Shown: one piece after another, positions 1 through 64,000 of the stretch | How positions within the stretch are numbered: position 1 is the first letter of the stretch | Layout: the number at the start of each line of letters is the position of its first letter | Origin: Comamonas aquatica NBRC 14918 | Lineage (GTDB): Bacteria; Pseudomonadota; Gammaproteobacteria; Burkholderiales; Burkholderiaceae_C | Length of the DNA stretch: 64,000 nucleotides | Direction: 5' to 3' | Assembly (NCBI RefSeq): GCF_000739875.1 | Contig: NZ_BBJR01000025.1 | Location: 1 to 64,000, forward strand | The notes under the pieces: generated by a model | What the model was told of the DNA's origin: nothing | What the model saw: only the letters and a program-made list of their open reading frames with translations | Database searches by the model: none | Made by a program: the position numbers and the translations under genes

Positions 1-91
1 GAGCGCTCAATGGCCAGCATTCGTCTTAGTGCTTCTGTGGAAGCAGATCCCTGCTGTGGTAGCCAGACTAAATGGCGCTGAACATCAGCCT
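1..91. other. Left edge, no gene assigned
   Basis: I see no supported gene here. The stretch lies downstream of the glyoxalase gene on the minus strand, and an open frame on the plus strand across it is an antisense shadow of that gene. Confidence 0.5.
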
Positions 92-487
92 TCAGATGTA
101 GTGGCCCGCGCGCTGCAGCACTTCTATCTTGTAGCCGTCCGGATCCTGGATGAAGAAAAAGCGCGCGAGCATTTCGTCTCCACGCTTGAACTCCTTTATG
201 GGGGCTGGATTGATCCCAGCGCCCGTCATTCGCTCATGCTCTTTGTCCAGCTCTTCAACAGCCACGGCGATATGCCCATAACCATCGCCGTGTGAATAGG
301 GCTCTTCTCTGCCTTTGTTCCAGGTCAGCTCAATTTCAAAGTCGTTCTGCTCATTGCGCAAGTAAACGAGGGAAAAATCTGGGAAGTCCAGTCGATGACT
401 GACTGAGAGTCCCAATGCGTCAGCGTAGAACTTGAGCGAGCGCTCGAGGTCATGAACGCGAATCATTGTGTGGATTATTTTGGCCAA
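92..487 (-). CDS. gloA: Lactoylglutathione lyase (glyoxalase I), VOC family
   Basis: Cytosolic metalloenzyme that isomerises the methylglyoxal-glutathione hemithioacetal to S-lactoylglutathione. The 131-residue product has the two-module VOC fold of the short bacterial GloA class. The four expected metal ligands are visible: His in IIHTMIRV near the N terminus, Glu in FEIELTW, His in GYGHIAV and Glu in YKIEVLQ near the end. The start is taken as TTG at 487 because it puts the protein in register with GloA N termini (LxxxHTMxRV) and a GAGAGG ribosome-binding site lies about 7 nt upstream; a GTG at 535 would add 16 unconserved residues. It stands alone, next to an unrelated TRAP operon. Family assignment is firm; glutathione-dependent GloA versus another VOC lyase is likely but inferred. 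Confidence 0.88.
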   Translation of the reverse strand: MAKIIHTMIRVHDLERSLKFYADALGLSVSHRLDFPDFSLVYLRNEQNDFEIELTWNKGREEPYSHGDGYGHIAVAVEELDKEHERMTGAGINPAPIKEFKRGDEMLARFFFIQDPDGYKIEVLQRAGHYI

Positions 488-718
488 GGTGGTACCTCTC
501 GTATTGATATTGAAGAACTGCTGAGCATGACGCACAGTAGCTCTGCGAAGTTGAAAGTAACGATGCTGTTAATAGCACACACTTCTAGTTTCAGCTCAAT
601 AGTGCAATTGAAGCCGAAGCAGCGAGAAAATTTGTTCGCGCTGCGCCTGGATCCTGACAGTCAGTCTTGAGCAATCAAGGCCTTTTTTATTGCCCTTTTG
701 CGCGACCCACCTTGCATA

Positions 719-747
719 AAAAACGCCCGGAACATCCGGGCGTTGTG
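719..747 (-). terminator. Intrinsic terminator of the TRAP operon
   Basis: An 8-bp GC-rich stem (ACGCCCGG/CCGGGCGT) with a 5-nt loop is followed, on the minus strand, by a run of six T. It lies about 20 nt past the dctM stop codon, so it fits the end of the dctP-dctQ-dctM transcript. Confidence 0.85.
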
Positions 748-765
748 CTTGGTGCGGCGCGCGAC

Positions 766-2049
766 TCAGAAGCCCAGGGAGTGCGGCAGCCACACCGACA
801 GGGCAGGCACAAAGGTCAGCAGCAGCAGCACGATCAGTTGCGCCACTAGGAAAATCGGCAGCTCGCGGTTGAGTTCGGACAACGAGGTTTTCGTCGCCAC
901 ACAGGTCACGAACAGCAAGCCCCCGACCGGCGGTGTGATCATGCCCAGTGTCAGGTTGACCACCACCACCATGGCGAAATGGATGGGATCGATGCCCAGG
1001 GCGTTCGCAATCGGCGCCAGGATGGGCACCAGAATCATGATGCCGGGCAGTGGCTCCATGAAGATGCCAAAGATCAGCAGCAGCACGTTCACCGCCAGCA
1101 GGAACATGATGGGCGACAGCTCCCAGCTGATGATCAGCTCGGACAAGTACTGGGGCACGCCCTCCACCGTCAGAATCCAGGCGAACGGCTGGGAGGCCGC
1201 CATCACCAGCAACACCGACGCCGTCAGCAATGCCGAACGCGAGGTGATGGCAGGGATCGCACTCCAGTGCAGCGTGCGGTAGATCCACTTGCCGCAGATG
1301 AAGGCGTACACCACTGCCACGACCGAGGCCTCGGTGGGGGTGAACACCCCGAAGCGGATACCAATAATGATCAAGGCCACCAGCAGCAGCACGGGGATGG
1401 CCTTGATGGTGTTGAGCAGCATATCCTTGCCGGACGGACGTGCTTCGGTGGAACGGTAGCCGCGCTGCCGGCTCACCCACCAATTCACCGCACACAGCGC
1501 TGCGGCAATCAGCAGGCCCGGCACAAAACCCGCGATAAACAGCGCGCCCACCGAGACGTTCTCATCCTGCAAAGAGTAGATGATCATGCTGATCGACGGT
1601 GGAATGATGGGACCGATGATGGCCGAATTGGCCGTCAACGCGGCCGCATACGGACGGTCATAGCCGGCCTTGGTCATCATCTTGGTCATCATGGCGCCGG
1701 GCCCGGCTGCATCGGCCAGGGCAGAGCCCGAGATCCCTGCAAACAGCACCGACGACCCCACGTTGGCATAGCCCAGGCCACCACGCAGGTGCCCCACGAA
1801 CTGCGCGGCAAAACGCAGCAGCACCTGGGTCAGCGCGCCGCCCGACATCAGCTCGGCCGCAAAGATGAAGAACGGCACGGCCATCAGCGGAAAGCTGTCG
1901 ATGCCGGTGAACATTTCCTTGAACACCACCAGTTGGGGGTACTTGCCCCCCACAAACACGGCGATGGCGGAAGCGATGGCCAAGGCAAAGGCCACCGGAA
2001 AGCCCAGCACCATCAACAGCACCAGGCCCACAATCAAAGTCAAAGTCAT
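766..2049 (-). CDS. dctM: TRAP transporter large permease (DctM family)
   Basis: Twelve-helix subunit of a tripartite ATP-independent periplasmic transporter, coupling solute import to the sodium or proton gradient at the inner membrane. The 427-residue length is normal for the family. It opens with a very hydrophobic segment (LTLIVGLVLLMVLGFPVAFA) and carries family motifs such as AGISGSALADAAGPG, NSAIIGPIIPPS and the late segment NLTLGMITPPVGG. An AGGGA site precedes ATG 2049. It is the last gene of a three-gene operon (dctP, dctQ, dctM) ending at the terminator just downstream. The substrate, probably an organic acid, cannot be read from this subunit. Confidence 0.93.
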   Translation of the reverse strand: MTLTLIVGLVLLMVLGFPVAFALAIASAIAVFVGGKYPQLVVFKEMFTGIDSFPLMAVPFFIFAAELMSGGALTQVLLRFAAQFVGHLRGGLGYANVGSSVLFAGISGSALADAAGPGAMMTKMMTKAGYDRPYAAALTANSAIIGPIIPPSISMIIYSLQDENVSVGALFIAGFVPGLLIAAALCAVNWWVSRQRGYRSTEARPSGKDMLLNTIKAIPVLLLVALIIIGIRFGVFTPTEASVVAVVYAFICGKWIYRTLHWSAIPAITSRSALLTASVLLVMAASQPFAWILTVEGVPQYLSELIISWELSPIMFLLAVNVLLLIFGIFMEPLPGIMILVPILAPIANALGIDPIHFAMVVVVNLTLGMITPPVGGLLFVTCVATKTSLSELNRELPIFLVAQLIVLLLLTFVPALSVWLPHSLGF

Positions 2050-2076
2050 TTTTTTGAATCCCTGTCCCGACCTGGC

Positions 2077-2592
2077 TTACAGCGAGCCTGCGGCTTCACC
2101 ATCGATCTCTTCGGTGCGCGCGTAGTCGCCCTCCAGCACATAACGGCGGGCAATCAGCAGCAGGTGCACCAGCATCAGCACAAAGCCCACCGGCATCGCG
2201 GCATAGATGAAGGAGATCGGAATGTCTGTGGCGGCCGTGCTCTGAAAACGCGTGCGCCAGACATAGTCGCTGGAGGCCACCGCCATGAATATGAAGAAGG
2301 CCGACAGGCCCAGCAGCACCAGCGAGCGCATCACGCGCGCCATGCGCGTGCTCACGGCGCGGTGCAGGTTGTCGATGGCGACATGGCCGCCAAAGCGCAG
2401 GGCCAGGCCGGCGCCCAGGAAGGCCACCCAGATCATCATGTGGCGGGCCACCTCTTCGGCCCAGATAATGGAGTCGCCCGTGGTGTAGCGCAGCACCACG
2501 TTGGTGAAGATGATGCCGGCCATGGCCAGCAGCAGCACGATCAAAATCCAGCGGTTGGCGGCCACCAGCCACCGTTCAATGCAATTCAGCAT
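2077..2592 (-). CDS. dctQ: TRAP transporter small permease (DctQ family)
   Basis: Four-helix membrane subunit that links the periplasmic binding protein to DctM. Start ATG 2592 gives 171 residues beginning MLNCIERWLVAANRW, typical of DctQ; the frame extends upstream to 2760, but that 56-residue extension is arginine- and proline-rich and looks non-coding. The motif EEVARHMMIWVAFLGAGLAL in the second helix pair is a DctQ hallmark. No strong ribosome-binding site is visible before 2592, so the start is the least certain part. The gene lies 27 nt upstream of dctM and about 210 nt downstream of dctP. Confidence 0.88.
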   Translation of the reverse strand: MLNCIERWLVAANRWILIVLLLAMAGIIFTNVVLRYTTGDSIIWAEEVARHMMIWVAFLGAGLALRFGGHVAIDNLHRAVSTRMARVMRSLVLLGLSAFFIFMAVASSDYVWRTRFQSTAATDIPISFIYAAMPVGFVLMLVHLLLIARRYVLEGDYARTEEIDGEAAGSL

Positions 2593-2806
2593 ACGTCGAT
2601 AGAGCGTGGGGGGCGGGCTACCGGCCCACCCTGCACGCGGCTCTTTCTCGAAAAGAGTGCAGACACCCCGGGCATGCAAGGACTTCATTGCCCGGGCACC
2701 CAAACACGGTCTTGCGCCATCCGCCCGAAGGCAAAAAGCCTGCGCGGCCCTGGGGCTCACGCAGGCACTCCGATGCCAGGCCTGGCATCGCGCAAGCCGT
2801 GCTGGC

Positions 2807-3793
2807 TTACTTCACGTTGGCAATCGCATCCAGCGTCTGTTGGCCGAACTTCTTCGCGTACTGCTTGTACGCGGGCTCCAGGGCCGTGCGGAAGGCCGCC
2901 GTGTCGACCTTCTCGACCACCTGCATGCCATGGCTCTTGGCCATTTCCACGCCCTTGGTTTCCACGTCGTCCACGAAGGCACGCGACGCTACGCCACCGG
3001 CCTTGGCACCTTCGGTGAAGGCGGCCTTTTGCGCGTCGGTCAGGCTGCCCCAGAAGGTGGGCGACAGGATCAGCACCATGGGCGCATACACGTGGGCCGT
3101 CAGCGACAGGTGCTTTTGCACTTCCCACAGCTTGGAGGAGGTCAGCACGGAAATGGGATTTTCCTGGCCGTCGATGGTGCCCTGCTGCAGGGCGCTGATC
3201 ACTTCAGGCCAGGACATGGGGGTGGGCGACGCACCCAGGGTGCGGAAGGCCGTGATGTGCACAGGGTTCTCGGTCACGCGGATCTTCAGGCCCTTCATAT
3301 CGGGCACGCCCTTGACCGCCACCTTGTTGTTGGTCAGGTGGCGAAAGCCCTGCTCCCCCCAGGCCAGTGCCACCAGGCCGCGCTGCTTGAACTTGCCCAG
3401 CAGGTCCTGGCCAAACTTGCCGTCCAGCACGGCACGGGCGTGCTTGGTGTCACGGAACAGGAAGGGAATATCCACGATGCCGACATCGCCCACAAAGTTG
3501 CTCAACGCACCGGTGGAGACAATTGCGGCTTCCACCGTACCCAGTTGCAGGCCTTCGATCAACTCGCGCTCACCGCCCAGCGCGCTGGATGGAAACTGCT
3601 TGATGGCAAAGGCGCCACCGGTGGCCTTTTCCACGGATTCCGTCCAGGCCTTGGCCGCAGCACCGTAGTGCGAATTCACGGCCAGCGCATAGCCCATCTT
3701 CACTTCTTTGGGGGCGGCCACTGCGGTGCCTGCTGCGGTCGCCAGCGCAGCGGTGGCGCAGGCGGCAATAAAAGTACGGCGAATCATGACCAT
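2807..3793 (-). CDS. dctP: TRAP transporter substrate-binding protein (DctP family)
   Basis: Periplasmic receptor of the TRAP system. ATG 3793 is preceded by AAGGA at 5 nt, which favours it over ATG 3787. The 328-residue product starts with a Sec signal peptide (basic MIRRTF, then an Ala-rich core ending AVAA). The mature part shows family landmarks: GYALAVNSHYG at the start, the carboxylate-binding arginine region LKIRVTENPVH, and GTIDGQENPI. The Arg supports a carboxylate ligand, but no neighbouring catabolic gene identifies it. First gene of the operon. Confidence 0.92.
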   Translation of the reverse strand: MVMIRRTFIAACATAALATAAGTAVAAPKEVKMGYALAVNSHYGAAAKAWTESVEKATGGAFAIKQFPSSALGGERELIEGLQLGTVEAAIVSTGALSNFVGDVGIVDIPFLFRDTKHARAVLDGKFGQDLLGKFKQRGLVALAWGEQGFRHLTNNKVAVKGVPDMKGLKIRVTENPVHITAFRTLGASPTPMSWPEVISALQQGTIDGQENPISVLTSSKLWEVQKHLSLTAHVYAPMVLILSPTFWGSLTDAQKAAFTEGAKAGGVASRAFVDDVETKGVEMAKSHGMQVVEKVDTAAFRTALEPAYKQYAKKFGQQTLDAIANVK

Positions 3794-4150
3794 GGGAGTC
3801 CTTGTTGTCGGTAGTAATCGGTGGAGCCAGGGGCTGCAGCTACGCCATCTGCAAAACAGAACGCGCGCGGCAGGCCGCAGCAATGTGACACACATTTTAA
3901 AAATATTGGCCCGCACCAAGATTAGGCGGAAACCCTGGAAATTCGTCACAAATCACCAACAAAAACAGGCACTTGCACGCACCAAAACAATGATTTTGGC
4001 CACCTAAGTAGAAGTACGCACATAGCCAAACACGAAGGCTGGTACCCGCTGGGTGTGCACAAAGCCCCACCCGATCGCAGCACAAATAGTTACACAGTGT
4101 TTCCAGCGTCTACAATGATTCGGGCTAACCCTAGTTTTCAGACATTCACC
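3794..4150. promoter_or_regulatory. Divergent promoter region dctP / hypothetical gene
   Basis: This 357-nt stretch has no supported gene. It contains an AT-rich core with the palindrome ATTTTTAAAAT (minus-strand reading) near 3895-3906, a plausible place for the dctP promoter. On the plus strand a TACAAT -10-like box lies at 4111-4116, about 35 nt before the ATG of the 4151 gene. No clear -35 box was found for either gene. Confidence 0.35.
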
Positions 4151-4513
4151 ATGGCCGCACGCAAACCCGCTGCTTCCAGCAGCAATGACTCCCAACTGGC
4201 TTCCTTTCTGATGCTGAGCGTCGCGATCCTGGTCGGCGCACTGGTGCTCGGCGGCTACTGGATGCAGCAGCAGCGTGCCGACCAGGCCGAGCTGCGCCAG
4301 CAGGCGGACGTGTACGAAACCTACCTGTACAACACGCGCAACACCCCGGCGCCCGCGCCGGAGGCCCCATCGCGCGCAGCCCAGGCCCAGCAAGTGCGGC
4401 AATATCTGCTGGACCACCCGGCCGTCACCCCCGGCCCCGGCTTCAACCGCCCTGGCGTGCAAAGCACGGGCAAGACCATCGTCGACGCCATCGACAGCGC
4501 CAAGGCCCCGTAA
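4151..4513 (+). CDS. Small single-pass membrane protein, unknown function
   Basis: 120 residues, not recognised. The N terminus is short, Ala/Ser/Lys-rich and basic, followed by one hydrophobic helix (about residues 16-39, LASFLMLSVAILVGALVLGG). A Gln/Ala/Glu-rich segment (about 40-60, MQQQRADQAELRQQADVYE) could form a coiled coil, and the tail is Pro/Ala-rich. This suggests an inner-membrane anchor with a periplasmic or cytosolic coiled-coil tail. ATG 4151 was chosen because the upstream part of the frame shows no coding character; no good ribosome-binding site is seen. Followed by a long hairpin repeat. Confidence 0.6.
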   Translation: MAARKPAASSSNDSQLASFLMLSVAILVGALVLGGYWMQQQRADQAELRQQADVYETYLYNTRNTPAPAPEAPSRAAQAQQVRQYLLDHPAVTPGPGFNRPGVQSTGKTIVDAIDSAKAP

Positions 4514-4520
4514 ACACACT

Positions 4521-4613
4521 AAAAAAGAAGAGCTGCCAGCGCTTATGCTTGCTGCTTTTTACAGAGAAAACCTCTGCAAAAGCACACAGTACCTGCGCTG
4601 GCAGCTCTCTTTT
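4521..4613. repeat. Long inverted repeat, dispersed palindrome family (copy A)
   Basis: Two arms, GAGCTGCCAGCGC near 4528-4540 and GCGCTGGCAGCTC near 4594-4606, are perfect inverted complements. They are bounded by A-rich sequence on the left and T-rich sequence on the right, around a loop of about 53 nt. It sits between two converging genes, so it can also act as a bidirectional terminator. The arm sequence recurs in several other intergenic gaps of this window and once inside hrpA. Confidence 0.75.
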
Positions 4614-4646
4614 TAAGGTTGCGTCAGAGCGGCTGCACCCCTCGGC

Positions 4647-5198
4647 CTAGCGTTTGTGCTGCGCCACCCAGCCGGCGAACAGTTCGACAAACTTCTGCAG
4701 GAACGCACGGCTTTGCTCGCCCACGCTGCCATCGGCGTTGAAAAAGCCGTCCTTGGCCTGCAGGAACATCTCCGGCTGCCCCAGCGTGGGCATGTTCAGG
4801 TAGGCCAGCACATTGCGCAAATGCTGCTGCGCCAGCGCCGTGCCGATGGCGCCGACCGACATGCCGATCACCGCCGCCGGCTTGCCGTCCCAGACGCTGT
4901 GCCCATAGGGGCGCGACCCCTGGTCCAGCGCATTCTTGAGCACACCGGGCATGGAGCGGTTGTACTCCGGCGTCACGAACAGCACCGCATCGGCGCTGCG
5001 GATGGCATCGCGGAACTGCTTGACCACGGCCACCTCGTGGCCGTCGGCGTCCTGGTTGTACAAGGGCAGCTCCCCGATCGCCACCTCCTTGAACTGCACC
5101 TGCGCAGGGGCCAGCTTGATCAAGGCATGCGCCAGCTGGCGGTTGAACGATTCCTTGCGCAGACTGCCCACGATCACCGCAATTTGGTATTGGCTCAT
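4647..5198 (-). CDS. NADPH-dependent FMN reductase (ChrR/quinone-reductase-like)
   Basis: Cytosolic flavodoxin-fold oxidoreductase of 183 residues that binds FMN and reduces quinones, chromate or similar acceptors with NAD(P)H. The FMN-phosphate loop is seen as VGSLRKESFN (about residues 10-19), and the second flavin motif as TPEYNRSMPGVLKNALD (about 79-95). ATG 5198 has an AGGAG site 8 nt upstream; the 22 residues before it in the open frame are not conserved in style. Monocistronic, divergent from the ECF transporter genes. The physiological substrate is unknown; detoxification of quinones or oxyanions is inference. Confidence 0.85.
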   Translation of the reverse strand: MSQYQIAVIVGSLRKESFNRQLAHALIKLAPAQVQFKEVAIGELPLYNQDADGHEVAVVKQFRDAIRSADAVLFVTPEYNRSMPGVLKNALDQGSRPYGHSVWDGKPAAVIGMSVGAIGTALAQQHLRNVLAYLNMPTLGQPEMFLQAKDGFFNADGSVGEQSRAFLQKFVELFAGWVAQHKR

Positions 5199-5335
5199 CA
5201 CAAAACTCCTGGGTTGGGAATGCCAACCATTATGGGCAGCCACCCGCGCCCAGCGCGTGGGCACCGTCCTACATGGCCGCCCGGCCCGGGCCCATCGGGC
5301 ACAATGCGCCCTGCCTTGCCCTTCGCCCCATCTGC

Positions 5336-6079
5336 ATGACCTTGACCGCCGCTGCCGCCCCCGACTTTGCCCCTGCGCCCCACCTGGCGCTGCAGCAGGT
5401 GCGCCTGCAACGTGGCCGCACCACGGTGTTCGACGGACTTAGCCTGTCGCTGGCCGAGCCGCGCATCGGCCTGATCGGTGACAACGGCGCCGGCAAGACC
5501 AGCCTGCTGCGCCTGCTGTGTGGCCTGGAAGTGCCCGACACCGGCCGGGTGCTGAGCCAGGGCCAGGACCTGCATGCCGCCGGCAGCCTGCGCGCCCGCT
5601 GGGTCGGCATGATGTTCCAGAACCCGGACGACCAGATCATCTTCCCCACCGTGCTGGAGGAGCTGGCCCTGGGCCTGCGCCCACAGGGGCTGAGCAAGCA
5701 GCAGGCCCAGGCACAGGCCTTGGCCTTCCTGCAGCAGCGCGGCCTGCAGGACTGGGCCGAGCGTGCGGTCACCAGCCTCAGCCAGGGCCAGCGCCAGCAG
5801 GTGTGCTGGCTGGCGCTGCTGCTGGCCGGCCCGCGCAGCCTGCTGCTGGACGAGCCCTACGCCAGCCTGGACCTGCCGGGCCAGGCACGCCTGGCGCGCG
5901 ACATAGCGCAGGCACCGCAACAAATCATCGTCTCCACCCACCTGCTGGAGCATGTGCGTCATTTCGAGCGCGTGCTCTGGCTGGATGCGGGCCAGTTGCG
6001 TGCCGACGGCCCCGGCGCCACGGTCTGCGCGGCCTACGAGGCCGATGTGCGCCAGCGCCTGCAGGCCCTGGGCAACTGA
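5336..6079 (+). CDS. bioM: ECF transporter ATP-binding subunit (BioM/EcfA type)
   Basis: ATPase of an energy-coupling-factor vitamin importer, 247 residues. Walker A is GDNGAGKTS (about residue 50), the ABC signature is TSLSQGQRQQV, Walker B is LLLDEPYASLD, and the switch histidine is in IVSTHLLEHV. The following gene is the membrane T component, with start ATG 6082 only two bases after this stop, so the two are translationally coupled. Size and pairing match BioM/BioN, but CbiO-type cobalt systems are similar; with no S component nearby, the substrate (biotin most likely) is inferred. Confidence 0.82.
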   Translation: MTLTAAAAPDFAPAPHLALQQVRLQRGRTTVFDGLSLSLAEPRIGLIGDNGAGKTSLLRLLCGLEVPDTGRVLSQGQDLHAAGSLRARWVGMMFQNPDDQIIFPTVLEELALGLRPQGLSKQQAQAQALAFLQQRGLQDWAERAVTSLSQGQRQQVCWLALLLAGPRSLLLDEPYASLDLPGQARLARDIAQAPQQIIVSTHLLEHVRHFERVLWLDAGQLRADGPGATVCAAYEADVRQRLQALGN

Positions 6080-6081
6080 GC

Positions 6082-6675
6082 ATGGGCAGCCTCTACAGCG
6101 AACACCACACCTGGCTGCACGGCCTGCGCCCCGGCCTCAAGCTGGGGCTGATGGCCGTGCTCAGCACCGTGCTGTTCCTGCTGCAGGCTCCGTGGGCCCT
6201 GGCACTGTGCGCCCTGGGCTGTGCCGTGCTGTGGTTCAGCCTGGGAGCGGCCACGCGCGTAGCGCGGCGCCTCATCGCCTCGGTGCTGATCGCCGCCGCG
6301 CTGATCGCCGTCTTCCACGCCGTCATGGGCCACTACGCGCTGGCCACCGTCAGCGCCCTGCGCCTGGCCTGTGCCTCCACCCTGGGCGTGGCGCTGACGG
6401 TCAGCACCCACCCCACCCAGCTGCTGCAGTTGCTGGAACAACTGCTCGCCCCACTGGGCCGGCTGGGCTTTCCCTCCGAGCGCTTTGCCCTGCAGCTGGC
6501 GCTGATGCTGCGCTTCATCGAGCATTTCTTCGTGCAGTGGAAGCGCCTGGACGAAGCCCACCGCCTGCGCACCGGCAACGGCGGCGGCATCCGCCTGCTG
6601 GCCCCGCTGAGCATCCAGATGCTGCAAACCGCACGGCGCGTGGCCGATGCGCTGTACGCCCGCCTGGGCCAGTAG
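6082..6675 (+). CDS. bioN: ECF transporter transmembrane T component (BioN/CbiQ type)
   Basis: Integral membrane scaffold of an ECF importer, 197 residues. About four or five hydrophobic helices fill residues 20-110 (for example GLMAVLSTVLFLLQ and LIASVLIAAALIAVF). They are followed by the amphipathic coupling region around RFIEHFFVQWKRLDEAHRLRTG, where T components carry short Arg-containing motifs that contact the ATPases. Pairs with the preceding ATPase gene. No bioY or other S component follows: the next gene is on the opposite strand. Confidence 0.82.
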   Translation: MGSLYSEHHTWLHGLRPGLKLGLMAVLSTVLFLLQAPWALALCALGCAVLWFSLGAATRVARRLIASVLIAAALIAVFHAVMGHYALATVSALRLACASTLGVALTVSTHPTQLLQLLEQLLAPLGRLGFPSERFALQLALMLRFIEHFFVQWKRLDEAHRLRTGNGGGIRLLAPLSIQMLQTARRVADALYARLGQ

Positions 6676-6719
6676 GTCCACCCGGCCAGCGGCGGCAGCC
6701 CACCGTCCCCCAGCCCGCC

Positions 6720-6746
6720 ATAAAAAAACGCTGCCGAAGCAGCGTT
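6720..6746 (-). terminator. Intrinsic terminator of the universal stress gene
   Basis: Stem AACGCTGC/GCAGCGTT with a 4-nt loop, followed on the minus strand by seven T. It lies about 60 nt past the stop of the usp gene and between converging transcripts. Confidence 0.85.
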
Positions 6747-6804
6747 GTGCAAGCAACTCGCCCCCGCGGGCCTGTCAGGCCGGCCTGGGGCGGGGTGCGC
6801 GTGT

Positions 6805-7242
6805 TCAGTCGCGCACCACCAGCACCGGCACATGGGCGGTCTGCAGCACGCGCTGCGCCACGCTGCCCAGCACCAGCTTTTCCAGGCCACGGCGGCCGTG
6901 CGAGCCCATGACGATCAGGTCGGCACCCACGTTCTCGCCCACGCGCGCAATGCCTTCGTGCACGGCATGGCCCTCGCCCACCAGGGTCTTGACCGCCACG
7001 CCGGCGTCGGCCATGGTCTTTTGCACGTCTTCCAGCGCCTTGTTGGCTTCGGCGGTGGCCGCGCTCAGGTACTGGGCCTGGCCATAGGCAAAGTCGGCGC
7101 CCACGCCCGTGAAGGGATAGGGATCGAGCACGTAGACGGCGGTGACTTCGCTGCCAAAGGCCTTGGCCAACTCGGCGGCCTTGGTCACGGCCAGCATGGA
7201 AGTGGCCGAACCGTCCACCGGAACCAGAATGTGCTTGAACAT
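6805..7242 (-). CDS. Universal stress protein, UspA family
   Basis: Cytosolic single-domain USP of 145 residues. It begins MFKHILVPVDGS, and the C-terminal part holds the nucleotide-binding signature MGSHGRRGLEKLVLGSVAQRV (G-x2-G-x9-G-S), so it is of the ATP-binding type. ATG 7242 is preceded by GAGGAG at 7 nt, which rules out the 44-residue upstream extension. The gene stands alone between convergent and co-directional neighbours. Its specific role (stress survival, oxygen limitation) is not evident from context. Confidence 0.92.
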   Translation of the reverse strand: MFKHILVPVDGSATSMLAVTKAAELAKAFGSEVTAVYVLDPYPFTGVGADFAYGQAQYLSAATAEANKALEDVQKTMADAGVAVKTLVGEGHAVHEGIARVGENVGADLIVMGSHGRRGLEKLVLGSVAQRVLQTAHVPVLVVRD

Positions 7243-7351
7243 GGATAACTCCTCGTTGTGTGAAACAGGGGCTGGCATGTGCCAGCCCATGGATGCAGTC
7301 TGCCCCTGTAGTACACCGACTGTCTTGACGCGTGTCAAATCAGACAGGAAC

Positions 7352-8122
7352 TCAGACTGGATTCTTGCCCTCATCGCCCTGGAAGCACTGCCGGCGGCAG
7401 GTCACCACCAGGGTGTCGCGCGCGCCGTGGCGGGCCTCGTCCAGGGGCTGGATGGGGGTGGATTCGTGGATCATGCGGGCATCGTCTAGCAGCATCAGCG
7501 ACCAGGGCTCGGTCAGGGTGAAGCGCAGCCCGCTGGGGCCGCTGGCCTCGAACACACGAGTCTCGCCCCCCTTCACGCCTTCGCGCCCCACCAGGAACAC
7601 GGCGACCAGGTCCACGCCGTCGCGGTGCGCACCTTCGGGCGTCGGGCGGCCGATGCCGCTGGCCGTGTCGATGCGGAACTGGTGCGCCTCCACAAAGCAG
7701 GGCTCGGCCGGATCGGGCGCAAACAGCTGCTGCGACAGCTGGGCCAGCTTGGCAATCAGCTGCTGCCACACGGCCAGCTGCGTGGTGTGGGCCAGCATGG
7801 GCGCAAACCAGCGCTCCATGCCGCCATGCAAGGCGTTGTACTTGACCGGCTGCCAGTGCGCGCGGTGCGGCACCTGCTGCACGGCATCGCCCTGCACCCG
7901 GAAGCTGGCATGGCGGCGAAAGCGGTAGCGTCCGCCGTCGCGCAGGAATTCATCGGGCGGCAGGGACGCCCAGTCCGGGGTCAGCGCCATCAGGTCCGCC
8001 ACCTCGCAGCCAATCCAGGCCGCTGTATCCGCGGGCTGCAGCACGGCATAGCCATGGTCGCGCAACTGGTCGGCGACGCGGTTGGGGGAATGGTAGGGAG
8101 GGGGAAAAGTGACATGGGCCAT
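7352..8122 (-). CDS. 2-oxoglutarate/Fe(II)-dependent dioxygenase family protein
   Basis: 256 residues resembling the bacterial 2OG-Fe dioxygenase family that includes amino-acid hydroxylases such as isoleucine dioxygenase. The iron facial triad is visible: His and Asp in EGAHRDGVD, and the distal His in DDARMIHESTPI, with an Arg shortly after (DEARHGARDTL) suited to 2-oxoglutarate. Segments YRFRRHASF and RVFEASGPSG also fit this family. ATG 8122 is used; its ribosome-binding site is weak. No neighbouring biosynthetic gene shows the substrate, so hydroxylation of a free amino acid is only a family-level guess. Confidence 0.78.
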   Translation of the reverse strand: MAHVTFPPPYHSPNRVADQLRDHGYAVLQPADTAAWIGCEVADLMALTPDWASLPPDEFLRDGGRYRFRRHASFRVQGDAVQQVPHRAHWQPVKYNALHGGMERWFAPMLAHTTQLAVWQQLIAKLAQLSQQLFAPDPAEPCFVEAHQFRIDTASGIGRPTPEGAHRDGVDLVAVFLVGREGVKGGETRVFEASGPSGLRFTLTEPWSLMLLDDARMIHESTPIQPLDEARHGARDTLVVTCRRQCFQGDEGKNPV

Positions 8123-8217
8123 AGCGCCCCAAGCTTACTCCTCGGCAGCGGCCCTGCCGGGCTGGTGCGCCAGAAAATGCTTGATCTGCCGCAGCCACGG
8201 GGCGGATGTTGCCTTTG

Positions 8218-8270
8218 AATAAAAATGGCTGCCAGCACGCATCCCACCTGCGCGGGCAGCTATGAAAAAC
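8218..8270. repeat. Dispersed palindromic repeat (copy B)
   Basis: Arms GGCTGCC and GGGCAGCT flank about 20 nt and are bounded by AAAAA runs on both sides. Same family as the repeats near 4521, 16536 and 36160. Lies between the dioxygenase gene (start) and the acyl-CoA ligase (end). Confidence 0.6.
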
Positions 8271-8325
8271 GCCAACCGCTGCCCACACCGGGTCCACCAT
8301 CGGCTGGTGGAGCCCGGCGCTGGCC

Positions 8326-10017
8326 TCAGGCGGTGGCAGTCTCGGCCTCCTGCAGCAGGCGCCACATCACCTTGCCGCTGCCGCTCTTGGGCAGGGCGTC
8401 GACAAAGGACACCAGGCGTGGCACCTTGTAGGCGGCCATGTTGTCGCGGCACCAGGCGATGATGCTTTCCTCGGTCTCCTGCCCCTGGTGGCTGGCGCGC
8501 AGCACCACCACGGCCTTGACCGTCTCGCCGCGGTAGGCGTCCTTGGCGGCGATCACACAGGCCTCCTGGATGGCGGGGTGGCGGAACATCAGCGCCTCCA
8601 CCTCGGCCGGCCAGACCTTGAAGCCGCTGGCATTGATCATGCGCTTGAGGCGGTCGGTGATGAAGAAGTAGCCATCCTCGTCCACGCGCCCCAGGTCGCC
8701 GGTGCGGAAGAACCGCTGCCCGTCGATCTCCACAAACACCGCGCGGGTCGCGGCCTCGTTGCGCCAGTAGCCCTGGAAGACCTGCGGGCCGCACACCACG
8801 ATCTCGCCCTGCTCACCCACGGGCATTTCCTGCAGCGTGTCGGGGTCGACCACGCGCGCATCGGTGCTGATGAAGGGGATGCCCAGGCACTGCTGCTTGG
8901 CATGCTCGGGCGGGTTGTTGTGCGAGGGGGCCGCGGTTTCTGTCAGCCCATAGCCCTCCTGGTAGCGCAGGCCATAGGCCTCGAACAACCGCTGCGCCAC
9001 TGCCTGGGGCATGGCGGCGCCGCCACCGCCGATGTAGGTCAGGCTGCTGAGGTCGAACTGCTGGAAGTTCGGGCTGGCAAACAGGTCGATCACCATGGTC
9101 GGGATGTTGGTCCAGTTGGTGACCTTGTACTGCGAGATCAGGCGCCCGGCCAGCTCCCGGTCCCAGCGCGGCATCAGCACCATGCTGCCGCCGGCGTAGA
9201 TGGTGGAATGCATCATGGACACCATGCCCGTGATGTGGAACATGGGGATGACCGCCAGGGTCACGTTCTCGCTGGTGGCCGCCCCCCACACCGCGCTGGC
9301 CACGGCATTGAACATGATGCTGGCGTGCGTGTGCATGCAGCCCTTGGGCAGGCCGGTGGTGCCGCTGGTGTAGGGCAGCACGCTCAGGTCCTGCGGGCCC
9401 ACCGTCAGCGCCGGTGCGGGCGCAGTGCAGGCCAGCGCCTGGTCCCAGGGCACGACCTGCCCGCCCTCCAGCTGCAGGGCCGGGCGCGGCATGGTCAGCC
9501 AGGCCTGCCAGACTTCGGGCACCGGCTCGCGCTGCGCGGGTGGCGGCAGATAGTCGCCCAGCTGGGTCACCACCACCTGCTGCAGGCCCTGGCCGGCGGG
9601 CAAGGCATTGCTGGCCTTAACCAGCTCGGCCCCCAGGTCGGCCGTGGTGATGGCCACCTGGACCTCGCCGTCGGTGATGTAGTGCTTGAGTTCCTCGGCC
9701 AGGTTCATCGGGTTCACCGGCACCACCACGGCGTTCGCGCGCAGGATGGCAAAGTGCGCCAGCACCAGCTGGGGCAGGTTCTGCATCAGCAGGATCACGC
9801 GGTCGCCCTGGCGCACGCCGGCGCTGTGCAGGTGGGCGGCCAGGCGCTCGGCCCCCTCGGCGAGTTCGCGGTAGCTGACGGCCCGGCCGAAGAAGTGCAG
9901 CGCGGGCTTGGACGGGTAACGGCGCGCACTGATCGCCAGGTTGTCCCACAACGAGGTGGCGGGAGGCATCAAGGTCCGGGGGGTGCGACGGGGCCAGTGT
10001 TGGAAGTGTGCGCGCAT
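8326..10017 (-). CDS. AMP-dependent acyl-CoA synthetase (fatty-acid/aryl-CoA ligase)
   Basis: Adenylate-forming enzyme, 563 residues, that activates a carboxylic acid as acyl-AMP and transfers it to CoA. The ATP-binding P-loop is YTSGTTGLPKGCMHTH, the A5-type motif is GYGLTETA, the A8 hinge is FRTGDLGRVDEDGYFF, and the catalytic lysine is in PKSGSGKVMWRLL near the end. The size fits the medium/long-chain group. ATG 10017 gives an N terminus MRAHFQHWPRR; ATG 9969 is an alternative, and no clear ribosome-binding site separates them. Monocistronic; a 7-bp palindrome upstream (10100-10117) may be its operator. Chain-length preference cannot be read. Confidence 0.88.
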   Translation of the reverse strand: MRAHFQHWPRRTPRTLMPPATSLWDNLAISARRYPSKPALHFFGRAVSYRELAEGAERLAAHLHSAGVRQGDRVILLMQNLPQLVLAHFAILRANAVVVPVNPMNLAEELKHYITDGEVQVAITTADLGAELVKASNALPAGQGLQQVVVTQLGDYLPPPAQREPVPEVWQAWLTMPRPALQLEGGQVVPWDQALACTAPAPALTVGPQDLSVLPYTSGTTGLPKGCMHTHASIMFNAVASAVWGAATSENVTLAVIPMFHITGMVSMMHSTIYAGGSMVLMPRWDRELAGRLISQYKVTNWTNIPTMVIDLFASPNFQQFDLSSLTYIGGGGAAMPQAVAQRLFEAYGLRYQEGYGLTETAAPSHNNPPEHAKQQCLGIPFISTDARVVDPDTLQEMPVGEQGEIVVCGPQVFQGYWRNEAATRAVFVEIDGQRFFRTGDLGRVDEDGYFFITDRLKRMINASGFKVWPAEVEALMFRHPAIQEACVIAAKDAYRGETVKAVVVLRASHQGQETEESIIAWCRDNMAAYKVPRLVSFVDALPKSGSGKVMWRLLQEAETATA

Positions 10018-10588
10018 GAAGCAGGTCCGTGAGAGGGTTGCGAATGCCCTGAAACTATCGCCTCCACCCGGGCGGCGCATTCGGGTAGGTCCCCACCCGG
10101 GGTCACGTGCGTGACCCGTTTTCGGGTTTCACCCTGCGGAACCTGCGAACGAACACGCTGTCATCCAACGCCGCGATCGGCACCGGCTTCGACAAACTGT
10201 CACATATGCGGCGCAGCATGCGCTATCCAAGTTGAAGCATGGAGCCCCCCGCATGGTGACCGACCCCGCGCAAGCCTGCCGTTTCTGGATGGCCTCGCTG
10301 CTCAGCATTGCGGACCTCAGTCCCGCGGCTGCGCCACCTGCCCCTGCTCCCAGCCCGCGCGCACCGGGAGTTCGCCCCCCATGGCGCCCGCATCCGGTGT
10401 ACCTGTATGTGCTGTGGCCCCACCTGGCCTTGTTGCTGTATGCCGGTTGATTTCAATGGTCAAAACGGCTTCAGGAGCTTATCCACTTTGTGTTAACAGC
10501 TACACAATCAGGAGCTCCCCCAGCGCGGCCCCTGCCAACCAGCAGCGGCGGCCGCTCGCGCCTGGGGTTGCCCCCACTCGGACCGACC
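10018..10588. other. 570-nt gap with palindrome and degenerate repeat
   Basis: No convincing gene. Near the left end is a perfect palindrome (10100-10117, listed separately). Around 10465-10515 is a weak copy of the dispersed repeat (GGAGCTT and AACAGCTA arms). A 65-codon frame from ATG 10254 has a GGAG upstream, but the protein is Pro/Ala-rich with no recognisable domain, so I do not call it. Confidence 0.4.
10100..10117. promoter_or_regulatory. Palindromic operator candidate upstream of acyl-CoA ligase
   Basis: GGGTCAC and GTGACCC form a perfect 7-bp inverted repeat with a 4-nt centre, about 85 nt before the ligase start. A TetR-type regulator would suit such a site, but no regulator gene is adjacent. 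Confidence 0.4.
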
Positions 10589-12388
10589 TCAGTCACGCAG
10601 GCGCCCTGCCGGCAGGTCCTGCGCCCCCGTCACCACCACATCGTTCCAGCGCGGGGTCTGCACGGACAACTGGCCTTCTTGCACGGCCTGGGCCAGTTGC
10701 GCACGCCCCTCGGGTGACAGCCCTCCCCAGGCCAACTGCCCCACCCGCGTCCAGCCGCCCTGCGCCTGCGGACCAAACACCTGGCAACTGGTGGTGTAGC
10801 CCCCCAGACGGCAGACCAGTGGCAAGGGCGGGCCCTGGCGCTCCAGCGGCAGTTGCAAGACCAGGCAGCGCACATCCTCACGCAGGCAATGCGCCAGATG
10901 ATCGCGCAGCGGCGGCGTTTCGATGGCGGCCCACCAGTCCTGCGCCGGGCGTTCGTGCCCTGGCGCCAGCTCCAGGTGGCCGGCCAGCGGCTGCGGCGGG
11001 GCTTCGGCCCGCGGCGCGCGCGTCATGCGCTCTGTCGCCACCAGCACCTGGGCCAGCCACTGGGCGACCTCCCCGGTGGCAAAGCGCGCCTCGGACTGCA
11101 AGGACTGCAGCGCGGCCAAGCCATGGCGGCCATGTTCCCAGCGCAGGCTGTCCAGATCGGCCAGGGACACCGGGGCCGTGGACTGCAGCAGGCGCTCGCG
11201 CTGGCTGGCCGCGCCCAGGCGGTAGGGATCGAGCAACGGCGTGTGCAGCAGCACCAGCAGCACCACCACCAGCCAGGACATGGCCGGATTCAGGCGCTGC
11301 ACGCCCTCCAGCCAGGGACCTTGCCAGCTGCGCACCGCCATCACGGCATAGCCCACGGCATACAGCAACAGCACTGCAGCCATGACCACCGCCCAGACGC
11401 GCTCGTGCGTCCAGCCGTATTGCTGCACACGCAGACAGACGGCCCACAGGGCCAGCCCCGCCAGCACCGGCATGGCCACCAGGGCAGCACCGATCAGGGC
11501 CCGCACTGGCGCGGGATAGGGTTCCTCGCTCGCCGCGCCGTCCTGGTAGACGGCGTTCACAAACAGCAGCATCCACAGCCACACGCCCATCAGCAGCGGC
11601 GCGGCCTTGCGCGTCTCCCACAGACTTTGCACCCCCGTGAAAGGCAGGAACAGCACGAACAGCACCACCACCAGTGACAGCAAGGGCAACAGCAGCTTGC
11701 ACAGCGCCAGCGCCAACTGCAACAGCATGCGCAACGGTTTGGGCTGGCCACGGGCCAGCACCAGGCCCACGCCGACCATGCCCCCGGTCGCCAGACAGAC
11801 GAACAGCGGCTGCGTGAAGGTGGTGACAAACAACTTCACCTTTAGCAGCGCGAACAAGCCCGCCCACAGCCCCAGCACCGACCAGCACAGCCCCACAAAT
11901 TTGGTGACAAAGCCAATCACCATGGCGTTGTTCCAGGCGTGCGTGAACAAGCTGGCATACGGCACATGGCGCAGGCTGCGGTGTTGCAACAGCGCCTGCA
12001 CCCAGGCTAGGACCACCAGCAGCAGCGCGCCCTGGGCCAGCAGCCAGGGCCACCAGATGCGGGGCAGCCAGCGATCGCCCATGAACCACACGACGCTGAA
12101 GTTCAACCCCGCCGTCACGGCGCCGACCACGGCCAGGCTGGCCCACCACAGGCGGTCGCGCAGTTGCAGCGCCGACATCATCGCAAACAGCGAGACCGCC
12201 AGCAGCAGCGACAGCCAGGGCGCGCGCGCCTGGGGTTCGCTGCCCAGCCAGCCCTGCACAAAGGCGTAGACCAGCCCGCCTTGCAACAAGCCGGTCAGCA
12301 CCAGCATTTCACGCGTCAGGCGCGGCAAGGCAGGCAGGGAGGACGTGGCCTCCGGGGACACCGGGGCAGAGGAAGGGGCAATGGACAT
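10589..12388 (-). CDS. DUF4153 family polytopic membrane protein
   Basis: 599-residue inner-membrane protein. The first about 400 residues consist of roughly twelve hydrophobic helices. Conserved-looking loops include PYASLFTHAWNN and VNAVYQDGA, as in the DUF4153 family. The last about 190 residues are soluble and variable. The family has no established function. ATG 12388 (MSIAPSSAPVS) is chosen because the frame upstream loses coding character; no clear ribosome-binding site. It lies alone between the acyl-CoA ligase and panC. Confidence 0.75.
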   Translation of the reverse strand: MSIAPSSAPVSPEATSSLPALPRLTREMLVLTGLLQGGLVYAFVQGWLGSEPQARAPWLSLLLAVSLFAMMSALQLRDRLWWASLAVVGAVTAGLNFSVVWFMGDRWLPRIWWPWLLAQGALLLVVLAWVQALLQHRSLRHVPYASLFTHAWNNAMVIGFVTKFVGLCWSVLGLWAGLFALLKVKLFVTTFTQPLFVCLATGGMVGVGLVLARGQPKPLRMLLQLALALCKLLLPLLSLVVVLFVLFLPFTGVQSLWETRKAAPLLMGVWLWMLLFVNAVYQDGAASEEPYPAPVRALIGAALVAMPVLAGLALWAVCLRVQQYGWTHERVWAVVMAAVLLLYAVGYAVMAVRSWQGPWLEGVQRLNPAMSWLVVVLLVLLHTPLLDPYRLGAASQRERLLQSTAPVSLADLDSLRWEHGRHGLAALQSLQSEARFATGEVAQWLAQVLVATERMTRAPRAEAPPQPLAGHLELAPGHERPAQDWWAAIETPPLRDHLAHCLREDVRCLVLQLPLERQGPPLPLVCRLGGYTTSCQVFGPQAQGGWTRVGQLAWGGLSPEGRAQLAQAVQEGQLSVQTPRWNDVVVTGAQDLPAGRLRD

Positions 12389-12630
12389 GGGCAAGGCGAT
12401 GGCCCGCACCGGGTGGTGCGGGCCGGGGACAGATGACACAGTGCACCAGCGTAGCAGCCCTGCCGTGCCACGCCAACAACAGGCGATGTGCGCCAACGCT
12501 GGGGCATGGTGGACAAGCGCTCAGATGCCCGGCCCTGACACCACCCCGACCTGCCAGCTGGCGGGCCGCAGCGGACCTGCCGCAGAAAGCCCCCTCACCC
12601 CACGGTGGTCCGGGCTGGGGTACCTAGCGC

Positions 12631-13479
12631 CTAGAACTCGAGGTTGTCGATCAAGCGGGTGCTGCCCAGGCGGGCGGCGCCCAGGGCCACCAGCGGCGAC
12701 GACGGGGCCGCACCGGCGGCCGGGGGCAGCAGGTCGTCCCGCTGGCGCACGGTCAGGTAGTCGGGCTGCCAGCCCAGGGCCGTCAGGCGTTCCATGGCCT
12801 GGGCTTCGAGCTGCGCCAGCGGCTGCTGCGTCTGGCGCACCTGGGTGGCCAGCCACTCCAGCTGCGCATACAGCGCGCGGGCCTGGGCCCGCTGCTCGGC
12901 GCTGAGGTAGGCATTGCGCGAACTCAGGGCCAGGCCGTCCCCGGCCCGCTCCGTGTCCACCCCGACGATCTGCACGGGCAGCGCAAACTGCTGCACCATG
13001 TGGCGGATCACCAGCAACTGCTGGTAGTCCTTCTTGCCAAAGACCCCGACCCCGCCGCCCGCGGCACCGAACACGCAGGCGAACAGCTTCATCACCACGG
13101 TGCACACGCCGGTAAAGAAGCCCGGGCGGAAATGCCCTTCCAGGATGTCCGCCAGCGCCGGATCGGGCTGCAGCTTGAAGGTCTGGGGCTGGGGGTACAG
13201 GTCCGGCTCGCGCGGGGCGAACAGCACGTCGCAGCCCTGTGCCTGCAGCTTAGCGCAGTCGGCCTCGAAGGTGCGCGGGTAGCTGTCGAAGTCTTCGTGC
13301 GGCAGGAACTGCAGGCGGTTGACGAAGATGCTGGCGACGGTGACATCGCCATGCCCGCGCGCATGGCGCACCAGGGACAGGTGGCCGTCGTGCAGGTTAC
13401 CCATGGTGGGCACAAAGGCGGGCCGACCACGGCCGGCCAGGGTCTGGCGCAAGGCCTCGACGGTGTGAACGATCTGCAT
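12631..13479 (-). CDS. panC: Pantothenate synthetase (pantoate-beta-alanine ligase)
   Basis: Condenses pantoate and beta-alanine with ATP, the last step to pantothenate, in the cytosol. 282 residues, normal length. Motifs: [16 protein letters not shown] (HxGH nucleotidylyl-transferase type, about residues 26-41), [12 protein letters not shown] and [11 protein letters not shown] 13479 follows an AGAGAGA site at about 8 nt. It is 37 nt downstream of panB on the same strand, so the two are almost certainly cotranscribed, with panD just upstream. Confidence 0.96.
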
Positions 13480-13516
13480 GGCAGCAATCTCTCTGGGGTG
13501 GGAAACGCCCGGTGGC

Positions 13517-14410
13517 TTACCAGGCGTGCAATTGGTTGTCCGGGAAGCTGCCGGCCTTCACGGCCTGCACGTAGGCCTGCATGGCCCCCTTGATGCTGCC
13601 GGCCTCCTGCATGAAGTTGTGCACGAACTTGGGCATCTTGCCCAGGTTCATGCCCAGCATGTCGTGCAGCACCAGCACCTGCCCGGCCGTGCCGTTGCCG
13701 GCGCCAATGCCGATGGTGTGGCAGTGCGCCAGCTCCTGGGTGATGCTGGCGGCCAGGGCCGCCGGCACCATCTCCAGCACCAGCATGGCCGCGCCGGCGT
13801 TCTGCAGCTCCAGCGACTGCTGGCGCAGCAGCTGCGCGGCGGCTTCGTCCTTGCCCTGGACGCGGTAGCCGCCCAGGGCGTACACGGTCTGCGGTGTCAG
13901 CCCCAGGTGGGCGCACACGGGCACCCCGCGCGCCACCAGGAACTCCACCGTGCGGGCCGTCCAGCCGCCACCCTCCAGCTTGACCATGTGCGCACCGGCC
14001 TGCATCAGGGCGCAGGCATTGCGCATGGCCTGCTCGGCGCTTTCGGCGTAGCTGCCATAGGGCATGTCGGCCACCAGCCAGGTCGTGCCCTGGCTGCGGT
14101 GCAGGCCGCGCGCCACGCTGGCCGTGTGGTAGACCATGTCCTCCACCGACACGCCCACGGTGCTGTGCCGCCCCTGGCAGACCATGCCCAGGGAGTCGCC
14201 CACCAGGATGCAGTCCACGCCCGCCGCATCGGCCACGGCCGCAAACGTGGCGTCGTAGGCCGTCAGCATGGCGATCTTTTCGCCCTGCGCCCGCATGTGC
14301 GCCAGGCGCGGCAGGCTCACCGGCTTGCGGGCCGGCATGGGGGATGCGGGGGGGATGGTTCCGTACGGCGTGCCCGTGGGGACACCGCCATCTGTGTGCA
14401 ATGAAGTCAT
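13517..14410 (-). CDS. panB: 3-methyl-2-oxobutanoate hydroxymethyltransferase
   Basis: First committed step of pantoate synthesis: adds a hydroxymethyl group from methylene-THF to 2-ketoisovalerate. 297 residues. Conserved segments: [32 protein letters not shown] (metal-binding Asp), and [12 protein letters not shown]. The N-terminal about 25 residues are longer than in E. coli PanB. ATG 14410 is preferred over TTG 14419 because the AGGTGA site is 9 nt from the ATG but abuts the TTG. Central gene of the panD-panB-panC group. Confidence 0.95.
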
Positions 14411-14530
14411 GTCGGTCAATCACCTGCGCCACGGTGGCGGGGGCGCTGGCGCCCTGCCCGCCCGGGCTGGTTCAACGGAGCCCCCGGGCACCCAGCGCCC
14501 GGGGAACATGGAAAGCGGCTCAGCGCCGGT

Positions 14531-14911
14531 TCACAGCGTCTGCGTCGGCACCTTGTGGCGCAGCTCGGTCTGGCGGTTGTGTTCGTCCACGAACACCAGC
14601 TGGGGCTGGTGCTCCGCGACATCGCTTTCGTGCACCTGGGCAAAGGCGGCAATGATCAGCAGATCGCCCACGGCGGCACGGCGCGCGGCCGAGCCATTCA
14701 CCGAAATCATGCCGCTGCCGCGCTGCCCCTTGATGGCGTAAGTGACGAAGCGCTCGCCGTTGTCAATGTTCCAGATGTGGATCTGCTCGTTTTCGGCGAT
14801 GTTGGCAGCGTCCAGCAGATCCTCGTCGATCGCGCACGAGCCTTCGTAGTGCAGCTCGCATTGCGTGGTCTTGACCCGGTGGATCTTGGACTTCAAAAGT
14901 GTGCGGAACAT
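14531..14911 (-). CDS. panD: Aspartate 1-decarboxylase precursor
   Basis: Makes beta-alanine from L-aspartate. 126 residues. The self-cleavage site that creates the pyruvoyl group is present at Gly24-Ser25 (HYEGSCAID), and the active-site lysine is Lys9 ([10 protein letters not shown]). ATG 14911 has AGGGAGA at about 6 nt, typical of a well-translated gene. With panB and panC downstream, the window holds three of the pantothenate steps; ketopantoate reductase (panE or ilvC) is not here. Confidence 0.96.
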
Positions 14912-15118
14912 GGTGTCTCCCTGTCTGTGTCTGTGGCACACCGCTGTGGGTTGTCACCAAGCACCCACTTGCGCGGCGTCCCTTGTTGCGCCGCCGCATT
15001 GTGCACGCGCCGGCCCCGGGGCTCAAGCCCAAAACACCCAGGTTTGTGACGGCCAAGCTTGACGCTGGTGCAGCGATATGGCGCGGCCACCCGCCACCGG
15101 CCCGCTAGGATGCGGGGC

Positions 15119-15589
15119 ATGTCCATCCATACCGACTCCCTGGCGCCCCCCATGACCGGAGCCGTCACCGGCGCCCTGCGCACCACCTTGCGCCTTGAAG
15201 GGCTGTGCGTGCTGCTGGTCGCCACGGCCTGCTATGCCCGCTACGGCCAGGGCTGGGGCTGGTTTGCCACCCTGTTCCTGGTGCCGGACCTGGCCTTTCT
15301 GGGCTACCTGGCCGGGGCCCGCGTGGGCGCCATCGCCTACAACCTGAGCCACGCCTACATCGGCACCCTGGCCTGCCTGCTGGCCGGCGTGCTGCTGCCG
15401 CACCCGTTGTGGCTGGCGGCCGGCCTGATCTGGGCGGCGCACATCGGCTTTGACCGGGCCTTGGGCTACGGCCTGAAATATGCGCAAGGCTTTGGCTTCA
15501 CGCACCTGGGCCTGATCGGCAAGCAGGCACGGGGTACGGCGGGTACGGCGGCTGCGCCGCAGGCCCCCAGCGCCACCGCGCAGCGCTGA
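15119..15589 (+). CDS. DUF4260 family membrane protein
   Basis: 156 residues with about four hydrophobic helices (for example ATLFLVPDLAFLGYLAGA and LACLLAGVLLPHPLWLAAGLIW) and the signature AAHIGFDRALGYGLKY near the C terminus, typical of DUF4260. No function is established for the family. ATG 15119 has AGGA at 8 nt; ATG 15110 overlaps that site and is less likely. The Ala/Thr-rich tail is variable. Divergent from panD and convergent with hrpA. Confidence 0.75.
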   Translation: MSIHTDSLAPPMTGAVTGALRTTLRLEGLCVLLVATACYARYGQGWGWFATLFLVPDLAFLGYLAGARVGAIAYNLSHAYIGTLACLLAGVLLPHPLWLAAGLIWAAHIGFDRALGYGLKYAQGFGFTHLGLIGKQARGTAGTAAAPQAPSATAQR

Positions 15590-15646
15590 GGCATTGCCCC
15601 GGCCACCGCAACAGCGGCCGGAGCGCACGCGGCGCCTCGCGCCCGT

Positions 15647-18600
15647 TCACTGCTGCAGCTGGCCCCAGACCTTGTCCAGGCGCTTGGCACTGACCGGGTA
15701 CGGCGTGCGCAGCTCCTGCGCGAAAAAGCTCACGCGCAGCTCCTCCAGCATCCAGCGGTACTCTTGCATGCGTGCGTCCACCTGGCCCTTGCGCTCGGCC
15801 ACCAGGCGCCAGTAGCGCTGCTCCAGCGGCTGCAGTTCCTTGAGCTTGGCGGCATCGCGCGCCGGATCGGCGCGGTACTTGTCCAGGCGCGTGGTGATGG
15901 CCTTGAGGTAGCGCGCGTAATGCCCCAGCTGGGCCCAGGGGGCCACGGCGATGAAGTTCTTAGGCATCAGCTTTTGTAGCTGCTCGCCCGCGTCCTTCGT
16001 GGCTTCCGGAGCATTTTTGGTGTCCTTGATCTTGCGCGCCGCAGCGGCGTACTCGGTCAGGATGGTGCCGGCCATGCGGGCCACCTCGTTGGCGATCAGG
16101 GTCAGGCGCCCGCGCCCGTCCTGCACGCGCTGATGGAAATCCGCCGCATTCGCGGGCAGGGGCTCCTGCAGGAAGGCACGGTCGATCGCCACATCGATGA
16201 TCTGGGCGCGCAGCTCCTCCTGCGTGCCCAGCGGCATGTAGGCCACGGCCATCTTCTGCAGGTCCGGGATGTTCTTTTCCAGGTACTTGAGCGCGTCCTT
16301 GATCTGCAGCGCAAACAGGCGGCGCAGGCCCACGCGGTGGCGGGCGGCGGCCACCTCGGGCTCATCGAACACCTCGATGCCGACCTCGCTGCCATGGTCG
16401 ATCAGCGCGGGAAAGCCGATCAGGGTGGTGCTGCCCTTGCTGATCTCCATCAGCTCGGGCAGCTCGCCAAAGCTCCAGGCGGTGTAGCGCTGCTCGGCCT
16501 TCTGGGCCGGCGACTTGGGAGGTGCGACCTTGTCGTTTTTAGGAGCTGCCTGCGCTTGCCCTGCTTGCGCTAGAGGCTGTTTTTGCTCTGAAGACTTGGG
16601 CGCCTCGACGGTGCTGCTGACCTTGAGCGCCGCCAGCGCCTGAAAGGCACCGCGTGCCTTGGCGCCCCACTCGGCCTTGAGGGCGGCCAGATTGCGGCCC
16701 TGGCCCAGCTGGCGGCCGTGCTCGTCGATCACACGGAAGTTCATGAACAGGTGCGGGCTGAGCATGTCCAGCTTGAAGTCGGCGCGCTTGACGTCCAGCG
16801 AGGTCTCGTCGCGCACCTGCTTGAGCAGGGCCTCAATCAGCCCGCCCTTGGCCCAGCGCTCGGACTGCGTGAACAGCTCGGCCAGGCGCGCCGCGTTCTC
16901 GGGCAGCGGCACGAAACGGCTGCGCGGGCGCTGCGGCAGGCTCTTGAGCAGGGCCTGGATCTTGTCCTTGAGCATGCCGGGCACCAGCCACTCGGCGCGC
17001 TCCTCGGACACTTGGTTGAGCACGAACAGCGGCACGGTGACGGTGACGCCATCGCGCGCATCGCCGGGGCTGTGCAGGTAGGCCGCGCTGCAGTCCACAC
17101 CGCCCAGCTTGACCACCTTGGGGAAGTTGTCGGTGGTGATGCCGGCGGCCTCGTGGCGCATCAGCTCGTCCCTGGACAGGCGCAGCAGCTCGGGCTGGCC
17201 CTTGCCCGCGGCGCGGAACCACTGGTCGAAGGTGGCGCCGCTGTACACGTCGCGCGGCAGGTGCTGGTCGTAGAAGGCGAAGATCAGCTCGTCGTCCACC
17301 AGCACGTCCTGGCGGCGGCTCTTGTGCTCCAGCTCCTCGACCTTGCGCACCAGCTTGAGGTTGGCGGCCAGGAAGTGCCAGTGCGTGTCCCACTCGCCCT
17401 CCACCAGCGCCTGGCGGATGAACTGGGTGCGCGCCGCATCGGGATCGACCCGGCCGTAGCTGACGCGGCGGCCGCTGTAGACCACCAGGCCGTAGAGCGT
17501 GGCGCGCTCCAGCGCCACCACGTCGGCCTGCTTCTTGGACCAGTGCGGGTCCAGCAGCTGCTTTTTCAGCAGGTGCGCGCCCACCTCCTCCAGCCACTGC
17601 GGCTCGATGGCGGCAATGCCGCGGCCATACAGGCGCGAGGTCTCGACCTGCTCGGCCGCCACGATCCAGCGCCCGGGCTTCTTGCTCAGGTGGGCACCGG
17701 GGTGCGGGTGGAACTTGATGCCGTGCGCGCCCAGGTAGGCGTCGCTCTCCTCGCCCTTGTAGCCGATGTTGCCCAGCAGACCGGACAGCATGGACAGGTG
17801 CACGGCGTCGTAGCCGGCGGCCTCGGTGTTGATCTGCCAGCGGTGCTCCTTGACCACCGTCAGCAGCTGGGAATGGATGTCGCGCCACTCGCGCACGCGG
17901 CGGATGTTGATGTAGTTCTGGCGCAGCAACTGTTCCCACTGGCGGTTGCTGAGCTTGTGCGTGGCGTCCTCCACCGTTTCGGATGGGTTGAACAGCGCCA
18001 GCCGCTCCTCCACCGTGCCCTCGGGCTGCGCGCCGCTGGCGCGCTGGCTGACCGGCAGGAAGGCCTGGTTGCGCGCCGAAGGCTTGGCCGCGGGCTTGCT
18101 TTGCGCCGCCATCTCCGCGCGCGTCTTGGCCACCACCTTGCCGCCGCGCGCGTCCTGCAGCCATTTCCACAGGCGCAGGTAGCCGGTGAACTCGCTTTTC
18201 TCGTCATCGAACTTGGCATGCTGCTGGTCGGCCTGCTGCTGGGCTTCCAGCGGCCGGTCGCGCACGTCCGGCACCGACAGGGCCGAGGCAATCACCAGCA
18301 CCTCGGCCACGGCACCGCGCGCACGCGCCTCCAGAATCATGCGCCCCACGCGCGGGTCCAGCGGCAGGCGGGCCAGCTCCTGGCCCATGGGCAGCAGGTG
18401 GCCGCGCTCGTCCACGGCGCCCAGCTCGGCCAGCAGCTGGTAGCCGTCGGCAATGGCACGGCCCGAGGGCGCTTCCAGGAACGGGAAGTTCACCACATCG
18501 CCCAGGCCCAGCGACTTCATGCGCAGGATCACGCCAGCCAGCGAGCTGCGCAGGATTTCCGGGTCGGTGAAGCGGGCGCGGCTGGTGAAATCGGCCTCGT

Positions 18601-19696
18601 CGTACAGGCGGATGCAGATGCCGTGGGCCACGCGGCCGCAGCGGCCGGCGCGCTGGTTGGCGGCCGCCTGGCTGATGGGCTCGACCAGCAACTGCTCCAC
18701 CTTGCTACGGAAGGAATAGCGCTTGACGCGCGCCGTGCCTGCGTCAATCACGTATCGGATGCCAGGTACCGTGAGCGAAGTTTCGGCCACGTTGGTGGCC
18801 AGCACGATGCGCCGGCCGGTGTGGCCATCAAAGATGCGGTCCTGCTCGGCCTGCGACAGGCGCGAAAACAGTGGCAGCACCTCGGCGCTGCGCAACGCCG
18901 GGTAGTTCTGCAGGTGCTTGCGCAGGTGGTCGGCGGCCTCGCGGATCTCGCGCTCGCCCGGCAGGAAGACCAGGATGTCGCCCCCCGCGCCACCCTGCCA
19001 CAGCTCATCCACGCCCTCGGCGATGGCGTCGTGCAGGTCGTAGTCCTTCTTTTCCTCGAAGGGCCGCCAGCGCATCTCCACCGGGTAGGTGCGGCCCGAG
19101 ACCATGATCACCGGCGCAGGCCCTTGGGCGCTTTCGAAGTGCTTGGCAAAACGGTCGGCGTCGATGGTGGCAGAGGTCACCACCACCTTCAGGTCCGGGC
19201 GCTTGGGCAGGATCTGCTTGAGGTAGCCCAGCAGGAAGTCGATGTTCAGGCTGCGCTCGTGCGCCTCGTCGATGATCAGCGTGTCGTAGGCGCGCAGCAA
19301 GGGGTCGGTCTGCGTCTCGGCCAGCAAGATGCCGTCCGTCATCAGCTTGACCGAGGCGCCCTTTTGCAGCGTGTCCTGGAAGCGCACCTTGTAGCCCACC
19401 ACCTCGCCCAGCGGGGTGTTCAGTTCCTCGGCAATGCGCTTGGCCACGGAGCTGGCCGCAATCCGGCGTGGCTGCGTGTGGCCGATCAGGCGGCCGCGCA
19501 CCTGGCCGTGGGCATCGGGCTGCGCATTCAGCTTGCCCCGCCCCAGCGCCAGGGCAATCTTGGGCAACTGCGTGGTCTTGCCCGAGCCGGTCTCGCCACA
19601 GACGATGATGACCTGGTGGCGCTCCATGGCCTCCATGATTTCGGTGCGGCGACTGGAGACTGGGAGTGACTCGGGAAAGGTGATCTTCAAGGACAT
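15647..19696 (-). CDS. hrpA: ATP-dependent RNA helicase HrpA (DEAH box)
   Basis: Cytosolic DEAH/RHA helicase, 1349 residues, close to E. coli HrpA in length. Walker A CGETGSGKTTQLPKI (about residues 33-47), DEAH box IIDEAHERS, motif III VTSATIDADRF and motif VI QRAGRCGR are intact. OB-fold and DUF3418-type C-terminal regions follow. Family members act on RNA in translation and mRNA processing. The start ATG 19696 (MSLKITFPESLP) lacks a good ribosome-binding site. Unusual: nucleotides 16536-16586 are a copy of the dispersed palindromic repeat, read in frame as a Gln/Ala-rich linker at about residues 1037-1054. Confidence 0.95.
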   Translation of the reverse strand: MSLKITFPESLPVSSRRTEIMEAMERHQVIIVCGETGSGKTTQLPKIALALGRGKLNAQPDAHGQVRGRLIGHTQPRRIAASSVAKRIAEELNTPLGEVVGYKVRFQDTLQKGASVKLMTDGILLAETQTDPLLRAYDTLIIDEAHERSLNIDFLLGYLKQILPKRPDLKVVVTSATIDADRFAKHFESAQGPAPVIMVSGRTYPVEMRWRPFEEKKDYDLHDAIAEGVDELWQGGAGGDILVFLPGEREIREAADHLRKHLQNYPALRSAEVLPLFSRLSQAEQDRIFDGHTGRRIVLATNVAETSLTVPGIRYVIDAGTARVKRYSFRSKVEQLLVEPISQAAANQRAGRCGRVAHGICIRLYDEADFTSRARFTDPEILRSSLAGVILRMKSLGLGDVVNFPFLEAPSGRAIADGYQLLAELGAVDERGHLLPMGQELARLPLDPRVGRMILEARARGAVAEVLVIASALSVPDVRDRPLEAQQQADQQHAKFDDEKSEFTGYLRLWKWLQDARGGKVVAKTRAEMAAQSKPAAKPSARNQAFLPVSQRASGAQPEGTVEERLALFNPSETVEDATHKLSNRQWEQLLRQNYINIRRVREWRDIHSQLLTVVKEHRWQINTEAAGYDAVHLSMLSGLLGNIGYKGEESDAYLGAHGIKFHPHPGAHLSKKPGRWIVAAEQVETSRLYGRGIAAIEPQWLEEVGAHLLKKQLLDPHWSKKQADVVALERATLYGLVVYSGRRVSYGRVDPDAARTQFIRQALVEGEWDTHWHFLAANLKLVRKVEELEHKSRRQDVLVDDELIFAFYDQHLPRDVYSGATFDQWFRAAGKGQPELLRLSRDELMRHEAAGITTDNFPKVVKLGGVDCSAAYLHSPGDARDGVTVTVPLFVLNQVSEERAEWLVPGMLKDKIQALLKSLPQRPRSRFVPLPENAARLAELFTQSERWAKGGLIEALLKQVRDETSLDVKRADFKLDMLSPHLFMNFRVIDEHGRQLGQGRNLAALKAEWGAKARGAFQALAALKVSSTVEAPKSSEQKQPLAQAGQAQAAPKNDKVAPPKSPAQKAEQRYTAWSFGELPELMEISKGSTTLIGFPALIDHGSEVGIEVFDEPEVAAARHRVGLRRLFALQIKDALKYLEKNIPDLQKMAVAYMPLGTQEELRAQIIDVAIDRAFLQEPLPANAADFHQRVQDGRGRLTLIANEVARMAGTILTEYAAAARKIKDTKNAPEATKDAGEQLQKLMPKNFIAVAPWAQLGHYARYLKAITTRLDKYRADPARDAAKLKELQPLEQRYWRLVAERKGQVDARMQEYRWMLEELRVSFFAQELRTPYPVSAKRLDKVWGQLQQ
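16536..16586. repeat. Dispersed palindromic repeat inside hrpA (copy C)
   Basis: On the plus strand it reads GGAGCTGCCTGCGCTTG, a short centre, then GCTTGCGCTAGAGGCTG, flanked by TTTTT on each side. It matches the intergenic copy at 36160-36207 at most positions when one is reversed. It is translated as part of HrpA (EQKQPLAQAGQAQAAPK) without breaking the frame. Confidence 0.75.
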
Positions 19697-19904
19697 AAGG
19701 GGCGCAATTATCCCCGTACTGCCCCGGCGCTGCAGGCCAGCGCGGCAAAACAAAGGCCCAGCGGATCAGGCAGGGCCCAGGTCGGCATGGAGAGGGACAC
19801 GCCTTGCAGTCATACCCACCCTTCGACTGCGGCGGCTACGAGCACCGCGTGCCCGCCCTGCCGGGGACCGAACGCCCCACGGCCGGGGCGCGGTGCCTGC
19901 GCGC

Positions 19905-20261
19905 TTATTTCTTGCGGGTGTCCACGTAGCCCGCGCCCAGGCCGAAGTTCAGACCCTGCTGGCCGAAGGAGTAGCCGACATCACCGCCCAGGTAGATGTT
20001 GTCCTTGCCCAGATAGGCCACACCCACGTTCGGGCGCAGGCTGCGGTCGGCGAAGGAGTAATCCACGCCCAGCGTCGCTGCAGCCTTGTCCTCCTTGTCG
20101 GTGGAGAACATCTTGACGCCCAGCGCCGGGCCGGAGACGGGCTTGGGCCCGCCAAAGGTCCAGGTCAGGCCGGCGCCCCAGCCCACATCCGCCAGGGCCG
20201 CCGTGGACAAGGTGGCGGCGGCCAGGGCGCAGCCGGTGAGGGTCCAGATTCGTGATCGCAT
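19905..20261 (-). CDS. Small exported protein, possible beta-rich outer-membrane protein
   Basis: 118 residues, not recognised. A Sec signal peptide is clear (MRSRIWTLTG, Ala/Leu core, cleavage after AALA). The mature part is Gly/Tyr/Phe-rich with alternating patterns (GVDYSFADRSLRPNVGVAYLG, YLGGDVGYSFGQQG) that suggest amphipathic beta strands. ATG 20261 has an excellent AGGAGG site at about 7 nt. At about 95 mature residues it is too short for a classical 8-strand porin, so a small barrel or periplasmic protein is possible. Confidence 0.72.
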   Translation of the reverse strand: MRSRIWTLTGCALAAATLSTAALADVGWGAGLTWTFGGPKPVSGPALGVKMFSTDKEDKAAATLGVDYSFADRSLRPNVGVAYLGKDNIYLGGDVGYSFGQQGLNFGLGAGYVDTRKK

Positions 20262-20490
20262 GCAAAACCTCCTGATGTCGTTGCTTTGTGAGTGACCCAT
20301 TCTGGGGATGACCGCGCCGCTCATCCTTCCTGCACGCCTTGCATGCCTGTCAGACAAGACGCCACACGCATTTCCTTACAGGGTCTAAGCCCAGCCATCT
20401 GGCGGCAACATCGGCTTGCTATGCTGGTTGCAGCCCGTGTCTGCGGGCACCCCCATCTCCTGCCCGTGTGCGGCACCTTCTCTGCTCGAT

Positions 20491-21663
20491 ATGGTTTCTT
20501 TGCTTGCGCTGCTGGCGCCCCTGCTGTCCCTCTGGCTCTGGTCTCCACTGATTCCGTCCCACCGCCGTGCCTTCTGGTGGTGCGTGGCCATCACCACCGT
20601 GCTGGGCACCGCCCCCGCGCTGCTGATCTATGCCATGCGCAATGAAGTGCTGGATTTCGGCCTGCTGTCGCACCTGCAGCTGGTCAGTGGCACCTTGTTC
20701 GCGGCCATCGCCCTGGGGCTGGTGCTGTGCATCGTGCGCGACCTGCTGTGGCTGGCCGTGCGGGCCTGGCGCGGCCCCCGCAGCGCAGCGCCCTGGCGCC
20801 GGCCACGCTGGACGGCCACGGGCATGGTTGCCCTGGTGCTGCTGAGCACCTACGGCACCATCCAGGGCACGCGGCTGCCCGAAGTGCGTGAGCACACGGT
20901 TACCCTGCCCCGCCTGCCGGCGGCCCTGGACGGCCTGCGCATTGCCGTGCTGGCCGACATCCACGCCACGCCCGTCAACGACGCCGCCTATGTGCAAGGA
21001 CTGGTGGAGCGCACCAATGCCGCGCGGCCAGACATGGTGGTGCTGCCTGGCGACCTGATCGATGGCGATGCACCCACGCAGTCCGGCAACATCGCGCCGC
21101 TGGCAGGCTTGCAGGCCCCGCTGGGCGTGTGGTCGGCCCCCGGCAACCACGAGTACTACAGCGGCTATGACGCCTGGGCCCGCGTGTTCCAGCGCCTGAA
21201 CCTGAATTACCTGGCCAACGAGGCCCGGGTGCTCGACGTGCGCGGGCACAGGCTGGCGATCTCGGGCGTCGGCGATCCGGCCTATGGCCGCCTGTCCCAG
21301 CAGAATGCCGACCCGCAGGTGCCTGAAGGCGTGCCGCCCGATGTGGTGACCGTGGCCTGCCAGGCGCAGGCCGGCGGTGCCGAGTTGCACATCCTGCTGG
21401 GCCACCAACCCAAGATGGCCCGCAGCTATGCGCCCCACGGCATTGACCTGCAAATCGCCGGCCACACCCATGGCGGCCACATCCGGGGCATGGACCAGTG
21501 GATCGTGGCACCGGCCAACGATGGCTTTGTGCGCGGTCTCTACGAGGTGGGTGCCATGCGCCTGTTCGTCAGCAGCGGCGCCGGCCTGTGGCCGGGCTTT
21601 GCCGTGCGCCTGGGCGTGCCGTCCTCGATCGACGTGCTGGTGCTGCGCCGCGCGGCGCCTTGA
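20491..21663 (+). CDS. Membrane-anchored metallophosphoesterase (YkuE-like)
   Basis: 390 residues. The N-terminal 130 residues carry about four hydrophobic helices. The C-terminal 250 form a calcineurin-like phosphoesterase with the dinuclear metal motifs in order: LADIHATPVND (D-x-H), VVLPGDLIDGD (GD), PGNHEYYSG (GNH), LLGHQPKMA, and AGHTHGGHIRG (GHxH). The active site would face the cytosol or periplasm depending on helix count. ATG 20491 begins the first helix (MVSLLALLAPLLS); the ribosome-binding site is weak. Substrate unknown; relatives act on phosphodiesters or lipid-linked substrates. Confidence 0.85.
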   Translation: MVSLLALLAPLLSLWLWSPLIPSHRRAFWWCVAITTVLGTAPALLIYAMRNEVLDFGLLSHLQLVSGTLFAAIALGLVLCIVRDLLWLAVRAWRGPRSAAPWRRPRWTATGMVALVLLSTYGTIQGTRLPEVREHTVTLPRLPAALDGLRIAVLADIHATPVNDAAYVQGLVERTNAARPDMVVLPGDLIDGDAPTQSGNIAPLAGLQAPLGVWSAPGNHEYYSGYDAWARVFQRLNLNYLANEARVLDVRGHRLAISGVGDPAYGRLSQQNADPQVPEGVPPDVVTVACQAQAGGAELHILLGHQPKMARSYAPHGIDLQIAGHTHGGHIRGMDQWIVAPANDGFVRGLYEVGAMRLFVSSGAGLWPGFAVRLGVPSSIDVLVLRRAAP

Positions 21664-21700
21664 GACCCGCGCCAAGACCCGCACGCCGCGCAGGCGGCCA

Positions 21701-23788
21701 TCACGGCAGTTGCTGGCGCACGGCCTCCAGCGCCGGAATATCCCGCTGCGCCACCTGCAGCGCCTGGGCCGCCAGCGCCGGCGGCAACCCGGGCTGGGCC
21801 GACAAGGCCCGCCAGGCGGCCTGCAGCCGCACCTGCTGCCGGGGGTCGCGCGCAACGCCCCCCCAGGCCGCCGTGCGTTGCAGGGCCTGCACCGCCAGCC
21901 GCTCAGTGCGGCGCAAGGCCGGGGTGGCCAGGATGGTGTCGCGGCGCCACTGCTGCAGCTGCAGCAGCGCCGTCTGCATCGCACGCAGTGACAGCCCCAG
22001 ATCGTGCAGCTGCCCGCGCGCGGGCCACTGCGTCTTGTCCGCCCAGCGCACCAACCGCAACAGGCGGTGGTGCAACTGGGCCTGCCACAGCGCAGCGGCG
22101 GCAGAGCCCCCCGGCCACAGCGCGGGCCGCCCCTCTTCCAGCAGGCGGCGCGCCAAGGCCGGCACCTCGGCCAGCATCATGCGCGCCAGGGTGTGCAGGC
22201 GCCGCTGGGCATTGGTGGGATAGACCCCACGGTACACCAGCCAGGCCAGGGCCGGCCCGGACACCACGGCCAGCGCCATGCTCAGGTGCTGGGTCCCCCC
22301 CCCCGTTTGCGGAAACACCGGCGCCAGCAGGATGAACATGGCCATGTTGGTGTCCATGGCGCCCGCCGCCGTGCGCTGGTGGGCAAACACCAGCCCGCCC
22401 AGCAGGGCAAACGGCAGCAGCATCCACACCATCTGCCAGCCCGACTGGGCCCAGGGCCAGACCAGGGTCTGGCACAGCAGCGCCAGGGCGGCGCCGATCA
22501 ACTGCCCCCGCAGCACGAAGGCCATGGTGCGGTGCGGGCTCTCGAAGCCTGAAAACACCAGCAGCATGACCGACAGGCCCAGCATGCCAAAGGCCACCAA
22601 GCGCCATTCCGTAAGCGCCCACACCATGCCCAGCAGCAGCAAGGTGCCGCCCGCACGCACGGCCGCCTGGCGCGCACCCACCCAGTCGCGGTGCAACGGC
22701 AAGGGTGCCATGCGCCGCTCGTGGGCCACAGGCCGGCGCTGGCCTTGCAGATCCCGTTGCTCGGCCTCCCAGCCGCTGTGCATGGCCTGCAGCAGCAGGT
22801 ACAGGGCATGCAGCACCTCCGGGACGGCCTGCCCGGCCGCCTGCACGGCGGCCACCACCGCTTCGCAGGCCGCAATCGCCTGTTGTAAGCACTGGCGCAA
22901 GGCCTGGGCCTGCTGGGGCTCGGGCGCAGTCTGCAACGCCTGCACGAGCGACTCCAGCGCCTGGGCCAGCTGCTCTGCGGGCACCTCAGGGGCAAGGTCC
23001 ACCGCCACCTCGGCGCGCTGCAGCAGCCCCAGGTGGTAGACCAGATCCAGGGCGCGGTGCTGCTGCCAGTGCATGGCCCTGGAGGTGTGGCGGGCCGTGC
23101 GCGATCCTTCGGGGTACAGCTCCAGCAACTCCTCCACCTCGGCCAGACGGCTGAGCAGCGCGGCCATCGGGGCCGGCGCCGGCGCGGGCGCGGCGTGCTG
23201 GCGCAGCGTCGCGATGGCTGCCTGCAGCACACCGGCCAGCGCATTGCGGCTTTGGGCAATCAGCACAGCGGTGCGGCGCCGGGGGGCGAAGCACCAGGAA
23301 ATGCACACGGCGGTCAGCACCCCGGTCACCACGGTCAGCAGACGGTCCCAGGCAAACGGCCAGATCGCGGCCACGGGCCCCACGTGCAGCAAGATCACCA
23401 TGGCTGCCGAGTAGCCCGCCAGCATGCAGCCGTAGGCCATGTAGCCGCGCTGCAGGTTGCCCAGGAAGGCACACAGTGCGCTCCATGCGGCCAGGCCCAG
23501 GGCCAGCACCCAGATCGACTCCTGTGCCAGCAGCACCAGGCCCACGGCGAATGCCACGCCCACCACCGAACCGGCGAAGCGGTAGATGCCGCGCGACAGC
23601 AAATGCTCCCGCATCGGCTGGCTGCAAGCCCAGGCCGACATCGCGGCCCAGTGCGGGTGCTCCAGCCCCAGGGCATAGGCCAGCAGCAACGCGGCAAAGG
23701 CCGCCAGGGCCGTGCGCAGGGCAAACGCCAGCACCGGGGTGTGAAAGCCCAGGGCCCGCGCCCAGGTGGTGGCGGTGGATGCGCTCAT
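21701..23788 (-). CDS. FUSC family membrane protein (aromatic-acid efflux, AaeB/YccS-like)
   Basis: 695-residue inner-membrane protein with two hydrophobic blocks (about residues 20-170 and 365-500) separated by a soluble Ala/Gln/Glu-rich domain, plus a C-terminal soluble domain. This is the AaeB/fusaric-acid-resistance architecture. The N-terminal segment ALGLEHPHWAAMSAWACSQP is a family hallmark. Its ATG overlaps the stop codon of the MarR regulator gene by ATGA, so translation is coupled. AaeB partners (membrane-fusion protein AaeA) are absent here. Export of aromatic acids under MarR control is a reasonable inference. Confidence 0.82.
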   Translation of the reverse strand: MSASTATTWARALGFHTPVLAFALRTALAAFAALLLAYALGLEHPHWAAMSAWACSQPMREHLLSRGIYRFAGSVVGVAFAVGLVLLAQESIWVLALGLAAWSALCAFLGNLQRGYMAYGCMLAGYSAAMVILLHVGPVAAIWPFAWDRLLTVVTGVLTAVCISWCFAPRRRTAVLIAQSRNALAGVLQAAIATLRQHAAPAPAPAPMAALLSRLAEVEELLELYPEGSRTARHTSRAMHWQQHRALDLVYHLGLLQRAEVAVDLAPEVPAEQLAQALESLVQALQTAPEPQQAQALRQCLQQAIAACEAVVAAVQAAGQAVPEVLHALYLLLQAMHSGWEAEQRDLQGQRRPVAHERRMAPLPLHRDWVGARQAAVRAGGTLLLLGMVWALTEWRLVAFGMLGLSVMLLVFSGFESPHRTMAFVLRGQLIGAALALLCQTLVWPWAQSGWQMVWMLLPFALLGGLVFAHQRTAAGAMDTNMAMFILLAPVFPQTGGGTQHLSMALAVVSGPALAWLVYRGVYPTNAQRRLHTLARMMLAEVPALARRLLEEGRPALWPGGSAAAALWQAQLHHRLLRLVRWADKTQWPARGQLHDLGLSLRAMQTALLQLQQWRRDTILATPALRRTERLAVQALQRTAAWGGVARDPRQQVRLQAAWRALSAQPGLPPALAAQALQVAQRDIPALEAVRQQLP

Positions 23789-24315
23789 GGCGCCTCCGGA
23801 TCGCACGTGCCGACCGCCGGGGGCTGCGACGCCTGCACCAGGCGCCGGTCCAGTTGCAGCAGTCCGGCCACCAGGGCCTGCACCGCCGAGGCCGGCAGGC
23901 CTTCCAGCAGTTGCTGCTCCACCCGCTGCAGCTTGCCGCGCACGTCCGCCACCATGGCCTGCCCATCGGCGGTCAGCAGCAATTGCTTGCTGCGGCGATC
24001 GGCCACATCGGTGACCCGCAGCACCAGGCCCCGGTCTTCCAGCAGGTCCACCACGCGCACCAGGCTGGAGCTGTCCAGGCCCATGCGCTGCGCCAGTTGC
24101 TTGAGGCTCAGCGCCTGGCCGGCCTGGTGCAGGTGAAACAGCGGGCGCCAGGTGGCATCGGTCAAACCCAGCTCCGCCAGGCGCATCTCCAGCACACGGC
24201 GCCAGTGGTGGCTCACACTGACCAGCAAATGACCAAAAAACGGCACCGCCTGCGGCGCATCACCGGCGTCGCAGGACGGCGGCTGGCAGTTCATCGTGGC
24301 ATCAGACGGGTGCAT
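23785..24315 (-). CDS. MarR family transcriptional regulator
   Basis: 176-residue winged-helix regulator. The HTH and wing are visible as LSLKQLAQRMGLDSSSLVRVVDLLEDRGLVLRVTDVADRRSKQLLLT, with the DxRSK-type wing typical of MarR. ATG 24315 has AAGAG at about 6 nt; ATG 24294 lacks a site. It overlaps the FUSC gene by four bases (ATGA). A perfect 13-bp palindrome 25 nt upstream of the start is the probable operator. Likely responds to a phenolic ligand and represses its own efflux operon, as MarR members usually do. Confidence 0.88.
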   Translation of the reverse strand: MHPSDATMNCQPPSCDAGDAPQAVPFFGHLLVSVSHHWRRVLEMRLAELGLTDATWRPLFHLHQAGQALSLKQLAQRMGLDSSSLVRVVDLLEDRGLVLRVTDVADRRSKQLLLTADGQAMVADVRGKLQRVEQQLLEGLPASAVQALVAGLLQLDRRLVQASQPPAVGTCDPEAP

Positions 24316-24339
24316 GCAGACTCTTTGCAAGATAAATAA

Positions 24340-24352
24340 TTGGCAATGCCAA
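24340..24352. promoter_or_regulatory. MarR operator candidate
   Basis: TTGGCAATGCCAA is a perfect 13-bp palindrome with one central base, set in AT-rich DNA between the divergent marR and alpha/beta-hydrolase genes. Position and symmetry fit a MarR-family dimer site controlling both directions. Confidence 0.6.
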
Positions 24353-24492
24353 CTATTTTAAAAAAGTGCTCTTGCGCATGCAGCGCCTGCCTGCAAGCCC
24401 CTGCGGGCGCCAGGGCGTGGGCAGCGTGCACGGCTTGAGTTCGCACGCCGTTGCCGCGACACTGGCGACTTTGTTGGACGCTGCCCTGGCCC

Positions 24493-25416
24493 ATGAACCA
24501 CCACCTGCCCCCGGCCGATCCCGCGCTGGACCGTTTTGCCGATCTGCCGAATGGCCTGCAACTGTGCTTTCGCACCTATGGACACCCCGATCACCCGCCC
24601 ATCGTGCTGATTGCCGGCCTGGGCCTGCAACTGGTGTCCTGGCCCCAGGCCCTGATCGACGGTCTGGTGGCCGAGGGCCTGTACGTCATCACACTCGACA
24701 ACCGGGACATGGGCCGCTCCAGCTACCTGCCGCAGACCCCGCCGGCGCGCTGGCGGCTGCTGCTGGACCGCATCCCCAGCGGGCACTATCTGATCAGCGA
24801 CATGGCCAACGACGTGATCGCCCTGCTGGACCACCTGGGGGCCGAGCAGGCGCATGTGCTGGGCATGTCCATGGGCGGCATGATTGCCCAGAACGTGGCG
24901 GCGCAGGCACCGCAGCGCGTGCTGTCGCTGACTTCCATCTTCTCCACCACCGGCAACAAGCAGGTGGGCCAGCCCGCCGCGTCGACCATCTGGCGCATGC
25001 TGACCAACCGGCCCGCCTGGACCCTGCCGCAGGCGCAGGACAAGTTCGTGCAGTTGATGCGCCACATCGGCAACCCCGAGGTGCCCGGCGTCGAGGCCTT
25101 GTGGCGCCAGCACATGGCCCTGGCCTGGCAGCGCACCACGCCCGAGCTGTCGCTGCAGGGCTACGAACGCCAGGTCACCGCCATCGTGGCTTCTGGCGAC
25201 CGTACCGGGTTGCTGCATCGCATCCAGGCCCCGACCCTGGTGCTGCACGGTGACCGCGACTACATCGTGCACCCCAGCGGCGGTGAGGCCACGGCACGTG
25301 CCATCTCGGGGGCACAACTGCACACCCTGGTCGGCATGCGGCACCAGCTGGATGCCGCCATCACCCCGGCGCTGCTGGAGCTGATCGTGCCGCATGTGCG
25401 CGATGCCCAACGCTGA
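24493..25416 (+). CDS. Alpha/beta-fold hydrolase
   Basis: 307-residue serine hydrolase. The oxyanion region is LIAGLGLQLVSWP, the nucleophile elbow is GMSMGGMIAQ, the acid is probably in VLHGDRDYIVHPSGG, and the His in VGMRHQLD. The N terminus (MNHHLPPADPALDRFADLPNGLQLCFRTYG) matches soluble esterase/epoxide-hydrolase-like members. Divergent from marR across the palindrome at 24340, so it may belong to the same response, for example cleaving an ester whose acid is then exported; that link is inference. Confidence 0.83.
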   Translation: MNHHLPPADPALDRFADLPNGLQLCFRTYGHPDHPPIVLIAGLGLQLVSWPQALIDGLVAEGLYVITLDNRDMGRSSYLPQTPPARWRLLLDRIPSGHYLISDMANDVIALLDHLGAEQAHVLGMSMGGMIAQNVAAQAPQRVLSLTSIFSTTGNKQVGQPAASTIWRMLTNRPAWTLPQAQDKFVQLMRHIGNPEVPGVEALWRQHMALAWQRTTPELSLQGYERQVTAIVASGDRTGLLHRIQAPTLVLHGDRDYIVHPSGGEATARAISGAQLHTLVGMRHQLDAAITPALLELIVPHVRDAQR

Positions 25417-25421
25417 CACGC

Positions 25422-25446
25422 AAAAAAGGCGCTGCCAGCAGCGCCT
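25422..25446 (-). terminator. Intrinsic terminator after the permease gene
   Basis: Stem GGCGCTG/CAGCGCC with a 4-nt loop, followed on the minus strand by six T. It lies about 25 nt past the phnE-type stop codon and next to the converging hydrolase gene. Confidence 0.8.
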
Positions 25447-25469
25447 TGCAAGCCTGGACAGCGCGCCCC

Positions 25470-27029
25470 TCAGCGCATGGCGCGGCGCAACCAGGCGCTG
25501 GTCTGGTCCACCGCCACCGACAGCGCCAGCATGGCCAGGATCACCGTGCTGGCTTCGGCGTAATGGAACAGCGACAGCTTGACGTACAGCAGCTGTCCCA
25601 GCCCCCCGGCGCCGACAAAGCCCAGGATGGCGGCCATGCGGATGTTCATTTCCCAGCGGTACAGGGTATAGGCCAGCAATTGCGGCGCCGCACCGGGCAA
25701 GGTGCCATACAGAAAGGCCAGCACCCGGCCGCTGCCGGTCCGGCGCAGGGCCTCGGCCGGTTGCGGCGGGGCGTTCTCCAGCGCTTCGGCATACAGCCGC
25801 CCCAGCACCCCGGCCGTGTGCAAAGCCAGGGCCAGGGCCCCGGCAAACGGCCCCAGCCCGACGGCCAGGGCGGTGATGGTGGCCCACACCAGCTCCGGCA
25901 CGGAGCGCAACAGGCTCAGCACCACGTTCCACGGCGCGCGGAACCTGGGCAGGGCCAGCAACAGGCCGGCAACGGCGGCCAGCAACGTGCCCACCACCGA
26001 GATCGCCAACGTTTCGCCAATGCCCACCAGCACGGCCCACAGCCAGGCTGCGCTGGTGTCCGGCGGGAAGAAGCCGGTGACGAAGTCCCCCATCGCGGCG
26101 GCCGCCTGGCCGGTGAACAGCTGCGACCAATCCATGCCCAGCAATTGCCAGCTGGCCACGATGGCGACCGACACGGCCAGCAGCACCGCCGCGCTGCGCC
26201 AGCCCCAGGGCGCCGCACGGGGCGCGGGCGTCGCATCCAGGGCCCGGCGCAAGCCATTCGACAGCGCATCCGCGCCCAGCACCAGCAGCACGAACACCAG
26301 CAGGATGGAGCAGGCCTCGCCGCCGTTGAGCATCTTCATGGCCTGGTCCATCAGCTGGCCCAGGCCGCCGGCGCCCACAAAGCCCATGACCACGGATGCA
26401 CGGATGGCGCATTCCCAGCGGTAGACGGTGTAGGACACCAGTTCCTTGGAGGCCAGGGGCAGCACCCCGTACAGCAGCGCCAGGGCGCGCGGACTGCCGC
26501 TGCGCACCAGGGCACGGGCGGCGGTGCCGTCCTCGCTTTCCAGGATTTCAGCATAGACCTTGCCCAGCATGCCGCCATAGGTCAGCCCCAGGGCCAACAC
26601 CCCGGCGGTCGGCCCCAGGCCGAACACGCGCACGAAGACCAGCGCCCACACCAGCTCGGGAATGCCGCGCAGGATGGTCAGGATGGCGCGCGCCACCGGG
26701 TTCTGCGTGGCCTTTTCACGGACGGCACTGGTGGCCCAGTACGACAGCGGCACGGCCAGCACAAAGGCCAGCAGCAGACCGATGGTGGCGATCGCCAGTG
26801 TCTCCAGCGTGGCTTGCCACAGATAGCCGCCAAACTCGGCGCTGGTGTCCGGCGGCAAGAAGCCGGCCAGAAAGCCGCCGATGACGTGCAGGTTGTTGGG
26901 GTCGAACAAGGCCCCCGGCTGCACGCCGGCGCCCTGCCACAGGGGCCACAGCACGGCCAGGGCCACCAGCAGGCCCCACAGGCGGGGCCGCGCCGCCGGG
27001 TCGGACAAAGGCCGTTGCAGCGCCGGCAT
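25470..27029 (-). CDS. phnE: PhnE-type ABC permease, two permease domains in one chain
   Basis: 519 residues, about twice the usual PhnE length. Each half holds a complete permease with its own EAA-type loop: first VRSGSPRALALLYGVLP then MGFVGAGGLGQLMDQ; second LRRTGSGRVLAFLYGTLP then LGFVGAGGLGQLLYV. The two half-repeats also share FLPPDTSA / FFPPDTSA near their periplasmic starts, so the gene arose by tandem duplication and fusion. Start ATG 27029 overlaps the stop of the ATPase gene (ATGA). It forms the channel of a phosphonate/phosphite/selenate-type importer. Confidence 0.9.
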   Translation of the reverse strand: MPALQRPLSDPAARPRLWGLLVALAVLWPLWQGAGVQPGALFDPNNLHVIGGFLAGFLPPDTSAEFGGYLWQATLETLAIATIGLLLAFVLAVPLSYWATSAVREKATQNPVARAILTILRGIPELVWALVFVRVFGLGPTAGVLALGLTYGGMLGKVYAEILESEDGTAARALVRSGSPRALALLYGVLPLASKELVSYTVYRWECAIRASVVMGFVGAGGLGQLMDQAMKMLNGGEACSILLVFVLLVLGADALSNGLRRALDATPAPRAAPWGWRSAAVLLAVSVAIVASWQLLGMDWSQLFTGQAAAAMGDFVTGFFPPDTSAAWLWAVLVGIGETLAISVVGTLLAAVAGLLLALPRFRAPWNVVLSLLRSVPELVWATITALAVGLGPFAGALALALHTAGVLGRLYAEALENAPPQPAEALRRTGSGRVLAFLYGTLPGAAPQLLAYTLYRWEMNIRMAAILGFVGAGGLGQLLYVKLSLFHYAEASTVILAMLALSVAVDQTSAWLRRAMR

Positions 27030-27844
27030 CAGCAGCCCCTGCGCACCGCCGCCAGCGTGCTGGCGGCCGCGGTGTGCGGCAGGTCCGGTGACTGCGGCGC
27101 CTGCAGGCCCTCGGCGGCGTACAAGGCCTGTAACTGGGCCGGCGTGACCTGGCGGGCCGGCAGATCAAACACGATGCGCCCACCGAGGATGCCCACCAGG
27201 CGCTCGAAGCACTGCTGCGCCAGCTCCACCGCGTGCAGGCTGGCCACCAGGGTGGCGTTGCGGGCCTTGGCTTCCTGCACCAGCAGCTGCACGGTGTCCA
27301 GGGCCAGCGTGGGGTCCAGGGCCGACACCGGCTCGTCCGCCAGAATCAGTTGCGCCTCCTGGTACAGCACGCGGGCGATGCCGACACGCTGCAGCTGCCC
27401 GCCGGACAGCTGGTCGCAGCGCACGAACAATTTGTCGGCCAGGTGCACGCGCTCCAGCGCCTGGCGCGCGCCGGGCAGGTCCTGGGGGTAGAGCAACGAG
27501 GCCAGCGACTTCCACGCCGGCCACTGGCCCAGCTTGCCCGCCAGCACGGCGGTCACCACGCGCTGGCGCGGCGGAATCGGGGCGGACTGGTGCACGGTGC
27601 CAATGCGCGCGCGCAAGGCGCGCAGCGCGGCGGCGGACGCCCAGGCCGGCTGCTGCAGCACGGTCAGCTGCCCCGCCGTGGGCTGCAGCGCTGTGCCGAT
27701 GGTGTTCAGCAGGCTGGTCTTGCCCGCGCCGGAGGGGCCAATCAGGGCGATGCTTTCGCCCTGCTGCGCCTGCAGGTCGATGTCCGCCAGGGCGACATGG
27801 CCGTTGGCATGGGTCAAGCCCAGGCCGTGCAATGAAAAACTCAT
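27029..27844 (-). CDS. phnC: PhnC-type ABC transporter ATP-binding protein
   Basis: 271-residue importer ATPase. Walker [17 protein letters not shown] (about residues 33-48), signature [15 protein letters not shown], Walker [14 protein letters not shown], switch His in [14 protein letters not shown] 27844 ([15 protein letters not shown]) starts the domain cleanly; the upstream frame is cut by a dispersed repeat and is not coding. Coupled to the permease by a 4-nt overlap, and about 130 nt downstream of the binding-protein gene. Confidence 0.9.
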
Positions 27845-27855
27845 ACAGATGCTCT

Positions 27856-27907
27856 GCAAACTGTAGCTGTCAGCGCAACATGGATGAGCGCTGCCAGCCA
27901 ATTTTGC
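27856..27907. repeat. Dispersed palindromic repeat (copy D)
   Basis: Arms AGCTGTCAGCGC and GCGCTGCCAGC separated by 11 nt, in the gap between the PhnD-type and PhnC-type genes of one operon. It can form a hairpin in the message and may set relative expression or stability. Confidence 0.65.
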
Positions 27908-27976
27908 TGAATATGCGCAGCACGCCACCGCGTGCCTGCACCGGGCAGGCCACGCGGCGGCGCTGCGGCCACTGGC

Positions 27977-28858
27977 TTACTTCAGCAGGCCTGCGGCCTT
28001 GGCGGCCTCTTCGATGCCCACGTAGTTCTCGGGCTTGGAGGGGATGAACTTGGAGGCGCGCTGCAGGTCCATGATGGCCTTGTGCTCGGGCTTGGCGGGG
28101 TCCAGCTTCAGGAAGGCCTCGGTCAGCTTCTTGGTGATGGCGGGGTCCAGGTCGCCGCGCACGGTCCAGTTGTAGTCAAAGTACTCGGGTGTGGTGTGGA
28201 ACACGCGCACCTTGGCAGGGTCGACCTTCTTGGTCTCGACCAGCTTGTCCCACACCGAGGTGTTCAGCACGCCCGCGTCGGCCTTGCCGGCGGCCACGAA
28301 GGCCACGGTGGCATCGTGCGCACCGGAGTAGGCCACGTTCTTGAAATCCTTCTCGGGGTTGATACCGGCCTTCTGGATGAAGTAGCGGGGCATCAGGCTG
28401 CCCGAGGTGGACGAAGGTGCGCCAAAGGCAAAGGTCTTGCCCTTCAGGTCTTCCAGGGTCTTGATCGACGGATCGGCCGTAATGAAGCGCGAGGTGAACA
28501 CCGCATCCTCGGCGCGCTGCACGATGGGGTTGGCCGTGCCCTTGGTGCGGATCTTGGCCTGCACGTAGGTGAAACCGCCCAACCAGGCCATGTCCAGCTT
28601 GCCGGTGGCCAGCGATTCCACCACGGCGGCGTAGTCGCTCACGGGGGTGAACACGACCTTCATGCCGGTTTCCTGCGACAGGTACTCGCCCAGGGGCTTG
28701 AACTTGCGCTGCAGTTCGGTGGGGGCCTCATCGGGGATGGCCGACACGCGCAGCACCTGTTCGGCGGCGGAGGTGGAGAAGGAGGCCAGCGCGGAAGTGG
28801 CGGCCACGGCAAGCAGCGCCTGCTTGATCACCAAGCGGCGTGGGGAAGAGATGGACAT
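27977..28858 (-). CDS. phnD: PhnD-family periplasmic binding protein (phosphonate or putative selenate ABC importer)
   Basis: 293 residues with a Sec/Tat-like signal (SPRRLVIKQALLAVAA, cleavage after STSAA). The mature start LRVSAIPDEAPTELQRKFKPLG and the binding segments TPVSDYAAVVESLATGKLDMAWLGGFTYVQA and FGAPSSTSGSLMPRYF are typical of the PhnD fold. The combination resembles proteins I recall being annotated 'putative selenate ABC transporter substrate-binding protein'; phosphonate or phosphite cannot be excluded. First gene of a binding protein-ATPase-permease operon. No phosphonate-degradation or selenium genes are nearby. Confidence 0.85.
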   Translation of the reverse strand: MSISSPRRLVIKQALLAVAATSALASFSTSAAEQVLRVSAIPDEAPTELQRKFKPLGEYLSQETGMKVVFTPVSDYAAVVESLATGKLDMAWLGGFTYVQAKIRTKGTANPIVQRAEDAVFTSRFITADPSIKTLEDLKGKTFAFGAPSSTSGSLMPRYFIQKAGINPEKDFKNVAYSGAHDATVAFVAAGKADAGVLNTSVWDKLVETKKVDPAKVRVFHTTPEYFDYNWTVRGDLDPAITKKLTEAFLKLDPAKPEHKAIMDLQRASKFIPSKPENYVGIEEAAKAAGLLK

Positions 28859-29317
28859 GTGGTTTCCGTTTCAAAAGCCACCGCCGGACGGAATTGCTCG
28901 GCGGTTTAATCGGTGCTCCAGCACGCTGGGCACCCTCGGTACAAGGGCGGTACGACAGACCGCTGGGCGGAATTCTCGCACCCATGGGCCCGGCTTGAGC
29001 GCCGTCAAGCCAGTTACCGCAGCAGACCGCTGCACCATCAGCCGGCCCAGCCCGGCACAGCACTATGGCGATCAAAGCGCTCAGCGCATAGAAATCAAGG
29101 CTTTGACAACGAATTGTTTGCCAAACCAATATGAATTCAGCGCATCAAGCTCTCTTTTTTGAGAATCGGCAAGACACCCTGACAACACCAGGGTTTTAGC
29201 CTGCCCTCCTTCCCCCGGCACGCGCTTCGTGGAACCATGGATTCAGACCGGGCGCCGCGCGCTGCGGCCCCGGCGGTGGAAGATGAAGTGATTCCAGCTT
29301 TCTGCAAGGAGGCCGCA
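28859..29317. other. 459-nt gap upstream of the PhnD-type operon
   Basis: No supported gene. It includes a 7-bp inverted repeat GGCTTGA/TCAAGCC with a 6-nt centre at 28992-29011 (possible operator or hairpin), an AT-rich stretch around 29090-29165 and a weak stem ACCCTG/CAGGGT followed by TTTT at 29174-29198. The promoter of the importer operon presumably lies in the left half. Confidence 0.35.
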
Positions 29318-29446
29318 ATGACCGAGTTCGACGCCCTGCACCCCCTGCTCCAGGCGGTGGTGTATTACGGCAGCCCCCTGCTGCTGCTCGCAGGCCTGGC
29401 AGGCTTTGCCACCTCGGTGGCCCTGTGGTTCCTGCGAGCATCCTGA
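29318..29446 (+). CDS. Small hydrophobic protein (42 residues), unknown function
   Basis: Begins MTEFDALHPLLQ and carries one strongly hydrophobic helix (about residues 12-39, rich in Leu/Ala/Gly, ending ALWFLRAS), so it is a candidate single-pass membrane miniprotein. The case for expression is a near-perfect AAGGAGG site about 5 nt before ATG 29318. A longer frame from 29237 has no site and no coding character. Lies upstream of argA in the same direction with a 160-nt gap. Function unknown. Confidence 0.62.
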   Translation: MTEFDALHPLLQAVVYYGSPLLLLAGLAGFATSVALWFLRAS

Positions 29447-29609
29447 ACACAGCGGCGCGGCACGCCGGCACGCTTCGCCATCCACGATCCTCCCACGCTC
29501 GCAAAAAAGCGCTGCACCCTGATCCACGCGGCTACACTTCGCACTGGCTTGCATTCCCCACGGAATGACAAGCCTTTTTTCCCTTCTGATGCCTGCTTTC
29601 CCGCCGCCC

Positions 29610-30956
29610 ATGTCCACTGTCTTCAACTTCACCTTTGTTCCCTGGTTCCGGTCTGTGGCCCCGTACATCCACAAGTTCCGACACCAAACCTTTGTGGTGG
29701 GCATCACGGGCGAGGCGATTGCCGCCGGCAAGCTGCAAGGCATCGTGCAGGACCTGGCGCTGATCCAGGCCATGGGCGTCAAGCTGGTGCTGGTGCACGG
29801 CTTTCGTCCCCAGGTGAACGAGCAGTTGCGCCTCAAGGGCCAGGAGCCGCAGTACTACAACGGCACCCGTGTGACCGACAGCGTGGCCCTGGACTGCGCC
29901 CAGGAAGCCGCCGGCCAGCTGCGCTACGAGATCGAGGCCGCCTTCAGCCAGGGCCTGCCCAACACCCCCATGGCCGGCGCCCGCGTGCGCGTCATGTCGG
30001 GCAACTTCCTGACCGCCCGCCCCGTGGGCATCGTCAATGGCGTGGATTTCATGCACTCCGGCCTGGTGCGCAAGGTGGACGTGGAAGGCATCCGCCGCGC
30101 CCTGGACTCGGAGGCCATGGTGCTGCTGTCGCCCTTCGGCTTCTCCCCCACGGGCGAGGCCTTCAACCTCAGCATGGAAGAGGTGGCCACCCGCGTGGCC
30201 AGCGAGATGAAGGCCGACAAGCTGCTGTTCCTGACCGAAGTGCCCGGCGTGCGCACCGACCCGATGGCGCCCGAGGGCGATGACAACCCCATCGACACCG
30301 AGCTGCCCCTGGCCGCCGCGCGCCAGCTGCTGGCCAAGCTGCCCGCGCCGCAGGTGCCCACGGACACGGGCTTTTACCTGCAGCACTGCGTGCGCGCCTG
30401 CGAACAGGGCGTGGAGCGCAGCCACATCCTGCCGTTTGCGGTGGATGGCGCGCTGCTGCTGGAAATCTATGTGCACGACGGCATCGGCACCATGGTCATC
30501 GACGAGAAGCTGGAGGAGCTGCGCGAGGCCTCCATCGACGACGTGGGCGGCATCATCCAGCTGATCGAGCCCTTCGAGAACGACGGCACCCTGGTCAAGC
30601 GCGACCGCACCGAGATCGAGCGCGACATCGCCAGCTACACCGTGATCGAGCACGACGGCGTGATCTTCGGCTGCGCAGCCCTGCACCCCTACCTCGAAGC
30701 CAAGACCGCCGAGATGGCCGCCGTGACTGTCTCGCCCAAGGCCCAGGGCACGGGCGATGGCGAAAAGCTGCTCAAACGCATCGAGCAGCGTGCCCGCATC
30801 ATGGGCTGCGACACCCTGTTCGTGCTGACCACGCGCACCATGCACTGGTTCATCAAGCGGGGCTTCCAGCCGGTCAGCCCGGACTGGCTGCCCGAAGCGC
30901 GCAAGGCCAAGTACAACTGGGACCGCAAGAGCCAGGTGCTGGTCAAGAAGCTATAA
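29610..30956 (+). CDS. argA: Amino-acid N-acetyltransferase (N-acetylglutamate synthase)
   Basis: First step of arginine synthesis: acetyl-CoA plus glutamate gives N-acetylglutamate. 448 residues, the classical fused form: an amino-acid-kinase-like domain (about residues 1-290; VLVHGFRPQVNEQL, LTEVPGVRTDP), then a GNAT acetyltransferase domain (about 300-448; VTVSPKAQGTGDGEKLLKRIEQRA). ATG 29610 (MSTVFNFTFVPWFRSVAPYI) matches ArgA N termini; two upstream ATGs in frame add residues of low conservation. The kinase-like domain normally binds arginine for feedback inhibition. Confidence 0.95.
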   Translation: MSTVFNFTFVPWFRSVAPYIHKFRHQTFVVGITGEAIAAGKLQGIVQDLALIQAMGVKLVLVHGFRPQVNEQLRLKGQEPQYYNGTRVTDSVALDCAQEAAGQLRYEIEAAFSQGLPNTPMAGARVRVMSGNFLTARPVGIVNGVDFMHSGLVRKVDVEGIRRALDSEAMVLLSPFGFSPTGEAFNLSMEEVATRVASEMKADKLLFLTEVPGVRTDPMAPEGDDNPIDTELPLAAARQLLAKLPAPQVPTDTGFYLQHCVRACEQGVERSHILPFAVDGALLLEIYVHDGIGTMVIDEKLEELREASIDDVGGIIQLIEPFENDGTLVKRDRTEIERDIASYTVIEHDGVIFGCAALHPYLEAKTAEMAAVTVSPKAQGTGDGEKLLKRIEQRARIMGCDTLFVLTTRTMHWFIKRGFQPVSPDWLPEARKAKYNWDRKSQVLVKKL

Positions 30957-30962
30957 CCGACG

Positions 30963-30988
30963 TTTACCGATCAACGGTAAAAAATTTT
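30963..30988 (+). terminator. Weak terminator candidate after argA
   Basis: Stem TTTACCG/CGGTAAA with a 5-nt loop, followed by A-rich sequence and TTTT. It begins 7 nt past the argA stop. The short T-run makes it a weak candidate. Confidence 0.45.
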
Positions 30989-31006
30989 AAACAGCACTTG
31001 CCAACA

Positions 31007-31048
31007 AATAGCAGCAAAATTCTCATGAATACATGATTTTTTGCTATT
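31007..31048. promoter_or_regulatory. AT-rich dyad upstream of nrdJ
   Basis: An imperfect palindrome with nested arms AATAGCA/TGCTATT, CAAAA/TTTTG and TCATG/CATGA. It ends 22 nt before a TAGAAT -10-like box (31071-31076), so it covers the place where a -35 region or regulator would sit. No run of T follows, which argues against a terminator. Confidence 0.45.
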
Positions 31049-31070
31049 AATTTCATACTCCAAACCTGAC

Positions 31071-31336
31071 TAGAATACGCGCCGTGCTCGGTGCAAAAAC
31101 CGCTGCGATAGCCCCCGACCAGGGCCCCACTATTGCAGCGCCCGCATGCCGGAGGCTCGGATTTTGGGTTCCAATTCCCCCTTTGTTGGCCCTGGCGCCA
31201 ACCGGGCCCACCAGGCCCGACTCCGATCCCCTGGCCGGGCGTGCCAAGTACGCCCGGCCTCTTTTTTTTCGTTCCCTGTGCATGGCTTTTGCTTGTGCAA
31301 GGACTGTCTCGACATTCTTCTTACTGCAAAGACGAA
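31071..31336 (+). promoter_or_regulatory. Structured nrdJ leader, candidate riboswitch or attenuator
   Basis: From the TAGAAT box to the nrdJ start there is about 260 nt without coding. It contains an 11-bp helix (CGCTGCGATAG at 31101-31111 with CTATTGCAGCG at 31130-31140, one G-U pair), a GTTGGC/GCCAAC stem (31185-31202), competing GGAG/CTCC and TCGGA/TCCGA pairings, and a strong terminator at 31233-31269. A segment CCGGGC at 31203-31208 could pair with the terminator arm as an antiterminator. I see no B12 box, so it is not a standard cobalamin riboswitch. It could also be a separate small RNA. Confidence 0.55.
31233..31269 (+). terminator. Intrinsic terminator inside the nrdJ leader
   Basis: Perfect 10-bp stem GGCCGGGCGT/ACGCCCGGCC with a 7-nt loop, followed by TC and eight T. 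It ends 67 nt before the nrdJ ATG and is the strongest terminator in the window by appearance. Confidence 0.85.
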
Positions 31337-33718
31337 ATGACTTCTTTGAACACCCAACCAATCAGCCAAGACGTCTTGGCCGAGAAATACCTGGCTGCCG
31401 GCGAACACACCGCCGAAGACCTGTTCCGTCGTGTCTCCCAGGCTCTGGCAGACCAAGAAAAGCCGGAGCTGCGCGCCGAGTGGGCGGAGAAGTTCTTCAA
31501 AAACATGCAAGCCGGTGCCATCGGCGCCGGCCGCATCATGGCCGCCGCCGGCCTGGACACCAAGGCCACGCTGATCAACTGCTTCGTGCAGCCCGTGGCC
31601 GACGCCACCAACGGCTTTGACGAAAACGGCAACCCCGGCATCTACACCGCGCTGTCGCAGGCCGCGGAAACCATGCGCCGTGGCGGTGGCGTGGGCTATG
31701 ACTTCTCCAACCTGCGTCCCAAGGGTGCGCGGGTCAAGGGCACGAACTCCTACGCGTCGGGCCCCTGCTCCTTCATCGACGTGTTTGACGCTTCGTGCAC
31801 CACCGTGGAATCCGCCGGTGCGCGCCGCGGTGCACAGATGGGCGTGATGCGCATCGACCACCCCGATGTGCTGGACTTCATCACTGCCAAGCGCCAAAAG
31901 GGCCGCTGGAACAACTTCAACGTCTCGGTCGGTGTGACCAGCGACTTCATGCAGGCCGTGGAAAACGATGCCCCTTGGGAACTGGTGCACGTGGCCACCC
32001 CCTCGGACATCCAGATCGACGCCGGTGCCTACCAGCGCGACGATGGCAAGTGGGTCTACCGCACCGCGCAGGCGCGCGAGCTGTGGGACAGCATCATGAA
32101 GTCGGCCTACGACTTCGCTGAGCCGGGCATCCTGTTCATCGACAACATCAACAACGACAACAACCTGTACTACGCAGAGACGATTGCCGCCACCAACCCC
32201 TGTGGCGAGCAACCCCTGCCCCCCTACGGCTGCTGCGACCTGGGCCCCATCATCCTGACCAAGTTCGTGCGTGATGCCTTCACGCCCGAAGCCCGTTTCG
32301 ATGTGGACGCCTTCCGCGCCGCCGTCGCCATCCAGGTGCGCATGCTGGACAACGTGCTGGACGCCACCGTCTGGCCCCTGCCCGAGCAGCACAAGGAATC
32401 GCAGCAAAAGCGCCGCATCGGCGTGGGCTTCACCGGTCTGGGCGATGCCCTGATCATGCTGGGCCTGAAGTACAACAGCGACGCCGGTGTGCAGCAGGGC
32501 GAAACCATCGCCCGCCACATGCGCGACGCCGCCTACCTGGCCTCGGTCGAACTGGCCAAGGAAAAGGGGGCCTTCCCGCTGTTCGACGCAGACAAGTACC
32601 TGGCCAGCGGCTTCACCCAGCGCCTGCCCGAAGCCATCCGCGCCGAAATCCGTGCCCACGGCATCCGCAACAGCCACCTGCTGTCGATCGCGCCCACCGG
32701 CACCGTGTCGCTGGCCTTTGCCGACAACGCCTCCAACGGCATCGAGCCGCCCTTCTCGTGGACCTACAACCGCAAGAAGCGCACGGCCGATGGCGGCAAC
32801 AGCCACTACACCGTGGAAGACCACGCCTACCGCGTGTTCAAGGCAATGCACGGCGCCGATGCGCCGCTGCCCGAAGCCTTCGTCAGCGCGCTGGAAATGA
32901 CCGCCGCCGAGCACGTGGCGATGATGCGCGTGGTCCAGCCCTACATCGACACCGCCATCTCCAAGACGGTGAACATCCCCGCCGACTATCCGTTCGAGGA
33001 CTTCAAGAACCTCTACATGGAAAGCTGGAAGGCCGGCCTCAAGGGCTGCGCCACCTACCGCCCCAACGACACGCTGGGTGCCGTGCTGTCCGTGGAGCCG
33101 CCCAAGCCCGCCGAAGCGCCCAAGCCCGTGGCCAGCACCCACAGCAGCAACATCGCCGCCGTGGTGGAACGCCGCCCCGAAGGCCCGCTGAACGCCGTGG
33201 TCGACAAGATCGAGTACTTCACGCACGACGGCGCGCGCCGCCTGTACCTGGTGGTCAGCTTCATGCTGGTGGACGGCGTGGAGCGCCCCATCGAGTTCTT
33301 CATGCCCGTGGGCCAGACCGGTGAGAGCCAGCAGTGGATCACCGCCACCATGCGCTCGCTGTCGCTGGCCGCGCGCGGCGGCTTCCTGGACAAGGCCCTG
33401 GACGACCTGCGCAAGGTGGCCTGGGACCGTGGCCCCATCCGCTACGGCTGGATGGACAAGGCCGACGGCAGCCGCGTGCCACTGTGGCACGACAGCGAAG
33501 TGGCCCTGCTGGCCTACGCCGTGCAGGCCATCATCGCCAACCGCGGTGAGGCCCAGCCCGCCCCCAGCACCAGCGCGGCCCCTGCACCAGCGCCTGTGGC
33601 CGATGCCACGCAGACCATGAGCGGCAAGAAGTGCCCCGACTGCGGCGCCCACGCCGTGATCAAGAAGGATGGCTGCTCGTTCTGCACCGCCTGTGGCTAT
33701 ATCGGCGCTTGCGGCTGA
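31337..33718 (+). CDS. nrdJ: Adenosylcobalamin-dependent ribonucleotide reductase (class II)
   Basis: Makes deoxyribonucleotides from ribonucleoside diphosphates using a B12-derived thiyl radical; works with or without oxygen. 793 residues. The first redox Cys lies in LINCFVQPV (about residue 82). The active-site loop is NPCGEQPLPPYGCCDLG (Asn287, Cys289, Glu291), and SIAPTGTVS and KGCATYRPN follow. The C terminus is a zinc-ribbon-like Cys cluster (CPDCGAHAVI... CSFCTACGYIGACG) that would relay electrons. ATG 31337 is chosen from homology of the N terminus. Expression is likely controlled by the leader upstream. Confidence 0.95.
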   Translation: MTSLNTQPISQDVLAEKYLAAGEHTAEDLFRRVSQALADQEKPELRAEWAEKFFKNMQAGAIGAGRIMAAAGLDTKATLINCFVQPVADATNGFDENGNPGIYTALSQAAETMRRGGGVGYDFSNLRPKGARVKGTNSYASGPCSFIDVFDASCTTVESAGARRGAQMGVMRIDHPDVLDFITAKRQKGRWNNFNVSVGVTSDFMQAVENDAPWELVHVATPSDIQIDAGAYQRDDGKWVYRTAQARELWDSIMKSAYDFAEPGILFIDNINNDNNLYYAETIAATNPCGEQPLPPYGCCDLGPIILTKFVRDAFTPEARFDVDAFRAAVAIQVRMLDNVLDATVWPLPEQHKESQQKRRIGVGFTGLGDALIMLGLKYNSDAGVQQGETIARHMRDAAYLASVELAKEKGAFPLFDADKYLASGFTQRLPEAIRAEIRAHGIRNSHLLSIAPTGTVSLAFADNASNGIEPPFSWTYNRKKRTADGGNSHYTVEDHAYRVFKAMHGADAPLPEAFVSALEMTAAEHVAMMRVVQPYIDTAISKTVNIPADYPFEDFKNLYMESWKAGLKGCATYRPNDTLGAVLSVEPPKPAEAPKPVASTHSSNIAAVVERRPEGPLNAVVDKIEYFTHDGARRLYLVVSFMLVDGVERPIEFFMPVGQTGESQQWITATMRSLSLAARGGFLDKALDDLRKVAWDRGPIRYGWMDKADGSRVPLWHDSEVALLAYAVQAIIANRGEAQPAPSTSAAPAPAPVADATQTMSGKKCPDCGAHAVIKKDGCSFCTACGYIGACG

Positions 33719-33719
33719 T

Positions 33720-33748
33720 CCAGCCTGCGCAAGCAGCTATGAAAAAAA
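33720..33748. repeat. Dispersed palindromic repeat, half copy (copy H)
   Basis: CAGCCTGCGCAAGCAGCTATG followed by a run of seven A, immediately after the nrdJ stop codon. Matches one arm of the dispersed repeat family and abuts a terminator. Confidence 0.45.
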
Positions 33749-33771
33749 GGAGGCCTCGGCCTCCTTTTTTT
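33742..33771. terminator. Bidirectional terminator nrdJ / phosphoethanolamine transferase
   Basis: Stem AAGGAGGCC/GGCCTCCTT with a 2-nt centre, with a run of A to the left and of T to the right, so it can terminate transcripts from both converging genes. Confidence 0.9.
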
Positions 33772-33786
33772 ATGGACGGATGACGC

Positions 33787-35310
33787 TCACTCCAGCGAGC
33801 AGCGGTCCGCTGTGGCAATCGCCTGCCAGTCACGCCCCTGGAACTGGAGCGCCTGCGGTGCGTGCTGCAGTGGTACTGCCCCATCGCCCACGCCCCAGCG
33901 CACCAGCTGGGCCACCATGGAATTGCCATGCAGGGGCGTCTGGCGCTCTTGCGCGCTGAAGCGGGGCATGCCGGCCGCCTCGGCCGTCGCTGCCAGCGCC
34001 GGGTTGCGCCAGACCAGCAGCGGCACCTCCAGCGTGCTGCGGCTCAAGCCCGTGCGATAGCCCTCGCTGCACGGTGGCAGCACCAGCCCGTGGTCGCTGC
34101 TGTAGACCAGCAGGGAGGGACTGCCCGGGCGGGAGGACTGGTCGAGCAGCTGCGTCCACTTGGCGAGCAAGGCGCTGCTGTAGTGCAGGGAGTTGTCATA
34201 GGCATCTTCCAGCGCGGCGTAATCTGCAGGGTAGCGGTGCTTGACGTCCGGGTGGCTGCCGAAGGTGTGCAGTACGACCAGCTTGTGCGTGGCGGGGTCC
34301 TGCAGGGCACGGCGCAAAGGCTCCGTCAGCGCATCATCGTCCCCGCCATCACCCACCTTGGTGTAGACATCGGCCGAGCGCCGCAGGGTCTGCACAAAGA
34401 AGTCTTCCTGGCTGTCGAAGAAGCGCGAATTGGTCAGCACAAAAGTCTTGAACCCCGCCTGGTGCGCCACATCCAGGAACGAGGGGGCCTGCTGCTGCAC
34501 GCTGTCGTTGGCCGACAGGCCCGTCAGCATGAAGGGCAAGGCGGCCGCCGTGTTCGAGCCCTGGGCCATCACGCGGATGGCCTCGATCCCGGGGATGTCG
34601 CGCAGGGGCGCGTTGGTGTCGCCGCCGCCATAGCCCAGCAGCGACCAGCGCTGGGCCGAGGCGCTTTCGCCGATCACCACCACCAGTGTCTGCACCGGGG
34701 CCGGCTGCGACAGCGGCACCGGCAGCTGCGGGCTGTAGAACAAGGCCGCATTGATTTGCCGGTGCAACAGGTAGGCCTTGACGATGTGCAACGGGTACAC
34801 CCGGTCGAGCTTGTTCAGGTAGCCCCAGCCGTCGTAGCCCTTCTTGGCGCCATACAGCGCGAAACCACCCCACACCAGCGCGCTGGCGATGCAGGCGACA
34901 CGCAGCAGCGGGCTGCGGCGCAGCGACTGGGCAGGCCAGCGCAGCAGCGTCCAGCCCAGCCAGCCGGAGCCCAGCAACCACAGCAAGGCCATCACCACGG
35001 TCAGCGTGGGCAGGGTGTGCACGAACTCCCAGGTTTCGCTGGACGTGGTGCGCAGCGCCGTGGCCAGGAAGAACTGATCGGCCAGATAGCCAAAGAAGCC
35101 CACGTGCACCACATTCACCAGCCCCAGCAGCCACACAGCGGGCACCACCAGCCAGCGCACGGGCCGCAGCAGCAGCAACGGTGCCCACAGCACCGCGGCG
35201 AGAAGCCACAGACCCAGGGATTTCGCATGCACGCCCTCCAACAGGCAGGGGCTCAACAGCAGCAGCCAGGCGATGAGCGCCGGCGCTATATTTTTTTTGT
35301 TGTGTTTCAT
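33787..35310 (-). CDS. Phosphoethanolamine transferase (EptA/CptA-like sulfatase family)
   Basis: 507-residue inner-membrane enzyme predicted to transfer phosphoethanolamine from phosphatidylethanolamine to lipid A or another glycolipid. About five N-terminal helices (residues 8-160) precede a periplasmic alkaline-phosphatase-like domain. Visible catalytic elements: VVVIGESASAQRWSLLGYGG (metal-binding Glu), the Thr nucleophile in AQGSNTAAALPF, HTFGSHPDVKHRYP, and YSSDHGL (Asp/His). The GESASAQ variant replaces the usual GETARA, so it is a divergent member. ATG 35310 was chosen because it starts the first helix; the longer frame is not credible. Confidence 0.85.
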   Translation of the reverse strand: MKHNKKNIAPALIAWLLLLSPCLLEGVHAKSLGLWLLAAVLWAPLLLLRPVRWLVVPAVWLLGLVNVVHVGFFGYLADQFFLATALRTTSSETWEFVHTLPTLTVVMALLWLLGSGWLGWTLLRWPAQSLRRSPLLRVACIASALVWGGFALYGAKKGYDGWGYLNKLDRVYPLHIVKAYLLHRQINAALFYSPQLPVPLSQPAPVQTLVVVIGESASAQRWSLLGYGGGDTNAPLRDIPGIEAIRVMAQGSNTAAALPFMLTGLSANDSVQQQAPSFLDVAHQAGFKTFVLTNSRFFDSQEDFFVQTLRRSADVYTKVGDGGDDDALTEPLRRALQDPATHKLVVLHTFGSHPDVKHRYPADYAALEDAYDNSLHYSSALLAKWTQLLDQSSRPGSPSLLVYSSDHGLVLPPCSEGYRTGLSRSTLEVPLLVWRNPALAATAEAAGMPRFSAQERQTPLHGNSMVAQLVRWGVGDGAVPLQHAPQALQFQGRDWQAIATADRCSLE

Positions 35311-35456
35311 TCGCTTACACCATCCAAGGTGGGCGAGCTTACCCCAGGCAGGGCACGGCTGGCTTACTCCGCCGCGATACAGGCTTTGTCCTGAGGACTT
35401 AAAGTACGCAGCTTGTCTTTCCAACCTGCTGCGTTTTCACCAGCACCATCGCTCCC

Positions 35457-36134
35457 ATGACCCTTTCGCCTGCCCTGCCCGTGCTCTATTCCTTCCGCCG
35501 TTGCCCCTACGCCATGCGTGCGCGTCTGGCACTGGCCCATGCCGGACAGGCCTGCGAGCTGCGCGAAATCAACCTGCGCGCCAAGCCGCAGGAGCTGCTG
35601 CAGGCCTCGCCCAAGGGCACGGTGCCGGTGCTGGTGCTGCAGGACGGCCGCGTGATCGAGCAAAGCCTGGACATCATGCTGCACGCCCTGCGCACCAACG
35701 ACCCGGACGGCTGGCTGGCCCCCACCCAGGGCACGCTGGGCGACATGCTGGCGCTGATCGGCCGCAACGACGGCTTCTTCAAGCAGGCACTGGACCGCTG
35801 CAAATACCCCGAGCGCTACACGGCCGAAGAGGTCAACCAGGCCCAGACCGATGCCATCACCTGGCTGGCCGCCCTGGACGAGCAACTGGCCGACAGCGGC
35901 TACCTGTTCGGCCTGAACCCCAGCCTGGCCGACATGGCGCTGCGTCCCTTCGTGCGCCAGTTTGCGCGCATCGATGAAGCCCAGTGGGCCGAGCAGCCCT
36001 GGCCCCACCTGCAGGACTGGCTGCAGCGCTGGATCGATTCGGCGCTGTTTGCCGAAATCATGGAAACCTACCCCGGCTGGGTCCCCGGCACACGGGGCCC
36101 GACCTTCAGCACCGACAGCATCGAATCGGCCTGA
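35457..36134 (+). CDS. Glutathione S-transferase family protein
   Basis: 225 residues. The N-terminal thioredoxin-like domain (residues 1-85) has the active-site region YSFRRCPYAMRARLAL with a Cys at about residue 16, the cis-proline motif KGTVPVLVL, and the glutathione-contacting VIEQSLDIM. An all-helical C-terminal domain follows. The Cys-type active site places it nearer the omega/glutaredoxin-like GSTs that do deglutathionylation than classical conjugating GSTs. Monocistronic, divergent from the phosphoethanolamine transferase gene. Confidence 0.88.
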   Translation: MTLSPALPVLYSFRRCPYAMRARLALAHAGQACELREINLRAKPQELLQASPKGTVPVLVLQDGRVIEQSLDIMLHALRTNDPDGWLAPTQGTLGDMLALIGRNDGFFKQALDRCKYPERYTAEEVNQAQTDAITWLAALDEQLADSGYLFGLNPSLADMALRPFVRQFARIDEAQWAEQPWPHLQDWLQRWIDSALFAEIMETYPGWVPGTRGPTFSTDSIESA

Positions 36135-36159
36135 GCCGGTGCGCAGGCCATTGCAAGCA

Positions 36160-36207
36160 TTTTTGGCCTGTAGCGCATAAGCAGCAAGGGGCAGCAGCTC
36201 CTCTTTT
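36160..36207. repeat. Dispersed palindromic repeat (copy E)
   Basis: GGCCTGTAGCGCATAAGCAG, a short centre, then GGCAGCAGCTCCT, bounded by T-runs. Aligns well with the complement of the hrpA-internal copy. Lies between the converging gst and rluE-like genes; nothing else was seen in this 260-nt gap. Confidence 0.65.
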
Positions 36208-36393
36208 CAATGCTGCATCACAGGCTTGCGCGGCACCCCGACCGAGGGGTGGGGCAGCCCGCCATGCGGCCATGGCCCTCACCGGCCGTGGACGGAACGG
36301 CGCAACGCCGACGCCCGCCGCGGGCCTCCCCTGCCATCGCCAGCCGGCTTCTGGGCACGGGCTGGCCATCGCAGCCCAAGGCGCCAGGCCCGC

Positions 36394-37065
36394 TCAGCGG
36401 CCTTTGTGGAACCAGGCGCCGGGCCGGCGCGCCGAGACCGCCGGACGGCCCGGTGGGCGCCGCGCTGTCGTACCCGCCGACGCCTGGCTGCCCGCCGCAG
36501 CCATGTCGCCCCACTGGATGTCTTCACGCGCAATCGCGCGCCACTGGCCCGGGGCCAGCGCCTCCAGCTGCAGGTTGGCAATGCTGCGCCGGATCAGGCG
36601 CAAGGTGGGGTGGCCGATGGCCGCCGTCATCTTGCGCACCTGGCGGTTCTTGCCCTCGACCACGGTGATCTCCAGCCACACATCCTGCACGCTCTTGCGC
36701 ACCCGCACCGGCGGATCGCGCGGCGCCACCTGCGGCTGGGGCTGCAGCAGTTGGGCCTGGCACGGCAAGGTGGTGTAGTCCTCGATGCGCAGGCCGTCGC
36801 GCAGGCGCTGCAAGGCGGCCTCATCGGGCACGCGTTCGACCAGCACCCAATAGGTCTTGGGCTTCTGGTAGCGCGGGTGGAGCAACTGCTCGATCAGCGG
36901 GCCGTCGTCGGTCAGCAGCAGCAGGCCCTCGGAATCCTTGTCCAGCCGCCCGGCCGGGTACACCCCGGGCGGCAGGTCGAACTCCGCCAGCGACCGCGCC
37001 CCATCCTCGGGGGTGAACTGGGACAGGACGCCATACGGCTTGTGGAAGAGGATGTACTGGGGCAT
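36394..37065 (-). CDS. rluE: 23S rRNA pseudouridine synthase, RsuA family (RluE-like)
   Basis: Converts a specific uridine in rRNA to pseudouridine. 223 residues. Like E. coli RluE it lacks an N-terminal S4 domain and begins directly with MPQYILFHKPYGVLSQF. The catalytic Asp is in AGRLDKDSEGLLLLTDDG (about residue 40), and KNRQVRKMTAAIGHPTLRLIRRSI is the second family signature. ATG 37065 chosen for that N terminus. The last about 35 residues are a basic, Ala/Pro-rich tail not usual for the family. The exact target (U2457 in E. coli) is inferred. Confidence 0.88.
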   Translation of the reverse strand: MPQYILFHKPYGVLSQFTPEDGARSLAEFDLPPGVYPAGRLDKDSEGLLLLTDDGPLIEQLLHPRYQKPKTYWVLVERVPDEAALQRLRDGLRIEDYTTLPCQAQLLQPQPQVAPRDPPVRVRKSVQDVWLEITVVEGKNRQVRKMTAAIGHPTLRLIRRSIANLQLEALAPGQWRAIAREDIQWGDMAAAGSQASAGTTARRPPGRPAVSARRPGAWFHKGR

Positions 37066-37164
37066 GCCGGATCGATAGTGCGCAAAAGCCGTGATTGTCG
37101 GCCCAAAACAAAGCCCCGGCATGCCAGGCATGCGGGGCTGTAATCCTCAGGGGGAAGCAGGTTC

Positions 37165-37674
37165 TCAGCGGCGCTGGGCGCCCTTGCACAGCAGCGCCAA
37201 CAGCACCAGCGCAAAGCCGACAAACCACAGGAAGGACCAGTTGGCGATGGTGCCGCCCAGGAAGGTCCAGTCCACGGCCGTGCAGTCGCCCGAACCGCGG
37301 AAGATCATGGGAATGGCGCGGCTAATGGGGTAGTTCTCGATCATGCCGTAGAGGTCCCGGCCGCAGCTGGCGAACTCGGGCGGGTTCCACTGCAGCCAGC
37401 TCTGGCGGGCGGCCACGAAGGCGCCCAGGCCGGCGGCCACCGTGGCCAGCAGGCTCCAGGTCTTCCACCAGGCACTGCGCCGGCCCAAGCTGGCCAGGCC
37501 GGTGCACAGGGCCACCAGCACCAGGGCATAGCGCTGCACGATGCACATGGGGCAAGGCTCCAAGCCCTGCACATGCTGCAGGTACATGCCAAAGGCCAGC
37601 AATGCCACGCAGGCGGCGGCAATCAGCGCCAGCGTGCGGCGCGGGGTGGAGGTGATCCAGTTCAAAACCAGCAT
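37165..37674 (-). CDS. dsbB: Disulfide bond formation protein B
   Basis: Inner-membrane quinone reductase that reoxidises periplasmic DsbA. 169 residues with four transmembrane helices. The first periplasmic loop holds the CxxC pair in LEPCPMCIVQRY, and the second has the separated pair in EFASCGRDLYG and RGSGDCTAVDW. All four catalytic cysteines are present. ATG 37674 starts at the first helix. Located between the rluE-like gene and the sulfate importer; no dsbA nearby. Confidence 0.95.
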   Translation of the reverse strand: MLVLNWITSTPRRTLALIAAACVALLAFGMYLQHVQGLEPCPMCIVQRYALVLVALCTGLASLGRRSAWWKTWSLLATVAAGLGAFVAARQSWLQWNPPEFASCGRDLYGMIENYPISRAIPMIFRGSGDCTAVDWTFLGGTIANWSFLWFVGFALVLLALLCKGAQRR

Positions 37675-37731
37675 GTTGTTCTCATTTCAGGGGACGGCAC
37701 CAGTGCCCCCTGCCCCATGCAGGTGGCGGAC

Positions 37732-38859
37732 TCAGATACCGGCTGCTTCGTCCAAGAATACCTTGGCGCGCCGTGGTGTGACCACCAAGGTCTCCCCCTC
37801 GCGCAGTGCCATCTCGTGGAACTGCTGGGCAGGGATTTGCGCCTCGATCAAACGCTCGGAACCCGCATTGTCTGCGGATTGGGTGTCGTCCGCGGGAATA
37901 AGTTCCAGGCGCGCGATCGGACCCACCACGATGGCGCGGCTGAGCTGCACCACCATGCCGGTCTGGCGGCCGTTGCCGTCGGTGTTCTGGCCGGGGGAAT
38001 AGCGCTCTACCTCCAGCTCGTGCGGGCGCACATAGGCGAAGGCGTTGCGATCCACGGCACCGGCGGCATCGCTGCTGGCCAGTTGCGTGCCATCGTCCAG
38101 CACGACGTGGCCGTCCTGGGCGCGGCCCTTGAACAGGTTCACATCGCCCAGGAAGCCGTAGACAAACGGGCTGGCCGGGTTGTTCCAGACTTCCTGCGGC
38201 GTGCCTTCCTGCTCGATCTTGCCCTGGTTGATGACCACCACGCGGTCGGCCACTTCCAGCGCCTCTTCCTGGTCGTGCGTCACGAAGATGGAGGTGACAT
38301 GCAGCTCATCGTGCAGGTGGCGCAGCCAGCGGCGCAGTTCCTTGCGCACCTTGGCATCCAGCGCACCGAAGGGCTCGTCCAGCAGCAGCACCTTGGGCTC
38401 CACCGCCAGGGCGCGCGCCAGGGCAATACGCTGGCGCTGGCCCCCCGACAGCTGCGAGGGGAAGCGGTCGGCGATCCAGTCCAGCTGCACCAGCTTGAGC
38501 AGGCTCATCACCTTCTCCTTGATCTGGGCTTCGCTGGGGCGCTCGCGGCGGGGCTTGACGCGCAGGCCGAAGGCCACGTTCTCGAACACGGTCATGTGGC
38601 GGAACAACGCGTAGTGCTGGAACACGAAGCCCACGTTGCGCTCGCGCACGTGCACATCGGTGGTGTCTTCGCCGCTGAAGTGGATGCTGCCCACGTCGGG
38701 CGTTTCCAGCCCGGCGATGATGCGCAGCAGCGTGGTCTTGCCGCAGCCCGAGGGGCCCAGCAAGGCAATCAGTTCCCCGGACTGGATGTCCAGGCTCACA
38801 TCGCGCAGGGCCTGGAAGTCGCCGAACTGCTTGCTGACATTGCGGATTTCAATGCTCAT
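37732..38859 (-). CDS. cysA: Sulfate/thiosulfate ABC transporter ATP-binding protein
   Basis: Powers sulfate import. 375 residues. Walker [19 protein letters not shown] (about residues 33-50), signature [16 protein letters not shown], Walker [17 protein letters not shown], switch His in [16 protein letters not shown]-terminal TOBE-like regulatory region follows (about 240-375). ATG 38859 begins [18 protein letters not shown], typical for CysA. Last gene of the sbp-cysT-cysW-cysA operon, 28 nt after cysW. Confidence 0.96.
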
Positions 38860-38887
38860 GGTCTTGATCTTTCATGCGCGCCGCGCT

Positions 38888-39862
38888 TCAGGCGGCGGTG
38901 CGTGGCGTGGGTTGCTCGGGCGGCAGGCTGGCCGCGTCCTTGAGCTGTTGTTCATGCTTCCATTCGGCCATGGTCTTGATGACCAGGGTCACCAGCGCCA
39001 GCAGGGCCAACAGGGAGGCCGCCGCAAACGCCGCCACGGATTGGTATTCGTTGTAGAGGATCTCCACGTGCAACGGGATGGTATTGGTCTGGCCGCGGAT
39101 GTGGCCCGAGACCACCGACACCGCGCCGAACTCGCCCATGGCACGGGCGTTACACAGGATCACGCCGTACAGCAGGCCCCACTTGATGTTGGGCAGCGTC
39201 ACCTTCCAGAAGGTCTGCCAGCCGCTGGCCCCCAGCACGATGGCCGCCTGCTCCTCGTCATTGCCCTGGGCCTGCATCAGCGGGATCAGCTCACGGGCGA
39301 TGAAGGGGAAGGTTACGAACACGGTGGCCAGCACGATGCCGGGCACGGCGAAGATGATCTTGATGTCATGCGCCGCCAGCCAGGGGCCGAACCAGCCATG
39401 GGCGCCGAACACCAGCACATACATCAGGCCCGCCACCACGGGCGAGATGGAGAACGGCAGGTCGATCAGCGTGATCAGGAAGGCCTTGCCACGGAAGTTG
39501 TACTTGGCGATGCACCAGGCGGCCGCCACGCCGAACACCAGGTTCAGCGGCACGGCAATCACCGCGGTGATCAGCGTCAGCTTGATGGCGGCCCAGGCGT
39601 CGGGTTCGTTCAAGCCCTCCAGGTAGGCCCCGAAGCCCTTGCGCAGCGCCTCGGTGAACACGGCCGCCAGCGGCAGCACCAGGAACAGGGCGATGAAGGA
39701 CAGCGCCACCCCGGTCAGTACCCAGCGCAGCCAGCGCGGCTCGGTGGTGGACAGCTTTTCGGGCTTGCTGCCCTTGCGCGGGGCCGTCAGGTGGTAGGCC
39801 ACCACGGCCAGCACCAGCACGGCCAGCAGCAGCTTCAACAGGAAATAGTGTTGTTCGTTCAT
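38888..39862 (-). CDS. cysW: Sulfate ABC transporter permease CysW
   Basis: Inner-membrane channel half, 324 residues and about six to seven helices. The ATPase-contact loop is [28 protein letters not shown] (EAA-type). The segments [17 protein letters not shown] and [18 protein letters not shown] are CysW hallmarks. ATG 39862 overlaps the cysT stop by four bases (ATGA). Pairs with CysT to form the pore. Confidence 0.95.
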
Positions 39863-40761
39863 GCGGGGGCTCCTGCATGGCGGCGCTGCCACGCCTGCAA
39901 GGCGTTGATGACCAGCAGCAGCACAAAGGAGATCACCAGCATCACCACCGCCACGGCCGTAGCGCCGGCGTAGTCATACTGTTCCAGCTTGCCGATGATG
40001 ATCAGCGGTGTAATTTCAGAAATCATGGGCATGTTGCCGGCGATGAAGATGACCGAGCCGTACTCGCCCACCGCGCGCGCAAAGGCCATGGCAAAACCAG
40101 TCAGCAAGGCCGGGGTGATGGCAGGCAGGATCACCTTGTAGAAGATCTGCCAGCGGGTGGCGCCCAGGCTGGTGGCGGCCTCTTCCAGCTCTTTCTCGGT
40201 GTCTTCCAGCACGGGCTGGACGGTGCGCACCACGAACGGCAGTCCGATGAAGATCAAGGCGATGACGATGCCGTTGGGGTTGAAGGCCAGCTGGACGCCC
40301 AGCGGCTCCAGGTACTGGCCCACCCAGCCGTTGCCGGCCAGCAAGGCCGTCAGCGAGATACCGGCCACGGCCGTGGGCAGGGCAAACGGCAGATCGACCA
40401 GGGCATCGACGATTTTCTTGCCGGGGAACTGATAGCGCACCAGCACCCAGGCGATCAGCAGGCCGAACACCAGGTTCACCAGCGCAGCGGCGAAGGAGGC
40501 GCCAAAGGTCAGCTTGTAGGAGGCGACCACCCGCGGTGCGGCCACGGCCTCCCAGAACTGGGCCCAGGACAGGTCAAAGGTTCTGAGCAGCAAGGCCGAC
40601 AAGGGGACCAGCACGATCACGCTCAGATAAAACAGGGTGTAGCCCAGCGTCAACCCGAAACCGGGTAGGACGCGGCCCGCGCCACGGCCCCGGCGTGGCC
40701 CTGAGGGCTGACCGGAGACTGTGGCGCTGGGCGTGGGGCTGGCAGGGGATGCGACGGACAT
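39859..40761 (-). CDS. cysT: Sulfate ABC transporter permease CysT (CysU)
   Basis: Second channel subunit, 300 residues. About six helices follow a basic, Pro/Ser-rich N terminus of about 35 residues. The ATPase-contact loop is [23 protein letters not shown], and [19 protein letters not shown] and [18 protein letters not shown] are typical of the family. Starts about 80 nt downstream of sbp and overlaps cysW. Confidence 0.95.
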
Positions 40762-40843
40762 TGTTGGTTTTTCCCAGTCGGCCAGAAATCGTTGTTGTTA
40801 TGAAAAGGGACGCTGTCGCCAGCGCCCCGTGCACAGCCCGGAC

Positions 40844-41845
40844 TTACTTGCCGGGGGTGTAGATCTCGTCGAACTTGCCACCGTCGTTGAAGTGCACCTT
40901 CTGCGCTTCGCCCAGCGAGCCGAAGTACTTGGCCACGGTGAACTGCTTCAGGGGCTTGAACACGTCGGCATGCTTTTTCAGCACGGCTTCCGAACGGGGG
41001 CGCAGGGCGTGGTTGGCGGCGATTTCCTGGGCTTCGTCCGAGTACAGATAGTCCAGGTAGGCCTTGGCCAGCGCGCTGCTGCCCTTCTTCTCGGCCGTGC
41101 GCTGCACGATGGCGATGGGGTTCTCGGCGACGATGGAGCTGGAGGGGTAGACCGCCTGCACCTTGCCCTTGCCAAACTCGCGGTCCACGGAGATCACCTC
41201 GGATTCGAAGGTGATCAGCACGTCGCCAATGTTGCGCTGCAGGAAGATGGCCGTGGCATCGCGCCCGCCCTTGCCCAGCACGGGCACGTTCTTGTACAGC
41301 TGCTTGACGAATTCCTGGGCCTGGGCGTCGGTCCCGCCGGCTTCACGCACCGAGCCCCAGGCCGCCAGGTAGGCGTAGCGGCCGTTGCCGCCGGTCTTGG
41401 GGTTGACCACCACCACTTTCACGTCGGGGCGGATCAGGTCCTTCCAGTCCTTGATGTTCTTGGGGTTGCCGTTGCGCACCAGGAACAGCATGGTCGAGGT
41501 GGTGGGCGACGCGTCGTGCGGGAACTGCTTGGCCCAGTTCTTGGCCACCACGCCGTTGTTGGCCAGGAACTCGATGTCGGTGGTGGTGTTGAAGGTCACC
41601 ACATCGGCGGGCAGGCCGTCGTTCACCGCACGCGCCTGGGCGCTGGAGCCGCCGTGCGCCTGGTCGATCTTCACATCCTGGCCGGTGGTCTTCTTGTAGT
41701 GCGCAATGAAGGCCTGGTTGTAGTCCTTGTAGAACTCGCGGGCCACGTCGTAGGAGACGTTGAGCAACTGGCTCTGCGCGGAGGCCATGCCGGTGGCGGC
41801 CAGCGCAATCGTTGCCAGGAAAGTCTTGAGCTTCAAAGAGGTCAT
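40844..41845 (-). CDS. sbp: Periplasmic sulfate-binding protein
   Basis: Binds sulfate for the CysTWA transporter. 333 residues with a Sec signal (MTSLKLKTFLATIALAATGMASA). The mature start LLNVSYDVAREFYKDYNQAF and the anion-binding segment HGGSSAQARAVNDGLPADVV are diagnostic of Sbp/CysP. ATG 41845 starts the signal peptide. Head of the operon; the upstream gap is AT-rich and likely holds the promoter and CysB-type control. Confidence 0.96.
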   Translation of the reverse strand: MTSLKLKTFLATIALAATGMASAQSQLLNVSYDVAREFYKDYNQAFIAHYKKTTGQDVKIDQAHGGSSAQARAVNDGLPADVVTFNTTTDIEFLANNGVVAKNWAKQFPHDASPTTSTMLFLVRNGNPKNIKDWKDLIRPDVKVVVVNPKTGGNGRYAYLAAWGSVREAGGTDAQAQEFVKQLYKNVPVLGKGGRDATAIFLQRNIGDVLITFESEVISVDREFGKGKVQAVYPSSSIVAENPIAIVQRTAEKKGSSALAKAYLDYLYSDEAQEIAANHALRPRSEAVLKKHADVFKPLKQFTVAKYFGSLGEAQKVHFNDGGKFDEIYTPGK

Positions 41846-42019
41846 GGTGCGGTCGCCTTACTCACGCGGAGTCTGTTGCAAGAGATGCAGCGGATTGTGA
41901 AGAACAATCTTTAAAACTCAAAAGAATATATTTTTTTAAATTAATCCAAAATAAGAATAAAGAAAAAGTGAGCTATCTACGCATACCCAGCAATCGAAAG
42001 ACCACGATTTGATGCAAAT
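41846..42019. promoter_or_regulatory. AT-rich promoter region of the sulfate operon
   Basis: Markedly AT-rich (about 41900-41970) compared with its surroundings, with TATATT on the minus strand at 41925-41930 as a possible -10 box and repeated TTATT/CTTAT motifs upstream. CysB control is expected from known biology of sulfate operons; CysB sites are too degenerate to place by eye. Confidence 0.4.
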
Positions 42020-42589
42020 TCAGGCCGCGACCGTGCGCGGCTGGGCCCCCCAGGCCATGTCCTGCACCAGGGATTGCAGCAGCGCCCGGCCCAGCGGCCA
42101 TTCGCCGTGCCCGGACTCGGTGTTGATGTGACCGGCGTTCTGCAGGCGCACGAACTCGCTGCCCCAGGCGCGGGCATAGGCACCGGCCAGGCGCACGGGG
42201 CAATAGGGATCGTTGCTGCTGGCCACCAGGATGCTGCGGTACGGCAGCGCTTGGTAGGGCACGGGGGCAAAGTCCGCCAGGTGGGCCCGGCGCTCGGGAT
42301 CGGCCGGCGCCACCAGCAAGGCACTTTGGATGCGCGCGGCCGCCTCCGGGCCGACGTGGCTGGTGGTGATGCAGCCCAGGCTGTGGGCCACGATAATGAC
42401 CGGCTCAGGCCGCGACAGGATCAGCGCCTCCAGCGCCTGGACCCAGTCGGCACGCTTGGGGGTGAGCCAGTCGTCCTGCTCGACCCGCTCGGCCTGCGGC
42501 AGGCTGTGGGCCCACAGGCTCTGCCAGTGATCGGGGCCGGAATTGCGCCACCCTGGAACGATGACGATGCGCGGTTCTGTCTGTGCCAT
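42020..42589 (-). CDS. Small serine hydrolase, RBBP9/YdeN family alpha/beta hydrolase
   Basis: 189 residues. The N terminus RIVIVPGWRNSGPDHWQSLW is the family signature, the nucleophile is in VIIVAHSLGCITT, the Asp is probably in VASSNDPYCPV, and the His in LQNAGHINTESGHGEWP. ATG 42589 is fixed by AAGGAGG at 8 nt. The 119-residue upstream extension of the frame is not used. A CTTATG-TG-CATAAG palindrome lies about 75 nt upstream. Physiological substrate unknown. Confidence 0.88.
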   Translation of the reverse strand: MAQTEPRIVIVPGWRNSGPDHWQSLWAHSLPQAERVEQDDWLTPKRADWVQALEALILSRPEPVIIVAHSLGCITTSHVGPEAAARIQSALLVAPADPERRAHLADFAPVPYQALPYRSILVASSNDPYCPVRLAGAYARAWGSEFVRLQNAGHINTESGHGEWPLGRALLQSLVQDMAWGAQPRTVAA

Positions 42590-42661
42590 GGCTGGCCCTC
42601 CTTTGAGGCCGCCGATTGTCTGCGCCCATGCCGCCAAACCCAACGAATGATTGGTTGTTTT

Positions 42662-42675
42662 CTTATGTGCATAAG
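42662..42675. promoter_or_regulatory. Palindrome upstream of the small serine hydrolase
   Basis: CTTATGTGCATAAG: 6-bp arms around a 2-nt centre, in a gap that is otherwise GC-rich. Its position about 75 nt before the start codon suits an operator or promoter element; no regulator is adjacent. Confidence 0.35.
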
Positions 42676-42848
42676 CTTGTGCGCCGGCAGCCCTGCTGGG
42701 GCGTCCAGGCCGCCTCAGGCCCTGGCGGCGGGCACCCGGATCGGGCTGCACGCGGCCGGTGGCCCACACGCATAGCCACGCCTGGGGTTGGGAGCTCTTG
42801 CCTAGAACTGATTTATGCAAGAGCGCCCCTATCGGGCCTCGCAACAAC

Positions 42849-43490
42849 TCACAGCGCCCGCAAAGCTTCTGCCTCGCGGGCCAGCGCGGTGATGCGGCTC
42901 CAGTCGCCCTGTTCCATCGCCTCCACCGGCACCAGCCAGGAGCCACCGACGCAGACCACGTTCTTCAACACCAGGAACTCGGCTGCGTTGCCGGGAGAAA
43001 TCCCGCCCGTGGGGCAAAAACGCACATCGCCAAACGGCCCCTGCCAAGCTTTGAGCATGGCCGAGCCACCGGCCTGCACGGCGGGGAAGAATTTCAGCTC
43101 GTTGAAGCCGTCGGCCTGGGCGGCCATGATCTCGCCGCTGGTGGCCACGCCGGGCAGCAGCGGCAATTGCAGGTCCTGGCAGGCTCGGCCCAGCGCACTG
43201 GTGTAGCCCGGACTCACCGCAAAACGCGCACCCGCATTCGCACAGGCCTGCGCATCGCCGGCGCTGCGCACGGTGCCGGCGCCGACAATGGCTTCGGGCA
43301 CGGCGCGCGCGATGGCCTCGATGCTGGCCAGCCCCTGGGGCGTGCGCAATGTAACTTCCAGCACACGCACCCCGCCCGCGACCAGGGCCTGGGCCATGGG
43401 CACGGCATGCGCGACGTTGTTCAGGACGATGACCGGGATGACCGGCGCGTCCTGCATGATCTCGAGGGCGGTCAGTCGTTGTTGATCCAT
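42849..43490 (-). CDS. eda: KDPG aldolase (2-dehydro-3-deoxy-phosphogluconate aldolase)
   Basis: Cleaves KDPG to pyruvate and glyceraldehyde-3-phosphate, the last Entner-Doudoroff step. 213 residues. Catalytic Glu in [10 protein letters not shown], Schiff-base Lys in FNELKFFPA, phosphate-binding loop [14 protein letters not shown] 43490 lies inside the end of edd (19-nt overlap), so the two are translationally coupled. Last gene of the gluconate operon. Confidence 0.95.
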
Positions 43491-45301
43491 GTGCAGGCTC
43501 CCTCTTCTGCGCTGAGCGCGTGGCGCCGGAATCCGGCGAACAGTTCGCGGCCGAAACCTCGGCCATTGGCGTGGCGCAGCGCCTGGGGCATGGTGGCCAC
43601 GGGGCGTTGCAGCCATTCGTCTTGGCTGACCAGTACGGCCAGCGTGCCGGCCACGGCGTCCAGGCGCACGCTATCGCCGTCGCGCAGGCGCGCCAGCGGC
43701 CCGCCCACGCAGGCCTCGGGCGAGACGTGGATGGCGGCGGGCACCTTGCCTGAGGCGCCGCTCATGCGGCCATCGGTCACCAGGGCCACCTTGTAGCCCT
43801 TGCCCTGCAGCACGGCCAGCGGCGGCGTGAGCTTGTGCAACTCGGGCATGCCGTTGGCGCGCGGACCTTGCCAGCGCACGACGCAGACCACGTCGCGGTC
43901 CAGTTCGCCGGCCTTGAAGGCCTGCTGCAGCGCTTCCTGCGAATCGAACACGCGCGCGGGCGCCTCGATGATGTGGCGGTCCTCGGGTACGGCGCTGACC
44001 TTGATCACGCTGCGCCCCAGGTTGCCGGACAGCAGCTTGAGCCCGCCCGTGGCGCTGAAAGGCTGGTCGGCGGGGCGCAGCACGGACAAGTCGCCCGAGG
44101 TGCCGACCTCATGCCATGCCAGCTGGCCGGCCTGCACGGCGGGGATGCAGGCGAATTCCTGCAGGCCCTGCTCGCGCACGGTCAGCACGTCGCCATGCAT
44201 GAGCCCGGCCTTGAGCAGCTGGCCGATGACGTAGCCCGGGCCGCCTGCGGACTGGAACTGGTTCACGTCGGCGCTGCCGTTGGGATAGACGCGGGCCAGC
44301 AGCGGCACCACGCCCGAGAGTTCGGAAAAATCGTTCCAGTCGATGCGGATGCCCGCCGCGCGCGCCACGGCCACCCAGTGGATCAGGTGGTTGGTGGAGC
44401 CGCCCGTGGCCAGCAAGGCCACCATGGCGTTGACGATGCAGCGCTCGTCCACCACATGGCCTATCGGCGCGAAGCGCCGGCTTTTCGTGATGTCCAGCAC
44501 CGTGCGCATGGCTTCGCGGGTGAGCAGCTCGCGCTCGCCATCGGCCGGGTTGATGAAGGCCGTGCCCGGCACGTGCAGGCCCATCGCTTCCAGCAGCATC
44601 TGGTTGCTGTTGGCTGTGCCGTAGAAGGTGCAGGTGCCCTCGCCGTGGTAGGCGGCCGTTTCGGCGGCCAGCAGTTCCTTGCGGCCCACCAGCCCCTGGG
44701 CGGCCTGTTCGCGCACCTTGGCCTTGTCGCTGTTGGACAGCCCCGAGGTCATGGGCCCGGCCGGCACGAAGACCGTGGGCAGGTGGCCGAAATGCAGGGC
44801 GCCGATCAAGAGCCCCGGCACGATCTTGTCGCAGATGCCCAGCATCAGCGCCGCATCGAACACATCGTGCGACAGCGCGATGGCCGTGCCCATGGCGATG
44901 GCATCGCGGCTGAACAAGCTCAGCTCCATCCCCGGCGCACCCTGGGTCACACCGTCGCACATGGCGGGCACGCCGCCCGCCACTTGGGCCGTGGCGCCCA
45001 GCCTGCGGGCCTCGTCCTTGAGGATGTCCGGGTAGTGCGCCAGCGGTGCATGGGCCGACAGCACGTCGTTGTAGGCCGTGACGATGGCGACGTTGGGCGC
45101 TTTCTCTTCGACGATGCGGATGCGGTCGCGGCCCGGAATGCCGGCAAAGGCATGGGCCACGTTGGCGCAGCCCATGGACTGGGCGCCGGGCGGCCTGGCG
45201 GCCATGGCGTCCACCTGTTCAAGATAGGCGGTGCGTGAATCGGCACTGCGCTCGCGGATGCGTCGCGTGACCTGGTCGACGATGGGGTGGATGGTGCTCA
45301 T
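43472..45301 (-). CDS. edd: 6-phosphogluconate dehydratase
   Basis: Iron-sulfur dehydratase converting 6-phosphogluconate to KDPG. 609 residues, standard length. Cysteines suited to the cluster are in [23 protein letters not shown] and [15 protein letters not shown]. The N terminus [19 protein letters not shown] is typical of Edd and distinguishes it from IlvD. ATG 45301 has AGGAA at about 7 nt. Follows the TRAP genes by about 100 nt in the same operon. Confidence 0.95.
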
Positions 45302-45398
45302 GCGTGGTTCCTGCGGATGCGCTGTCGCGCCTCTTCACTGGTTGTCGTGGGTGGCCCGGGCATGGACCCCTTTCGCGCCCAAGTCCACCCTGTACAGC

Positions 45399-46418
45399 TT
45401 ACTTGCCTGCGCGGACCTGCTTGACGGCGGCCTGCACCTCGTCCCAGGTGCCCTGCCCCACGGTCTTGGCGATGCCGGCGTTCACTGCCGTCAGCTTGTC
45501 GCGCATGCGGTTGGCTTCGGCCGCAGGCAGCTCGTTGACCTGCATGCCCTTGCCCTTGATGTCGGCCAGGGCCTTGGCTGCTTCCTCGCGCGTGTCCTTG
45601 CGCTCGAACTCGCGGCTCTTGACCGCGGCGTCCTGCAGCACCTTCTTCTCGGCCGGGCTCAGGGTATCCCACCACTTCTTGCTGACGGTGACGATCCAGG
45701 GGCTGTAGACGTGATTGGACACCGTGAGGTACTTCTGCACCTCGTAGAACTTGCTGGACAGCACGGTGTTGAAGGGGTTTTCCTGGCCATCGACGGCGCG
45801 CGTCTCCAGTGCCGTGAACAGCTCGGAGAACGGCAGCGGCACGGCATTCGCGCCCAGGGCCTTGAAGCTGTCGAGGAAGACGTTGTTCTGCATCACACGC
45901 AGCTTGACGTCGGCCAGGTCTTCCAGCTTGGCAATCGGGCGCTTGTTGTTGGTGAGATTGCGGAAACCATTCTCCCAGTACACCAGACCCACCATGCCCT
46001 TGGGCTCCAGCGTGGCCTTGACCTTTTCGCCCACGGGACCATCGAGCACCACGTCGGCTTCCTTGGCGTTGCTGAACAGGAAAGGCGTGTCCCACACCGC
46101 CATCTCCGGCGACAGTCCGACCAGCGTGGCCGTGGAGCCGACCATCATCTCCTGCGCACCGCCGATCAGCGCCTGCTGCATCTGCGTGTCCGAGCCCAGC
46201 GAGGCATTGCCGATCGCCCGCACCTTCATCTTGCCACCCGTCGCCTTCTCCACCTCCTTGGCGAAGAAGCGCACAGCGCGCCCCTGGTTCGAATCATCCA
46301 CCAGGCCATAGCCGAATCGCACGATGCGAGGCTTGAAGTCCTGGGCCAGGGCCTGGCCGGTGGCGGCCAGCGTGGTGAGAGCGGCCATGAGGCTGGCCAG
46401 TGCAAAGGGAATACGCAT
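45399..46418 (-). CDS. TRAP transporter substrate-binding protein, probably for gluconate
   Basis: Periplasmic receptor, 339 residues. A Sec signal (MRIPFALASLMAALTTLAATGQALAQ) precedes a mature DctP fold: FGYGLVDDSNQGRAVRFFAKEV, carboxylate-binding Arg in VKLRVMQNNVF, and ETRAVDGQENPFN. The start is decided by the ribosome-binding site: AAGGAG abuts ATG 46424 but lies 6 nt before ATG 46418. Lying between TRAP permeases and edd/eda under a gluconate-type regulator, its ligand is most likely gluconate or a related sugar acid; this is inference from context. Confidence 0.88.
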   Translation of the reverse strand: MRIPFALASLMAALTTLAATGQALAQDFKPRIVRFGYGLVDDSNQGRAVRFFAKEVEKATGGKMKVRAIGNASLGSDTQMQQALIGGAQEMMVGSTATLVGLSPEMAVWDTPFLFSNAKEADVVLDGPVGEKVKATLEPKGMVGLVYWENGFRNLTNNKRPIAKLEDLADVKLRVMQNNVFLDSFKALGANAVPLPFSELFTALETRAVDGQENPFNTVLSSKFYEVQKYLTVSNHVYSPWIVTVSKKWWDTLSPAEKKVLQDAAVKSREFERKDTREEAAKALADIKGKGMQVNELPAAEANRMRDKLTAVNAGIAKTVGQGTWDEVQAAVKQVRAGK

Positions 46419-46466
46419 TTTCATCTCCTTAGGTTGTAGGGTGTCGGTGAAATGGGACTAACTTTG

Positions 46467-47747
46467 TCAATGCATCCAGCGCAACGGTGCCAGGATGATT
46501 TGTGGGAAGAGCACGAATAGCACAGCCAGCAACACGTAGACCATCAGGAACGGGTTGGTGCCTCTGATCACGGTCTCCATGCGCAGCCGGCCCACGCCGG
46601 CTACCACGTTTTGCACCGTGCCCACGGGTGGGGTGATAAGCCCGATACAGCCCACGTAGATGAACATGAAGCCAAAGTAGACGGGGTCGATCCCAGCCTT
46701 GACAGCCAGCGGCGCACAGACGGGGCCGAAGATCAGGATGGTCGGCGTCAGGTCCATGGCAGTGCCCACCACCAGCAAGAAAAGCATCATCGTGGCCATG
46801 AAGAGCACAGGATTGCCCAACAGGCCCGAGAAACTCTCTGCCAGCATATTCGGCAGGTCCGCCAGCGTGATCATGTAGGCCGTCACCGTGGCCGCCCCAC
46901 ACAGGAACATCACCACGGCCGTGGTCTTGGCCGCCGCCAGGAAGACGGCATACAACCGGCCCCAGGTCATCTCGCGGTAGATCACCATCGACACGAACAG
47001 CGCATAGACGGCGGCGACCACGGCCGCCTCTGTGGGGGTGAACACACCGCCTTTAAGACCACCCAGGATGATGACCGGCATCATCATGGCCCAGAAACTC
47101 TGGGCAAGGGTCTTCAGGCGCTGCCCCCAGGCCATGCGCGGGCCGCGCGACAAGTCATATTTGCGGGCAATGGACCACCAGGCAAAGATCAGGAACAGGC
47201 CCATGATCAGGCCCGGCACCAGCCCGGACAGGAACAGCTTGCTGATCGAGGTGTTGGTGGTCACGCCATAGATCACGAAGGGCATGGACGGCGGGATGAT
47301 GGGCGCGATGATGCCACCCGATGCCAACAGCCCGGCGCTGTAGCTGTCGGGGTACTTCTGGTCCCGCATCATGGGCAGCAGGATGGTGGCCAGCGCAGCG
47401 GTGTCGGCGATGGCCGAGCCGCTCATCGAGGCCAGCAACACGGCCGCGCCGATGGCCACATAGCCCAGGCCTCCACGGATATGGCCCACATAGGCGCGCG
47501 CCAGGTCGATGATGCGGCGCGACAGACCACCCGCATTCATCAACTCGCCCGCCAGGATGAAGAAAGGCACGGCCAGCAGCGGAAAGTTGTCAAAACCGGC
47601 CTGCAGATTCTGCGCAAGCAACTGCGAATCGAAGAAATCCAGGTGCCACATCAGCGCTACGCCCGTGAGGACCAGCGCCTGGGCGATCGGCATGCCGATC
47701 ACCATGCCGCCGATCAGCACCGTCAGAAAAATCAGGGTCACAACCAT
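46467..47747 (-). CDS. TRAP transporter large permease (sugar-acid TRAP)
   Basis: 426-residue DctM-family channel with about twelve helices. Motifs ASMSGSAIADTAALA, ASGGIIAPIIPPSMPFVIYG and VGCIGLITPPVGTVQNV match the family. ATG 47747 has AAGGAG at 8 nt, overlapping the end of the small-permease gene 12 nt upstream. Works with the adjacent DctP and DctQ proteins; the operon points to gluconate. Confidence 0.93.
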   Translation of the reverse strand: MVVTLIFLTVLIGGMVIGMPIAQALVLTGVALMWHLDFFDSQLLAQNLQAGFDNFPLLAVPFFILAGELMNAGGLSRRIIDLARAYVGHIRGGLGYVAIGAAVLLASMSGSAIADTAALATILLPMMRDQKYPDSYSAGLLASGGIIAPIIPPSMPFVIYGVTTNTSISKLFLSGLVPGLIMGLFLIFAWWSIARKYDLSRGPRMAWGQRLKTLAQSFWAMMMPVIILGGLKGGVFTPTEAAVVAAVYALFVSMVIYREMTWGRLYAVFLAAAKTTAVVMFLCGAATVTAYMITLADLPNMLAESFSGLLGNPVLFMATMMLFLLVVGTAMDLTPTILIFGPVCAPLAVKAGIDPVYFGFMFIYVGCIGLITPPVGTVQNVVAGVGRLRMETVIRGTNPFLMVYVLLAVLFVLFPQIILAPLRWMH

Positions 47748-47759
47748 GGTGTGTACTCC

Positions 47760-48266
47760 TTACTCGACCGAAGTCTCGGCATGGTTGTCAGCAGGTGCAC
47801 CGCGGCGCAAGTCGCGCAAGGTCACCAGGATCAGGCCCACGGCCAGCACCAGGGTGGCCGCCGCGCCCAATGCCAGCGGGTAGCCGAGCACCGTACTGAA
47901 ACTGTTCAGCCCGGCCTGGACCTGGCCCCAGGAGCCCGACAGCAGCAAGCCCATGCATGCCAGCACCAGCAACTGCGACAACCAGAACAACAGCTTGCGT
48001 GCAGCGGGTCCCACGCGCGAGGTCACCAGGTCGAAACCCAGGTGGCTGCCTTCAAAGGCCGCGACGATGGCACCGATGGCCACCAGCCAGACAAAGAGCA
48101 GGCGCGAGATCTCCTCGTAAGAGACGATGCTGGTGTGAAACACATAGCGCAGCACCACGTTGACAAAGACGGCAATGACCATGCCGGCCAGCGCCAGCAC
48201 CATCAGCGCCTCGGCCAGCCGCTGAAGGCGCGGCTTGGAGCGAACTGCTGGGGAATCTGTTTGCAT
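47760..48266 (-). CDS. TRAP transporter small permease (sugar-acid TRAP)
   Basis: 168-residue DctQ-family protein with four helices. Motif YEEISRLLFVWLVAIGAIVAA is characteristic. ATG 48266 has AGGAGA at 7 nt. Lies 22 nt after gntK and 12 nt before the large permease, so the whole block is one transcript. Confidence 0.9.
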   Translation of the reverse strand: MQTDSPAVRSKPRLQRLAEALMVLALAGMVIAVFVNVVLRYVFHTSIVSYEEISRLLFVWLVAIGAIVAAFEGSHLGFDLVTSRVGPAARKLLFWLSQLLVLACMGLLLSGSWGQVQAGLNSFSTVLGYPLALGAAATLVLAVGLILVTLRDLRRGAPADNHAETSVE

Positions 48267-48288
48267 GTGGGGTCTCCTGGTGCTGTGG

Positions 48289-48852
48289 TTATGGAGTCAT
48301 CGCATTAGGCAGGCCCAGCCAGCTCCGGGTGCGTTGCACGATCTCGGCCAGCGGCAGCGTGGCGTCCACGCAGAGCACTGCACCCTCGCTTTCAGGACGC
48401 TCCAGGGTTGCAAACTGGTTCGCCACGAGTTCCGGCGAGAAAAAATGTCCGGAGCGATCCTGCACGCGCTGCAGGGCGGTTTCGTAGCCGAGGTCAAGGA
48501 AGATGAAGCCCACAGAACCGCGCGGGCCTGCATCGCGCAGGCGGTCACGGTATTTGCGCTTGAGCGCCGAACAGGTCAGTACCACGCCAGTACCGGGCGT
48601 TGCAATGGCCGAGTCAAGCAAGTGCGTCAGCGTGTCAAGCCAGCCGCTGCGATCTTCATCGGTCAAGGGAATGCCGGCTTGCATCTTGCGAATGCTCTCT
48701 TCAGCGTGGTAGGTATCTCCTTCGTGCAGTGTCCAGCCCAAGGAACAGGCCAGCGCCTGTCCCACGCTGGACTTGCCGCAGCCTGAGACGCCCATGACGA
48801 CCAGCACACTGGGATTGGTTTCTGGATGATTTTTTTGGATAGCGCTATCCAT
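48289..48852 (-). CDS. gntK: Gluconokinase
   Basis: Phosphorylates gluconate to 6-phosphogluconate in the cytosol. 187 residues. P-loop VMGVSGCGKSSVGQAL (about residues 19-34), HEGDTYHAEESIRKMQAGIPLTDEDRSGWL and TCSALKRKYRDRLR are GntK signatures. ATG 48852 gives a lead of 18 residues before the P-loop, comparable with E. coli GntK. The first five codons contain a perfect 14-bp palindrome that is probably an operator. First gene of the gluconate operon. Confidence 0.95.
   Translation of the reverse strand: MDSAIQKNHPETNPSVLVVMGVSGCGKSSVGQALACSLGWTLHEGDTYHAEESIRKMQAGIPLTDEDRSGWLDTLTHLLDSAIATPGTGVVLTCSALKRKYRDRLRDAGPRGSVGFIFLDLGYETALQRVQDRSGHFFSPELVANQFATLERPESEGAVLCVDATLPLAEIVQRTRSWLGLPNAMTP
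48837..48850. promoter_or_regulatory. Operator 1 of the gluconate regulator, overlapping the gntK start
   Basis: GGATAGCGCTATCC, a perfect 14-bp palindrome with central GC typical of LacI-family sites. It covers the start codon and codons 2-5 of gntK. A near-identical site lies about 115 nt away on the other side of the intergenic region. Confidence 0.7.
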
Positions 48853-48954
48853 AACTTTGCAAAAAAAGACAGGCTAGAACCTGCCCTGGATTTCGGTGCT
48901 TATCCCAGACATACTGCGTATAAACCCGCAGCTGCACTGTCTTCTGGATAAATT

Positions 48955-48969
48955 GGTTAGCGCTATCAT
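48955..48969. promoter_or_regulatory. Operator 2 of the gluconate regulator
   Basis: GGTTAGCGCTATCA shares the TAGCGCTATC core with operator 1 and lies about 40 nt before the regulator's start codon. Outer bases (GGTTA...TAACC) extend the symmetry. Two sites spaced about 118 nt apart could support DNA looping and autoregulation. Confidence 0.7.
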
Positions 48970-49007
48970 AACCTTCACAAATAAAGCCATCGACCTAGGA
49001 CATTCCC

Positions 49008-50081
49008 TTGGATCAACACCTGCCTACAGCTTCGCAACCCAATCCCGCCGAGCAGGCTCGCAGTCGCACTCGGTCTTCTCGCGCCAGTGGCCGAGTCACG
49101 CTCAGCGATGTCGCAGAAGCCGTCGGCGTCAGTCCCATGACGGTCTCGCGCGCACTGCGCGGCGAACGCCGCGTGGACCCCGCTTTGGTCGAGAAAATAC
49201 GCGCCACCGCCGCGCAGATGGGCTATGTGCCAGACCCGGCAGCCCGCGCACTGGCTTCGCAAAAAAGTGCACAGGTGCTGGTGCTGGTGCCGATGCTGTC
49301 CAACACCCTGTTCGTGGATCTGATCGAGGCCGTGCACAAAGAGCTGTTCGCGGCGGGCTACCACGCCCTGATCGGCGTGACCCACTACGACCGTGCCGAG
49401 GAAGAGCAGCTGTTGCGCACCTACCTGCCCATGCGCCCTGCGGGCCTGCTGCTCACCGGCTTTGACCGCAGCCCCGCCGCACGTGCACTGGTGGCCGCCA
49501 GCAAGGTGCCGTGCGTGCACCTGATGGAGCTGGGCGACGGTAGCGGCACGCCCAGCGTCGGGTTTTCACAGGCCGATGCAGGCACCACCATCACCCGGCA
49601 CCTGGTGGAACGCGGCCACAAGCGCATCGCCTTTTGCGCCGGTCAGCTCGATGCCCGTGTGATGCAGCGGGCCACCGGCTACCGCCGTGCATTGCAGGAA
49701 GCCGGCCTGTACGACCCTTCTCTGGAACTGCTCTGGCCCCGCCCCACATCGATGGCCCTGGGGGCCGAACTGCTGGACGCCGCGCTGCAGCTGAAGCCCG
49801 CACCCGATGCCCTGTTCTTCTGCAACGATGACATTGCTCAGGGCGCCTTGCTAGAAGCACTGCGCCGGGGGCTGCAGGTGCCGCAGCGCGTCGCCATCAC
49901 AGGCTTCAATGACCTGCCGGGCAGCGACCAGATGGTGCCGCCGCTGACCACCATACGCACGCCGCGCAGCCATATCGGCACCGAAGGCGCACGCATGCTG
50001 TTGAAGCTCATACGGGGCGATGCCGTTGAACGACCCAATCTAGATTTGGGGTACGAGTTGGTTGTACGTAAAAGTAGCTAA
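49008..50081 (+). CDS. gntR: LacI family regulator of the gluconate operon (GntR-like)
   Basis: 357 residues. N-terminal LacI HTH and hinge: VTLSDVAEAVGVSPMTVSRALRGERRVDPALVEKI ... GYVPDPAARALASQKS. The periplasmic-binding-like effector domain follows (about 75-357), ending DLGYELVVRKSS. The start is TTG at 49008: AGGA lies 7 nt upstream and no ATG or GTG in frame is better. Faces gntK across two palindromes that fit LacI-type operators. By analogy with E. coli GntR it should repress in the absence of gluconate or its phosphate. Confidence 0.88.
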   Translation: MDQHLPTASQPNPAEQARSRTRSSRASGRVTLSDVAEAVGVSPMTVSRALRGERRVDPALVEKIRATAAQMGYVPDPAARALASQKSAQVLVLVPMLSNTLFVDLIEAVHKELFAAGYHALIGVTHYDRAEEEQLLRTYLPMRPAGLLLTGFDRSPAARALVAASKVPCVHLMELGDGSGTPSVGFSQADAGTTITRHLVERGHKRIAFCAGQLDARVMQRATGYRRALQEAGLYDPSLELLWPRPTSMALGAELLDAALQLKPAPDALFFCNDDIAQGALLEALRRGLQVPQRVAITGFNDLPGSDQMVPPLTTIRTPRSHIGTEGARMLLKLIRGDAVERPNLDLGYELVVRKSS

Positions 50082-50098
50082 GGGCCTCAGTTTCAAGG

Positions 50099-50114
50099 GG
50101 CTCTGTTGCACAAA
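50099..50114 (+). repeat. Left terminal inverted repeat of the IS
   Basis: GGCTCTGTTGCACAAA, pairing with 51122-51137 with two mismatches at positions 4 and 5. Starts 17 nt after the gntR stop codon. Confidence 0.8.
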
Positions 50115-50144
50115 TCCAGGCCAAGCCGCTGCTAGGCTCTGGGC

Positions 50145-51083
50145 ATGAGTGAGAGCAAGCGCCCTGGGGGCAAGTACAAGACGACGAACTGGGCCAACTA
50201 CAACGCCTCACTCAAGGCCCGTGGGTCACTTACGGTCTGGCTGGACAAGGACCTGCAGTGGTATGCCCCGGCTACCGGCAAACGGGGCCGTCAACCCATC
50301 TTCTCTGATGCCACCATCCAGTTCTGCCTGAGCATCAAGAGCCTCTTGGGCTTGCCCCTGCGCCAGAGCCTGGGAATGGTTGAAAGCCTGTTGCGCTTGG
50401 CCGGGCTGGAATGGAAGGTTCCGGATTTCAGTACCGTATGCTGGCGTCAGAAGCACCTGAGCGTCAAACTGCCCTACCGACCCAGCACCACCGCGCTGGA
50501 CCTGCTGGTCGACAGCACCGGCATCAAGTTCCTGGGTGAGGGCGAATGCAAGCGCAAGAAGCATGGAGCGGACTATCGGCGCCAGTGGCGCAAGGTGCAC
50601 CTGGCCATTGATGCCCACACACTGGACATCCGGGCCATCGAGGTCACCGACAACGCCACGGGTGATGCCCCCATGCTGCCTGAACTGCTCAGCCAGATAC
50701 CCGCAGATGAGCCGATTGCCAGCGTGGGCGGCGACGGGGCCTACGACACCAAGGCATGTCACGCGGCGATAGCCAGACGCAACGCCCAGGCCATCATTCC
50801 TCCACGCAAAAACGCTCGGGCATGGAAGAGCAGCCAGACAGGTGCGGCCTCACGCAACGAAGCTTTGCGAGCATGCCAACGGCTGGGACGACGAATCTGG
50901 AAGAAGTGGATTGGTTACCACCGGCGCAGCCTGGTGGAGACGAAGATGAATTGCTTCAAGCGGCTGGGCGAGCGGGTGATGGCCAGGACGTTTGAGCGTC
51001 AGGTGACGGAATTGCACATCCGTGTGGCTCTGCTCAACCGCTTCAGCCAACTCGGACGCCCGGTGACTGTGGCCGTGGCCTAA
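50145..51083 (+). CDS. IS5-family transposase (DDE)
   Basis: 312-residue DDE transposase that moves the element by cut-and-paste. The catalytic triad is visible: Asp in LLVDSTGIKF, Asp in SVGGDGAYDTK, Glu in YHRRSLVETKMNCFK, the last matching the Y-(2)-R-(3)-E-(6)-K signature of IS4/IS5 families exactly. The frame is intact from ATG 50145 to the stop, so the element could still be active. N-terminal part (residues 1-90) is the DNA-binding region. Confidence 0.92.
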   Translation: MSESKRPGGKYKTTNWANYNASLKARGSLTVWLDKDLQWYAPATGKRGRQPIFSDATIQFCLSIKSLLGLPLRQSLGMVESLLRLAGLEWKVPDFSTVCWRQKHLSVKLPYRPSTTALDLLVDSTGIKFLGEGECKRKKHGADYRRQWRKVHLAIDAHTLDIRAIEVTDNATGDAPMLPELLSQIPADEPIASVGGDGAYDTKACHAAIARRNAQAIIPPRKNARAWKSSQTGAASRNEALRACQRLGRRIWKKWIGYHRRSLVETKMNCFKRLGERVMARTFERQVTELHIRVALLNRFSQLGRPVTVAVA

Positions 51084-51121
51084 GTCCGTCTGGGGTTGGG
51101 GTTACTGCGTCCGCACGGGTC

Positions 51122-51137
51122 TTTGTGCAACAACGCC
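51122..51137 (-). repeat. Right terminal inverted repeat of the IS
   Basis: TTTGTGCAACAACGCC on the plus strand, complement of the left repeat except for two positions. Confidence 0.8.
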
Positions 51138-51194
51138 TACTTGCTGAGCAAACGATTGTGGGATCACGATATTCAAATACCTATTTAGCAATCC

Positions 51195-51243
51195 CTGAAA
51201 AAGCGACCTAGCCCTTGCGGGATGGGCGTTGGCAGCTATGGTT
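51195..51243. repeat. Dispersed palindromic repeat (copy F)
   Basis: Degenerate copy: AAAAGCGACCTAGCCCTTG, then GGGCGTTGGCAGCTATGGTTT. Lies between the IS right end and the fbpC stop codon. Confidence 0.5.
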
Positions 51244-51250
51244 TGCTGAC

Positions 51251-52261
51251 TCAGAGATCGGCCGCCAGACCGATGCGCACGGTATCGCAACTGCCGTATA
51301 AGGCATTCAGCGAGGCCTTGGCCATGATGGGCTGGCCGTCGGGCAGCTCCAGCTCGAACACGAAGTGGCTGCCACGGAAGGTCCGCTCGCGCACCTGGGC
51401 ACTCACCCCCTGCTCCACCAGGCGCACATGCTCGGGCCGCAGCAGCACCTGCACCCCTTGCTCGGTCTGGAAGTGGGGGTGGCCGGCAGGCAGCATGCCC
51501 AGCGCCGTCTGCCACTGACCCCCGGGCGTGGATTGCGCCGGCACCAGCGCGCCCTCGCCCACGAAGCGGGCCACCTCCTGCGTGGCGGGTGCGCAGTAGA
51601 CCTGCACGGCATTGCCCCACTGCATGAGCTGGCCGTGCGACATGACGCCCACGTTGTCGGCCATGGCAAAGGCTTCGTTCTGGTCGTGCGTGACCATCAG
51701 GGCCGTGGCCTTGGCGTGCTTGAGGATGGCGCGCACTTCGCGCGCGATGCTCTCGCGCATGGTGGTGTCCAGGCTGGAGAAGGGTTCATCCATCAGCAAC
51801 AGGCGGGGCTTGGGGGCCAGGGCCCGCGCCAGCGCCACGCGCTGCTGCTGACCGCCGGACAGCTCATGCGGCCAGCGCTGGCCCATGCCCTGCAGGCCCA
51901 CCAGCTCCAGCATTTCCTGCACGCGCGCGGCGTGCTCGGTCTTGGACAGCTGCTGCAGGCCGAAGCCCACATTGCCGTCCACCGTCAGGTGCGGGAACAG
52001 CGCATGGTCCTGGAACACCATGCCGATGTCGCGGTGCTGGGGTGGCACGCGCTGCGCCACGGCCGCCACCGTGCGACCTTGCAGGTCGATGTGACCGGCA
52101 CGCACCGGCTCGAAGCCGGCGATGGCCCGCAGCAAGGTGGTCTTGCCGCAGCCCGAAGGGCCCAGCAGGCAACCGATCTCGCCCTGGTCCAGACGCAGGC
52201 TGACGTTCTGCACCACCGTGGTGGCGCCGTATCCCAGTGAAACGTTTTTGACTTCAAGCAT
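51251..52261 (-). CDS. fbpC: Ferric iron ABC transporter ATP-binding protein
   Basis: 336-residue ATPase of the FbpC/AfuC type. Walker [19 protein letters not shown] (about residues 32-49), signature LSGGQQQRVALARALA, Walker B LLLMDEPFSSLDTTMRE, switch His in MVTHDQNEAFAMAD. A C-terminal TOBE-like domain follows. ATG 52261 is used (a GTG lies just before it). Third gene of the fbpA-fbpB-fbpC operon, 19 nt after fbpB. Confidence 0.92.
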   Translation of the reverse strand: MLEVKNVSLGYGATTVVQNVSLRLDQGEIGCLLGPSGCGKTTLLRAIAGFEPVRAGHIDLQGRTVAAVAQRVPPQHRDIGMVFQDHALFPHLTVDGNVGFGLQQLSKTEHAARVQEMLELVGLQGMGQRWPHELSGGQQQRVALARALAPKPRLLLMDEPFSSLDTTMRESIAREVRAILKHAKATALMVTHDQNEAFAMADNVGVMSHGQLMQWGNAVQVYCAPATQEVARFVGEGALVPAQSTPGGQWQTALGMLPAGHPHFQTEQGVQVLLRPEHVRLVEQGVSAQVRERTFRGSHFVFELELPDGQPIMAKASLNALYGSCDTVRIGLAADL

Positions 52262-52280
52262 CACAAAATCTCGGCGATGT

Positions 52281-53921
52281 TCAACCGGCCGCAGACGGTT
52301 GTTTCTCGGTCTGCAGCACCAGCAGGATCACGGGCAGCAGCCCCACCAGCACAATCGCCAGCGCGGGCAAGGCCGCCTGGTCCCACATGGACTCGGAGGT
52401 CAGTTGGAACACGCGCACGGCCAGGGTGTCCCAGCCGAACTGGCGCATCATCAGCGTGATGGGCATTTCCTTCATCACGTCCACCACCACCATCAGGAAG
52501 GCGGACAGCAGGCCCGTGCGCAGCAACGGCAGGTGCAGCCGGCGCAAGGTCTGCCACGGTCCCAGGCCCAGGGAGGCACAGGCCTCCTCCTGGCTGCGCG
52601 TGATGCGCTGCATGGCCGCGTCCGTGGCGTTGTAGGCCACAGCCATGAAGCGTGCGGCCAGCGCCAGCAGCATACCGGCCAGGCTGCCCTTGAGGATGGC
52701 CAGGGTCTCGATCCCCAGCGGGGCCAGCAGGGCGATGAGGCGCTCGTCCAGCCAGGCAATCGGCACGAACACGCCCACCGCCAGCACCACGCCGGGCATG
52801 GCGTAGCCCAGCACAGCCAGGCGCACGATCCAGGCCGTCCAGGGGTCGCTGTGGCGGCGCCGCGTCCACGACAGCAGCAGGGCGAACACCGTGGTCACGG
52901 CGGCCGTGAACAGCGCCAGGCAAAGCGTGTTCCAGACATAGCCCCAGTAGTCACTGTTCAGGTCCTGGCGCCACACCGACCACACCCAGGCCACGATCTG
53001 CACCATGGGCACGGCAAAGGCCGCGCCAAACACCAGGGCGCAGGCGGAGAACGCCAGCCAGCGGCGGCCGCCCTGCAGCACGGTGCGCTGCTGCTGCGGG
53101 TTGTTGACGTGGAAGCGCTTGGCACGGCGCGAGCGCTGCTCCGCGGCCACCAGCACCAGCACCACCAGCACCAGGATCGCGGCCAGCTGCGCGGCGGCCG
53201 TGATGTTGAACAGGTTGAACCACGACTTGTACAAGGCCGTGGTGAAGGTGTCGAAATTGAAGACAGAGATCGCACCAAAGTCGGCCAGCACCTCCATCAG
53301 CACCAGGGCCAGGCCCGCGCCGATCCAGGGCCGCGCCAGGGGCAAGGCCACCTTGAAGAACGCCGCCAGAGGGCTGTAGCCCAGGGCCTGCGCCGCCTCC
53401 ATGCTGCGGTGCCCTTGTGTCAGGAATGCGCTGCGCGCCATCAGGTAGACGTAGGGGTAGAAGGCCATGACCAGCACCATGACCAGGCCCCACAGGCTGC
53501 CACGGATGTCGGGGAACCAGTGGCTGCTGCCCACCACCTCGCGCAGCAGGCGCTGCACCGGCCCGGCATATTCAAACAGGCCCATCTGCACAAAGGCCAG
53601 CACATAGGCCGGGATGGCCAGCGGCAACACCAGGGCCCAGGCAAAGAACTTGCGGCCCGGAAATTCGCACATCGCCGTCAGCCAGGCCAGGGGCACGCCC
53701 ACCACCAGCACCACGCTGCCCACCAGCAGCATCAGCAGCACGGTGTTGCCCAGCACGCGCGGCAGCACGTAGTTCCACAGGTGCTGCCAGATCTCAGGTT
53801 GGGGCGTCAATGCCATGCCGACCACCGTGAGCAAGGGCACGATGGTCAGCAAAGCGATGGGCAGCGCAAAAGCAAAACCGCGCCAGCGGTGCGCTGGCGC
53901 GGCATGGTCTACAACAGACAA
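52281..53921 (-). CDS. fbpB: Ferric iron ABC transporter permease
   Basis: 546 residues with about twelve helices: like other FbpB/HitB proteins it contains two permease units in one chain. The two ATPase-contact loops are AAQALGYSPLAAFFKVALPLARP and ACASLGLGPWQTLRRLHLPLLRT. The only reasonable start is TTG 53921 (reads MSVVDHAAPAHRWRG), with AGG about 8 nt upstream; no ATG or GTG lies near. 27 nt after fbpA. Confidence 0.92.
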   Translation of the reverse strand: MSVVDHAAPAHRWRGFAFALPIALLTIVPLLTVVGMALTPQPEIWQHLWNYVLPRVLGNTVLLMLLVGSVVLVVGVPLAWLTAMCEFPGRKFFAWALVLPLAIPAYVLAFVQMGLFEYAGPVQRLLREVVGSSHWFPDIRGSLWGLVMVLVMAFYPYVYLMARSAFLTQGHRSMEAAQALGYSPLAAFFKVALPLARPWIGAGLALVLMEVLADFGAISVFNFDTFTTALYKSWFNLFNITAAAQLAAILVLVVLVLVAAEQRSRRAKRFHVNNPQQQRTVLQGGRRWLAFSACALVFGAAFAVPMVQIVAWVWSVWRQDLNSDYWGYVWNTLCLALFTAAVTTVFALLLSWTRRRHSDPWTAWIVRLAVLGYAMPGVVLAVGVFVPIAWLDERLIALLAPLGIETLAILKGSLAGMLLALAARFMAVAYNATDAAMQRITRSQEEACASLGLGPWQTLRRLHLPLLRTGLLSAFLMVVVDVMKEMPITLMMRQFGWDTLAVRVFQLTSESMWDQAALPALAIVLVGLLPVILLVLQTEKQPSAAG

Positions 53922-53948
53922 GGGTCGAACCTAATTCCAAAAAATCGA

Positions 53949-54965
53949 TTAACGATAGCCTACACGATCCAGCAGCTTGATCGCTTCCGCTTGCTTGGAG
54001 CCGATGTCCGAAGCATTCAGAGGGCTGGGCGTGAACTTGCCCCAGGCCTTGACGATGGGATCGACATCTGCCTTGGGATTGATCGGGCTTTCGTACGTGC
54101 CGTGAGTGTAAGCCGTCTGCACATTGGCCGAGGACAGCCATTCCAGCAGCTTGCGTGCACCTTCGGGGTTCTTGGCGTGCTTGGTCACACCAGCGCCGGA
54201 CAGGTTCACGTGGGCGCCGCCCTCGTTCTTGCCCTGGTTGGCCCAGAACAGCTTGACCTGCTTGTTGAAGTCAGGTTCCTTGGCCAGGATGCGGCCAAAG
54301 TAGTAGGTGTTGGCAATGCCCACGTCGCACTGGCCGGCGGCAATCGCCTTCAGCAGGCTGGTGTCGTTGGTGAACACGTCACCCGCCAGGTTGTTGACCC
54401 AGCCCTTGACGATGGCTTCGGACTTCTCCACACCGTGCTTGGCGATCAGCATGGCCACCAGCGACTGGGTGTAGGCCTGCTTGGAGGTGCGCAGGCACAG
54501 CTTGCCCTTCCACTTGGGGTCGGCCAAGTCTTCGTAGGTGCTCAGCTGCTCGGGTTTGACGCGATCGGCCGCGAAGAAGATGGTGCGCGAACGCTCCGAC
54601 AGGCCCCACCAGCGGTTGCCGGGGTCGCGGAAGTTGGCGGGCACATTGGCGTTCAGCAGGGGCGAATCCACCTTCTGCAGCAGGCCGCGCTCGGCCACGT
54701 TCCACAGATTACCCACGTCCACGGTGATCAGCACGTCGGCGGGCGAGCTGGCGCCTTCGGCGGCCAGGCGTTCGGTCAGGGAGCCACCGCTGTCGGTCAG
54801 CAGGTTGATCTTGACACCGGTCTGCTTGGTGTATTCGTCCAACGTGGGCTTGAGCAGGGCTTCAATGCGTGCGGAGTACACCGTCACAGCCTGGGGCTGT
54901 GCAGCCTGGGCCAAAGTGGCCGCGCCAACCAAGCTCAGGCACAGCGCCGTCTTCCAAATTTTCAT
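53949..54965 (-). CDS. fbpA: Periplasmic ferric iron-binding protein
   Basis: 338 residues with a Sec signal (MKIWKTALCLSLVGAATLAQA). The mature start VTVYSARIEALLKPTLDEYTKQTGVKI and the anchor segments TVDVGNLWNVAERGLLQKV, GLSERSRTIFFAADRV and NTYYFGRILA (Tyr pair for Fe(III)) are typical of FbpA. ATG 54965 starts the signal peptide. A Fur-like box lies about 85-105 nt upstream, so expression should rise under iron limitation. Confidence 0.93.
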   Translation of the reverse strand: MKIWKTALCLSLVGAATLAQAAQPQAVTVYSARIEALLKPTLDEYTKQTGVKINLLTDSGGSLTERLAAEGASSPADVLITVDVGNLWNVAERGLLQKVDSPLLNANVPANFRDPGNRWWGLSERSRTIFFAADRVKPEQLSTYEDLADPKWKGKLCLRTSKQAYTQSLVAMLIAKHGVEKSEAIVKGWVNNLAGDVFTNDTSLLKAIAAGQCDVGIANTYYFGRILAKEPDFNKQVKLFWANQGKNEGGAHVNLSGAGVTKHAKNPEGARKLLEWLSSANVQTAYTHGTYESPINPKADVDPIVKAWGKFTPSPLNASDIGSKQAEAIKLLDRVGYR

Positions 54966-55050
54966 CTTCTTCGCTTCCAGTGGTCAGGGGACGGCCAGCG
55001 GGTGGCTGGCCAAACAGGAAAAGCACCGCCATTCGGGCTTTGCTTCAGAG

Positions 55051-55069
55051 TGAGAATTATTCCTGTTAT
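55051..55069. promoter_or_regulatory. Fur box candidate upstream of fbpA
   Basis: TGAGAATTATTCCTGTTAT. The left 12 bases agree with the core of the Fur consensus (TGAGAATNATTC); the right part is degenerate. Position upstream of an iron-import operon supports the call. Confidence 0.6.
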
Positions 55070-55161
55070 GAATTCTGCCACGGTTTGCTGGCCTTGCCAC
55101 CCCGACCACCCAGGAATCGAAGGGCTTCTGTGTCGGTGGTGGACAACAGGGCGCGCGCCCC

Positions 55162-56091
55162 TCAACTGGCCCGCGCCCCGGTGTCGGGGCCCGGGCCGTG
55201 GCTGGCCATGTGCTCGCCCAGGAAGTCCAGAAAACTGCGCACCGCCGGGGTCAGGCCGCGGCGCGAGCCGAACACGGCGTGGACGATGCTCAGCGGAAAG
55301 CGCCATTGCGGCAGCACATGCACCAGCTCGCCCCGGTCCATCTCGGCCTGGCACATGTAGTCGGGCAGATAGCACACGCCCGCGCCGCCCAGCACCGCGT
55401 ACTTGAGCGTCAGCAAATCGTCGGCCATGTAGCGCACCTGGGGCTGCAGCTGCACCTCGGCACCGGTGTCGCTGCGCAGGCGCCAGTGCGCCACGCCGTC
55501 GAAGACCGACATCGACAGCACATGGTGCTGCAGCAGGTCCTGCGGGTTTTGCGGCGTGCCCTGGCGCTGCAGATAGGCCGGACTGGCCAGCAGGATCTGG
55601 TTGGCCAGCCCCAGGCGCTTGACGACCATGCTGGCACTGTCTTCCAGCGTGGAGCGCACCCGCAGTGCTACATCCACGCCCTCTTCCACCACGTTGACGG
55701 GGCGGTTGACCACCATCATCTCCACCCGCACCTGGGGGTATTTCTCCAGGAACAGCGGCATCAGCGGGGCCAGCACGGTCTGCGACAGGGTGACCGGGCA
55801 GCTGACGCGCACCGTGCCGCGCGGCTCGCTTTGCACCTGCTCGACCGTGTCCTGCGCGGCCTCGGCGGCATCGCGCATGGCCTGACAATGGCGCAGGTAG
55901 GCCGACCCCACCTCGGTCAGTGACAGCTTGCGCGTGGTGCGCTGCAGCAGGCGCACGCCCAGGCGGGCCTCCAGCTCGGCAATGCGCCGCGACAGCCGCG
56001 ACTTGGGAATGCCCAGGGCCCGGCCTGCTGCGGCGAAGCCCCCGCGCTCCACCACCTCGGCGAAGTACAGCATGTCATTGAGATCTTGCAT
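55162..56091 (-). CDS. LysR family transcriptional regulator
   Basis: 309 residues. The N-terminal winged HTH is clear (MLYFAEVVERGGFAAAGRALGIPKSRLSRRIAELEARLGVRLLQRTTR, about residues 7-54), followed by the effector-binding domain. ATG 56091. Divergent from the azoreductase gene, the usual arrangement for a LysR regulator and its target. The inducer is unknown; a quinone or azo/aromatic compound is likely by context. Confidence 0.9.
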   Translation of the reverse strand: MQDLNDMLYFAEVVERGGFAAAGRALGIPKSRLSRRIAELEARLGVRLLQRTTRKLSLTEVGSAYLRHCQAMRDAAEAAQDTVEQVQSEPRGTVRVSCPVTLSQTVLAPLMPLFLEKYPQVRVEMMVVNRPVNVVEEGVDVALRVRSTLEDSASMVVKRLGLANQILLASPAYLQRQGTPQNPQDLLQHHVLSMSVFDGVAHWRLRSDTGAEVQLQPQVRYMADDLLTLKYAVLGGAGVCYLPDYMCQAEMDRGELVHVLPQWRFPLSIVHAVFGSRRGLTPAVRSFLDFLGEHMASHGPGPDTGARAS

Positions 56092-56105
56092 GGTTGGGTC
56101 CGATT

Positions 56106-56141
56106 GAATCGATATTCAGAACAATCTATCGCATTTTCGAT
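56106..56141. promoter_or_regulatory. LysR-type operator region between regulator and azoR
   Basis: Two dyads: GAATCGATATTC (56106-56117) and ATCG-N6-CGAT (56128-56141), in the 118-nt gap between the divergent genes. Both have the length and spacing expected for a LysR-type recognition or activation site. Confidence 0.45.
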
Positions 56142-56209
56142 GACTTATCGGAACAACGGGATCAATGCATACTTCAACCGATCGAACTTTGATTTCTCAG
56201 GAGCACCCC

Positions 56210-56824
56210 TTGAAACTGCTGCACATTGACTCTGCGATCACCGGCGACAACTCGGCTTCGCGCAAGCTGACCCAGCAAATCGTCAACGCCTGGACGGCCA
56301 AGCACGCCGGCACCGAAGTGACCTACCTGGACCTGGTGGCCCAGGCCCCCAACCACTTCACCATGGCCGCGATGACCCCCCGCACCGGCCAGACCGACGG
56401 CCTGACCGCCGAGCAAGTGGCCGAGAACGCCGTGTCCGAACAGCTGGTGAGCCAGTTCCTGGCCGCCGACGTGGTCGTGATCGGTGCCCCGTTCTACAAC
56501 TTCAGCATCCCCACCCAGCTGAAGGCCTGGATCGACCGCATCGCCCAGCCCGGCCGCACCTTCCGCTACACCGCCAACGGCCCTGAAGGCCTGGCCAAGG
56601 GCAAGACCGTGATCATCGCCTCCTCGCGCGGCGGCATGTACTCCACCAGCGAAGCCGGTCAGGCCATGGAACACCAGGAAAGCTACCTGAAGGTGGTGAT
56701 GGGCTTCTTCGGCGTCACCGACGTGCGCTTTGTGCGCGCCGAAGGTCTGGGCATGGGCCCCGACGCTGTGGCCGCCGCCTTTGAAAGCGCCGCCAACGAT
56801 GTGAAGGCCGCCGTGGCCGCCTGA
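56210..56824 (+). CDS. azoR: FMN-dependent NADH-azoreductase
   Basis: 204-residue cytosolic flavoenzyme reducing quinones and azo compounds with NADH. It begins with the flavodoxin-like strand [24 protein letters not shown] contacts are in [20 protein letters not shown] and [11 protein letters not shown], near-diagnostic for AzoR. The start is TTG 56210: AGGAG lies 7 nt upstream, and the protein then aligns with AzoR lengths. An ATG at 56165 would add 15 unconserved residues and lacks a site. Divergent from the LysR regulator, which probably controls it. Confidence 0.93.
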
Positions 56825-56846
56825 TCGCCGCCCTGGTGCCCACGCC

Positions 56847-56875
56847 AAAAAGCCTGCTGATCCAGCAGGCTTTTT
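56847..56875. terminator. Bidirectional terminator azoR / phosphoribosyltransferase
   Basis: Stem AAAAAGCCTGCTG/CAGCAGGCTTTTT around a 3-nt centre, with A-run left and T-run right. Lies 23 nt after azoR, between converging genes. Confidence 0.9.
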
Positions 56876-56974
56876 GCATTGCGCATTTCAGGAGCAGCCC
56901 GCGCACGGCTGCAGGGCATTTCCGCCAACAATCGATCGCAAACGCTGGCAAGACGAGCGCAAGGCGCTCTGTTT

Positions 56975-57628
56975 TTACTTGCCAATCCCGCCGTGGGCCA
57001 GCGACCACTTGGCCGGGTCCTGCAGGAAGGTCTGCCACACGGCCAGCTGCTCGACCGAGAAGCCGCCACGCTGGAAGGCCATGGCCAGCACGTCCTGCCA
57101 GTTGCACAGCGCGTGCACGCGCACACCGTGCTGGGCCAGCACCGCGTCAGAGCCGAAGCAGGCGTAGTCGAAGACCACGAACAGGTCTTCCACGCGCGCG
57201 CCCTGGGCCCGCAGGGCGTCGATGAAGCTCAGCTTGTACTGGCCGGCAGACACCATGTCGTCCACCAGCAGCACCTTGCCCCCGAGCTCCACCGTGCCTT
57301 CGATCTGGCGGCTGCCCACGGCGCGCTTGCGCACGTACTGCAGCGGCATGTCCAGCTTCTCGGCAAACCAGGCGGCAAAGGCGATGCCGCTGGACTCGCC
57401 GCCGGCCACGGCGCTCAGGCCCTGCAGGGCGCCGGCATCCAGCAGGCGCTGCACGCCCTGCTTCATCAGCTCGCGGCGGATGGTGGGCAGCGAGATCAGG
57501 CGCGTGGCATCCATGTACACCGGGCTGGCCCAGCCCGAGGGCAGCACGAAGGGCGCATCGGTGCGCACTTCCACACAACCGGCTTCCAACAACCAGGCCG
57601 CGGCCTGCTGGCTCATCAAAGGTGTCAT
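56975..57628 (-). CDS. Orotate phosphoribosyltransferase-like protein
   Basis: 217 residues, type I phosphoribosyltransferase fold. The PRPP-binding motif is VLLVDDMVSAGQYK (about residues 117-130), and the N-terminal half has SGWASPVYMDATRLIS and GGESSGIAFAAWFAEKL as in PyrE. The loop after the motif differs from classical OPRT, so the base acted on is uncertain. It is the third gene of an operon with an M20 amidohydrolase and an XRE regulator, an arrangement that points to use of ureido or pyrimidine-derived nitrogen rather than to de novo UMP synthesis; that is inference. Confidence 0.75.
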   Translation of the reverse strand: MTPLMSQQAAAWLLEAGCVEVRTDAPFVLPSGWASPVYMDATRLISLPTIRRELMKQGVQRLLDAGALQGLSAVAGGESSGIAFAAWFAEKLDMPLQYVRKRAVGSRQIEGTVELGGKVLLVDDMVSAGQYKLSFIDALRAQGARVEDLFVVFDYACFGSDAVLAQHGVRVHALCNWQDVLAMAFQRGGFSVEQLAVWQTFLQDPAKWSLAHGGIGK

Positions 57629-57646
57629 TGCAATCTTCTTTCTTGG

Positions 57647-58552
57647 TCAGTCCGGGGCCGTGCGCTCCAGCAAGGCGCGCAGGCGCTGTGCGCCGGCGGG
57701 GCCCTTGCTGGCCGTGGCCCATAAATTCGTGGTCATGCGCTCGTGCAGCGCCACGGCCTCCTGCGAGGCGGTCACCATGGCGATGCCGTTGCGCACATTC
57801 GGCAGCTCACCCAGACGGAACGGGCTGTGCATCAGCACCCGGTGCTGGGCGCCGATCAGCACCTGGTAGGTGGCCGAAGGCATGGCATCGTCCACCAGCC
57901 CCACCTGGGCGTACCAGGGCTCGCTGTCCATCAGCTCGGCGATGCGCTGCACCTCCTGGCGCGCAGCCTGCACACGGGCACGGCGCACGCCGGGTGCCAC
58001 GTCCATGCGGCCGATCAGGCCGGTCTGCACGAAGCGCTCCAGCTCGCGCAGACCGATCAGGCTGACGATGTGCGGCTTGCGCCGCTCGAAGTTCAGCCGC
58101 CGCTCGCGCAGGATGTCCATGATCTGCTGCGCCTGGCGCGCGTGCAGCGGGGCATCGGCACCCTGCGGCAAGGCCTCGGCCAGCATCAGGCCCAGGTGCT
58201 CCAGGTAGTGCTCGGACATCAGCAGCAGCGAGATTGGCTCGAAGTGCGCCAGGATGCGGTCCGAGGTCTGCTCCAGCTGGCGCATGCGCTCGAACAGCGC
58301 CAGCGCCGAAGCGTAGTACTCGGCCTCCACCCCCAGCAGCGAGGCCAGGCTGGTGCCCAGCAGGTGGGCCAGCCGCTCCAGGGTGTCGATCTTGACGATC
58401 TCGCCCTTTTCCATGCGGTAGACCACGGCGCGCGACACGCCCAGCTGCTGCGCCACCTCGTCGGCCTGCAGGCCCGCCCCCATGCGGTAGGCGCGCAGCC
58501 GGTCGCCCAGCGCGGCATAGTCGATGTGGGAGGTGAAGGGGTCCGTGGTCAT
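57647..58552 (-). CDS. XRE/Cro-type HTH transcriptional regulator
   Basis: 301 residues. The N-terminal HTH is LRAYRMGAGLQADEVAQQLGVSRAVVYRMEKGEIVKIDTLERLAHLLGTSLASLLG (about 19-74). The remaining about 225 residues form an effector or oligomerisation domain of unknown ligand. Placed between the amidohydrolase and phosphoribosyltransferase genes with 18-nt gaps on both sides, so all three are cotranscribed and the regulator is probably autoregulated. The inverted repeat at 59911-59971 is a candidate binding region. Confidence 0.85.
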   Translation of the reverse strand: MTTDPFTSHIDYAALGDRLRAYRMGAGLQADEVAQQLGVSRAVVYRMEKGEIVKIDTLERLAHLLGTSLASLLGVEAEYYASALALFERMRQLEQTSDRILAHFEPISLLLMSEHYLEHLGLMLAEALPQGADAPLHARQAQQIMDILRERRLNFERRKPHIVSLIGLRELERFVQTGLIGRMDVAPGVRRARVQAARQEVQRIAELMDSEPWYAQVGLVDDAMPSATYQVLIGAQHRVLMHSPFRLGELPNVRNGIAMVTASQEAVALHERMTTNLWATASKGPAGAQRLRALLERTAPD

Positions 58553-58570
58553 GGTGGCGGCTGCCCGCGA

Positions 58571-59845
58571 CTATACCGAGGCCGGGGCCACGGGAATGGC
58601 AGCGATGGTGTCGGCCATCACCTGGGTGCCGAGCATGAAGTCCGACAGCTCCATGGCCTCGTGCGGGTTGTGCGAACCATGCTGGTTGCGCACGAACACC
58701 ATGGCCGAGGGCACGCCGCCGTTGGCGAACAGGGCCGCGTCGTGGCCGGCGCCGCTGGGGATGCGCTCGTGGGCAATACCGCGCTCGCGGCAGGCCTTGG
58801 CCATCAGGTCGCACAGCTGGGGGTCAGTGACAGCGGGCTCGCTCAGCAGGCGGCGGTCCAGCTGGAACTTGACGCCGCGCTCGCGCTCGATGGAGGCCAT
58901 CTCGGCCTGCACCAGCTGGTAGAAGGCTTCCAGCGTGTCGCTGCTCTTGCTGCGCGCCTCGAAGCTGAAATGCGCATAGCCCGGCACGCGCGAGATGGAG
59001 TGCTCGGCCGGGTTGGTCTGCACCACGCCGCAGGTCACCACCAGGTCGGTGCCGCGCTCCAGCAGCGCGCGCCAGTGGGTGTCCAGGCGCACGATCAGGT
59101 CGGACACGGCGAACACCGCATCCTTGCGCAGCCAGCGCGGCACCACGCCGGAGTGCTGGGCCTCGCCAAAGCATTCGATCTTGTTGTGGCGCACATTGCC
59201 GCGGATGCCGCTGACCACGCCCACGGGGATCTCGCGCGCCACCATCACCGGGCCCTGCTCGATGTGCAGTTCCACATAGGCGCGGATGTCGGCAGGGTTG
59301 AACAGCTTGTCCTGGCGGGCGATGGCGGCCAGGTCGGCACCGCAGGCGGCCAAGGCGTCGCCCAGGCTGACACCGTCTTCGCGGCGCTGCAGGGCCAGGT
59401 CGGCCGCCGTCAGCTTGCCCCACAGCGCGCCCGAGCCCATGTAGGCCTTGCCGAACCAGGCGCTCTCCTCACCGCGGAAACCGATCACCTGCAGCGGCGC
59501 GGGCAGTGTCACGCCCTGGCGCTTGGCCGCAATCAGCACCAGCAGGCCGGCGACGATGCCGGCCAGGCCGTCGTAATTGCCGCCCTGCGGCACGGAATCC
59601 AGGTGCGAGCCGGTCCAGATCACCGGCCCCTGGCGGGTGTCGGCCGGGTCGCGGTAGACAAAGTTGCCGGCGCGGTCGGTGGTCACCTCCAGCCCCTCGG
59701 CGCGGGCAAAGGCCTCCAGATGGCGGGCACAGGCGTTTTCACCGGCCCCATAGCTGGCACGGGTGACGCCCACGCCATCGAAAGTCAGCGCACGAATGTC
59801 GGCAAACAGTTGCTGTGCCAGTGGCTGTAGAGACTGCAGTTCCAT
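58571..59845 (-). CDS. Zn-dependent hydrolase, M20 family (allantoate amidohydrolase / N-carbamoyl-amino-acid hydrolase type)
   Basis: 424-residue dinuclear zinc amidohydrolase releasing ammonia and CO2 from ureido compounds. Metal ligands appear in order: WTGSHLDSVPQGGNYDGLAG (His, Asp), GFRGEESAWFG (Glu pair), YVELHIEQGP (His), and the late His in NQHGSHNPHEAME. Allantoate, N-carbamoyl-beta-alanine or N-carbamoyl-amino acids are all possible substrates. ATG 59845 begins MELQSLQPLAQQLFADIR, normal for the family. First gene of a three-gene operon with its own regulator. Confidence 0.88.
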   Translation of the reverse strand: MELQSLQPLAQQLFADIRALTFDGVGVTRASYGAGENACARHLEAFARAEGLEVTTDRAGNFVYRDPADTRQGPVIWTGSHLDSVPQGGNYDGLAGIVAGLLVLIAAKRQGVTLPAPLQVIGFRGEESAWFGKAYMGSGALWGKLTAADLALQRREDGVSLGDALAACGADLAAIARQDKLFNPADIRAYVELHIEQGPVMVAREIPVGVVSGIRGNVRHNKIECFGEAQHSGVVPRWLRKDAVFAVSDLIVRLDTHWRALLERGTDLVVTCGVVQTNPAEHSISRVPGYAHFSFEARSKSSDTLEAFYQLVQAEMASIERERGVKFQLDRRLLSEPAVTDPQLCDLMAKACRERGIAHERIPSGAGHDAALFANGGVPSAMVFVRNQHGSHNPHEAMELSDFMLGTQVMADTIAAIPVAPASV

Positions 59846-59910
59846 GTCGGACGGGCCTGCCGCACGCGACGCGCAGGCTGTGAGGGTTGCTAAGAAAGCA
59901 TCTTAATCTC

Positions 59911-59971
59911 AAAAAAGATACGCAATACCCACATTGCATGCGCCCATCTGCGACTGTTTTGTATCTTTTTT
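59911..59971. promoter_or_regulatory. Spaced inverted repeat upstream of the amidohydrolase operon
   Basis: AAAAAAGATAC (59911-59921) and GTATCTTTTTT (59961-59971) are perfect complements separated by 39 nt, 66-126 nt before the start codon. Arms this long and this far apart look like paired sites for a dimeric regulator such as the XRE protein of the same operon, though a hairpin is also possible. Confidence 0.55.
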
Positions 59972-60028
59972 GGAATACCCCGTGCGACACCGTGGCGCAC
60001 CACGCGCCCGTCCCGGCGACCAGGCATG

Positions 60029-60077
60029 AAAAAAGCAGTAGGCGCCCGTCCGACGGACGCCTACTGCTGTGTTTTTT
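60029..60077 (-). terminator. Intrinsic terminator of the ornithine-lipid synthase gene
   Basis: Stem AGCAGTAGGCG/CGCCTACTGCT (11 bp) around a partly paired centre, with a T-run on the minus strand. Lies just past the stop of the gene ending at 60095. A-rich and T-rich sides allow some activity in both directions. Confidence 0.88.
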
Positions 60078-60094
60078 GAAGCGCTACGGTGCGA

Positions 60095-61855
60095 TCAGGC
60101 CGCTGCGGTTGCGGTGACGACTTCGGTCACTGCTTCGGTGACAGCCTCGGCCTCACGGCGGGGCATGTAGCGGTCGCGCTTGTGCGGCTTCAGGCGCTGC
60201 ACGTCCACCAGCACCAGGCCATCGACGCAGTGCGAGAAATCCGGGTCCACGCCAAAGTCCAGGAAGCGCACGCCCCCGGGCTCGGCCACTTCGGCGTACT
60301 GCTTGTACAGCGTGGGCACGCTGGAGCCCATGTGGGCCAGCAGGTGCTTGAGGCGCACGAAGTCGGCCGCGCTGTCCTCGCCCGTGAACTGCGAGCACAT
60401 CTCCAGCCCCTCGCCCGGCACATAGGGCCGGCGGGCGTGGGCCAGGCAGGCGTCGCCGTAGTGCGTGCGGTAGTGGTAGATCAGCAGATCGCGCGCCGCC
60501 TGGGGCATTTCGCGGCTGATGGACACCGGGCCGAACAGGTAGCGGCATTCCGGATAGCGCTGGATGTAGGCTCCGATGCCAAACCACAGGTAGTCCAGCG
60601 AACGCTTGCCCCAGTAGCGCGGTTGCACGAAGGAGCGACCCAGCTCCAGCCCCTGCTGCAAAAAACTCTGCATGCCGGGCGTGAACTCGAACAGGCTGTG
60701 CGTGTACAAGGCCTCCACCCCCTGCTCGGCCAGCACCTGGGCGGTGCGCGCCATGCGGTAGGCACCGGCGATCTCCAGGTCCTGCGGGTCCCACAGGATC
60801 AGGTGGTCGTAGTGGGCGTCATAGCGGTCCAGGTCGCGGCGGGCGCCACTGCCCTCGCCCACGGCGCGGAAGGACAGCTCGCGCAGCCGCCCCACCTCGC
60901 GCAGGATGGGCGAATCCAGCGGCCCGCGGAACAGGTGGATGCGCTTGCCGTCCGGGGTCTCGCCCAGCAGCTCGCAGGCCGTCACGGCCTGGGCCAGGGC
61001 GCTGCGGTTGACCGGGTGGGCGATCGCCGTCTCCACCTTCAGCAGATTGGGCTTGTCCTGGGCCACGCGGTACAGGTGCTTGCGCAGCAGCTTGGCGGCG
61101 GCCTCGGGTTCGACCGGTAGGCTGCCGTAGCTGCTGTGCGGGATCGGGTGGCCGATGCGCAAGGCGATGCTCTTTTGGTGCTGACCGAACATCTCCTTGA
61201 CCAGCAGCAGCGTGGCCAGGGGCTTGTACAGCAGCGAGGCGCCGTAGAACAGCGCCGAATTGCGCCCGTCGATGTGGATGGGCACGATGGGCGCCTGGGC
61301 CTGGTCGGCCAGACGCAGGAAACCAGGGTTCCATCGGCCATCGCGCACGCCCTCGGGGTGCAGGCGCGAGACTTCGCCCGCCGGGAAGATGATGACCGCG
61401 CCCTCGCCCTGCAGGTGTTCCATGATGGCCTTAAGCTGGCGCGCCGCGCTGCGCCCGCCCATCATGGTCACCGGCAGCAGCAGGCGCTTGAGCGGTGCCA
61501 GCTCGGCCAGCAGGCCGTTGGCGACGATCTTCACGTCGCGCCGGATGCCGCCCACCATGTTCAGCAGGGCCAGGCCGTCCAGCGAGCCGATGGGGTGGTT
61601 GGCGATGATGACCACGCGCCCGTGGGCGGGAATGCGCTCGCGCTCGTTGTCGCGCACGGCAGTGCTGAAGGCAAAGTGCTCCAGCACCTGCTCCACGAAC
61701 TGGAAGCCCTCCAGGTGCGGGTACTGCTGGGCAAAGCTGCGGAAGCTCTGCTCGCGCAGCAGCCGGCGCAGCACGCCGCGCACGCCCTGGCTGAGTCGGG
61801 GGTGCCGCTGCAATTGCGGCAGGTGCAGGTCGACGATCTGGTCCACGGAAATCAT
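60095..61855 (-). CDS. olsF: Bifunctional ornithine-lipid synthase (OlsF type)
   Basis: 586 residues joining two acyltransferases. The N-terminal half (about 70-280) is a PlsC-like O-acyltransferase with VVIIANHPIGSLDG (catalytic His and Asp) and IIFPAGEVSRLHPEG. The C-terminal half (about 310-550) is a GNAT-like N-acyltransferase resembling OlsB: LRELSFRAVGEGSGARRDLDRYDAHYDHLILWD, AGAYRMART and RSFVQPRYWGKRSLDYLW. Together they would acylate ornithine to lyso-ornithine lipid and then to ornithine lipid, phosphorus-free membrane lipids useful under phosphate limitation. ATG 61855 starts at the conserved region; the longer frame is not credible. The Ala/Val/Thr-rich tail is variable. Confidence 0.82.
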   Translation of the reverse strand: MISVDQIVDLHLPQLQRHPRLSQGVRGVLRRLLREQSFRSFAQQYPHLEGFQFVEQVLEHFAFSTAVRDNERERIPAHGRVVIIANHPIGSLDGLALLNMVGGIRRDVKIVANGLLAELAPLKRLLLPVTMMGGRSAARQLKAIMEHLQGEGAVIIFPAGEVSRLHPEGVRDGRWNPGFLRLADQAQAPIVPIHIDGRNSALFYGASLLYKPLATLLLVKEMFGQHQKSIALRIGHPIPHSSYGSLPVEPEAAAKLLRKHLYRVAQDKPNLLKVETAIAHPVNRSALAQAVTACELLGETPDGKRIHLFRGPLDSPILREVGRLRELSFRAVGEGSGARRDLDRYDAHYDHLILWDPQDLEIAGAYRMARTAQVLAEQGVEALYTHSLFEFTPGMQSFLQQGLELGRSFVQPRYWGKRSLDYLWFGIGAYIQRYPECRYLFGPVSISREMPQAARDLLIYHYRTHYGDACLAHARRPYVPGEGLEMCSQFTGEDSAADFVRLKHLLAHMGSSVPTLYKQYAEVAEPGGVRFLDFGVDPDFSHCVDGLVLVDVQRLKPHKRDRYMPRREAEAVTEAVTEVVTATAAA

Positions 61856-62043
61856 GGGCGCATCCTTGCAAAAGCGGGGTGTCGCGATGGTCGTGAACTG
61901 CCGTGACAGGCTCGCGACAAGTGCGTGAAGCCTGTGTGACAGCTGCACCGCCGGCCGCGGCCCGCAGGCGCCGTACTCCGGCCGCCGCCAGGGCAAGGGC
62001 TGTGGCCGCATACTCTCGCCCTTGTGTTTTTTCCGTGAATGCC

Positions 62044-62997
62044 ATGCAAGCCCTGCTCGACACCATCGCCCAGCTCGAAGTCCCTACCGATGCCTGCCGC
62101 CTGTTCCACGGCCGCGGCGGGCGCCACCCCGGCTGCGAGCACCTGGTGCTGGACGCCTTTCCCCCCGTGCTGGTGCTGACCAGCTTCCAGCCGCTGGACG
62201 AGACCGCGCTGCAGGCCCTGGACAGCGCCCTGCTCGCGCGCTGGGCGCAGATCGGCCAGGGCCAGCCGCTGAACTGGGTCTTCCAGATGCGCCAGCCCGG
62301 CACCAAGGCCGAGACGCGCCTGGTGCGCGGCAGCGTGCCCGAGCCGCACATCGTCACCGAGGCCGGCCTGCAGTACCGCGCCCATGTGCTGCGCGGCCAG
62401 AACCACGGCCTGTTCCTGGACATGGCCGCCGGCCGCCGCTGGGTGCGCGCGCATGTGGCGCAGCACCCCGAACACCGCCACGGACTGAAGGTGCTGAACC
62501 TGTTCGCCTACACCTGCGCCTTCTCCGTTGCCGCGCTGGACGCCGGCGCGCGCCAGGTGCTGAACATGGACATGGCCCAGGGCGCCCTGGCCACGGGCCA
62601 GCACAACCACCAGCTCAACGGGCTGACGGGCGCCAGCTTTCTGGCGCACGACATCTTCAGCAGCTGGGGCAAGATCACGCGCAGCGGCCCCTACCACCTG
62701 ATCGTCATCGACCCGCCCAGCTACCAGAAGGGCAGCTTTGTGGCCACCAAGGACTACGCCAAGCTGATGCGCCGCCTGCCCGACCTGCTGCGCCCTGGCG
62801 GCCATGTGCTGCTGTGCCTGAACGCGCCCGAACTGGGCACGGCCTTCCTCCAGGACCAGATGGCCGAGATCGCGCCCACGCTGCAGTTCGTGGAACGCAT
62901 CGCCAACCCCGCCGCCTTTGCCGATGTGGACGAGGAACGCAGCCTGAAGGTGTTGCTGTACCGCGCTCCGGCAGCCGAAGGGTTGGCAGCGGTTTGA
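62044..62997 (+). CDS. Class I SAM-dependent methyltransferase (RlmI/RlmK-like, probable rRNA target)
   Basis: 317 residues. The SAM-binding motif I is VLNLFAYTCAFSVAALDAGA (about residues 151-170), and the catalytic DPPS loop is VIDPPSYQKGSF (about 221-232), as in 23S rRNA methyltransferases of the RlmI type. The N-terminal 130 residues are shorter than in full RlmI, which has a PUA domain. ATG 62044 starts at MQALLDTIAQLEVP. Divergent from the OlsF-type gene. Target base not determined. Confidence 0.8.
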   Translation: MQALLDTIAQLEVPTDACRLFHGRGGRHPGCEHLVLDAFPPVLVLTSFQPLDETALQALDSALLARWAQIGQGQPLNWVFQMRQPGTKAETRLVRGSVPEPHIVTEAGLQYRAHVLRGQNHGLFLDMAAGRRWVRAHVAQHPEHRHGLKVLNLFAYTCAFSVAALDAGARQVLNMDMAQGALATGQHNHQLNGLTGASFLAHDIFSSWGKITRSGPYHLIVIDPPSYQKGSFVATKDYAKLMRRLPDLLRPGGHVLLCLNAPELGTAFLQDQMAEIAPTLQFVERIANPAAFADVDEERSLKVLLYRAPAAEGLAAV

Positions 62998-63019
62998 CAC
63001 ACCAAAAAGGCATTTCACC

Positions 63020-63052
63020 CAGTCACAGCAAGCGCTGACAGCTATGGATTTT
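63020..63052. repeat. Dispersed palindromic repeat, half copy (copy G)
   Basis: TCACAGCAAGCGCTGACAGC followed by TATGGATTTT; matches one arm of the repeat family. Lies immediately before the start codon of the next gene, so it overlaps its ribosome-binding region, where no standard site is seen. Confidence 0.45.
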
Positions 63053-63053
63053 C

Positions 63054-64000
63054 ATGATGCACACCCCTGACCCCACCCCCATCGATCCCGCCCTGGCACA
63101 CACCCAGCACCGCTTTGCCCAGCTGGAGGCGCAAACGCCCACGCCCCAGCTGGACTATGTGCAGCGCCGCCGCCTGCTCAGCGAGCTGCAGGCGCGCCAG
63201 TTGCGCACCCAGCCGCTGCCGGGCATTGCCATCCAGCAGCACTTTGTCAGCGCCCCCGGGCGCGAGATTGCCGTGCGCAGCTACACCCCGGCGGCCCGCG
63301 CCAGCGGCCAGACCCTGGTCTGGCTGCATGGCGGCGGCTGGATGGTGGGCAGCCTGGACACGCACGACGACCTGTGCGAACACCTGGCCCACTTCAGCGG
63401 CCACACCGTGCTCAGCGTGCACTACCGCCGCACGCCCGAAAGCCCCTTCCCCGCTGCCGTGGAGGATGCCCAGGCCGTGCTGCAGTGGCTGCACCAGATG
63501 CAGGGCGTGCTGCCCTTCGCCCAGCCCCAGGTGCTGCTGGGCGGTGACAGCGCGGGCGGCCACCTGGCCCTGTGCAGCGCGGTGCATGCCATCCAGCAAC
63601 CCGCTGCCAACCGCGCGCAGATCCAGGCCCTGCTGCTGTTCTACCCCTGCCTGCAGCCCGGCCTGTCCACGCCCAGCATGGCCGAGTTCGCCGAGGGCTA
63701 CGGCCTGACCGGTGGCGCCATGGACGCTTACTGGCAGCAGCTGGGCGGCGCCGACCTGGCCTGGCGCAGCCCGGGCCTGTGCCACGCGGCCCTGCCGCAG
63801 CTGCCGCCCACGGCCATCGTCACGGCCAGCCACGACATCTTGCGCGACGAAGCCGAGGACTTTGCGCGCCAGCTCCAGGCCCTGCCCCAAGGCCCGGCCG
63901 TGCAGTGGACGCGCGCCGAAGGCATGGTGCACGGCTTTGCCCGCATGCTGGTCGACAGCCCCGCGGCGCGCCAGGCGGTGGAAGCCGCCTGCCAGATGCT
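63054..64000 (+). CDS. Alpha/beta hydrolase, hormone-sensitive-lipase family (3' end missing)
   Basis: Open to the right edge: about 315 codons without a stop. HSL-type motifs are clear: oxyanion HGGG in VWLHGGGWMVG (about residue 93) and nucleophile LGGDSAGGHLAL. The Asp is probably in TASHDILRDEAED and the His in GMVHGFARM. This is the class of small esterases acting on short acyl esters. Start ATG 63054 or 63057 is not distinguished. The final residues are beyond the window. Confidence 0.82.
   Translation, partial: MMHTPDPTPIDPALAHTQHRFAQLEAQTPTPQLDYVQRRRLLSELQARQLRTQPLPGIAIQQHFVSAPGREIAVRSYTPAARASGQTLVWLHGGGWMVGSLDTHDDLCEHLAHFSGHTVLSVHYRRTPESPFPAAVEDAQAVLQWLHQMQGVLPFAQPQVLLGGDSAGGHLALCSAVHAIQQPAANRAQIQALLLFYPCLQPGLSTPSMAEFAEGYGLTGGAMDAYWQQLGGADLAWRSPGLCHAALPQLPPTAIVTASHDILRDEAEDFARQLQALPQGPAVQWTRAEGMVHGFARMLVDSPAARQAVEAACQM

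Follow-up and report, generated by a model that had tools for sequence, protein, structure and literature searches.

The gene for the adenosylcobalamin-dependent ribonucleotide reductase NrdJ of Comamonas aquatica NBRC 14918 is preceded by a long leader that contains an intrinsic terminator. Our main reading is that this leader is a Comamonas-specific, terminator-attenuated 5' UTR that would lower nrdJ output by premature termination, and we put the probability of this reading at about one half. Sequence comparison establishes the conservation of a TAGAAT box, of the terminator, of a covarying hairpin termed HP-a and of a hairpin at the start codon. A bacterium that has several ribonucleotide reductases has to choose between enzymes that depend on B12 and enzymes that do not. 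The leader has no match at threshold in Rfam 15.

The nrdJ locus and its relatives

The window (the whole stretch of DNA that was analysed, 64,000 nucleotides) carries nrdJ at 31337..33718 on the forward strand, and the gene product scores 597 bits with TIGR02504 against a cut-off of 400. Among 53 Comamonas genomes searched, 49 gave some reductase match and 42 a match with at least 62% identity to NrdJ. A related argA-nrdJ leader was found in six species: that of the window (W), C. jiangduensis (locus L015, genome G033), Comamonas NoAH 17 (L004), C. kerstersii (L006), the MAG NTP6 (L007, genome G042) and C. avium (L005). NrdJ best-segment identity between the window and the five sister loci is 88-94%. 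The features of the window are the following.

29565..30956 (+): argA, N-acetylglutamate synthase type (open reading frame; PF00696 (AA_kinase) and PF00583 (GNAT) over cut-off)
31007..31048 (+): imperfect inverted repeat AATAGCA...TGCTATT, which may mark where the argA transcript ends (by reading)
31071..31076 (+): P1, TAGAAT, a -10-like box (conservation)
31101..31140 (+): 11-bp helix, 31101-31111/31130-31140, with one G-U pair
31122..31143 (+): alternative hairpin GGGCcC/GcGCCC, which excludes the 11-bp helix (consensus helix 2; alignment dependent)
31157..31226 (+): closing helix of the 3' domain, 31157-31161/31222-31226 (5/5 pairs kept in C. jiangduensis, one compensated)
31163..31183 (+): conserved motif TTTnGGTnnAAnTnnnnCCTT (5/5 aligned leaders)
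31185..31202 (+): HP-a hairpin, with the strongest support among the covarying helices (five-species covariation)
31203..31219 (+): HP-b hairpin (6/6 pairs kept in C. jiangduensis, two compensated)
31233..31269 (+): intrinsic terminator with T tract (stem scan; homologues in relatives)
31276..31295 (+): conserved post-terminator element CTGTGCATGGCTTTTGCTTG (aligned in the window, C. jiangduensis, C. avium, NoAH 17 and C. kerstersii; lost in NTP6)
31327..31348 (+): weak start-codon hairpin CAAAGA/TCTTTG with the ATG in the loop (6/6 clade leaders)
31337..33718 (+): nrdJ, adenosylcobalamin-dependent ribonucleotide reductase (TIGR02504)

An earlier, sequence-only reading of this DNA held that no gene stands before the terminator. 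This is not the case: argA (29565-30956) lies directly upstream, and it precedes the leader in the five sister species too, where the same C-terminal sequence is found. In the window, argA ends (30956) 114 nt before the TAGAAT box, both being on the strand of nrdJ, and the inverted repeat at 31007-31048 is a possible terminator of the argA transcript. AT-rich ATAGC repeats similar to it follow argA in some of the sisters, for example in C. avium and C. jiangduensis.

A BLAST search with the leader gave matches in 2 of 100 genomes, one of them the window's own, in which BLAST detected no second copy. When R3, a covariance model of five leaders without the terminator, was run on the 53 Comamonas genomes at E up to 0.01, it matched in five, which are the genomes of its five source sequences, and all these matches lie before nrdJ. 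In the other 398 of 399 genomes of the family, searched with stricter filters and with eight candidates scored per genome, nothing exceeded 21.8 bits, against 81-106 bits for the members. Model R1, which includes the terminator, scored 19.0 bits in C. kerstersii, 18.9 in NTP6 and 13.5 in NoAH 17 at the right place, and 14.1 bits at an unrelated terminator of the window. The best five matches of R1 elsewhere in Comamonas were rejected as family members, most of them aligning chiefly over the terminator. One of them, locus L101, has 24.5 bits that extend over the whole of R1; it sits at the end of another gene and has no R3 match.

Up to 600 nt upstream were also inspected in 25 more Comamonas nrdJ loci (L046-L070). 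They yielded a single weak terminator-like hairpin, in L060, at 194 nt from the start of the match; what many of these loci have instead, by reading, is a promoter-like segment close to the start codon, with TACAAA or TACAAC at its end. Many of the upstream regions of L047-L063 (e.g., L051 and L055) share, again by reading, a TTGTTGCG(C/T)TGCGTCACAGC-like sequence with a TACAAA-like box after it, just upstream of the gene, and the two together are a possible activator-dependent promoter of nrdJ in these other Comamonas. At the four-fold sites of nrdJ, identity is 49-65% among the five species whose reading frame is complete, and hence silent sites are far diverged. In the C. jiangduensis assembly, nrdJ is read in two pieces near codon 35 (G033:C162:1244-1351), by a frameshift or an assembly error, and the comparison of leader and nrdJ with this species ends early at the break.

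The TAGAAT box and the terminator

The TAGAAT box lies at 31071-31076, where the sequence-only reading had placed it. It occurs exactly, and once, in five of the six argA-nrdJ intergenic regions, where shuffles lead one to expect 0.03-0.10 occurrences each, and C. avium has TAAGAT at this position. A consensus sigma-70 scan of 30500-31600 called no promoter, neither at the box nor behind the terminator. We treat the box as a putative promoter on account of its conservation. With respect to the attenuator layout, in which a terminator lies between promoter and gene, the terminator is present by sequence and the conserved box is uncalled by the scan. The motif TTTnGGTnnAAnTnnnnCCTT is possibly a degenerate second promoter, because GGTACAA-like boxes recur, by reading, near nrdJ in other Comamonas.

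The terminator has the features that had been described: a perfect 10-bp stem (31233-31242/31250-31259) is followed by TC and eight T (31262-31269), and the T tract ends 67 nt before the nrdJ ATG at 31337. A GC-rich terminator hairpin starting 97-113 nt before nrdJ is present in five of the six species. Its stem is perfect in the window, NoAH 17, C. kerstersii and NTP6 and has one mismatch in C. jiangduensis, and a pair of the stem changes between G-C, G-U and A-U among species. No terminator was found in C. avium, which retains the TAGAAT-like box and the 3' end of the leader. In single-sequence ensembles the terminator has a probability of 0.65-1.00 in five of five leaders (0/60 shuffles as high). 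The scanned region contains one terminator-like site against a mean of 1.4 in shuffles; as this count is not above chance, the credibility of the terminator comes from its perfection and from its retention in relatives.

Structure of the leader

None of 200 dinucleotide shuffles folds as well as the 266-nt stretch 31071-31336 (z -3.8). Without the terminator, the folding excess of the window leader is moderate (z -2.33, with 3/200 shuffles as good), and the corresponding numbers of equally good shuffles out of 200 are 3 for NoAH 17, 7 for C. avium, 53 for C. kerstersii and 28 for C. jiangduensis. All 59 pairs of the window fold taken together, 44 are kept in C. jiangduensis (null 36.8, p 0.005) and six are compensated (null 2.1, p 0.011). 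The 11-bp helix, which had been singled out from the sequence, does exist in the window, with its one G-U pair, but it is not conserved, even in the nearest relative. Compared with C. jiangduensis, 7 of its 11 pairs are kept (null mean 7.4) and none is compensated, and we rejected it as a conserved core since this is no better than chance. The hairpin at 31122-31143 has an ensemble probability of 0.11-0.99 (0-1/60 shuffles as high). It occupies the place of the NrdR-box palindrome of NoAH 17 and C. kerstersii, so that a constraint at the DNA level could explain it there. Consensus helices 1 and 3 have ensemble backing in one species each.

The 3' domain consists of the closing helix, HP-a, HP-b and the terminator. 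Folded separately, the 3' domains of the window and C. jiangduensis take closely similar shapes, and 5 of 31 pairs are compensated between them, against 0-1 when slid and 2.5 in shuffles (20/500 as high). HP-a stands out, in that compensated changes occur, in one species or another, at each of its five consensus pairs; when the window is compared with C. jiangduensis alone, two of six pairs are compensated. Its ensemble probability is 0.15-0.91 in five of five leaders (0-3/60 shuffles as high), and by reading a hairpin recurs at this place across realignments. The covariation of HP-a over five species is clearest between the window and C. jiangduensis, and its significance is gone without the latter. 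HP-b is predicted only in these two species and not in NoAH 17, C. kerstersii or NTP6. Where a covariation check of the helices had been proposed, HP-a thus covaries but the 11-bp helix does not.

The alignment of the core comprises the window, C. jiangduensis, NoAH 17, C. kerstersii and NTP6; C. avium, which is without terminator and core, was excluded. In its consensus, 14 of 34 pairs have compensated changes, with 20 cells against 9.0 after shuffling (0/500 as high) and at most 8 when slid, and column shuffles were never as stable (0/400), also without the terminator. With four aligners, 0, 1, 0 and 7 of 200 shuffles were as stable; leaving out one leader at a time, in the order given above, the numbers were 0, 24, 0, 1 and 0 of 200. 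Analysed by halves with one aligner, the non-terminator 3' part of the core is significant (0/200 column shuffles) and the 5' part is without structure, and the 5' half of the leader has no alignment-robust structure. Hardly any consensus structure emerges from the full six-leader alignment (-3.85 kcal/mol), in which the covariation term is unfavourable (+1.97), and the alignment of NoAH 17, C. kerstersii and NTP6 shows little covariation (term -0.31).

Two mutually exclusive pairings had been proposed for the leader. They can be drawn, but the best antiterminator is matched by 17.6% of 500 shuffled leaders, and in none of five leaders does complementarity to the terminator arm exceed that in shuffles (fractions 0.07-0.32). 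We rejected an antiterminator in the leader on these grounds, its pairing being no better than in shuffles. By reading, no conserved leader peptide is apparent, the sequence ATG ACC TTG occurring in NoAH 17, C. kerstersii and NTP6 only.

These results bear on whether the leader might be a metabolite riboswitch. A new aptamer would then occupy 31151-31231 and bind AdoCbl, a nucleotide or some other ligand, and the terminator would serve as the platform. The gene that such a riboswitch would control encodes a B12 enzyme, the 3' domain directly before the terminator is multibranched and has five pairs that are compensated when the window is compared with C. jiangduensis, and the motif TTTnGGTnnAAnTnnnnCCTT falls in the junction of this domain. 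However, R2, a model of the 3' domain built from the same two leaders, finds only these two among 11 sources and is thus confined to two species, the loops are not conserved in other species, and there is no antiterminator above chance. No conserved aptamer-like core was found across the species. The identity of the leader body between species is mostly near the shuffled level, the exceptions being the window with C. jiangduensis and NoAH 17 with C. kerstersii, with a smaller excess, for example, in the pairs NoAH 17-C. avium and C. avium-NTP6; such divergence is unlike an ordinary aptamer. We consider a riboswitch very improbable. A fixed attenuator, or one modulated by a protein or another factor, is favoured over it, because neither a conserved ligand pocket nor an antiterminator was found.

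The hairpin at the start codon

The weak start hairpin (CAAAGACGNAATGACTTCTTTG and variants) forms in all six clade leaders, with -3.0 to -5.4 kcal/mol on 28 nt, and is absent in the four testosteroni-group loci examined. One-sided changes in C. avium and NTP6 preserve the pairing, and the codons ACT, TCT and TTG are invariant at the hairpin though rare in the nrdJ of the window (2, 1 and 2 uses). Among 282 conserved four- or six-fold codons, 73, including those of the hairpin, are identical in the five full species, and identical runs as long as the 17-nt run at the hairpin occur at two other places in nrdJ, so that the conservation of these codons is suggestive only.

NrdR operators and the start of nrdJ transcription

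The leader of NoAH 17 contains an NrdR box with one mismatch (0/1000 shuffles as good) and that of C. kerstersii one with three mismatches (7/1000). In both, a second partial site with the core CTA(A/G)ATTTAG follows after 15 nt, giving a 31-bp spacing, and the boxes sit upstream of the terminator. Since nrdJ is the next gene, nrdJ transcription in these two species most likely begins before the terminator. At nrdJ in the window, C. avium, NTP6 and C. jiangduensis, no NrdR box better than shuffles was found; the best site of the window has five mismatches (269/1000 shuffles as good), and its nrdJ does not qualify for the NrdR regulon. A start upstream of the terminator in the window is therefore argued by homology with NoAH 17 and C. 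kerstersii. The gene nrdR itself was found in seven of eight genomes examined, the exception being that of NTP6. Despite a completeness of 99%, this MAG gives no TIGR00244 (NrdR) match, and its nrdJ leader is without an NrdR box.

The boxes of NoAH 17 and C. kerstersii resemble those of other NrdR-regulated promoters, and their 31-bp spacing is as at class Ia nrdA, which carries NrdR boxes upstream; in contrast, the window, C. jiangduensis, C. avium and NTP6 have no recognisable box at nrdJ. The nrdJ of P. aeruginosa is an example of a ribonucleotide reductase gene with an NrdR-regulated promoter, and the passages on it in PMC4409342 mention no terminator. Upstream of class Ia nrdA (L071:1172-1450, L072, L073 and L076), there are two clusters of NrdR boxes, and the distance of 261-264 bp between them is conserved over four genomes.

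The position of the operators also matters for a different function of the terminator, which could be an insulator that stops transcripts coming from argA or started at the TAGAAT box; nrdJ would then have its own promoter within the 67 nt that follow. By reading, no non-coding block is better conserved than 31276-31295, and this block survives in C. avium, where there is no terminator. In 12 of 15 species pairs, the stretch behind the terminator exceeds the shuffled mean, and in seven it does so by more than 1.5 sd; the pairs not above the mean are NoAH 17-C. avium, NoAH 17-NTP6 and C. avium-C. kerstersii. A downstream promoter would also give such a block, which speaks against the attenuator, and other Comamonas have, by reading, a promoter-like motif close to the nrdJ start. 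On the other hand, the sigma-70 scan calls no promoter there, and a TTGCTT hexamer in the stretch has, by reading, no matching -10 at a fixed distance. The sigma-54 consensus has GG at -24, and a sigma-54-like GCAYG-N4-TTGCT pattern after the terminator lacks the first G of this pair, so that we rejected a sigma-54 promoter. It is mainly the NrdR operators of NoAH 17 and C. kerstersii, upstream of the terminator, that make us prefer attenuation, and we regard an insulator as rather unlikely.

For attenuation, the following course of events can be proposed. Transcription would begin at the TAGAAT box, with a probable further, NrdR-controlled start deeper in the leader in NoAH 17 and C. kerstersii. 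The polymerase would then cross a leader that evolves fast and has one or two small hairpins at its end, and most transcripts would stop at the terminator. The fraction that reads through would become nrdJ mRNA, with its start codon within the short conserved hairpin, and this read-through may be regulated. The sequence-only reading had likened the leader to an attenuator or riboswitch. A leader with a terminator kept in five of six species and with one covarying helix agrees with this, but neither an antiterminator nor a conserved aptamer was found, and an attenuator remains the plausible part of that proposal.

Known RNA families and the second reductase

Rfam 15 gave no match at threshold in the window or the five sister loci, and all matches in the leader at E up to 10 are far below threshold, with sX11 on top. 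The earlier expectation that the leader is not the standard cobalamin switch was borne out, as a covariance search of 30940-31500 at E up to 10 gave nothing for RF00174. PMC8079986 lists the actinobacterial nrdJ motif, RF03034, upstream of nrdJ in Streptomyces lividans. Both that motif and our leader are structured RNAs before a class II ribonucleotide reductase gene, but the leader has no match to the RF03034 covariance model at E up to 10, and we rejected this motif for it. None of six Comamonas genomes gave an RF03034 match over the cut-off, and the matches in control genomes (4 of 14) were also below it, which limits the weight of this negative result. Our literature search, with supplements outside its scope, turned up no Comamonas nrdJ leader.

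The sX11 sRNA (RF02230) was rejected: it scores 20.2 bits (E 0.16) against a gathering threshold of 70, and genome-wide no match was found at E up to 0.001, nor in control genomes. The leader could also be a stand-alone small RNA of ~185 nt, running from the TAGAAT box to the terminator and acting elsewhere, with nrdJ transcribed from another start. That box and terminator bracket a discrete unit in five of six species fits this proposal, as does the sub-threshold sX11 match. However, it is over the terminator that the sX11 alignment matches best, the body has diverged almost to the shuffled level, BLAST found no second genomic copy, and the matches of R3 in the 53 genomes (E up to 0.01) lie only before nrdJ. 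We consider a separate small RNA decidedly unlikely.

The cobalamin riboswitch RF00174 would share with the leader an attenuation logic, and both are linked with B12-related genes. RF00174 is present in one to five copies in each of eight Comamonas genomes examined, and none of these copies lies at nrdJ; in the window's genome there are four matches elsewhere, and RF00174 was rejected for nrdJ. Five sister genomes have a second reductase locus, independent of B12, with a cobalamin riboswitch before it on its own strand.

G010:C2:3968-4192: cobalamin riboswitch before second reductase
G049:C10:95645-95880: cobalamin riboswitch before second reductase
G050:C15:34896-35129: cobalamin riboswitch before second reductase
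G042:C18:23436-23665: cobalamin riboswitch before second reductase
G033:C48:10944-11180: cobalamin riboswitch before second reductase

No match to a second, class Ib-type reductase was found in the window's genome. A class I reductase of Streptomyces is reportedly under B12-riboswitch control. If our reading is true, a read-through-controlled nrdJ leader in species that have a class Ib locus under a cobalamin riboswitch as well would make a testable case of how the choice between reductases is wired. It is also conceivable, but improbable in our judgement, that the leader represents a new, fast-evolving class of riboswitch or protein-responsive attenuator of one Comamonas clade, with a sensor at 31151-31231, the terminator as platform and a translational start hairpin, complementing the class Ib cobalamin riboswitch of the sister genomes. 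The second reductase locus of genome G010 (L078) contains nrdI, a glutaredoxin-like gene and the genes of two subunits, a small one and a large one whose closest class is Ib NrdE, and we read it as nrdHIEF.
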